Below are positions 1-35,835 of a stretch of DNA of 35,835 nucleotides, piece by piece. The stretch is taken from positions 1 to 35,835 of the forward strand of contig LSCF01000009.1 of the NCBI GenBank assembly GCA_001577025.1, written 5' to 3'. Under the pieces are notes generated by a model that worked only from the letters and a program-made list of their open reading frames with translations, did no database searches and was not told where the DNA came from. Position numbers and translations under genes: made by a program. Every line of letters begins with the position of its first letter. Positions within the stretch are counted from its first letter, which is position 1. This stretch comes from Fidelibacterota bacterium TCS55. GTDB taxonomy: Bacteria > Fidelibacterota > Marinisomatia > Marinisomatales > TCS55.

Positions 1-461
1 TTTACCGAAAGGCAGTGGTCAAGACTTTAGAAATTTATGGTGGCCGTCATCGTTATATCCCTGCATTGGCTGGTCAGAAGAAATTCAATGTGTCTGAAAT
101 TGTGGTGAATCATCGTCCTAGAATTCATGGTGTAACCAAATATGGTGGATCCAGATTATTTCATGGTCTATTTGATCTCATTTCTATTTTATTTTTATCC
201 AAATACACACAAAGTCCGCTTTATTTCTTCGGGCAAATTGGATTATTTACATTTTTAAGTGGATTGGGTATCGAACTATATGTCTTGTATTTAAAGTATG
301 GATTGGGCGAACCTTTCGCAAAACATATGGCGCTCTTAATGCTGGGCGTACTCATTATAGTTGTGGGAATTCAGTTTTTTTCCATCGGATTGGTGGGGGA
401 AATGATTGCCAATTCAAACCAAGATAAAGAATCCCGAGTGAAGGGCATTCTTAAATCTTAA
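1..461 (+). CDS. GT2 glycosyltransferase, C-terminal part (5' end outside window)
   Basis: The reading frame is open from the window edge, so this is the 3' end of a longer gene; a GTG at 15 is not a credible start. The visible part begins inside the glycosyltransferase domain with a YGGRHRYIPALAG stretch, then NHRPRIHGVTKYGGSR. Both are typical of the end of dolichol-phosphate-mannose-synthase-like GT2 enzymes that load a sugar onto a polyprenyl phosphate. Two hydrophobic segments follow, at about 220-285 and 330-410, which fits the membrane anchor of this subfamily. The last residues are charged. The stop lies 18 bases before the next glycosyltransferase, so it is probably the same operon. 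The sugar specificity cannot be read from this fragment. Confidence 0.82.
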   Translation, partial: YRKAVVKTLEIYGGRHRYIPALAGQKKFNVSEIVVNHRPRIHGVTKYGGSRLFHGLFDLISILFLSKYTQSPLYFFGQIGLFTFLSGLGIELYVLYLKYGLGEPFAKHMALLMLGVLIIVVGIQFFSIGLVGEMIANSNQDKESRVKGILKS

Positions 462-479
462 TCGACTTTTAATTTTCTG

Positions 480-1589
480 ATGAAAATTGTTCTTGTTGGG
501 CCGTTTCCGCCTTATCGTGGCGGCATATCCATGTTTAACCATTCTTTAGGCCTTGAATTGGCGAAAAATCACGAAATCCATCGTGTTTCATTTTCTTTAC
601 AGTATCCAAAATCATTATTTCCGGGGAAGTCTCAATATTTTGATTTTGAAGGGGAACCTTCAGAACAATTAATTAATTCAGTCAATCCCGTGTCCTGGCG
701 GAAAACTGCACGATGGATTAATAGAATTCAGCCCGATGCAGTCGTATTTCAGTATTGGATGCCCTTTTTTGCCCCCGGATTTACATCCATCGCCAAACAG
801 GTGAAAAGAAAGTGCGGCGCCAAAATCATTGTAAATTGTAATAATATTACGGCACACGAGCCAAAAATGACTGACCAATTAATGACGGCAAATTTTTTCA
901 GGTATTGTGACGGGTTTATGGTTATGTCCGATACGGTTGAGAATGATTTGAAGTCGATTGAGCCCGATCCAAATTATAGAAAATCACCCCATCCGCTTTA
1001 TGATGTATTTGGAGAATCAATTGACCAGACGGCAGCTAAAACTACATTGGGGATAACAGAAGAAAAAGTCATCCTTAATTTTGGTTTAATCCGGGATTAT
1101 AAGGGGTTAGACTTATTGATTCGCAGTGCAAAAATTCTCAAATCACAATTGACTAATTTTAAGATCCTCGTGGTGGGTGAATGTTATGGCAACGAAAATA
1201 AATATATAGAATTGGCAGAAGAAAACAATGTGATGGATGTAATTGATTTTCGATTTGATTTTGTCCCCAATGAACGGGTTCACGAATATTTTTGCGCAGC
1301 AGATGTGGTAGTCCTTCCTTATAAATCAGCGACTCAAAGTGGGGTAGTGCCAATCGCCTATCATTTTGATCGGCCGGTTGTGGTATCGAACGTTGGCGGG
1401 CTTCCGGAGATCGTAGAACAGGGCAAGTCCGGATTCATTTGTGAACCTAACCCCGAAGAAATAGCAGATGGTATTAAACAATATTTTAACCAATCCTCGA
1501 ATGACTTCAGGCCATTTGTCGCAGAATATAAACATCGATTCTCTTGGTCAAAATATGCAGATACATTATTGGAATTGGTCCAGTCATGA
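480..1589 (+). CDS. GT4 family glycosyltransferase
   Basis: A 369-residue GT-B fold enzyme. The N-terminus has the glycine-rich loop GPFPPYRGGISMF of group 1 transferases. The second half carries NFGLIRDYKGLDLLI, VLPYKSATQSGVVPIAYHF and PVVVSNVGGLPEIVEQGKSGF, the nucleotide-sugar binding region typical of GT4. There is no signal peptide, so it should work at the cytoplasmic face on a lipid-linked acceptor. The family usually retains stereochemistry at the sugar anomeric carbon; donor and acceptor are unknown here. Its stop overlaps the ATG of the next glycosyltransferase by four bases (ATGA), so the two are translationally coupled. Confidence 0.9.
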   Translation: MKIVLVGPFPPYRGGISMFNHSLGLELAKNHEIHRVSFSLQYPKSLFPGKSQYFDFEGEPSEQLINSVNPVSWRKTARWINRIQPDAVVFQYWMPFFAPGFTSIAKQVKRKCGAKIIVNCNNITAHEPKMTDQLMTANFFRYCDGFMVMSDTVENDLKSIEPDPNYRKSPHPLYDVFGESIDQTAAKTTLGITEEKVILNFGLIRDYKGLDLLIRSAKILKSQLTNFKILVVGECYGNENKYIELAEENNVMDVIDFRFDFVPNERVHEYFCAADVVVLPYKSATQSGVVPIAYHFDRPVVVSNVGGLPEIVEQGKSGFICEPNPEEIADGIKQYFNQSSNDFRPFVAEYKHRFSWSKYADTLLELVQS

Positions 1590-2425
1590 ATCATCCATCT
1601 ATCAACATTTTTGTATTAAATTGGAATGGGCGGGACTTGACCATGGATTGTTTGAAATCCATCGAACAAGTAAACTATTCTGCACATAAAGTTTATGTAA
1701 TTGATAATGGATCTACGGATGATTCGGTGTCGGCAATCCAAAAGAAATTTCCACAAGTGGAAATTATTGAGCTAGATCAAAACCTTGGGTATGCCGGCGG
1801 CAATAATGCAGGATTCAAGAAAGCAACTCAATCTGACTATTCAATCTTTTTGAATAATGATACCACTGTTGATCCGGACTTTATTGCACCACTCATACAA
1901 CCAATGGCGCAAAACGAAGGCATTATGCAGACTGCCCCTAAAATTTATTATGCGGATAATCCGAACACCTTATGGTTTGCAGGGGGCAATGTGAATCTTT
2001 TCATTGGGTTAATCCATCATAAGGGCATTCGAAAAAAGGATATAGGTCAATTTGATCAAATTACAGAAATTGGTTATGCCACAGGATGCTGCTTTTGTAT
2101 ACGGTCAAAAGATTTTGAAGGATTGGGTATGTTTGATGAATCCTTCCCTATGTATGGGGAAGATGTGGATTTATCCTTACGTTTAAGAAAAAATGGTGGC
2201 GTTATTCAGTATATTCCAAAATCAATGATTTGGCATAAAGTGTCTGCTTCAATGGGTGGCGGGTATTCCATCTCTAAATGGCGAAAAAAGTTTATCGGAA
2301 AAATGAAATTAATTACCAAATTCACTAATCTATTTATGAGACCAATTGCCATTATTGTGGCCTCCGTTTTTGGCTTTCTTGAACTGGTTGTAACCATATT
2401 ATTTATGATAATTAGGAAAAATTAA
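1586..2425 (+). CDS. GT2 family glycosyltransferase (rhamnosyltransferase-like)
   Basis: A 279-residue GT-A enzyme. I chose the ATG at 1586 over an upstream in-frame ATG at 1544. It overlaps the previous stop as ATGA and is followed at once by the conserved opening beta strand (INIFVLNWNG). DNGSTDDS (about residues 40-47) and NNDTTVD (90-96) form the nucleotide- and metal-binding part. GEDVDLSLRL from about residue 191 is the acceptor and catalytic region seen in rhamnosyltransferase-like GT2 proteins. A hydrophobic segment near the C-terminus suggests membrane association. It very likely adds a sugar to a lipid-linked surface glycan; the exact sugar is not readable. Confidence 0.88.
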   Translation: MNHPSINIFVLNWNGRDLTMDCLKSIEQVNYSAHKVYVIDNGSTDDSVSAIQKKFPQVEIIELDQNLGYAGGNNAGFKKATQSDYSIFLNNDTTVDPDFIAPLIQPMAQNEGIMQTAPKIYYADNPNTLWFAGGNVNLFIGLIHHKGIRKKDIGQFDQITEIGYATGCCFCIRSKDFEGLGMFDESFPMYGEDVDLSLRLRKNGGVIQYIPKSMIWHKVSASMGGGYSISKWRKKFIGKMKLITKFTNLFMRPIAIIVASVFGFLELVVTILFMIIRKN

Positions 2426-3144
2426 TGAAGGGTTATTCTGAAAATTATTGGGCCAAAAGAGCCAAACAGTACAATAAAACAAATTGGGTAAAAAATAACA
2501 GTTTTATTGATGCTTTTATTGGAATGATACCTAACAATCATTATCCCAATATTTTGGAAGTTGGAATCGGGACAGGCGCAGTTGCAGAAAAGGTGTCTGA
2601 AAGAATTGGGCCATTAACGGGAATTGATATTAGTCAAGAAATGATTGATAAAATCAATCATGATGGCATTACACCCATTGTGGCCAATGCCCATAATCTT
2701 CCATTTGAAGACGAATCATTTGAATTAATTTATATGCGAAATGTGATTCATTATATAGACGATCCAAAGAAAGTATTTTCAGAAATATATCGATGCTTAA
2801 AACCGGGTGGTCAGTTTTTATTTTCTCAAGTGGTGCCGCCGGATGATTCGATTTCAAAAGAGTATGATTGGTTAGTCGGGCGAGATATTCATTATCCTAC
2901 AAAAAGAGAAATATTAGGATTATTTTCTTCCTTTCATTCTGTGAAGCAGGACGATTTTGTTTTAGAAAAACAGAGTATCATGAATTGGTTGAATAACACG
3001 TGTCAAAACGAAGATGAAAAAGCAACGATCATCGAGCGTCATCGGGCCACTTCGGGTGCTTATCGCCTCTTATCCAATTATGAAGACGCTTCTGGTGATA
3101 TTTTAGTTGATATTAAACATTTAATGATTTTAGCACAGAAATGA
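2425..3144 (+). CDS. Class I SAM-dependent methyltransferase (UbiE/MenG-like fold)
   Basis: A 239-residue protein with the SAM-binding glycine loop EVGIGTGA (residues 45-52). The acidic residue that binds the ribose hydroxyls follows in TGIDIS (D68). LPFEDESFELIYMRNVIHYI and the LKPGG turn match the methyltransferase 11 domain. The start overlaps the previous stop by one base, and its own stop overlaps the next ATG. In this setting it most likely methylates a sugar or lipid intermediate of the surface glycan, but the substrate is not shown by sequence. The gene looks AT-rich: line 2881-2940 has 16 G/C in 60 bases. Confidence 0.85.
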   Translation: MKGYSENYWAKRAKQYNKTNWVKNNSFIDAFIGMIPNNHYPNILEVGIGTGAVAEKVSERIGPLTGIDISQEMIDKINHDGITPIVANAHNLPFEDESFELIYMRNVIHYIDDPKKVFSEIYRCLKPGGQFLFSQVVPPDDSISKEYDWLVGRDIHYPTKREILGLFSSFHSVKQDDFVLEKQSIMNWLNNTCQNEDEKATIIERHRATSGAYRLLSNYEDASGDILVDIKHLMILAQK

Positions 3145-3815
3145 AACAAATCACGCAAATTATAGCTACTAACTATAAAAACTCTATTTCTTCAAGCAAT
3201 GTGATTGATTTTTGGACTGTCCAAATTTGCAGAAGAATTGCATCAATACTGGTTGCAATACTAATCAAAACACCACTTTCTCCAAATGCAGTTTCTTGGA
3301 TATCTTTTGTAATCAGTCTTTTTGCGGGATTTTTTCTTCTACCAAATTTTTATTTTGTTTCTGCTATGTTATTTTGGCTTTCCTTTGTATTTGATTGTGC
3401 AGATGGTCAGCTTGCATTTGAAAAGAAACAAGTTTCTAACTATGGGAAATATCTAGATCTCTTACTAGATGCACTAAAAGATGTAATAACCTACTCAATA
3501 TTTTTGATATTGTTATACGAAACACCATATAAATGGTTTGCTTTTCTAAGTCTTATAGCAGTCTCAATGTCATTTGTTTTTGATTGGGTGAATAGAACAC
3601 TTGAAGAGGAAGTAAAACCAAGCAAACCTAATGTAGAAAATTCTTTAAAATTAAAATATGGTATTATCTTTTGGAGTGCTCCAATAAGAAATTTTATTAT
3701 TGTAATATCGTTGGTTATAGGGTATCCAAGTATTGTTAGTGTGTACAGTTCAATAATTGGTGGATATCTTACAACTAAGAAAGGATATTTAACTCTATCC
3801 AAAATTAAAAACTAG
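3141..3815 (+). CDS. CDP-alcohol phosphatidyltransferase family protein, copy 1
   Basis: A 224-residue polytopic membrane protein. It carries the CDP-alcohol phosphotransferase signature D85-x2-D88-G89-x2-A92, then G102-x3-D106-x3-D110. This is the metal and CDP-binding site of enzymes that move a phospho-alcohol from CDP onto an acceptor alcohol. One position departs from the usual DGxxAR: residue 93 is Phe, not Arg. The four acidic residues are kept, so activity is plausible. Inside a glycan operon it may build a polar lipid or put a phospho-alcohol on a glycan; that is inference. The start overlaps the previous stop as ATGA. Composition is very AT-rich (16-20 G/C per 60 bases in lines 3541 and 3661). 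Confidence 0.82.
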   Translation: MKQITQIIATNYKNSISSSNVIDFWTVQICRRIASILVAILIKTPLSPNAVSWISFVISLFAGFFLLPNFYFVSAMLFWLSFVFDCADGQLAFEKKQVSNYGKYLDLLLDALKDVITYSIFLILLYETPYKWFAFLSLIAVSMSFVFDWVNRTLEEEVKPSKPNVENSLKLKYGIIFWSAPIRNFIIVISLVIGYPSIVSVYSSIIGGYLTTKKGYLTLSKIKN

Positions 3816-3821
3816 TAAACT

Positions 3822-4667
3822 ATGAAACCTACATTATCAAATCTCAAAAAAGTTATTAGGAAATCTTACGAACCAGAGCCTTATGCTAGATATTTCATTA
3901 GACCAATTTCAATTTTGTTTACTTGGGTCTTTGTAAGGACATCAATTTCTGCAAATCAAGTAACAGTATTACAAGAAATTCTAGGAGTTTTAGGTGCTAT
4001 CTTAATTGGTCTTGGTAATTTGAAGCTATCTCTGATTGGCGTTCTCTTTCTACAACTCGGATATGTCTTGGATTGTAGTGACGGAGAAGTGGCAAGGTGG
4101 AAAAACCAACAATCTGTAAAAGGAGTGTATTTGGACTTAATAGGTCATGTGATTGTGATTCCTTCATATTTATATGCATTTGCGTTTGGTATTTGGATGA
4201 GGACAGGACAAATTGAAGTCTTAGTTGTTGGATTTATAACTGCATTGTTTACTTTAAAATTGGAAAGAGACACTATGTTATCTGTAGTTGATACATTGAT
4301 TACAGAAACAGACAATCCACAATATGATTTTACAAGTTTAACCAAAGAGATAGACAAATCTGATAACAAACTCGAAATGGGTAGTGCTGGTGCAATAGGA
4401 AGAAGATCATTTTTGCAATCATTTTTCAGATATCCAACATCAATGAATGTTATCACTATAGTTTTAACTATTGAATATATTTTTGCTACAAATCGAATAG
4501 AGTTTGAATACTCCTTGTCATATCTTTTGTTAATGTTCTATGGAATTGTTTTATTTTTTGGACGACTTTGGAATATCAAAACAGTATTTTCCAAAGATTT
4601 AACAAAAAAAAGATTTCTGCAAATACTTAAAATTGCACAAAATATTAACGATACTAAGTCGGAATAA
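3822..4667 (+). CDS. CDP-alcohol phosphatidyltransferase family protein, copy 2
   Basis: A 281-residue polytopic membrane protein starting six bases after copy 1. The signature reads D84-x2-D87-G88-x2-A91-R92, then G101-x3-D105-x3-H109. The last position, normally Asp and often proposed as the catalytic base, is His. Compared with copy 1 it has a longer, hydrophilic loop at about residues 150-195 (TDNPQYDFTSL and following). Copies 1 and 2 share only the motif region and general layout, so they are not a recent tandem duplication. Substrate is unknown. It could be an active variant, a regulatory partner of copy 1, or a specialised transferase of the glycan locus. Confidence 0.8.
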   Translation: MKPTLSNLKKVIRKSYEPEPYARYFIRPISILFTWVFVRTSISANQVTVLQEILGVLGAILIGLGNLKLSLIGVLFLQLGYVLDCSDGEVARWKNQQSVKGVYLDLIGHVIVIPSYLYAFAFGIWMRTGQIEVLVVGFITALFTLKLERDTMLSVVDTLITETDNPQYDFTSLTKEIDKSDNKLEMGSAGAIGRRSFLQSFFRYPTSMNVITIVLTIEYIFATNRIEFEYSLSYLLLMFYGIVLFFGRLWNIKTVFSKDLTKKRFLQILKIAQNINDTKSE

Positions 4668-4673
4668 AAAATC

Positions 4674-5124
4674 TTGTCGAACTATACTCCAGCACAGAAA
4701 TTAGCCAAAGAATCTTCCATATCGTTTTCTGGTATGAGTTTTGGGCAGTTTATGCGTTATGTGTATACTGCTTTGTTGGCTCGGTGGGTAGGTGCAGAAT
4801 ATCTTGGAATCTATTCAATAGCAAATGCTGTAACTAGAATTTCTGAAACTATCGGTAAAATGGGTCTTGATACTGGTGTTCTAAGATTTGTTAGTAAACA
4901 TAGTAACGAAATATAAAATATTTGTAACAGAAATGTTGAATCCATTCATTTTGTTACTCGTAATGGTTGTGTCATTCCTTTTTATCTCAAAAGATTATGC
5001 GATTATTTTACCGGTTATCGTATCATCAGTAATAGGATTTATTGTTATCATTGCTTTCTTAAAACGACTTGTAAATGTTGGATTCTCCCAGATTATTTCA
5101 GCATCATATTCTAAAGATTTGATG
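4674..5124 (+). pseudogene. Decayed Wzx-like flippase (internal deletion and frame change, C-terminus lost)
   Basis: From a TTG at 4674 the frame encodes about 75 residues that closely match the N-terminus of the intact flippase at 5244: both have RYVYTALLARWVG and then KMGL(D/E)TG. It stops at 4914-4916. In another frame, from about 4905, the match resumes as KYKIFVTEMLNP, aligned to KYKTMVTQFLNP of the intact protein near residues 153-164. It runs on to about residue 223 of the homologue and then breaks. About 80 codons are therefore missing with a frame change, and more than half of the protein is lost at the 3' side. This cannot make a working flippase. The two copies differ too much for a recent duplication. 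Confidence 0.8.
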
Positions 5125-5247
5125 ATGGATGAAATTAACCTTTCTAATCTCGGGATGAAGGGGAAAAAAGCGGTAGAATCATTGTATAGTGAATCTGTAA
5201 TTATATCAAAACTTGAAGCTATATATAATTCAGTGACATTAGCATGA
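5125..5247 (+). pseudogene. C-terminal tail of a lost GT4 glycosyltransferase
   Basis: Directly after the flippase relic, and in the same frame as its second half, come about 40 codons ending in LGMKGKKAVESLYSES and KLEAIYNSVTLA. This has the shape of the last helices of GT4 glycosyltransferases (GxxGRxxVxxxFSW followed by xxLxxIYxxL). It does not resemble any part of a flippase. The reading is that a deletion joined the flippase relic to the tail of a glycosyltransferase that once ended here. The stop overlaps the start of the intact flippase as ATGA, which suggests the lost gene was coupled to it. The family call rests on a short match. Confidence 0.6.
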
Positions 5248-6743
5248 ATACGGCCAGCAAAATAGCCAAAGAATCCGCCATCACATTTACCGGATTGGTT
5301 TATGGGAATGTAAACCGGTATGTTTATACAGCTTTGCTGGCCCGTTGGGTTGGACCCGAATTCTTAGGTATTTACTCATTGGCCAACTCAATCATGTTGA
5401 TAGCTGAGGTATTGGCAAAGATGGGGTTGGAAACGGGAATTATGCGATTTGTAAGTCGATTAAATCCCGACACCGATCAAGAAAAGATCCAATCTGTCAT
5501 TGGTTCTGCTATCAAAATGACAGCAATTTTTTCATTGGCCATCATGGTTGGGCTCATTGTGTCATCAGGGGCCATCGTTCACCAATTATTGAATGAAAGG
5601 GCATTGCTTGCATCCGTATTAATCATTTTTGCAATCGCCATTCCATTTAATGCTCTTACATTGGTTTCAGCATATGCCACGCAGGGCTTCAAACGGTTAA
5701 AGTATAAAACAATGGTCACTCAGTTTTTGAATCCTACTGTATTGTTGTTTTCAATGATTGGGTGCTATTTCTTTATTTCGGTTGAATCCGCCATTATGTT
5801 TCCAATGCTAACCACAGGCGTGATCGGATTTTTTGTCATGACCAAAGTATTGAAATCTGTGTCCGGTATTCAAGTGGGACAGATGATTGGCGGTTCTTTT
5901 GATCAAGCATTATTAAAATTTTCATATCCCCTTATGTTTGTCACTATCCTGCAAACATTCATGCATTGGATGGACATTCTCATGCTGGGCTATTTTGCCG
6001 ATGCAAGTGTGGTAGGGATGTACCATCCGGCGGTGAGAACAGCGGGACTGCTCCAAGCACTTTTACTATCATTTTTGAGTATTTATGCGCCCATGGCTTC
6101 CCAATTCCATGGTGAAGGGAATAAGGAAAAGCTATCTTCTACCTATCAATTGGTCAGTCGATGGTTATTAATGTGCGCCATTCCCATAGCATCCATATTT
6201 ATTATTTTCCCTGAAAAGGTTTTGCTTCTGTTTGGATCTGAATATGTGGCCAGTAGTCAAATTTTAGTCATCCTTACAGTCGCCACATTGATTCAAGCTA
6301 TCTTGGGCGCTGCAGGACCAACCCTCAGTATGTCTGGTTATACAAGACTGGTATTATGGAACACCATTGGCGCTTTCATCCTTAATTTTGGATTAAATAT
6401 TTGGTTAATTCCTCAATATGGGATAACTGGTGCAGCCATGGCTACTTTGATCTCTTTAACGGCTGTGGGTTTGGCCCGAGTCATTGAAGTGGGCATCATT
6501 TTAAAAATGAGTTTTATCAATCAAAAATTAATCAAGCCGATTATTGCTGGATCCATAACATTTGGAATCCTTGGGCCATTAAAGCCATTCCTTATGGATT
6601 ATCATACATTAATTACTTTAATGATTGCAGGATTAACTTCTGTCCTCATTTTTGGCACCTTGATTTGGCTTATGAAAATTGATGCAGAGGATAAAGAATT
6701 TTTGAACGGGCTTGGTATATTAAAAAGATTAATTAAACGATAA
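5244..6743 (+). CDS. Wzx-like polysaccharide flippase (MOP/MVF superfamily)
   Basis: A 499-residue protein with about twelve to fourteen hydrophobic segments spread along its length, the layout of polysaccharide export flippases. The N-terminus (KIAKESAITFTGLVYG and RYVYTALLARWVGPEFLGIYS) is typical of the bacterial and archaeal Wzx-like group. Its expected role is to move the lipid-linked glycan made by the upstream transferases to the periplasmic face. The ATG overlaps the end of the glycosyltransferase relic, and its stop TAA shares one base with the next ATG. Base composition returns to a higher G/C level than the upstream AT-rich block. Confidence 0.88.
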   Translation: MNTASKIAKESAITFTGLVYGNVNRYVYTALLARWVGPEFLGIYSLANSIMLIAEVLAKMGLETGIMRFVSRLNPDTDQEKIQSVIGSAIKMTAIFSLAIMVGLIVSSGAIVHQLLNERALLASVLIIFAIAIPFNALTLVSAYATQGFKRLKYKTMVTQFLNPTVLLFSMIGCYFFISVESAIMFPMLTTGVIGFFVMTKVLKSVSGIQVGQMIGGSFDQALLKFSYPLMFVTILQTFMHWMDILMLGYFADASVVGMYHPAVRTAGLLQALLLSFLSIYAPMASQFHGEGNKEKLSSTYQLVSRWLLMCAIPIASIFIIFPEKVLLLFGSEYVASSQILVILTVATLIQAILGAAGPTLSMSGYTRLVLWNTIGAFILNFGLNIWLIPQYGITGAAMATLISLTAVGLARVIEVGIILKMSFINQKLIKPIIAGSITFGILGPLKPFLMDYHTLITLMIAGLTSVLIFGTLIWLMKIDAEDKEFLNGLGILKRLIKR

Positions 6744-9094
6744 TGAGCATCAATATGAAATCACCAATCGTGATGGCTACAGCCTTGTTGGTTGTTGTTG
6801 TGGCCTTTTTATTTAATCCGGTAATTTTTGGTGGTAAAACGTTTGGCTCACCCGATAGCCTCAGTCCAAAAGCTGTGGGAATGGCCTTGAATGAAGTGGC
6901 AGAAGAAACAGGTGAGTTTCCTCAATGGCAGCCTTGGGTATTCAGCGGTATGCCATCAGCAGAAGCCTTTACCCATATTTCAAAACTATACTTCCCCGAA
7001 CACCTGTTTAAATTGTTTTTTCTCCCGGGGATGATGATCCAAATGCTTCACCTTATATTCGCCGGGATAGGCTGTATTTTGTTATTGAGGCATTTGAAAT
7101 GCTCACCATTCGCTGCCGCATTGGGCGCAGTAGGATTTATGGTTACCCCCTATATGACGACTATGGTGGTCCATGGTCACGGCAGTCAAATGATGACTGC
7201 AGCATACATCCCATGGATCTTCTGGCTGACCGTTCGGTTGTGGGAGAAACCCAATTTCTGGGATACCGGTTGGTTGGCCATTTTAATGGGATTTCAATTA
7301 CAGCGTGCCCATGCCCAAATCGCTTATTATACTTGGCTCTTAGTTGGTGCATATAGTCTCATGGTATTGGTGAATGGTTTTATCCGGAAACAGAAAAAAG
7401 GTGAATTGTATTCCGGTTTGGGTTTATTTGCAGTCGCCTGTGTTATGGGGATTGGGCTATCATTATTAATTTATTTACCGGCTATGGATTATACACCATT
7501 TTCAGTCCGTGGTGGGGGAGCCAGTGGCGGTGCGGATTATGATTACGCCACCAGTTGGTCTTTTCATCCCAAAGAAATACTTACATTTTTTATTCCCTCC
7601 GCATTTGGTTTTGGCGGACAGCCTTATTGGGGATTCATGCCTTTTACGGATTATCCAAACTATATGGGAATCATTATACTGATTTTGGCTATCATTGGAC
7701 TCGTATCCAAACGAGAATTAATACATTACTTTTTGATTATTACTTCTGCGCTGGCTCTATTGATTTCCTTTGGGAGACATTTTAGTCTGGTTTATGATTT
7801 ATTCTTTAACCTATTTCCTTATTTCAACAAATTTCGCGTTCCCCATATGATACTGATACTTCTCCAATTCAACGTGGCTATTCTTGCTGCATTCGGTTTG
7901 GATGCTGTTGGTGACTTGAAGGAAAAGGTCATACCCAAATGGGGATGGGTATTGGCCGGATGTACAAGTCTTGTATTAATTGGAATGGTGTTGGGTGGCT
8001 CTACGTTGGAATCATTTTTAAGAGGGAGTTTTACGCCACCTCGAGTTCAAGATCCTCGCATGGGGCAGGCCATCAATAATCTTCGTTGGGATCTGTGGCA
8101 ATCGGATGTATGGATGATGCTCTTTTGGATGGGATCATTGTTGGGCATGACATGGTTATGGATTCAGCGGAAGGTGAATAAAAAAATTATGTTATCTTTG
8201 GTTGTTGGATTGGCAATTATCGATATCAGCATCGTCAATCAAAAGATTATTCAACCATCCAGACAGAGTGGCCGCAGTTCGCAGCTCATGGCTACGCGAG
8301 CCGTGGATCGATATTTCCAAGAAGATGAAATCATCCAATTTTTAAAACAGGATCAAAGTGACTATCGGATATATCCCGTGGGACACTTGTTTGGAGAGTC
8401 GAGGTTTGCCGCCTTTCAAATTGAATCTATTGGGGGTTATCATCCTGCCAAGTTAAGGGCATATAATGACTTTTTATCTCAAACTGGAAATGGTGCATCT
8501 ATCCCTGTGCTTCAAATGATGAATGCGAAATATTTAATTAGTCCCGAACCGCTGAATCATCCCGATTTGATTGCTACTAAGACAGGAAGGTTGAAATCAT
8601 CTAGGGGGGAATTAGATGCCCATGTTTATAGGGTGAAAGATGCCTTACCAAGGGTTTGGTTTGTGAACGAATTAAAAACCGTACCAGAGAATGAAGTATT
8701 TAAACAAACCACTTTACAAGCATTTAATCCGTCGCAAACGGCATTGGTTAGCCAAGAAATGACCCAGCCATCTGGTGAACCGGCACAAATAACGAAAATG
8801 GATCGTGGAATTCATCATACTACCATTTATACCGAATCGGAAGGGAATCAATTTTTAGTATTAAGTGAGGTATTTTATCCGGAAAGATGGAAGGCGACAT
8901 TGGATGGGAAGCCAATTGAGACTATAAAGGTAAATGGTATTCTTCGGGGTGTTTCTGTACCGGCAGGGCAACATAAAATTTCATTTACTTACGATCAATC
9001 AACATTTAGTACGGGAAAGACTATTTCATTCATTTCTTTTGCACTCGCTCTAGGGCTGGTCGTTTTTGGATATATTAGACAAAGCCATTCATGA
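6743..9094 (+). CDS. YfhO-like multi-pass membrane protein (putative GT-C type glycosyltransferase)
   Basis: A 783-residue protein. An N-terminal membrane helix is followed by a luminal loop with PQWQPWVFSGMPSAEAF, then about a dozen hydrophobic segments up to about residue 510. A soluble C-terminal domain of about 230 residues comes next (HVYRVKDALPRVWFVNE, then YPERWKATLDG), and one last helix (about 757-777). This layout is that of the YfhO/DUF6541-like family. In Firmicutes, YfhO helps glycosylate teichoic acid using a polyprenyl-phosphate sugar. In this Gram-negative setting it may decorate the exported glycan, and the DPM-like GT2 enzyme at the window start could supply its donor. Function is inferred from family and neighbourhood. 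Confidence 0.8.
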   Translation: MSINMKSPIVMATALLVVVVAFLFNPVIFGGKTFGSPDSLSPKAVGMALNEVAEETGEFPQWQPWVFSGMPSAEAFTHISKLYFPEHLFKLFFLPGMMIQMLHLIFAGIGCILLLRHLKCSPFAAALGAVGFMVTPYMTTMVVHGHGSQMMTAAYIPWIFWLTVRLWEKPNFWDTGWLAILMGFQLQRAHAQIAYYTWLLVGAYSLMVLVNGFIRKQKKGELYSGLGLFAVACVMGIGLSLLIYLPAMDYTPFSVRGGGASGGADYDYATSWSFHPKEILTFFIPSAFGFGGQPYWGFMPFTDYPNYMGIIILILAIIGLVSKRELIHYFLIITSALALLISFGRHFSLVYDLFFNLFPYFNKFRVPHMILILLQFNVAILAAFGLDAVGDLKEKVIPKWGWVLAGCTSLVLIGMVLGGSTLESFLRGSFTPPRVQDPRMGQAINNLRWDLWQSDVWMMLFWMGSLLGMTWLWIQRKVNKKIMLSLVVGLAIIDISIVNQKIIQPSRQSGRSSQLMATRAVDRYFQEDEIIQFLKQDQSDYRIYPVGHLFGESRFAAFQIESIGGYHPAKLRAYNDFLSQTGNGASIPVLQMMNAKYLISPEPLNHPDLIATKTGRLKSSRGELDAHVYRVKDALPRVWFVNELKTVPENEVFKQTTLQAFNPSQTALVSQEMTQPSGEPAQITKMDRGIHHTTIYTESEGNQFLVLSEVFYPERWKATLDGKPIETIKVNGILRGVSVPAGQHKISFTYDQSTFSTGKTISFISFALALGLVVFGYIRQSHS

Positions 9095-10266
9095 GCCATT
9101 ATCGTAATAGTAGCAATATTAAACTGGCCCTCATCGCCGTTGGGTTCATCCTCATTATAGGCCTGTTAGCTTATTCCAATTCCATCGTAAATCAACTCCG
9201 TGATGATAATAGAGAAATTGTAAAAGTATATTCTGAAATCATCGCCAAAACAGTGAATGAAGAATCCGATGCCAATTTGAGTTTTGTTTTTGATGAAATC
9301 ATTAAAAAAGTTCAATTCCCAATTATTTATTCGGATGCAGAGCAAAACCCGGTTTATTCAAGAAATTTAGGCGGTAGTATATCCCCTGAAGCCTTGCGAA
9401 AACCCATGGCCGCCATGGATCGCCAAAATGAACCAATCCCGATCGCATTTAATGATCCAGCATCTGTGGAACCAATTTTATTGGGGTATCTTCATTATGG
9501 TGATTCTGATTTGATTCGAAAATTGCAATGGCTACCCTATCTCGAAATTGGGGCAGTTGCTTTATTTATATTTGTCGGTTTTATTGGGTTTAATGCAATC
9601 CGAAATAGTGAAAAAAGAAATATATGGGTGGGCATGGCAAAAGAAACAGCCCATCAATTGGGAACCCCTGTTTCTGCACTTATGGGATGGGTGGATCGGA
9701 TTAAGATGCATCCCGAAGAATCAAAAATTGTGGTCGATGAAATGGAATCGGATTTAGAAAGATTAAACCAAATCGGAAATCGATTCAGTAATATGGGCTC
9801 AGATGCACCTTTAAAACCCATGTCCTTAAAATCCTTGGTGAATGAACAGACAGTGTACCTAAAAAAACGAATGCCGTCTTTGGGGAAACAAATTAAACTC
9901 ACTGTCAATGCACCGGATGATATTACCGTTTTGGGAAACCCAACCTTATTAGGTTGGGCCATTGAAAATGTGATTCGCAATGGCATGGATTCTATTAAGC
10001 ATGATCAGGGAAAGGTCAGTATTACCGTATCTGGTCTGGGTGAGCATGGCATTTTGTATATTCAGGATAATGGAAGTGGGATCGATAAAAAGAATTGGAA
10101 AAATATATTTCGTCCTGGGTTCAGCACGAAACAACAGGGTTGGGGATTGGGATTATCATTAGTGAATCGAATCATCAATGAGATACATGGTGGACATATT
10201 GCCGTAATCCAAAGCGAGCCTGACATAGGGACCACTTTTGAAATCCGATTAAAAAAGAACGCTTAA
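9091..10266 (+). CDS. Membrane sensor histidine kinase
   Basis: A 391-residue protein. One membrane helix (about 11-30), a periplasmic domain of about 115 residues and a second helix (about 150-170) are followed directly by the kinase core, with no clear HAMP domain. The phospho-acceptor box is ETAHQLGTPVSAL with H188. The ATP-binding domain shows the N box (N293 and N297 in ENVIRNGMD), G1 DNGSGID (326-332) and GWGLGLSL (350-357). No response regulator gene is adjacent, so the partner must lie elsewhere. The start overlaps the stop of the YfhO-like gene as ATGA, so it is made together with the glycan locus and may sense envelope state. Confidence 0.9.
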   Translation: MSHYRNSSNIKLALIAVGFILIIGLLAYSNSIVNQLRDDNREIVKVYSEIIAKTVNEESDANLSFVFDEIIKKVQFPIIYSDAEQNPVYSRNLGGSISPEALRKPMAAMDRQNEPIPIAFNDPASVEPILLGYLHYGDSDLIRKLQWLPYLEIGAVALFIFVGFIGFNAIRNSEKRNIWVGMAKETAHQLGTPVSALMGWVDRIKMHPEESKIVVDEMESDLERLNQIGNRFSNMGSDAPLKPMSLKSLVNEQTVYLKKRMPSLGKQIKLTVNAPDDITVLGNPTLLGWAIENVIRNGMDSIKHDQGKVSITVSGLGEHGILYIQDNGSGIDKKNWKNIFRPGFSTKQQGWGLGLSLVNRIINEIHGGHIAVIQSEPDIGTTFEIRLKKNA

Positions 10267-10297
10267 TCTTTATAAAAAGTGCCTGATTCTCGGTAAT

Positions 10298-10320
10298 TTC
10301 TCCGCTCAATTAAAGGAGAA
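10298..10320 (+). promoter_or_regulatory. yajC: Possible hairpin masking the yajC ribosome site
   Basis: TTCTCC (10298-10303) is complementary to GGAGAA (10315-10320), which contains the ribosome site of yajC. The loop would be eleven bases. No T-run follows, so it does not look like a terminator. If it forms, it would lower initiation at the TTG start. Six base pairs can occur by chance near any purine-rich ribosome site, so this is tentative. Confidence 0.25.
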
Positions 10321-10324
10321 TCAA

Positions 10325-10675
10325 TTGAACCTCACATTACTATTTTCTGGCGGCCAAAATGCCCAAGGGGGCGGTTTAATGGCCTATTTACCATTCATCC
10401 TTATTTTGGCCATCATGTATTTTCTCATGATTCGTCCTCAGGCGAAGCGTCAAAAAGAAAAACAAAATATGTTGGGCAATTTGAAAAAGGGAGACCGTGT
10501 GGTTACCATTGGCGGATTGCATGGCACCATTAGCGGTTTTAAGGGAAAAGAGAAAAAAGCTATCCTTCTCAAGGTGGATAAAAATCTATCTCTTACAGTT
10601 AACCGTTCTGCGGTTGCCGGTCTTACAGACAAAATGGATGCCTCTGAAACGGAAGCGATCGAGGACCAATCTTAA
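10325..10675 (+). CDS. yajC: Preprotein translocase subunit YajC
   Basis: A 116-residue protein with one N-terminal membrane helix (about residues 19-36) followed by the conserved RPQAKRQKEKQ and the KKGDRVVTIGGLHGTI core of YajC. YajC binds SecDF and supports Sec-dependent export at the inner membrane. The start is a TTG; a good ribosome site (AGGAG, 10314-10318) lies six bases before it and supports this choice. The N-terminal Gly/Asn/Gln-rich stretch before the helix is common in the family. It opens the housekeeping operon, and its stop shares one base with the ATG of def. secD and secF are not in the window. Confidence 0.92.
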   Translation: MNLTLLFSGGQNAQGGGLMAYLPFILILAIMYFLMIRPQAKRQKEKQNMLGNLKKGDRVVTIGGLHGTISGFKGKEKKAILLKVDKNLSLTVNRSAVAGLTDKMDASETEAIEDQS

Positions 10676-11217
10676 TGGCATTAATGGAAGTCGTCCATTA
10701 CGGAGATCCCATTCTCCGAAAAAAATGCAAACCGGTCGAGGATTATAAAAAGCTCTCGGGACTAATTGACGATATGTTCGATACCATGTATGAAGAAAAT
10801 GGAATTGGACTCGCTGCCAACCAAGTGGGAGTTGACTTAAATCTATTCATTATTGACATATCGGATATTGAAGAGGAAGGCGAAAGTATCCATGTATTTA
10901 TCAATGGTGAAATTATCGAGAGCTCAGGCGAATCTTGGTTTGAAGAAGGGTGCCTTTCCATTCCCGATATACGTCTTGATGTGAAGCGCCCGGAAACCAT
11001 CACATTCAAATACCAAGATGAATCGGGCCATGAGCATACGAAGGAGATTAGTGGATTATTGGCACGTGCGATACAACATGAAGTTGATCATTTAAATGGT
11101 GTTTTTATTGTGGATCGTGTCACATCCACGACAAAAATGACTGTAGATAAAACACTAAAAGCCATTAAAAAAGATGCGCTATCGAAAGTCAAATATCGAA
11201 AGGCATTTGTTCTATAA
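10675..11217 (+). CDS. def: Peptide deformylase
   Basis: A 180-residue enzyme that removes the formyl group from the first Met of new proteins. All three signature motifs are present: GIGLAANQ (43-50), EGCLS (91-95) with metal ligand C93, and HEVDH (135-139) with the two His ligands and catalytic Glu. Length and motif spacing match bacterial deformylases. The ATG shares a base with the yajC stop. It lies just before fmt, which adds the formyl group, a pairing seen in many bacteria. Confidence 0.97.
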   Translation: MALMEVVHYGDPILRKKCKPVEDYKKLSGLIDDMFDTMYEENGIGLAANQVGVDLNLFIIDISDIEEEGESIHVFINGEIIESSGESWFEEGCLSIPDIRLDVKRPETITFKYQDESGHEHTKEISGLLARAIQHEVDHLNGVFIVDRVTSTTKMTVDKTLKAIKKDALSKVKYRKAFVL

Positions 11218-11250
11218 TATCTATCTGTTGGTTTATATAGGGGAGGTGCA

Positions 11251-12180
11251 ATGAAAATAATTTTCATGGGCAACCCGCCAATTGCATGTCCTATTCTTGA
11301 ATCACTTCATGCATCCGAGCAGCATGATGTGGTGGGTGTGGTCAGCAATGCACCCAAAACCATGGGCAGAGGTCGATCATTACGGCATACAGCTGTAGGT
11401 GAGTATGCGATAGAGAAAGGTATGAATTTTATACCGGTATCATCATTAACGGATTCTGAATTCACCAATAGATTGAAGGCGTTGAATCCTGACATTTTTA
11501 TAGTAGTAGCTTTTCGCATCTTACCCATAGAATTGTTGACAATTCCTAAAAGGGGTGCCATGAATCTCCATACTTCTCTATTACCAAAATATCGAGGTGC
11601 AGCACCCATTCAGCATGCGATTATGAATGGAGACAAAGAGACAGGCATTACCACTTTTATTATTGAACCCAAGGTGGATACAGGGGGCATCATCTTTCAA
11701 GAAAGCATGGCTATAAAACCAGAAGATGATTTTGGTACGATCTCCAAAAAAATGGCTGATCAAGGTGGACCATTGGTTATTCAATCATTAGATGCATTGG
11801 CAGATGGAAAGAAACCCATCCCTCAAGATCATTCAGCTGCAACGGCCGCGCCTAAAATTACTAAAGAAATGTGTGGGATTGATTGGTCTCAAACAACACA
11901 ATCTATCCATAACCAAATTCGAGGATTATCACCCTTCCCAGGGAGCTTTTCTTCATTCAAAGGAAAGCGGATAAAAATTTATAAGACAGGATTGGCTCAG
12001 TACCAAATTCAAGGTGTCCCCGGAGAACTTTTCAAAATTGAGAAAAACAGATTGGTCGTCTGTTGTGGGGATGGTGCCCTCGAATTATTGGATATTCAAT
12101 TGGAAGGGAAAAAGCGTATGGCCGTTTCAGATTGGTTGAAGGGTGCTCAAATTTCAGCCGGAGATCGATTTGAATCATGA
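11251..12180 (+). CDS. fmt: Methionyl-tRNA formyltransferase
   Basis: A 309-residue enzyme that formylates Met on initiator tRNA using 10-formyltetrahydrofolate. The N-terminal formyltransferase domain has the catalytic triad N105, H107 (in GAMNLHTSLLPKYRGAAPIQ) and D143 (in EPKVDTGG). The C-terminal domain, from about residue 205, binds tRNA (ITKEMCGIDWSQ, IRGLSPFPGSF). A clear GGAGG ribosome site (11242-11246) sits four bases before the ATG, the best in this operon, so translation starts afresh after the 33-base gap from def. The end overlaps rsmB by four bases. Confidence 0.97.
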   Translation: MKIIFMGNPPIACPILESLHASEQHDVVGVVSNAPKTMGRGRSLRHTAVGEYAIEKGMNFIPVSSLTDSEFTNRLKALNPDIFIVVAFRILPIELLTIPKRGAMNLHTSLLPKYRGAAPIQHAIMNGDKETGITTFIIEPKVDTGGIIFQESMAIKPEDDFGTISKKMADQGGPLVIQSLDALADGKKPIPQDHSAATAAPKITKEMCGIDWSQTTQSIHNQIRGLSPFPGSFSSFKGKRIKIYKTGLAQYQIQGVPGELFKIEKNRLVVCCGDGALELLDIQLEGKKRMAVSDWLKGAQISAGDRFES

Positions 12181-13490
12181 AAAATGATGCGCGCTTTCAC
12201 GCATTTAAAATCCTGAAAAAATATTATAATCAATCGGATCGGTTACATCAGGTTCGGGATATTTATTTTAAACACAATTCATTGACCCAACAGGATTTAT
12301 CACGTGCTTTGGTCCTTACCAATGAAGTGGTTCGATGGGAATCTCGACTGGATGGCTGGATTACATCGAATTTAGATAAACCCATCACAAAGCTTCATCC
12401 GAGCATCTTAATCATTTTGCGGTTGGGTTATTTTGAAGCGCTTATGGATGATGCAATCCCACCACATGCCGTCGTTCACTCTTGGGTTGAACTCACCAAA
12501 AAAGTGATGAGTAAAAAGTTTAGCGGTTTGGTAAATGCTGTCATGCGGAAGACCATTGATTTAGATCCATCTGCTCAACTTAAAAATGTCCCGTTATCAG
12601 ATTGGCTTTCATATCCACAATGGCTGGTTGATCATTGGATAAATCATTATGGTGAGGAGAATACGGTCGCGCTTTGCCATTATTTCAATAAAAATGCATC
12701 TACAGACGTTCGACTCAACTCATGGAAAAATAGTCAGGACGATGTGGCATCGGCTTTGGATGAATTGGAAATCCCCTGGGAGTTCAGTCCGGAATCAAAG
12801 GTGTTTATTCGGATATCAAAGGGGCTAAATAAAATATTAAAAAGTGAATGGTTTCAAACAGGAATGTTCAATATCCAAAATCGTTCTTCAGGGGCCGTGG
12901 TTGAATTATTGGATCCTCAACCAAACGAAACTATTTTAGATGTCTGCGCAGCGCCGGGAACAAAGACAAACTATATCGTTGAAAAACAAAAAGGCGAAGG
13001 CACCGTTATTGCTTCAGACATGAGTATGGCGCGCATCAAAAAAGGGAAAATGCGTTCAGAGGCGTTGGAATATCCTGTTGAATGGGTGTGTAAAGATGCA
13101 TCTACAGATGCGTTTCCTATGGCGGATCGAATTTTGATTGATGCCCCTTGTACAGGCACAGGCGTTATGGGGCGCAGGCCTGATATTCGTTGGCGTCGTG
13201 AGAAAGAAGATGTCCATGCTATGGCCGCCATTCAATTGGCCATATTAATGCACATGAGTCAATTTTTGAAGAAGGATGGTGTGATGGTCTATGCCACATG
13301 TTCATTGGAAGCGGAAGAGAATTGGAATGTGGTTGAGTCGTTCCTTAAATTGAATGATAATTTCTTTCTGGAATCCGGTAAAGATTTCGTTCCGGAATCA
13401 TGGTTAAACGAACAAAATTGTTTGGCAACATTTCCACCACGGCATAATGTGGATGGCATGTTTGCCGCCCGACTAAGAAATAATGATTAA
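12177..13490 (+). CDS. rsmB: 16S rRNA (cytosine-C5)-methyltransferase RsmB
   Basis: A 437-residue enzyme. The N-terminal NusB-like RNA-binding domain covers about residues 1-135 and the Rossmann methyltransferase domain follows. SAM binding is shown by DVCAAPGTK (255-263). The two cysteines of m5C methyltransferases are C325 in DAPCTGTG and C375 in ATCS. It should methylate the small-subunit rRNA at the position equivalent to E. coli C967. It follows fmt with an ATGA overlap, the def-fmt-rsmB order found in many phyla. The N-terminal NusB domain separates it from RsmF and other m5C enzymes. Confidence 0.95.
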   Translation: MKNDARFHAFKILKKYYNQSDRLHQVRDIYFKHNSLTQQDLSRALVLTNEVVRWESRLDGWITSNLDKPITKLHPSILIILRLGYFEALMDDAIPPHAVVHSWVELTKKVMSKKFSGLVNAVMRKTIDLDPSAQLKNVPLSDWLSYPQWLVDHWINHYGEENTVALCHYFNKNASTDVRLNSWKNSQDDVASALDELEIPWEFSPESKVFIRISKGLNKILKSEWFQTGMFNIQNRSSGAVVELLDPQPNETILDVCAAPGTKTNYIVEKQKGEGTVIASDMSMARIKKGKMRSEALEYPVEWVCKDASTDAFPMADRILIDAPCTGTGVMGRRPDIRWRREKEDVHAMAAIQLAILMHMSQFLKKDGVMVYATCSLEAEENWNVVESFLKLNDNFFLESGKDFVPESWLNEQNCLATFPPRHNVDGMFAARLRNND

Positions 13491-14244
13491 TAAACTGACC
13501 CATTTTATTACGGCCTTGGTGGTCGTATCCATCGGACTGTTTGTCCTGTTCGACCAAATCATTATGCCTGCATATATTCGAAAAGACAGTACCATAACTG
13601 TGATGGATATCAAGGGTAAGTCATTAGATCGGGCCATATTAGAGCTGGAGTCCGAAGGGTTTAAGGGTGTTGTATATGATACGGTTTATACATCAGATGT
13701 AGACCCCCTAACCATTGTTGATCAATATCCGGCTTCCGGTCAAAAAGTAAAACCGGGAAGAACTGTTCGGTTAAAAATTGCGCGTCCGGAGAAAATGATT
13801 GCTGTTCCCAATCTTGTGGGACAATCCAGACGCAGCGCAGAAATAGCCCTACAGCAATTGGGATTAGAAATAGATACTGTTTATACCGAATACAACCCGG
13901 ACTATCCAAGGGGCACGGTGGCATGGCAATTCCCGAAATCGGGCGATCAAATTAAAAAGGGACTGGGATTGCAAATTACTGTGAGCCAAGGATTGCCACC
14001 GGACTTTTTTCAGGTACCCCAACTTTTTGGCCTTAGTATGAAAAAAGCCAAATCAGAATTAACCCAAGCCCGGCTTTCCGTTGGGAAGATATCATATCAA
14101 CAAAATGAGGATTTGGTCCCGTATACGGTATTGGATCAATCCATCGCACCGGGGACTGTATTAGACCAGACAACCACTGTGGACCTGGTGGTGAGTATTT
14201 TAGACCTTCAGGATATTTTTGACAACTTGCAGAACGAAAAATGA
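13483..14244 (+). CDS. PASTA-domain membrane protein without kinase domain
   Basis: A 253-residue protein. One N-terminal membrane helix (about 8-27) is followed by three PASTA repeats: about 38-106, 107-176 and 180-246. Each has the VPxLxGxSxxxAxxxLxxxGL-like start (for example VPNLVGQSRRSAEIALQQLG) and the QxPxSGxxVxxGxxVxLxVS-like end. PASTA domains bind peptidoglycan fragments or act as spacers at the cell wall. There is no kinase or transpeptidase domain. The gene overlaps rsmB by eight bases and the next gene by four. In Firmicutes and others a PASTA Ser/Thr kinase (PrkC) lies close downstream of def-fmt-rsmB, so this could be a kinase-less counterpart. Confidence 0.9.
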   Translation: MINKLTHFITALVVVSIGLFVLFDQIIMPAYIRKDSTITVMDIKGKSLDRAILELESEGFKGVVYDTVYTSDVDPLTIVDQYPASGQKVKPGRTVRLKIARPEKMIAVPNLVGQSRRSAEIALQQLGLEIDTVYTEYNPDYPRGTVAWQFPKSGDQIKKGLGLQITVSQGLPPDFFQVPQLFGLSMKKAKSELTQARLSVGKISYQQNEDLVPYTVLDQSIAPGTVLDQTTTVDLVVSILDLQDIFDNLQNEK

Positions 14245-14825
14245 TTCCATTAAACGAATATTTACGAAAATTAATTCACCTCTTTAATCTGACTATCCCA
14301 TTTGGCTATATGTACATCGTGCCGGAAAAATGGATGATGGTCCGTATCCTTGTTGGACTATCTATCGTGTTTCTGTTGGTAGATATCATGCGGCATCGTG
14401 TTCCGATCGTGAAGAATATATTTGGGACATTTTTTGGCAGTATGCTTAGAGGTCATGAGAAAGATGGAAAACTGACCGGTGCAACTTGGGTCATGTTTGG
14501 ATCGGTACTTACGATCATGTTGTTCTCCAAACCGGTAGCCATTATCGCATTAATATTTATGAGTATCGGCGATACAGCTGCTGGATTGGTCGGTCAACGA
14601 TTTGGTAAACATAAAATTTGGGATAAAAGCTGGGAGGGTTTTTTCGCAGGTTTGGCCGTATGTATTATCATTGCCCTAAACTTTAAAATGCTTCCTCTTC
14701 ATATATCAATGGCAGGCGCTATTACAGCCATGGTCATAGAATTGTTACCCATACCATTGGATGATAATTTCAAAATTCCCCTCGGCGCAGGCGCCATTAT
14801 GATGATGTTTATGACGCCCATCTAA
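14241..14825 (+). CDS. SEC59/DGK1/VTE5-like lipid kinase or phosphatidate cytidylyltransferase-like protein
   Basis: A 194-residue polytopic membrane protein. It opens with RKLIH, the conserved motif at the start of the SEC59/DGK1/VTE5 group. It later has IGDTAAGLVGQRFGKHK and KSWEGFFAG, which match the nucleotide-binding region of CTP-dependent dolichol, diacylglycerol and phytol kinases. The same fold is shared with CDP-diacylglycerol synthase, but the short length fits the kinase group better. The likely reaction is phosphorylation of a lipid alcohol with CTP; the substrate is unknown. It is coupled to the PASTA gene by an ATGA overlap and shares one base with the next ATG. Confidence 0.78.
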   Translation: MIPLNEYLRKLIHLFNLTIPFGYMYIVPEKWMMVRILVGLSIVFLLVDIMRHRVPIVKNIFGTFFGSMLRGHEKDGKLTGATWVMFGSVLTIMLFSKPVAIIALIFMSIGDTAAGLVGQRFGKHKIWDKSWEGFFAGLAVCIIIALNFKMLPLHISMAGAITAMVIELLPIPLDDNFKIPLGAGAIMMMFMTPI

Positions 14826-16879
14826 TGGCTTTCCTCTTTCCGAATATTTTGTGGGGATTGCTGGCTGCATCCCTGCCGCTGGTCATCCATTTGATTAGTT
14901 TGCGCCGGACAAAAACGGTGGCATTTTCATCTATCCAGCACATTAAGGCATTAGAGCATAATGCCATTAAAAAATTAAAAATTATGCAATGGATCCTTAT
15001 TGCCTTGCGTATGACAATCATTGCTGCATTGGTGCTGATGGTGTCGGGGCCAATCCAAGTGAATGATGCGGCATGGGTACCCAGTGAAAAAGAATCGGTG
15101 GCGGTTATGATTATTGATAATTCAGCCAGTATGGCTGTGACTAAAGATCGGGACTCATTTTTAGATCAGGCAAAATCAGAAATACCGGACATTTTATCCA
15201 GTTTCACTGGTTTGGTTCATTTACGTGTCATGCAAACTTCTCCGCCAAAAGAAATATATTCAGGCACTATTGAGCCGGGAGATCAAATCCATCCTGATCG
15301 TTGGCCCATTAAACAATCGGCCAGTCAGGATGATCTTTGGGCGGTCATAGATGAAACATTGTCCAATACCAATGCAAATATGCCAAACCGTGAATGTTTT
15401 ATACTTAGTGATTTTCCGTCATCACCTCCCTCGTCCATTAAAGAGAGTTTTCCCGAATGGCGGTTTTATGGATTTGGAAGAGCGCCTCTGGTAGATAATG
15501 TTTCTGTGAATGAATTAGTTGCATTGAGCCAAATCAAATTGCCAAATCATTTACTAAAGTTGAATACTAAAATTGAAAATATGGGGTCGGTTGAAAGACG
15601 AAATGTTCCTGTTGAATTATATTTAAATGATGAACGAGTCGGCCAGATTGTATCTCATTTTCAACCCGGGCGATTAAAAGATTTCCTCTTTCAGGTATAT
15701 CCGGGAAAAAGTGGTGTTGTACGCGGGAAATTGGAATTACCTCATGACCACTTTTCATTGGATGATCGACAAACATTTGAATTAAATATCCCTGAACAAA
15801 TATCGTGTAAAGTCATTGCAAGCTCCCAAGCGGATTTGTTTATGCTGCGCACTGTATTGGAATCCATCAACGGTCAGGATCGGTTATTAGATCTTGAGCT
15901 AAAAGTGCTTCCGCAGATTGAAAGAATTTATTTAGAAGAAACGGATGTATTGATTCTCCAGGACCCAAAATCATTTACGCCGAGCGCGATTGAATCTATC
16001 AAAAGGTTTTTGAATCGAGGGGGAAGCATCCTATGGTTTGCGGGCACGAATTATCCATCTCTTGAATCGGTAACATTTTCAAATTTGCAATTACCAACCA
16101 TGGGTGAGCAAATAATGCTGGATGGATCGTCTTATTTTTCTGTCCGTATTGATGACCGAGATAATCCATTGCTTCAGGAGTTAAACCTCCGCGATTTAGA
16201 AGAGGCATTGCCTCAAGTGTATGGATATAATCAAGTCTCGCCCAAACAAGGACATAAGCAGATTCTGTCTTTAAATAATGATGATCCTTTCCTAATGGAA
16301 ATTCCATTTGGAGGTAGTCAAATTTATTTGTTTACATCGCCATTGGATCTTCGATGGAATGATTTTTCCATGAAAGGATTGTTAATACCTATGATTCATC
16401 GGTTACTTATTTTGTCTGCAACAGATGAATTGAATACAGGGATGGTGGTTGTGGATTCACCAAAGACCATTCGCATCCCCAAAGAATTGATTAATCAAAA
16501 ATGGGCGATTGAAACACCTTCCGGCAATCGGATTTTGGTCGTCCCAGATTATAATAAGGGAGCGATCGTTTTTGAACAAACGAACGAATTAGGATCCTAT
16601 GAAGTATATGCCGGCTCTGAATTTTTTACTGCATTTTCTACACGTCTTTCCCCTTATGAATCTCCCAAGTTACGAACATCGACCAATGAGATTGTCCGGG
16701 CGGTTGGGGCAGATAAAATGGTATGGCTATCCCCCGGAACACCCATAAAAGAAACTATTGAGTCTCAACGCCACGGCCGTGCCTTATGGCGGACATTCTT
16801 AATTATTGCACTCGCCTTATTTATGATTGAATCTTACCTTAGCCGTCCCAAACGGGATGGAATGAAAACAAAAGCATGA
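14825..16879 (+). CDS. BatA-like protein with VWA-type domain
   Basis: A 684-residue membrane protein. Residues 1-75 form the BatA N-terminal domain: FLFPNILWGLLAASLPLVIHL, RRTKTVAFSSIQ, then a second helix. A von Willebrand A-like domain begins near residue 90 with MIIDNSASM, a usable DxSxS metal site. A beta-rich middle follows, then a segment resembling a glutamine-amidotransferase fold (FLNRGGSILWFAG, about 395-407). One helix lies near the C-terminus. The order is that of the double-helix BatA/DUF4159-type proteins common in Bacteroidetes and relatives, whose roles are poorly known. No MoxR ATPase or other Bat gene is in the window, which is unusual for classic Bat operons. Confidence 0.8.
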   Translation: MAFLFPNILWGLLAASLPLVIHLISLRRTKTVAFSSIQHIKALEHNAIKKLKIMQWILIALRMTIIAALVLMVSGPIQVNDAAWVPSEKESVAVMIIDNSASMAVTKDRDSFLDQAKSEIPDILSSFTGLVHLRVMQTSPPKEIYSGTIEPGDQIHPDRWPIKQSASQDDLWAVIDETLSNTNANMPNRECFILSDFPSSPPSSIKESFPEWRFYGFGRAPLVDNVSVNELVALSQIKLPNHLLKLNTKIENMGSVERRNVPVELYLNDERVGQIVSHFQPGRLKDFLFQVYPGKSGVVRGKLELPHDHFSLDDRQTFELNIPEQISCKVIASSQADLFMLRTVLESINGQDRLLDLELKVLPQIERIYLEETDVLILQDPKSFTPSAIESIKRFLNRGGSILWFAGTNYPSLESVTFSNLQLPTMGEQIMLDGSSYFSVRIDDRDNPLLQELNLRDLEEALPQVYGYNQVSPKQGHKQILSLNNDDPFLMEIPFGGSQIYLFTSPLDLRWNDFSMKGLLIPMIHRLLILSATDELNTGMVVVDSPKTIRIPKELINQKWAIETPSGNRILVVPDYNKGAIVFEQTNELGSYEVYAGSEFFTAFSTRLSPYESPKLRTSTNEIVRAVGADKMVWLSPGTPIKETIESQRHGRALWRTFLIIALALFMIESYLSRPKRDGMKTKA

Positions 16880-18147
16880 TTGATAATCCAGAAATAAAAA
16901 AGAAGGAGAAAGCAATCCTCATCGGGGTTATTCATGGCGAGTTGAATTTACCCACCGTAGAAGAACATCTAGAGGAATTAGAGTTGCTGGCCAAAACGGC
17001 CGGGGCAGATGTTGTGGGACATGTGACACAAAAACTTTCGCGTATTAATCCTTCATTTTTTTTAGGTACAGGCAAGGCGGAACAAATAATTAATCAAGCA
17101 AAAGAATTGGGTGTATCTCTCATTATTTTTGATGATGAATTGAGTCCGGCCCAAATCAAAAACTATAGCAATTTAGCCAAGGATATGAAGGTCATCGATC
17201 GCAGTGCCCTCATCCTGGATATTTTTAACCAGCATGCCCAGACCAAAGAAGCGAAAACCCAGGTTGAACTGGCCCGGTTGGAATATATGCTGCCGCGGTT
17301 GACACGGGCATGGACACACCTAGAACGGCAAATGGGCGGCATTGGTACTCGGGCCGGTGCTGGTGAAACGCAGATTGAGGTGGATAGACGATTAATTCGA
17401 ACCCGAATATCGAAACTGAAAAAAGAATTAAAAAAAATTGACAGGGAGCGAGAAACCCAAAGTAAACGAAGGGGAAATCAATACAAAGTAGCACTAGTTG
17501 GATATACAAATGCCGGCAAGTCCACTTTAATGAAAGCAATTTCCGGTGCGGATGTATTAATTCAAGATCAGTTATTCGCTACTTTAGATACCACCATTCG
17601 TTCCGTGGATCTGGATAATGCCCATTCGATTCTGTTAAGTGATACGGTTGGATTTGTTAGAAAATTACCCCACCATTTGGTCGCCAGTTTTAAAAGCACA
17701 TTAAAAGAGGTGGTGGATGCAGATTTAATTCTAATCGTTTTAGATGCGTCCTCTAAACAAGTCACAGACCATTATGAAACCATCGTTGATGTATTGAAAG
17801 ATTTGGGCGCTGAACGCCACACGAACTTAATTGTTTTGAACAAGGTAGATAATGATGCAGTGCAAAATCAAGTGGCTTATCTCAATCGAATATTTCCTGA
17901 AGGAATATTTGTATCCGCACTCAATCAACTTCGGATAGATCATTTATCAAACGAGATTACACAAATTATGGATGAAAAATTTCAGGTGGTGGATCTCCAA
18001 TTTTCATATTTGGATTCAAAAGCCATGGCTCAGGCTCAAGAAGGGGTGGACGTCTTGGAGCGGCATTACCATGATGACTACGTCCATTTAAAGGTGAAAG
18101 GATCTCGTCACCGAATCAGTCAAATTCAATCCACATTAGGGAAATAA
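16876..18147 (+). CDS. hflX: GTPase HflX (ribosome-associated)
   Basis: A 423-residue GTPase. The N-terminal HflX domain ends in the family signature GGIGTRAGAGE (154-164) followed by a Lys/Arg-rich coiled segment (170-202). The G domain has GYTNAGKST (G1, 209-217), DTVGF (G3, 256-260) and NKVD (G4, 322-325). HflX binds the 50S subunit and can split stalled ribosomes after stress. The ATG overlaps the previous stop as ATGA, so it is the last gene of the yajC-to-hflX run. A strong terminator follows immediately. Confidence 0.96.
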   Translation: MIDNPEIKKKEKAILIGVIHGELNLPTVEEHLEELELLAKTAGADVVGHVTQKLSRINPSFFLGTGKAEQIINQAKELGVSLIIFDDELSPAQIKNYSNLAKDMKVIDRSALILDIFNQHAQTKEAKTQVELARLEYMLPRLTRAWTHLERQMGGIGTRAGAGETQIEVDRRLIRTRISKLKKELKKIDRERETQSKRRGNQYKVALVGYTNAGKSTLMKAISGADVLIQDQLFATLDTTIRSVDLDNAHSILLSDTVGFVRKLPHHLVASFKSTLKEVVDADLILIVLDASSKQVTDHYETIVDVLKDLGAERHTNLIVLNKVDNDAVQNQVAYLNRIFPEGIFVSALNQLRIDHLSNEITQIMDEKFQVVDLQFSYLDSKAMAQAQEGVDVLERHYHDDYVHLKVKGSRHRISQIQSTLGK

Positions 18148-18175
18148 AAAACCCCGATTCAAATCGGGGTTTTTT
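18146..18175 (+). terminator. Intrinsic terminator of the hflX operon
   Basis: The stem CCCCGAT (18152-18158) pairs with ATCGGGG (18163-18169) around a TCAA loop and extends through flanking A and T runs. A T-tract (18170-18175) follows. It starts right at the hflX stop. Because A and T runs lie on both sides, it could also stop transcription coming from the other strand, that is, read-through past the symporter gene. Confidence 0.93.
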
Positions 18176-18180
18176 ATGTC

Positions 18181-18342
18181 TTACTCCAGAGACGATTTCA
18201 GGATCCGTGTAAACACGGTAGAGGCCTCTGCCTTCAGCAAACGTCCTTCATCCCGACGAATCGAGAAAGGCCTGTTTTTTGACTTCAGAAGGTGATCTCA
18301 AGGATTAATATTGAAGATCCTGAAATTCATTGACTGAAGTAA
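18181..18342. repeat. Intergenic segment with long inverted repeats, possible structured RNA or gene relic
   Basis: This lies inside the gap 18148-18411. An 11-base perfect inverted repeat pairs 18195-18205 (ATTTCAGGATC) with 18316-18326. Inside it are a CCGTG/CACGG hairpin with a TAAA loop (18205-18218), the palindrome AGAGGCCTCT (18220-18229) and a CGTC/GACG stem (18242-18258). ACTTCAG (18282-18288) pairs with CTGAAGT (18334-18340), which would cross the outer stem. Two stretches, starting at 18183 and 18282, are imperfect direct repeats. The minus strand has an open frame of about 38 codons (18297 to stop 18181-18183) with no start. It may be a dispersed repeat, a small RNA or a dead gene end. 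The rest of the gap, to 18411, shows nothing clear. Confidence 0.5.
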
Positions 18343-18411
18343 GAAATCTATTTTACTACCCCAAGTTTACAGGATTTTTTCCATAGCTTTCAAGCCTTCC
18401 TGACATTCAGT

Positions 18412-19692
18412 TTAACTCGATAATTGTCCTTCAGAAGATGCCACGGCTACGGCCACACTGGCGTCACCGGTTACATTGGTAACGGTCCGCATCATATCTA
18501 AAATCCGATCCACACCCAAGATGAGTGCAATACCAGCACTGGGTACGCCGATGGCTTCTAGGATGATGACTAGCATTATGATGCCTGCGCCGGGCACAGC
18601 TGCAGTGCCGATGGAAGCCAGAACGGCTGTCAACACAATGGTTAACTGTGCACCAACGGTAAGATCCATCCCTAAGGTTTGTGCAATAAATACTGCTGCC
18701 ACCGCTTGGTATAGAGCTGTACCATCCATATTTATGGTGGCGCCGAGGGGGAGGACAAAAGAGGAAACTTCTTCCGAAACGCCCAATTCATCCTCACATC
18801 GTTCCATAGTGACGGGTAAGGTTGCGCCGCTTGAACTGGTGGAGAATGCCAACAATTGAGCCGGGGCGATACCTTGGTAAAATTTCTTTAGAGACATCTT
18901 CGAAAATATTTTCAATACGGAGGTATAAGTAATGACCATTTGAAGAATTAATCCGATAATCACCGCCAACATATAGAACCCGAGAGCGCCCAATAACTCG
19001 AGGACGTTTTGGAGGTTGTTCCCCGCAACGGACGTAATCGTATCCGCGATGAGGGCAAATACACCAATAGGTGCCATGAGCATAATATTATCCACCAATT
19101 TGATGACAAGGTCATTCACACCCTCCATAAACTCTAGAACGGGTCTAGCTTTCTCTTTTGGAATTTGGATAAGTGCAATCCCGACTATAATGGCCACAAA
19201 GACGACTTGAAGCATATTCCGATTATTTGAAGCGGAACTGAAAAAGTTAGAGGGTACCATATCTACGATGGGTTGCAGAACGCTTCTTTCTTTCACCTGT
19301 TCTGCCGCTTCCATTTTTCCGGATGCTGCAGATTGATACGTTTCTTGAAGTTTGACCTTCATATCCTCAGGAACGGTATCTCCCGGCTGCAAAATATTGA
19401 CTGCTACCAATCCAATCGTGACAGCTACAGCGGTGGTGGCAATATATATGGTGATGGTTTTACCACCAATACGAGACAATTTTTTCAAATCCGAAAGGGA
19501 AGCCACCCCCGTGATGAGTGAAGATAAGACTAGAGGGACAGCGATCAGTTTTAATAGACTGATAAATATTTTCCCAAAGGGGGCGATCCAGTCTGTGGTG
19601 AAGCTACCCCAGCCTTGGGCAGCGGCCAGAACGCCAAACATAAGGCCCAATACAAGGCCAATAATAATTTTCCAGTGTAATTCTAGTTTCAT
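18412..19692 (-). CDS. Dicarboxylate/amino acid:cation symporter (DAACS family)
   Basis: A 426-residue membrane protein of the GltP/DctA type. The re-entrant hairpin motif STSSSGATLP (284-293) and the substrate and sodium-binding motif GATINMDGTA (317-326) are both intact. It should import acidic amino acids or C4-dicarboxylates with sodium or protons across the inner membrane. A hydrophilic loop at about 103-150 with KLQETYQSAASGKMEAAEQ is longer than in some homologues. It is the last gene of a minus-strand operon, 33 bases after the small gene upstream. Substrate choice between glutamate, aspartate and dicarboxylates cannot be made by eye. Confidence 0.93.
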   Translation of the reverse strand: MKLELHWKIIIGLVLGLMFGVLAAAQGWGSFTTDWIAPFGKIFISLLKLIAVPLVLSSLITGVASLSDLKKLSRIGGKTITIYIATTAVAVTIGLVAVNILQPGDTVPEDMKVKLQETYQSAASGKMEAAEQVKERSVLQPIVDMVPSNFFSSASNNRNMLQVVFVAIIVGIALIQIPKEKARPVLEFMEGVNDLVIKLVDNIMLMAPIGVFALIADTITSVAGNNLQNVLELLGALGFYMLAVIIGLILQMVITYTSVLKIFSKMSLKKFYQGIAPAQLLAFSTSSSGATLPVTMERCEDELGVSEEVSSFVLPLGATINMDGTALYQAVAAVFIAQTLGMDLTVGAQLTIVLTAVLASIGTAAVPGAGIIMLVIILEAIGVPSAGIALILGVDRILDMMRTVTNVTGDASVAVAVASSEGQLSS

Positions 19693-19725
19693 GATGTCTC
19701 TATTCTAAGGTTTTGATTCTTGTAA

Positions 19726-19926
19726 TTATTTCGATTCAGTATCTTTTTTGATTTCAGTGTATTTTTTAAAGTACGCATCCCCAATGGATGAAAAAAAGCC
19801 TAATAGTCCATTTTTCTTACCTTTGTTCTCATCCACTCTCTTAATGGCAGTATGGGTGACCGTATCCAGTAGATCTTGAACATGGGCAAACAATTCGCCC
19901 ACCCGTTTGGATAATGATTTACTCAT
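19726..19926 (-). CDS. Small hypothetical protein, 66 aa
   Basis: I do not recognise this protein. It is 66 residues, rich in Lys and Asp/Glu, with two likely helices (about 5-30 and 40-60) around a [12 protein letters not shown] turn. It has no signal peptide, cysteine or membrane segment. The reason to call it real is context. Its ATG overlaps the end of the DUF255 gene by eight bases on the same strand, its frame is open with no competing gene on the other strand, and the symporter starts 33 bases after it. It may be a small cytoplasmic or membrane-peripheral partner of one of these two. Confidence 0.6.
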
Positions 19927-22087
19927 TGATGAATTGGAAGGCTTGTTCTAAATCAGTGGTAGGGATTTTGCAGGCGAAATCTTCACACACGTAAAAAGTA
20001 GTTTGATTATTGATGGGTCTATGTTCAATGGTCCAATTTGCAATGGGGTTGAGTTGATTCATCTTATCATCCGTATCTTTAAACAGGATGACATTTCCGG
20101 GATGGTATTCTGTGCGTAACCGTTTGAGTGCCTGTTGCACCACCGGATCTTGTTTTGATCCAACGATTACAATTTCTTTGGGACGGTCCGATTCAAATAA
20201 GAATGCGGATAGCATGGATGTAAAACCCGTAGGTGCATTTTCAATTTCTTTCGAAAACACCTTGAACAATTTATCCGCCATTTCTGCCCAATTTACTTCG
20301 CCGGTGATTCGTGTTATTCGCAATAAATTCATGGCTGCGACAGAATTTCCGGAAGGGATAGCACCATCATATCCCGTCATGGCACGGACGATCAATTTTT
20401 CAGATTGATTACTGCCAAGATAGAATCCGCCTTCGGGATTCATAAAATCTTCTACCATGATTCGGCTGAATTGGATGGCTTCGCTTAGGTATGCAGTATT
20501 GAGTGTAGCATCATACAGTTCTAATAATCCCCATGTGAGAAATGCATAATCGTCTAAAGGGGCATCCAATCCTGAATTTCCATTTCGGTACCGTTTTTTC
20601 AATCGGCCATTTTCATCAGTAAGATTCTTTAATAAAAATTGGGCACTATTTTCTGCTGTTTCAATATATTGTAGATTTTCAAATGCCATCCCAGCTTTGG
20701 CAAAGGCGGCGATCATGAGTCCATTCCAATCGGTTAAAATTTTATCATCCTTTAGTGGATGAATCCGTTTTTCACGGTGCTCAAATAAGGTATTACGAAT
20801 ATGTGCCAGCCGTTCCAGATCATCATTATTGGTCATCTTCTCTTGAAGATAAAAAATGTTCCTTCCTGTGAATTGGCCTGTGGCTTCATCTTTGAAGTTT
20901 CCACGAGAGTCTAATGTATAGAGTTGAGTAAGAAAGGTTACATCGGATTCATTTAAAATGGACTTCAGTTCTTCGATAGTCCATAGGTAAAACAACCCTT
21001 CTTCACCTTCACTATCCGCATCTTCAGCAGAATAGAAGCCACCCCGGGTATCGGTCATGTCTCTGAGAACATAATCAAATATTTCTTCAGCTGTTTCTTT
21101 GTATTCAGGGTTTTTTGTGATTTGGTATGCCTCTGTATAGGCCATGGCAATCATGGCTTGATCGTACAGCATTTTTTCGAAATGAGGGACCAACCATTCT
21201 TTATCGGTAGAATATCGGTGAAATCCGAATCCCACATGGTCAAATATGCCGCCTAAACGCATATTCTGGAGTGTGGTTTCTACCATCATAAGTGCGGTTT
21301 TGTCGCCGGTCATATGATGATAGCGAAGTAAATAAATTAAATTATGGGGTGAGGGAAACTTGGGTTGTGTACCGAAGCCCCCATGGACTTTATCATATCG
21401 ATTAACAAATTGAGAATATGTATCAGTTAAGATGGTCACATCCAATTCGTCGCCCTGCGTTTTTTGATTCGAATTTTGAAGAAATTCATTTACTTTTTGG
21501 GCGGACTGCACCAATTCTGTCCGTTTATTTTTCCATGCATCTGCAATGGATGGGAGGAGTTCTAACATACCCGGTCGGCCCAGTCGTCCACTTTTTGGAA
21601 AGTAGGTGCCGGCGAAAAATGGTTCTTTTTGGGGTGTCATGATAATGGTCAGTGGCCACCCGCCGCGGCCGGTCATGGCCTGACAAACGGACATATATAC
21701 ATGATCAATCTCAGGTCGTTCTTCCCGATCCACTTTAATCGATATGAAATTTTCGTTTAGAAGTTGTGCCACCTGTTCATCCTCAAAGGATTCATGCTCC
21801 ATCACATGGCACCAATGGCAGGTTGAATATCCTATGGAAAGGAATATGGGCCGATCCAGTTCAATGGCTTTATCAAATGCTTCTTGTCCCCATGGATACC
21901 AATCCACCGGATTATTTTTATGCTGTAATAGGTATGGGCTAGATTCTTTCGCCAATCTATTCACGAATTTTTCTTTCTGGTTTGGTGAATTTGATTCCGG
22001 TTGTCCCCACAGAGATGTAGCTACACCGAAAGAAATCACGATTGAAATAATTTGGCACCATTTTACGCCTGCGCTTGTATTTCGCAT
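19919..22087 (-). CDS. DUF255 / thioredoxin-domain protein (YyaL/SPATA20 family), probably exported
   Basis: A 722-residue protein. After an N-terminal hydrophobic segment (about 10-28, ending LWGQ) comes the DUF255 thioredoxin-like domain with NPVDWYPW, the redox pair C90-H-W-C93 and RGGWPL (141-146). An alpha/alpha-barrel domain (about 220-640) resembling N-acylglucosamine epimerases and glycoside hydrolases follows. The family occurs in bacteria and animals and its reaction is not established. The N-terminal segment looks like a cleavable signal peptide, so this copy is probably periplasmic; many relatives lack one. It is the first gene of the minus-strand operon and is divergent from the sodium:solute symporter, with 50 bases between the starts. 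Confidence 0.9.
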
Positions 22088-22137
22088 ACCCCAAAATTAA
22101 TTTCAATGCTTCATCTTAACCAAGGCAGAAGCAATTC

Positions 22138-23568
22138 ATGATTCATTTAACCGTAATCCTCTTATATTTGTTTACTTTGATCGGTATAGGCTTTTATAAA
22201 GCGAATAAGATCAAGACACAATCCGATTTCGCCGTAGCCGGCAGATCTCTAACTCCATGGGTATTGGTGGGGACCATGCTGGCCACATGGATGGGTACCG
22301 GATCCATCCTGGGGAATGCAGGCAAAACCTATGATACAGGTATGGCTGCACTTATTCTTCCTTTGGGAAGTGTATTGGGCATTATCATTCTCACCCGGAT
22401 TGCGGGCAAAGTTCGGTCATTTGAAAAATTTACCGTCCCTGAAATTCTCGGTGATCGGTTTGGTCCAAGCGCACGATTATTATCGGTTGTAGCTTTGGTC
22501 ATTGCTTATATGGTGATTGTCAGTTACCAGTACAATGCGGGTGGCGCAGTGCTGCATACCGTGCTCACGAACGATGCAGGTATTTCTTTAATATCGGTTG
22601 AGACTGGAACGATAATTGCGGCACTATTCATCATTGCCTATACCATGTTGGCGGGATTGGTGAGTGTGGCTTATACGGATGTAGCCAATGGTATCATCAT
22701 TATGCTGGCCTTCATTATTGCAATCCCAATATTTCTCGTTGAGGCTGGAGGCTTTTCAGGAATGGCTGCTTCCTTTGAAGCCATGGGACGGCCAGATCAT
22801 ATGAATTTTTGGGGTGTATACTCCACTATGGATATTATCAACTTTTGTTTACCACCCTTCCTGTTAATAATGGGTGATGCCAATATGTATCAACGGTTTT
22901 TCGCCAGTAAGAGTGCAGAAGGAGCAAAGTCTGCGACGAAAGTATTAATCATTGCAGTAACGGTCGCAGAATTGATGATCATCTTTGCAGCTTGGGTGGC
23001 ATCCAGTATGATTCCTGATGCAGAGGTGGGGAAGTATGTTCTCATTTATGCAGCTCATAAATTCCTCCCCACATTTATTGGTGCAATTATGATGACCACC
23101 ATTGTCGGTATCATTATTTCAACAGCGGATAGTTTCTTACTCGTCCCTGCAACCACCCTCATGCGGGATGTCTATCTCAACTATGTAAACCCCCATGCGG
23201 ATGAGAAAAAAATTGTCCTATTGAGCCGTCTTTTGGTATTGGGTTTGGGAATCATTGCCTACATCGTATCGCTTGGGTTTGCGAAATCGGCAGGATTTTT
23301 TGAAAGGGCTCTCTATGCTTACACGATTTACGGTGCAGCCATTACACCAAGTTTGGTGGCAGCGCTTTTTTGGAAAGGGGCGACCAAAGCAGGTGCCGTT
23401 GCATCTATTGTCACTGGTACAGTGACCACATTGTTATGGAAAGAAGCCACCTTTATTCGTGATATTATTCCGGCCAATATCTATAATAATATGGATGAAG
23501 TATTACCGGCCATTACCTTATCGGTAGTTTCACTTGTAGCTGTGAGTCTGGCCACGAAAAAAGATTAA
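22138..23568 (+). CDS. Sodium:solute symporter (SSS family)
   Basis: A 476-residue protein with about thirteen hydrophobic segments. The start shows the family pattern of an outward helix followed by QSDFAVAGRSLTPWVLVGTMLATWMGTGSILG, the unwound first core helix that lines the sodium and substrate site. ISTADSFLLVPATT (about 330-343) matches the sodium-binding core helix 8. The likely role is sodium-driven uptake of a small organic solute. The substrate (sugar, proline, pantothenate or other) cannot be told from sequence by eye. Its end overlaps the convergent acetyltransferase gene by four bases, so no terminator separates them. Confidence 0.9.
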   Translation: MIHLTVILLYLFTLIGIGFYKANKIKTQSDFAVAGRSLTPWVLVGTMLATWMGTGSILGNAGKTYDTGMAALILPLGSVLGIIILTRIAGKVRSFEKFTVPEILGDRFGPSARLLSVVALVIAYMVIVSYQYNAGGAVLHTVLTNDAGISLISVETGTIIAALFIIAYTMLAGLVSVAYTDVANGIIIMLAFIIAIPIFLVEAGGFSGMAASFEAMGRPDHMNFWGVYSTMDIINFCLPPFLLIMGDANMYQRFFASKSAEGAKSATKVLIIAVTVAELMIIFAAWVASSMIPDAEVGKYVLIYAAHKFLPTFIGAIMMTTIVGIIISTADSFLLVPATTLMRDVYLNYVNPHADEKKIVLLSRLLVLGLGIIAYIVSLGFAKSAGFFERALYAYTIYGAAITPSLVAALFWKGATKAGAVASIVTGTVTTLLWKEATFIRDIIPANIYNNMDEVLPAITLSVVSLVAVSLATKKD

Positions 23569-24179
23569 GTTCGAGTAATCAAGGGCGGATTATTCTTTAG
23601 AGGCGATTTTTCTGTATATAAATCTCGGCGGTAATATTCGAAGGTTTTACCAGTTCCTTGCCAATTTTCTACACGGTTAACGATACGTATATCTCCCGTA
23701 AATTTAGCAGATATACCATTGATGACATGACCCGTCACATAATGGATATTTTCACGTTTGCTTGCCCAACTTAAGAAAACACGCTTCAGCATTTTTGCAT
23801 ATCCATTTCCTTTATATTCAGACTGGATGACAAATGCATAGGTGTAAAGTGTATTCCCTTTACCAAAATTTTCATCCATTCTTGCCCATGGCTCATGGCT
23901 GAGGACCTCGATGGGGACGCCAATAATATAGCCAATAATTTCATTTCGATATCGTGCGATGAAGGGCAACGATCCTGATTTATTAAAATATTTATGAATG
24001 GTCGTTTTGCTCAGAACTGCTTTCTCACCATATTCAGTTGCCAGGGATTTTGATATTTCGATCAGTTGGGGGTAATCCGATTCGCCGGCGTGTTTTAATA
24101 ATTCGATTTGAAAAACACCACTGGAGGCAATGATTTGGGCTTCCGATTGGGCTGAGTTTTGAATTGAAAGCTGATTCAT
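23565..24179 (-). CDS. GNAT family N-acetyltransferase
   Basis: A 204-residue protein. Residues about 75-150 hold the GNAT core: a beta strand with RNEIIGYIIG, then AFVIQSEYKGNGYAKMLKRVFLSWA, which contains the acetyl-CoA pyrophosphate loop (Q/RxxGxG/A, here YKGNGYA). The N-terminal 40 residues are not conserved-looking, so the true start could be a little later. The gene is convergent with the symporter upstream and divergent from pyrF. The acetyl acceptor is unknown; both protein-modifying and small-molecule GNATs have this look. Confidence 0.82.
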   Translation of the reverse strand: MNQLSIQNSAQSEAQIIASSGVFQIELLKHAGESDYPQLIEISKSLATEYGEKAVLSKTTIHKYFNKSGSLPFIARYRNEIIGYIIGVPIEVLSHEPWARMDENFGKGNTLYTYAFVIQSEYKGNGYAKMLKRVFLSWASKRENIHYVTGHVINGISAKFTGDIRIVNRVENWQGTGKTFEYYRRDLYTEKSPLKNNPPLITRT

Positions 24180-24271
24180 GAAGGTTGAATTTAAATGGAT
24201 ATTTCAATTTTAATCATATTTCATACAATCCTTTTTCACGTTCAAGGCAGACTACAGTAAATTTCAAGTTA

Positions 24272-25072
24272 ATGATTCCGTTTAATTCACGACTTTCAAC
24301 CGTTATCCAAACGAAACAAAGCCACCTTTGTGTGGGCTTGGATATGAATCCCGAAGCAATGGGCTCATCCCAAACATCCTTGGATACGTTAAAATCACAT
24401 ACCTTTAAAGTGATGGATGCGACCCATGATTTGGCGGCGGCATTCAAACCCAATTTGGCCTTTTTTGAGCGGTGGGGGAGTGCCGGGTTTCAATGGTTAG
24501 AAGAGACCATGGATCGATTCGAAAATGATACCATCATTATTGGTGATGCAAAGCGGGGCGATATTGGCAATACGGCCAAACAATATGCCCATAGTTTATT
24601 TATACATTTCGGATTTGATGCCGTCACATTAAGTCCATACATGGGTGCGGACTCCATTGCTCCATTTACCGCTGATCCAGAAAAAGGTGTATTCATTTTG
24701 TGCCGAACTTCGAATTCTTCTGCAGTGGATTTACAGAATCAAACCATTGGCGATGAATATTTATTTGATAAAACCGCCCAACTTTGTGTGCAATGGAATA
24801 AAAATGATAATGTAGGATTGGTTTTGGGTGCAACTGCACCAGAAGAAATTAGCCGCGTACGGAATCAAGCGCCGGGGTTACCCTTTCTCATCCCGGGCAT
24901 TGGTGCTCAAGGAGGTGACTTGGTTCGGAGTATGCAAGATGGAAATACAAATGGTGATGCATTAATCAATGTATCTCGGGGTATCAGTTTTGCAGGTGAT
25001 TTGAGTGAAAAAGCCATACGTGATGCTGCCCAGAACTATGTATCTCAAATGAGACAAATCCAAAATACTTAA
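24272..25072 (+). CDS. pyrF: Orotidine 5'-phosphate decarboxylase (type 2)
   Basis: A 266-residue enzyme of de novo UMP synthesis. It has VGLD (21-24), FKPN (58-61) and the catalytic D-x-K-x-x-D motif in GDAKRGDIGNT (91-101), with the later IPGIGAQGGD phosphate-binding turn. Spacing fits the longer type 2 group. I chose the ATG at 24272; an upstream in-frame ATG at 24185 would add 29 residues (NGYFNFNHISY and following) unlike the family, and would leave almost no room for a promoter between this gene and the divergent GNAT gene. No strong ribosome site precedes either start. pyrE follows 19 bases later. Confidence 0.93.
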   Translation: MIPFNSRLSTVIQTKQSHLCVGLDMNPEAMGSSQTSLDTLKSHTFKVMDATHDLAAAFKPNLAFFERWGSAGFQWLEETMDRFENDTIIIGDAKRGDIGNTAKQYAHSLFIHFGFDAVTLSPYMGADSIAPFTADPEKGVFILCRTSNSSAVDLQNQTIGDEYLFDKTAQLCVQWNKNDNVGLVLGATAPEEISRVRNQAPGLPFLIPGIGAQGGDLVRSMQDGNTNGDALINVSRGISFAGDLSEKAIRDAAQNYVSQMRQIQNT

Positions 25073-25091
25073 TTCCTAATTCATTACTATT

Positions 25092-25661
25092 ATGACTGAC
25101 TATTACGAAATCTTTAAAAAAACAGGTGCACTTTTAGAGGGGCATTTTGTACTTACATCTGGAAGGCATAGTGCTTCTTATTTTCAATGCGCCAAAGTGC
25201 TCCAGTATCCGGAACATTTAAATCAATTTTCTAAAGAAATTTCGGATCATTTTTCCGCTTTCGACATTGATACAATCATATCCCCGGCAGTCGGTGGAAT
25301 TGTAATTGGTACACAAGTGGGGAGCACCATGAATAAACGAACCATTTTTGCTGAGAGAGAAAATAGTGAAATGACACTTAGAAGGGGTTTTAGTATTGAT
25401 CCCGGTGAAAACGTTTTGGTTGTAGAAGATGTGATTACCACCGGTGGATCAGTGAAAGAAGTGATGAATGTGGTTGAATCTGCAGGGGGTATCGTTGTCG
25501 GTGTTGCCGTCATCGTTGATCGTAGTAATGGATCGGTCGTTCTCCATGAGAATCAATTCTCTCTTGTACCGATGGAAGTAAAAAGTTACGAAGAATATGA
25601 AATTCCGGAATCATTGGCAAAACTGCCAATTGAAAAGCCGGGGAGTAGGAGTTTAAAATAG
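25092..25661 (+). CDS. pyrE: Orotate phosphoribosyltransferase
   Basis: A 189-residue enzyme that joins orotate to PRPP to give OMP, the substrate of PyrF encoded just upstream. The PRPP-binding motif [13 protein letters not shown] (108-120) is complete. [11 protein letters not shown] (21-31) matches the orotate-binding start, and [10 protein letters not shown] (64-73) is the expected loop. The catalytic Lys region falls around [10 protein letters not shown] (81-90). The stop shares one base with the GTG start of the next gene, so pyrE is translationally linked to an envelope lipoprotein gene, which is not an obvious pathway link. Confidence 0.95.
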
Positions 25662-26290
25662 TGAAAAAGTTAATCAGTTTAATAAGCGTTGGAGTTTTAT
25701 TTATGAGCTGTGCAAAAGATGATAATGTGGCAGTAATCTCCACAAAATTCGGCGATATGGTTGTGGAATTTTATCCCGAGGTTGCGCCCATGCATGTAGA
25801 GAGTTTTCAAGTCCTTGCCGAAGAAGGCTATTTCGATGGGACCACATTTCACCGTGTGATTCCCGGATTTGTTATTCAAGGGGGAGATCCCAATTCAAAA
25901 GATAATGATCGGATGAACGATGGTACCGGCGGTCGTGCAGGAAAATATTTCGGTATCGGACGTGAAGATGATCCCGATTCATGGCTAATCCCGGGGGAGT
26001 TCAATGATTCTCTTCACGTGAAAGGGACCCTTTCTATGGCGAGAACACGTGACCCAAATAGTGCATCCAGTCAATTTTTTATTTGTCATGGACCTGTACC
26101 GTCATTAGATAAGCAATACACCGTATTTGGTCAAGTGATTGAAGGTCTGGATATCATTGATAATATTGTGAATGTGAATAGACCGAAAAAAGAAAATCCC
26201 ATGTATCAAGGACCTGATGGCGATAACCCATATGAAAAAGTTGAAATGTCAGTAAAGATAATGAAACGTAGCGAGGCGCTGGCGGACTAA
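25661..26290 (+). CDS. Cyclophilin-type peptidyl-prolyl isomerase, lipoprotein
   Basis: A 209-residue protein starting with GTG at the pyrE stop. A short hydrophobic leader ends in LFMSC with C17, a loose but plausible lipobox, so it is probably a lipid-anchored periplasmic protein. The cyclophilin domain follows. FHRVIPGFVIQGGDP holds the catalytic Arg, and GTLSMARTRDPNSASSQFFI and the QYTVFGQVIEG strand complete the active site. It should catalyse cis-trans isomerisation of prolyl bonds in exported proteins. The insert at about 85-115 (GREDDPDSWLIPGEF) is typical of bacterial forms. The next gene begins directly after its stop. Confidence 0.92.
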   Translation: MKKLISLISVGVLFMSCAKDDNVAVISTKFGDMVVEFYPEVAPMHVESFQVLAEEGYFDGTTFHRVIPGFVIQGGDPNSKDNDRMNDGTGGRAGKYFGIGREDDPDSWLIPGEFNDSLHVKGTLSMARTRDPNSASSQFFICHGPVPSLDKQYTVFGQVIEGLDIIDNIVNVNRPKKENPMYQGPDGDNPYEKVEMSVKIMKRSEALAD

Positions 26291-27205
26291 ATGGCTCGGC
26301 CAACCATCGGCCTAGCATTGGGGGGCGGGGGTGCCCGTGGTGCAGCGCATATAGGTGCACTACAGGTATTAGAGTCCAATCAAATCCCCATTGATAAAAT
26401 TGCCGGCACCAGTGCCGGTGCAATCATCGGTGCCATGTATGCCGGATCCATGGATGCCCTATGGGTCGAAGATCGCTTCAGGCAATTTTTAAAAAGTGAT
26501 TTATTCAAAGATCTTGGTACAGATCGTATCAATGAACAACCCCCCACTGCGGGGACGGTTTTTGGTCAGATTGCGAAAAAATTAAAAAATCAAGTGGTCT
26601 TGGCCATGTCCCTCCATCGAGATTCCATCATCAAGAGAAGTCGGCTCCAGGAAGCATTTGACTATTTAATACCAGTCAAAACTTTTGAAGCATTGAAATT
26701 GCCTTTACAAGTCGTTGCAACTGATTTGAATACATGCAGCCACGTGGTTTATGATTCAGGAGATGTAGTGGAAGCAGTCACCAGAAGTGGTACCATCCCT
26801 GGATTTGTAGAACCGACAGAGGCAAATGGCTCTCTCATTGTGGATGGGGGTGCCAGCATGCCTTTACCCACAGGAGTGATTCGAGACTCAGTAGATGTAT
26901 TATTGGCTGTAGATATTCGTCGTCGCGGCGTGAAACCTTTGAGTGAAAAAAACATATATGAAATCATGATGCGTTCGGATATGTCCACTTACCAAAATTT
27001 AATTAATCATTGTGCCCGTTTGGCTGATGTCCTTATTTCACCAGAAGTGAAAGACCATCCATGGTCGTCTTTTGACCATTTTGACTTTTTCTTTGAGAAT
27101 GGCACCCAAAGTGCTCAAGATGTTTTAGAGAGTATTCATGCAGAAATTTCAAAGAAAAAATCACTCAATTACCGCCTCAAACAATGGTTTGGTCACCAAA
27201 ATTAA
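26291..27205 (+). CDS. Patatin-like phospholipase (RssA-type)
   Basis: A 304-residue predicted serine hydrolase with a Ser-Asp dyad. The oxyanion loop is GGGGARG (11-17), the nucleophile S41 lies in GTSAG (39-43), and the Asp is D185 in DGG (185-187). These are all the parts needed for lipid acyl hydrolase activity. It lacks a signal peptide and the barrel of the PlpD type, so it is probably cytoplasmic or inner-membrane associated. RssA-like proteins of this size are common and their substrates mostly unknown. The ATG directly follows the TAA of the cyclophilin gene. A 49-base gap leads to dsbD. Confidence 0.9.
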   Translation: MARPTIGLALGGGGARGAAHIGALQVLESNQIPIDKIAGTSAGAIIGAMYAGSMDALWVEDRFRQFLKSDLFKDLGTDRINEQPPTAGTVFGQIAKKLKNQVVLAMSLHRDSIIKRSRLQEAFDYLIPVKTFEALKLPLQVVATDLNTCSHVVYDSGDVVEAVTRSGTIPGFVEPTEANGSLIVDGGASMPLPTGVIRDSVDVLLAVDIRRRGVKPLSEKNIYEIMMRSDMSTYQNLINHCARLADVLISPEVKDHPWSSFDHFDFFFENGTQSAQDVLESIHAEISKKKSLNYRLKQWFGHQN

Positions 27206-27254
27206 AACCCTTATTTTCCGTCGAATTTCGAGGGGGAATCTCACCCATTTCAAA

Positions 27255-29120
27255 ATGAAAAAGACATTATTCATCATCATCCTATGGATGACAGCGCTTT
27301 GGGCACAGTTCGAAACGCCTGTCACACTCTCTGCTGAAGCAGAATCATCCGCTCGTGCTGGTGAAGTGGTCAATATTTTGGTCACCGCTTCTATGGATGC
27401 TGAATGGAAGGTGTACGCCCTTCGCGATCAAGGCGAAGGCCCCATCGCCACGAGAGTGGTTGTTACTGGGGATGCAATCGAATCCGCTGGGATGGTCCTC
27501 GAACCGGAGACCGAGCCAAAATATGATGATGGTTTTCTCACCAATACACGGACCCATCAAGGGGGTGTCACTTTCACGGCACCGATCCGAATTAAGGATG
27601 ATTTATCGCCAGGGACATATGATCTAAAAGTTGGTGTATTATACCAAGTCTGTAATGAATCCCTTTGTTATCCTCCCAAAGAAGAATTTTTAGATATTTC
27701 TATTATCGTTGAGGCTGGCGAAGCCAGAGAAGATCGAATGGATATGGTCATGGTGGCAGATGTGTTTGATCGTTCCGGGAATATTAATCTGGATGCAGCC
27801 ATTGAACAGGGATTTTTCTCCTTTGTACTATTGGCCATTTCTATGGGATTTTTAGCGCTGCTCACCCCATGTGTTTTTCCCATGATTCCCATCACGGTCT
27901 CATACTTTACCCACCAAGGTGAAATGGGAGAAGGGAAGCCCCTGAAGAATGCTATAATCTATACACTCGGGATTATTGGTGCATTTTCTATCTTAGGATT
28001 TATTCTTGCCCTAACCTTAGGGGCATCTGGTGCCAATCAGTTGGCTTCTAATCCGTGGGTGAATCTATTTATTGCGGCATTATTTATCTTTTTTGCCCTA
28101 TCCTTATTCGGGATGTATGAAATCCAACTCCCGGAAAAACTCAGACAATTTTCACTTAAGCAAGAAGGTCGCGGCGGTATCATTGGCACTTTATTTATGG
28201 CCGTCACATTTACACTCACTAGTTTTACCTGCACTGTTCAATTTGTAGGGTTATTGTTGGTGGCCGCGTCTCAAGGCCAGTGGTTCTGGCCCATGGTGGG
28301 GATGGTGGTTTTTAGTGCAGCATTTGCCCTCCCATTTTTCTTTTTGGCATTATTCCCTCAATATTTAGCCAAGATGCCTAAATCCGGCGGGTGGCTCAAT
28401 TCTGTGAAGGTTGTTTTAGGGTTCTTAGAAATGGCTGCCGCATTTAAATTTTTAAGCAATACGGATTTGGTATGGGGATGGGGATTTTTCTCTCATAATG
28501 CAGTGCTTGCTGTCTGGGCCATATTGATGCTTTTGGCAGGTGTATACCTATTGGGAAAAATTCAATTACCCCACGATTCGCCAGTAAAATCCGTCAGTGT
28601 ACCGCGGCTTATGTTGAGTACGGCCTTTTTGACATTTGGTTTATATCTCACATCCGGATTGTTTGGCCAACGGATTCACGGCATCATTTATGCCTATTTG
28701 CCGCCGGTGGTGGAGGGAGAATCAGGTTCGGTTCGAACCAATGGTGCATCCATGGCGGAAGAATACGAATGGTTTAGCGAGGTGGAAGATGGATTGGCAG
28801 AAGCGCGACGGACAGGCAAATCGGTATTTATCGACTTTACGGGATACACCTGCACCAATTGCCGGTGGATGGAAGCGAATATTTTTACCAAGCAGGAAGT
28901 GAAAGACCGGTTTGGACAAATGATTTTAGTACAGTTATATACAGATGGGGGACCGAACCATCGAGAGAAACAGCAATATGAAATTGACCGGTTTGGCACT
29001 GCCGCCTTACCCTTTTATGTCATTCTGAATCCTGATGATGAAGTAATAACTACTTTTCCGGGGATGACCAGAAATTTAGATGACTTCCTCGACTTTTTAG
29101 ATGAAGGCTTAGCCGGATAG
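27255..29120 (+). CDS. dsbD: Thiol:disulfide interchange protein DsbD
   Basis: A 621-residue protein moving electrons from cytoplasmic thioredoxin to the periplasm. I chose the ATG at 27255 because it gives a clean signal peptide (MKKTLFIIILWMTALWAQ); an in-frame ATG at 27138 lies inside the previous gene and adds a non-signal tail. The N-terminal alpha domain has the C133/C138 pair. The membrane domain, with about eight to nine helices, carries C206 in LTPCVFPMIP and C326 in TSFTCTVQF. The C-terminal thioredoxin domain has C533-T-N-C536. All six redox cysteines of the relay are present. The gene is seven bases from the TlpA-like lipoprotein, its likely electron acceptor. Confidence 0.96.
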   Translation: MKKTLFIIILWMTALWAQFETPVTLSAEAESSARAGEVVNILVTASMDAEWKVYALRDQGEGPIATRVVVTGDAIESAGMVLEPETEPKYDDGFLTNTRTHQGGVTFTAPIRIKDDLSPGTYDLKVGVLYQVCNESLCYPPKEEFLDISIIVEAGEAREDRMDMVMVADVFDRSGNINLDAAIEQGFFSFVLLAISMGFLALLTPCVFPMIPITVSYFTHQGEMGEGKPLKNAIIYTLGIIGAFSILGFILALTLGASGANQLASNPWVNLFIAALFIFFALSLFGMYEIQLPEKLRQFSLKQEGRGGIIGTLFMAVTFTLTSFTCTVQFVGLLLVAASQGQWFWPMVGMVVFSAAFALPFFFLALFPQYLAKMPKSGGWLNSVKVVLGFLEMAAAFKFLSNTDLVWGWGFFSHNAVLAVWAILMLLAGVYLLGKIQLPHDSPVKSVSVPRLMLSTAFLTFGLYLTSGLFGQRIHGIIYAYLPPVVEGESGSVRTNGASMAEEYEWFSEVEDGLAEARRTGKSVFIDFTGYTCTNCRWMEANIFTKQEVKDRFGQMILVQLYTDGGPNHREKQQYEIDRFGTAALPFYVILNPDDEVITTFPGMTRNLDDFLDFLDEGLAG

Positions 29121-29127
29121 TAGAAAG

Positions 29128-29718
29128 ATGAAAAAAATGAGAATTATTGGAATTATGTCCATTTTATTGGCCATTGGATGTGGTCAAAAAGAAAAAATGA
29201 AATTTGCAGTTAAGTCTGCTGATTCAGAAAAACCAATCCAATTAAATAATAAACCGCAACGGCCGGACTATGCAATTAAGGCACCGGACTTTACTTTGAG
29301 AACAGTTCAAGGCGATTTATTTAAGCTGAGTGACTATAAAGGAAAAGTGGTACTCCTCAATTTTTGGGGAACCTGGTGTAGTCCATGCCGTCGAGAGATT
29401 CCTGATTTTAATGAACTCCATAAAAAGTATCAAAAAAATGGATTAGAAATTGTGGGCCTCACCATTACTTCCGGATCGCCAAAAAACATTATGGATTTCA
29501 TGGAAGCATGGGATATGGAATATACGGTATTGACTGACATTAACAGTAATGAGACCCAAATGGTCACAGCTCAATTTGGTCGGGCCATTGGTCAGCCTAT
29601 CACCGGTTTGCCCACCACATTGATTATTGATCAAGAAGGCTACATTGTAAAGGGCTATATTGGTCCTCGTTCTGAAAACGTCTTCTTTCAGGATTTAGAA
29701 CCCTATATTTTTCCCTAA
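29128..29718 (+). CDS. TlpA/ResA-like thioredoxin lipoprotein
   Basis: A 196-residue protein. The leader ends in LLAIGC with C18, a plausible lipobox, so it is probably anchored in a membrane on the periplasmic side. The AhpC/TSA-Redoxin-type domain starts near APDFTLRTVQG. The active site is W83-C84-S-P-C87, and the cis-Pro loop is GLPTTLII. It is expected to reduce substrate disulfides, for instance in cytochrome c maturation, using electrons from DsbD encoded directly upstream. No cytochrome or ccm genes are in the window, so the client is open. Confidence 0.92.
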   Translation: MKKMRIIGIMSILLAIGCGQKEKMKFAVKSADSEKPIQLNNKPQRPDYAIKAPDFTLRTVQGDLFKLSDYKGKVVLLNFWGTWCSPCRREIPDFNELHKKYQKNGLEIVGLTITSGSPKNIMDFMEAWDMEYTVLTDINSNETQMVTAQFGRAIGQPITGLPTTLIIDQEGYIVKGYIGPRSENVFFQDLEPYIFP

Positions 29719-29819
29719 TAATCCGTCTAATAAATTTGTGTCTGTTGATTTGCAACTGGCACCACAAATCATCAATTGGGTGATAAACCGGCCACCCGTT
29801 TAATCAAACAGGATTGTCT

Positions 29820-32744
29820 ATGAAAATGTTTATCATCGTATCCATGTTCACCATTTCTTCAGTTTTTGCAGAGGATTACTGGCAGCAGTTTGTCCAATAT
29901 AAAATGGATGTAAAACTGGATACATCTGCCCATACCATTGGTGGTCACTCCACCATCACTTATGTGAATCATTCTCCCGATACCCTCCACCATTTCTATA
30001 TGAATCTTTATGCCAATGCATTTCAAGAAGGAACGGTGAAGCACAGAGAATATTTAGCAGGTCTTGGACGTACCAGTCGCGGCGCACGATTTAAAAAGGG
30101 TATGGACCCATATTTAAGCCAATATGATATCAGCAATTTTACCATTCAAAACAATGGGACTGCTTTATCTGATACATTTGAAATTGATGATACCATTTTA
30201 TCCGCCAAATTATCCCGGGGATTGGCTCCGGGCGAATCCATGACCATCAATTTAGATTGGACCCAACATGTGGGTGAATTTTCTGAACGGGCCGGAAGAA
30301 TAGGTGAACAGTATAATTTTGCCCAATGGTATCCCAGAGTGGTGGTCTATGATGAAAATGGATGGTTCAATGAGCCCTTCCATGCAGAGGGAGAGTTTTA
30401 TGGTGAATTTGGTACCTATGATGTAACCATGGATGTACCCAAAGGTTATATTATCGGCGCCACGGGAACAGTGACTAAAGGCGATCCGGGTTGGGAAGAA
30501 GTGCGTGTGGATACATCCCAAAAATTTTCTACTTGGATAAAATCTTTTAAAAAAGATCGACAAACGTATGATACATCCGATAGAAGAGTTGTATCCTTTC
30601 ATGCAGAAAATGTCCATGATTTTGCCTGGGTAACTACACCCAACTTTTTATATGAGAGCGGCGAATGGAATGGGATTGATGTTCATGTTTTATTCAACCA
30701 AAAAAATGGCAAAAAATGGACAAAAAAAGTAGTGGCCAGAACTGAACGATCTTTGGAATGGCTCAGCACTAAATTCGGCATGTATCCTTATCCCCAGGTG
30801 ACCAATACAGATCGTCTCGCCGGCGGTGGGATGGAATATCCCATGCTGGTTATGGATGGGAGTGAATCAGAAGGATTGATCCTTCATGAAGTGGGTCACA
30901 TTTGGTTCTTTGGTATTTTAGCCAATAATGAAGTGCGCGAAGCCTGGCTGGATGAAGGCTTTACATCTTTCCAAACCCGTTGGTATATGATGGATCGGTA
31001 CGGGGAGCAGGGCTTTGATCTCAACAGCGGCCGGTATAAGGATTGGCAGAAAAAATACTGGAAATTCAGCTCCAGTTTGGGTAATACCCAGTGGGGAATC
31101 ATTGGGTTTCAGGCCAGCGGAATTGACGAACCGATTAGTCGTTCTACCTATATGTTTAAAGGCACAAGAGCCGCCGGTGCCAATGCCTATACAAAGCCTT
31201 CATTGATGCTGGATGAATTGAAATATATACTGGGTGAAGACGTCTTTTTGGAAGGTATGCAGGAATATTATCGGCGGTGGCATTTGAAGCATACGAATGA
31301 AAAACGGTTCATTGATGCCATGGAAGATGTGAGCGGTGAAGATTTGGATTGGTTCTTTCGGCCTTGGCTCCATGATACACGATTGTTGGACTACGGCATC
31401 AAAAGTTGGACGAAAAAGAAAAAACCCAACGGTACGTGGGATGTGACTTTAGACATTGTTCGTAAGGGAAAACGGGATATGCCTCAATTGGTAGAAACCA
31501 CATTGAAAAATGGAACGAGACACCGCATTTGGTGGACCAATCACAAATTCCGTACCAATGATTCTTTCACATATAATGTGCCCAGTGAACCAAAATCCGC
31601 CATGCTGGATCCAGATGCACAGACCATGGATATAGACTTCCGGAATAATTATACAGGCAGAATGCCTACGGAAAAAATGTTTTACCGACCGGGCATGCGT
31701 TATATGCCTCGAACCAAAAGTGTTTTACAATGGATGCCCACTATACATTACTTAGAAAAAGATGGCTATATGCCGGGGATACGGAATCGCCGTACCTATG
31801 GCATTTTACAGGATGTGACCACAGCGGTAAATGTGGGAATTGAAACGGGGCAGGTTTTTTGGGACGTATCTGGTTGGAGCCGAAACCTATTTAAGGGGAT
31901 GGATAAAAACCATTTCCATTTTTATAATTTGGGTGCGGTGAGTGGTGTTGGATTAACCTCAACCAAATCTGTGAACTCAGATTTTACGGTTTTCGGTATT
32001 AATCAAGTCACGTCCGGTTTTTATATGAGCAAGGCATCCGATACCAGCCGAACCAATTTGTATGACAAGGGTCAAGTTGCGGTTTTGTTTACCAGACTCA
32101 ATGCCCAATACGGTCCTATAAATACCAGCATTAGTATGGATTTTGCCCCCGGCGGTATTTCGGATTGGGCATTTAGCCGGTTGACAATTTCAAATCAAAC
32201 CGAACGACAAGTTGGCCGATTTGGCACGCGGGTTCGGAGTTATATCGGTCGGACATGGAGTGAAGACAAAGGTATACCCATGCAGGAGAGATATACGATT
32301 GAAGGTGCAGGCTCCGGTGATATGTATCGAAAATCTTATTTGCGGGATGAATCCAGTTTTTATGGTGATTTGGATTTGAGAAACCGATACCATTTAGCCG
32401 GCGATGGAAACCTGAGGGCATTCGCCAATCAGGGATTCGTTGGGGTAGAACAAATGACCACTGCAACTGTAGAAACATTTTTGACTCATTCTATATCAGG
32501 CCTCAAATTTGAGTTGGCAGGATTTATAGATATGGGTACACTCACCGGTTCAAAAATGGCCAAAGGTGACAATGGATTCGCTTCTACACCCCTTGTGGAT
32601 TATGGTGTTGGTATTCGATTATCAAAAAATATCTTTGGTCAGCCATTTTATTTACGTATCGACAAACCATTATCCGCAACAGTGGATGGAGAATCCATTG
32701 AAAATATGAACGATTGGGTGTTCAGTTTTCAAAAGAGTATTTGA
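29820..32744 (+). CDS. M1 family metallopeptidase with C-terminal beta-barrel-like region
   Basis: A 974-residue protein. The ATG at 29820 has an AGGA site (29810-29813) and gives a signal peptide ending about SSVFAED; a TTG six bases upstream is less likely. Residues about 20-250 resemble the M1 N-terminal beta domain. GGGMEYP (335-341) is the variant of the GAMEN substrate motif. Zinc is bound by H356-E357-V-G-H360, with E379 after exactly 18 residues. From about residue 610 the sequence changes to alternating beta strands rich in Gly, Tyr and Ser. It ends GVGIRLSKNIFGQPFYLRID and a final VFSFQKSI strand, like the end of Omp85 or surface-antigen barrels. It may sit in the outer membrane with the peptidase attached; that part is inference. 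Confidence 0.85.
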   Translation: MKMFIIVSMFTISSVFAEDYWQQFVQYKMDVKLDTSAHTIGGHSTITYVNHSPDTLHHFYMNLYANAFQEGTVKHREYLAGLGRTSRGARFKKGMDPYLSQYDISNFTIQNNGTALSDTFEIDDTILSAKLSRGLAPGESMTINLDWTQHVGEFSERAGRIGEQYNFAQWYPRVVVYDENGWFNEPFHAEGEFYGEFGTYDVTMDVPKGYIIGATGTVTKGDPGWEEVRVDTSQKFSTWIKSFKKDRQTYDTSDRRVVSFHAENVHDFAWVTTPNFLYESGEWNGIDVHVLFNQKNGKKWTKKVVARTERSLEWLSTKFGMYPYPQVTNTDRLAGGGMEYPMLVMDGSESEGLILHEVGHIWFFGILANNEVREAWLDEGFTSFQTRWYMMDRYGEQGFDLNSGRYKDWQKKYWKFSSSLGNTQWGIIGFQASGIDEPISRSTYMFKGTRAAGANAYTKPSLMLDELKYILGEDVFLEGMQEYYRRWHLKHTNEKRFIDAMEDVSGEDLDWFFRPWLHDTRLLDYGIKSWTKKKKPNGTWDVTLDIVRKGKRDMPQLVETTLKNGTRHRIWWTNHKFRTNDSFTYNVPSEPKSAMLDPDAQTMDIDFRNNYTGRMPTEKMFYRPGMRYMPRTKSVLQWMPTIHYLEKDGYMPGIRNRRTYGILQDVTTAVNVGIETGQVFWDVSGWSRNLFKGMDKNHFHFYNLGAVSGVGLTSTKSVNSDFTVFGINQVTSGFYMSKASDTSRTNLYDKGQVAVLFTRLNAQYGPINTSISMDFAPGGISDWAFSRLTISNQTERQVGRFGTRVRSYIGRTWSEDKGIPMQERYTIEGAGSGDMYRKSYLRDESSFYGDLDLRNRYHLAGDGNLRAFANQGFVGVEQMTTATVETFLTHSISGLKFELAGFIDMGTLTGSKMAKGDNGFASTPLVDYGVGIRLSKNIFGQPFYLRIDKPLSATVDGESIENMNDWVFSFQKSI

Positions 32745-32802
32745 TCGGGAACCAATAGGCGTATCCTGCATAAAATTGAGAACCATGAATCAAAAGGAAA
32801 CT

Positions 32803-34203
32803 ATGAAAAAATTATACATCATGCTGATTCTGATTGGCGGATTGACCGCCCAGAATAGCATTTTAAAACAATTCAGCGACCAGTTTGCGGATATAGCAGA
32901 AAAAGCCAATCCCGCAGTAGTCACCATTTTAACTGAAAAGAAAATCGACCTGAGTCAATCCCACCGAAACATACCTCAGGATAATGACCTGTTTCGTTTT
33001 TTCTTTAATCAACCGAGACAAAGAGAATTTAGATCCAATGCCTTGGGCTCTGGTGTCATCGTGGATGCACGAAAGGGCTATATTGTGACCAATAACCATG
33101 TGGTCGAAGATATGGATGAAATCACTATTCGATTATTGGATAAAACCGAATATGATGCCGCCATTATTGGCCGTGATCCTAAATCAGATTTGGCTGTTCT
33201 TCAGATCGATGCCCGTGGATTGTCAGACCTTGATTTTGGTGATTCTGACGACCTTCGTGTGGGGGAGTGGGTCATTGCGGTAGGAAGTCCATTCTCAGCC
33301 AATTTAAGCCACACCGTAACCGCAGGCATCGTTTCTGCCAAAGGACGGGGCAATATCATCCAAGGGGATGTATATGAAGATTTTATCCAGACTGATGCGG
33401 CCATCAATCCCGGGAACAGCGGCGGCGCCTTATTGAATTCCGGTGGCGAATTAATTGGAATAAATACAGCCATTTATACCAATGGATTTGACCGGAGTAA
33501 CAAGGGGGTGGGCTTTGCCATCCCTGCCAATATGGTAAAACGAGTGATGGATGACTTGATTGATCATGGAAAGGTTTTGCGTTCTTGGATTGGTGTTCAA
33601 ATTCAACCCATTGATGAATCTTCGGCTCAGGCCATGGGATTAAATACCCGTAAAGGCGCCCTGGTGGCGGATGTGGTGGATGATGGCCCTGCAGAAAAAG
33701 CCGGTGTAGAAACGGGTGATGTAATCTTGGAATTTAATGGGGTAAAGGTGAATAGTGTAGATCATTTGCGGAATACGGTTTCAGCATCCAAACCCAACCG
33801 CCGTTATGATTTAATCATCATTCGGGATGGAAAGAAAAAAACACTTAAAGTCAGATTAGAAGAAATGCCCGGTGATGAAGTGCTCTTAGCCAGCAGCAGC
33901 CCGCCAAGAAATACAAATGCGTTGGGAATCGAAGTATCAGAATTGAACCGAAATACCCGCCGTGAGTTTGGAATTAGTGCCCGAGATGAAGGTGTAGTGG
34001 TGACCCAGGTTGCAGAAGGGAGTGCCGCATTTGATGCGGGCATCCAAGCCGGTGATCTCATTACCCGGGTGGGGACAAAGAAATGCAGCTCGAAGCGTGA
34101 TTTTGATCGGTTAATCAAAGAAACGCGTAAACGGAATATGGTTATGCTTCATCTAAAACGGGATGGTGTGGCTCGATATATGACACTCGAATTAGACGAT
34201 TAA
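32803..34203 (+). CDS. HtrA/DegP-type periplasmic serine protease (Do family)
   Basis: A 466-residue protease and chaperone. I chose the ATG at 32803: AAGGA (32794-32798) lies four bases before it, and it opens a clean signal peptide (KKLYIMLILIGGLTAQN). Earlier in-frame starts at 32776 and 32785 only add polar residues. The trypsin-like domain has the triad H99 (TNNHVV), D129 (KSDLAVL) and S206 (NPGNSGGALL). Two PDZ domains follow (about 260-355 and 375-466), as in DegP. A DegP-type insert is present near residues 48-78. It should degrade or refold damaged periplasmic proteins. A strong terminator follows 20-odd bases after the stop. Confidence 0.94.
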   Translation: MKKLYIMLILIGGLTAQNSILKQFSDQFADIAEKANPAVVTILTEKKIDLSQSHRNIPQDNDLFRFFFNQPRQREFRSNALGSGVIVDARKGYIVTNNHVVEDMDEITIRLLDKTEYDAAIIGRDPKSDLAVLQIDARGLSDLDFGDSDDLRVGEWVIAVGSPFSANLSHTVTAGIVSAKGRGNIIQGDVYEDFIQTDAAINPGNSGGALLNSGGELIGINTAIYTNGFDRSNKGVGFAIPANMVKRVMDDLIDHGKVLRSWIGVQIQPIDESSAQAMGLNTRKGALVADVVDDGPAEKAGVETGDVILEFNGVKVNSVDHLRNTVSASKPNRRYDLIIIRDGKKKTLKVRLEEMPGDEVLLASSSPPRNTNALGIEVSELNRNTRREFGISARDEGVVVTQVAEGSAAFDAGIQAGDLITRVGTKKCSSKRDFDRLIKETRKRNMVMLHLKRDGVARYMTLELDD

Positions 34204-34225
34204 AATTTCTTAACACATTATCTTT

Positions 34226-34256
34226 AAAAGGGTCATGGCAACATGGCCCTTTTTTG
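34226..34256 (+). terminator. Intrinsic terminator after htrA
   Basis: The stem GGGTCATG (34230-34237) pairs with CATGGCCC (34242-34249), with one G-T wobble, around a GCAA tetraloop. It is extended by AAAA and TTTT on each side and followed by a T-tract (34250-34255). The position, between the htrA stop and the next start, fits termination of the + strand unit that ends with the protease. Confidence 0.92.
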
Positions 34257-34317
34257 TTTCTATTCCCCTTTGTTTACAGACGGTGAAAATACTAATTTCC
34301 GCACCCTTAAAAATAGT

Positions 34318-35835
34318 ATGAATACCGATTCGATGATTCAAAGAATTCAACCACAAGCTGACTTTATTGCCATGGAGCATGAGGTCCTCGATTTCTGGAA
34401 AGAAAATAACATCTTTCAGAAACGCCGAGACGCCAATGCGGGCAAACCCAAATGGTCATTTATCGATGGCCCGATTACGGCCAATAATCCCATGGGTGTT
34501 CACCACGCCTGGGGCCGGACGTTAAAAGACGTGTTCAATCGGTATAAAGCCATGGATGGCCATGAACTGCGATACCAGCAGGGATTCGATTGTCAAGGTC
34601 TCTGGGTCGAAGTGGAAGTGGAAAAGGAATTGGGCTTCAAATCCAAAAAGGAAGTGGAAGACTTTGGTATCGAAAAATTTGTAAATATGTGCAAGGCGCG
34701 TGTGGACAAATTTTCCGGTGTGCAAACGGAACAATCGAAGCGCCTCGGATATTGGATGGATTGGGATGATTCTTATTATACCATGTCCGATGAGAATAAT
34801 TATACCATTTGGGGCTTCCTGAAAAAATTATTCAATGAAGGTAAAATTTACCGAGGATCGGATGTGGTCCCTTGGTCCGGTCGGTCGGGAACCTCTTATT
34901 CTCAAATGGAGATTATCGAAGGAAGGAAACTGGTCGCTCACAAGGCTGTATTCGTGCGTTTCCCGATAAAGGGCAGGGATAATGAATTTCTCTTGGTATG
35001 GACGACCACCCCCTGGACACTGACATCCAATGTAGTAGTTGGAGTGAATGGAGATTTGGACTATGTCAAGCTCAAGGCTGCAGATGGATGTCTGTATTAT
35101 TTAGCTCAGGAAAATTTGGAATTTCAACGTTTAGAAAAACAGTTTGCGGATAAAAAGCAGTGGGTGGATGGAGTGCCAAAACTGAAGACTATTGCCCAAA
35201 TCTTCAAGGAAAGAGGGGGATTTGAGATTGAGGGTTCGGTTAAAGGATCTGAATTAGTCGGATTGGAATATGAAGGACCGTTTGATAATCTTGAAGCACA
35301 ATCGGAGCATGGGGGTTGGCCATATGTTGACGATGATTTGAAAGAGAAAAATCAAAATGCAGTTATCCAGCATAAAGTGATTGACCCAGGGAAAGACAAA
35401 ATCGGAAATGACATCGTTGTTGCCGGTGAGGGAACCGGACTTGTTCATATGGCTCCGGGCTGTGGCGACATTGATCATCAATTAGGGAAAAAATTCGGAT
35501 TTGTAAACCTAGCACCGCTTGACGAGGAATCCCGGTTTATTGATAAGTTCGGTTGGCTGGAAGGAAAATCGGCCACCGACCCTGAAACGACTGACGCGAT
35601 AATCAATGATCTGAAAGAGCGAAGTTTTTTGATCCATGTAGAAGATTACCCCCATGTTTACCCGCATTGCTGGCGTTCGGGTGATGAGCTGGTTTTCCGA
35701 TTGGTCGAAGAGTGGTACATCAAAATGGATTGGCGGGATGATATCAAAGCCATTGTAGACAAGATCGAATGTATTCCGGAGTGGGGCCGAGAAAGGGAAC
35801 ACGCATGGCTGGATAACATGGGCGACTGGATGATT
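34318..35835 (+). CDS. ileS: Isoleucyl-tRNA synthetase-like class I synthetase, N-terminal part (3' end outside window)
   Basis: The frame is open for 506 codons to the window edge. The catalytic domain start matches Ile[10 protein letters not shown], then [12 protein letters not shown] and [18 protein letters not shown]. The CP1 editing domain is shown by [10 protein letters not shown] (229-238) and [18 protein letters not shown] matches the YPHCWR of IleRS. The HIGH motif is altered: aligned to the usual position it reads G60-V-H-H63. The WDCHGLP motif reads FDCQGLW. This looks like a separate IleRS-like branch that I recall in some other phyla. The KMSKS half of the protein is outside the window. 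An ATG at 34333 is an alternative start; no clear ribosome site precedes either. Confidence 0.85.

Follow-up and report, generated by a model that had tools for sequence, protein, structure and literature searches.

Probable scar at the right-hand end of a horizontally replaced cassette in a Marinimicrobia surface-glycan locus

Gene remnants in polysaccharide loci are already known from the O-antigen clusters of Salmonella, in which wzy remnants are found in groups B1 and D1 and group D2 is a D1/E recombinant with a remnant at the junction (PMC3715488). These clusters have a variable middle between conserved flanks that is reassorted by recombination, and the degraded pieces of a processing gene record a former type. 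Type VI effector modules of Vibrio cholerae have been displaced in a way that left resident genes behind, which was attributed to homology-facilitated illegitimate recombination (PMC5361080), a process described in transformable bacteria (PMC3240628). In these modules, one homologous anchor and one non-homologous join enclose the incoming DNA, and resident leftovers lie beside it. A search for O-antigen in Marinimicrobia returned no relevant paper in the literature collection used.

Here, we analysed a stretch of 35,835 nucleotides (the window; contig C89) from a metagenome-assembled genome of Marinimicrobia (1.72 Mb, 98 contigs), the only genome of its species in the comparison; the named relatives belong to Candidatus Neomarinimicrobiota. 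We conclude, with a probability of about 0.88, that positions 4674-5247 are a scar left at the right-hand edge when a cassette in a conserved surface-glycan locus of Marinimicrobia was replaced by horizontal transfer. As in Salmonella (PMC3715488), a variable middle lies between conserved flanks and pieces of a processing gene, wzx here instead of wzy, remain as a record. Unlike in Salmonella, we could identify the two parental forms, the remnant derives from the donor and not from the resident, the join showed no insertion sequence, and the exchange crossed the boundary between orders. The value of the case lies in the parental forms and the product being seen together.

Across the class, the locus has the fixed frame GT2a-GT4a-GT2b ... 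flippase-YfhO-HK with a variable middle. The order in the window, all on the + strand, is GT2, GT4, GT2, methyltransferase (MT), CDPB, CDPC, relic, Wzx-like flippase, and YfhO-family protein. The conserved left flank (3..2425), comprising GT2a (truncated by the contig end), GT4a, and GT2b, has 78-97% amino acid identity to a sister species and 46-54% to a more distant genome, G182, and its gene order is identical in G182 and G155. The resident MT gene (2425..3144) is the last conserved gene left of the swap. On the other side lies an intact resident Wzx-like flippase of the MOP superfamily (5244..6743; PF01943, E 4e-19; MatE, E 1e-18), with 88.6% amino acid identity to the sister and 48% to G182. 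The conserved right flank begins with a YfhO-family membrane protein gene (6743..9094; PF09586, E 1e-13), which comes after the flippase in the relatives examined. Between MT and the relic are two intact, apparently imported genes for CDP-alcohol phosphatidyltransferase family proteins, CDPB (3141..3815; PF01066, E 2e-14) and CDPC (3822..4667; PF01066, E 2e-7). In the CDPC family, the CDP-alcohol transferase motif D..DG..AR...G...D is retained, except that the last D is H (DLxGH) in 6 of the 6 copies compared, namely the window's own (3822-4667) and relatives in L160, L162, L167, L169, and L121. The R of the AR pair is absent from CDPB in both the window (AF) and G182 (AI).

The sister species (locus L043; genome G005, isolate BH1), whose DNA is ~80% identical, has a complete resident form of the locus, in which MT is followed by the CDP-alcohol transferase gene CDPA, the glycosyltransferase gene GT4b, and the flippase gene. 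Window positions 1-3144 align to L043 4988-8130, and 5112-11995 align to L043 9869-16752 without interruption from the GT4 end through into the flippase, both at 80-81% DNA identity. Between the aligned blocks, L043 holds CDPA (8127-8804) and the complete GT4b (8811-10004), which has a four-base overlap with the flippase start. The window has neither CDPA nor the body of GT4b, and a search of the genome with the sister's GT4b protein found nothing of the rest of it elsewhere. The loss of genes at this site, as proposed in a preliminary description of the DNA, is therefore borne out. However, the larger ancestral glycan locus proposed there is not needed, because the interval between MT and the flippase holds two other genes in the sister at a similar total length (1.74 kb versus 1.97 kb in the window). 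The CDPA-GT4b pair is also found at the equivalent place in G004 and G008, and with extra genes in G002, G009, and G010, so this arrangement is likely the older form of the locus.

A search with the relic across the phylum found an 89% match in G182, which belongs to the same class but to a different order. On contig C6 of G182, the order is GT2a-GT4a-GT2b-MT-CDPB-CDPC-flippase-YfhO-HK, with an intact flippase of 502 aa, and the DNA is alignable to window 2680-4900, resuming at 4909 after a 224-base jump. The window now contains CDPB, CDPC, and the first part of a flippase, which match G182 in kinds and order. The order CDPB-CDPC-flippase is also present in G185, while CDPC adjoins the flippase in G183 and is its nearest same-strand gene in G192; as CDPC-type genes lie near the flippase in all four genomes, the cassette type is native outside the window's order.

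The protein identities to the sister and to G182, respectively, switch along the locus: 82 and 47% for GT4a, 78 and 47% for GT2b, 86 and 56% for MT, then 33% (partial) and 61% for CDPB, 37% (partial) and 79% for CDPC, 62 and 89% for relic piece 1, 41 and 56% for relic piece 2, and again 89 and 48% for the flippase, 87 and 47% for YfhO, and 88 and 40% for HK. The flanks are thus 78-97% identical to the sister and 40-56% to G182, whereas the best relative of CDPB in the phylum is that of G182 C6, and its 33% identity to the sister's CDPA extends over 92 residues only. In a maximum-likelihood tree of 146 shared positions, the relic is grouped with G182 and the intact flippase with the sister (ultrafast bootstrap 98 each). 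This confirms that the two flippases are diverged and come from different lineages; a paralogous duplication of the local flippase is ruled out, as the relic groups with another order. The phylogeny of the cassette accordingly conflicts with that of its flanks, and resident genes of a close relative are missing. That one polysaccharide type replaced another, as had been suggested, agrees with the finding of both resident (L043) and donor-type (G182) loci.

CDPB and CDPC are intact and constrained (dN/dS against G182 of 0.17 and 0.11). At third positions, the cassette is only ~51-65% identical to G182, which is a donor-type genome and not the true donor. We considered a mosaic origin inside the cassette, where 3820-4900 exceeds its surroundings in DNA identity to G182, and rejected it, since the third-position identities are fairly even (58, 65, 60, 61, and 51%); the higher identity reflects mostly constraint.

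When the intact flippase was aligned in all frames with 4668-5247 by tblastn, two collinear pieces were obtained, residues 4-72 in frame 1 (62% identity, E 1e-29) and residues 153-224 in frame 2 (39% identity, E 4e-16). A whole-genome search with the same protein found these pieces (at 4689-4904 and 4903-5124) and no further flippase copy elsewhere in the genome. Relic piece 1 (4674..4904) has a TTG start and corresponds to donor-type flippase codons 1-75, its frame ending with TAA at 4914-4916; it has 89% amino acid and 83% DNA identity to the intact G182 flippase, and about 60% amino acid identity to the local one. Relic piece 2 (4909..5121), in a second frame that runs on from 4888 (TTG) or 4933 (ATG) into the GT4 tail without a stop, corresponds to residues ~154-224 and is 56% identical to the G182 flippase over 71 residues. 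The N-terminal segment of 75 residues and the later segment in a new frame were thus described correctly. The pieces meet at an internal deletion junction (4905..4908; refined breakpoint about 4904-4909), where the frame is broken and 224 nt are missing relative to the intact G182 gene (alignment offset from 3954 to 4178).

Both the relic pieces and the intact gene are members of the Wzx-type flippases (MOP superfamily, Pfam Polysacc_synt), but the relic lacks residues ~76-153 and everything past ~224 and therefore cannot be a transporter; no working flippase is made from it. Its status as a relic is supported by the 245 genomes of the phylum, in none of which the short frames were seen as separate, conserved genes, the matches being full-length or contig-cut flippases. 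The dN/dS values of the pieces (0.06 and 0.11) still look like those of a constrained gene, indicating little decay since breakage, and their identities to G182 (89 and 56%) are within the range of intact flippase pairs.

The relic is followed by what remains of the lost resident GT4 glycosyltransferase gene, its final ~42 codons (5119..5247), whose stop overlaps the next ATG (ATGA), a GT4b/flippase junction that is identical in L043. A GT4 tail ending on the ATG of the intact flippase had been predicted, and residues 350-395 of the sister's GT4 protein (L043 8811-10004) indeed match window 5101-5238 (54% identity, E 7e-9). Thus, the tail matches the C terminus of a complete GT4 at the equivalent position in a close relative, with 60% amino acid and 67.5% DNA identity to L043 GT4b. 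The profile search proposed for it failed, as the 119-aa frame holding the tail had no glycosyltransferase match in Pfam or NCBIfam because the tail is too short; the sister's GT4b protein was the decisive query. With a dN/dS of 0.31, compared with 0.05-0.13 for the neighbouring genes, the tail is the most drifted part.

The right-hand junction between donor flippase and resident GT4 could be refined to about 5113-5122 (5113..5122), not 5125: the window matches G182 to about 5121 and L043 GT4 from about 5112, with at most a few shared bases, the parents being known via the proxies G182 and L043 only. As this junction joins unrelated genes, it is probably illegitimate. On the left, the per-15-codon DNA identity of MT favours the sister to codon 225 and then the donor (69 versus 81%), a switch that rests on about 10 informative bases, with part of the MT end common to other genus members. 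The final ~10 MT codons may be donor sequence, and the left crossover would be placed, with low precision, at or in the last ~15 codons of MT, a gene common to donor and host.

This pattern would fit homology-facilitated illegitimate recombination. Incoming DNA may have recombined at or in the homologous MT end on the left and joined illegitimately inside the GT4b end on the right, so that a 2-kb donor segment would have replaced the resident CDPA and most of GT4b, with the 224-nt internal deletion arising at the swap or later. With the right-hand junction falling short, such events would have broken the donor flippase and retained the resident one, matching the present state, in which CDPA is gone, ~42 GT4b codons are left, the donor flippase ends at residue ~224, and the resident flippase is intact; the latter presumably exports the product of the new cassette. 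The V. cholerae modules (PMC5361080) also have resident leftovers beside the incoming DNA and would be alike in their one homologous anchor and one non-homologous join, and in both systems the mechanism has been inferred. However, the leftovers there are functional immunity genes, whereas the GT4 tail and the flippase head here encode nothing complete. Nothing clearly above chance was found for a promoter or terminator in the scar.

The preliminary description had read 4674-5247 as a double deletion in a locus that once held two flippases. The comparison shows replacement instead. As the relic represents the start of the flippase that came with the cassette, a deletion has to be assumed for the 224-nt gap only. 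Nor did two working flippases have to coexist in the locus, since truncation of the donor gene at residue ~224 may have preceded its arrival. A related history in two steps, in which the entire donor cassette, including an uncut flippase, first entered upstream of the resident GT4b-flippase pair, and CDPA, the bulk of GT4b, and portions of the additional flippase were deleted afterwards, would give an identical end product, and at least one deletion (224 nt) inside the relic did happen. We nevertheless regard this history as unlikely, as it takes more events, no trace is left of CDPA or of 89% of GT4b, whose place is exactly that of the cassette, and none of the relatives examined showed a second flippase in the locus. 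The search of relatives for a complete locus had anticipated such a second flippase; it did yield the complete loci of L043 and G182. An assembly error, by which two strain variants of the locus were fused in silico, is far less probable still: strain variation in such loci is expected in a metagenome-assembled genome of 98 contigs, but at the right junction the run of bases common to the parental proxies is well below 10, which would not suffice for k-mer joining, and a second independent error would be required for the 224-nt internal gap.

In a further reading, the scar itself would be in use, with the open frame 4933-5247 translated as a leader that passes ribosomes to the resident flippase via the ATGA overlap; the dead gene junction would then have been kept for translational coupling. 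ATGA gene pairs are known to be coupled by termination-reinitiation (PMC6728339, PMC10666635). In nearly all relatives, a 4-nt overlap links the flippase start to the stop of the gene before it, regardless of which gene this is, and the start has no clear Shine-Dalgarno sequence. Relic piece 2 also shares its frame with the tail and is stop-free from the ATG at 4933. On the other hand, in-frame joining is expected by chance in 1/3 of cases and explains the frame equally well, the tail alone would preserve the ATGA, and the tail evolves faster than every neighbouring gene, as a relic would. We therefore consider both the leader and its retention for coupling doubtful.

The genes between GT2b and the flippase differ among the loci of the genus, indicating that cassette exchange is general in it, and the window stands alone among about 27 related loci in showing a scar of this kind. 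The close relatives G001 and G009 (L044 and L051) are 60.5% identical in the flippase, 85% in YfhO, and 89.5% in HK, a clean exchange of the cassette plus flippase. Although relatives thus show that the flippase can travel, in the window it did not come along with the new cassette. Cargo specificity among such flippases ranges from strict to relaxed (PMC6436433). The swap provides a natural test of how closely a Wzx-like flippase and its cargo must match, and it records a switch of surface-glycan type between bacterial orders in an uncultured marine phylum.

A few further observations were made in the related loci. A 5.8-kb contig (G158 C94; L164/L045) that was assigned to a genome of another order encodes a flippase and a YfhO protein that are 72-74% identical to those of the window and are as in the window's genus, and another contig of that genome (C43, L168) carries the GT2a-GT4a-GT2b flank of the other order; C94 is probably a contaminating contig. 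In L051, about 2.3 kb of extra DNA (15025-17381) lies between the histidine kinase gene and the next conserved gene, compared with about 60 bases in the other loci. Finally, tblastn detects in L115 (9395-10012) a full-length homologue of the 211-aa gene left of GT2a that is not among the open frames of at least 150 aa listed there, which points to a sequencing error, a frameshift, or an unusual start codon.
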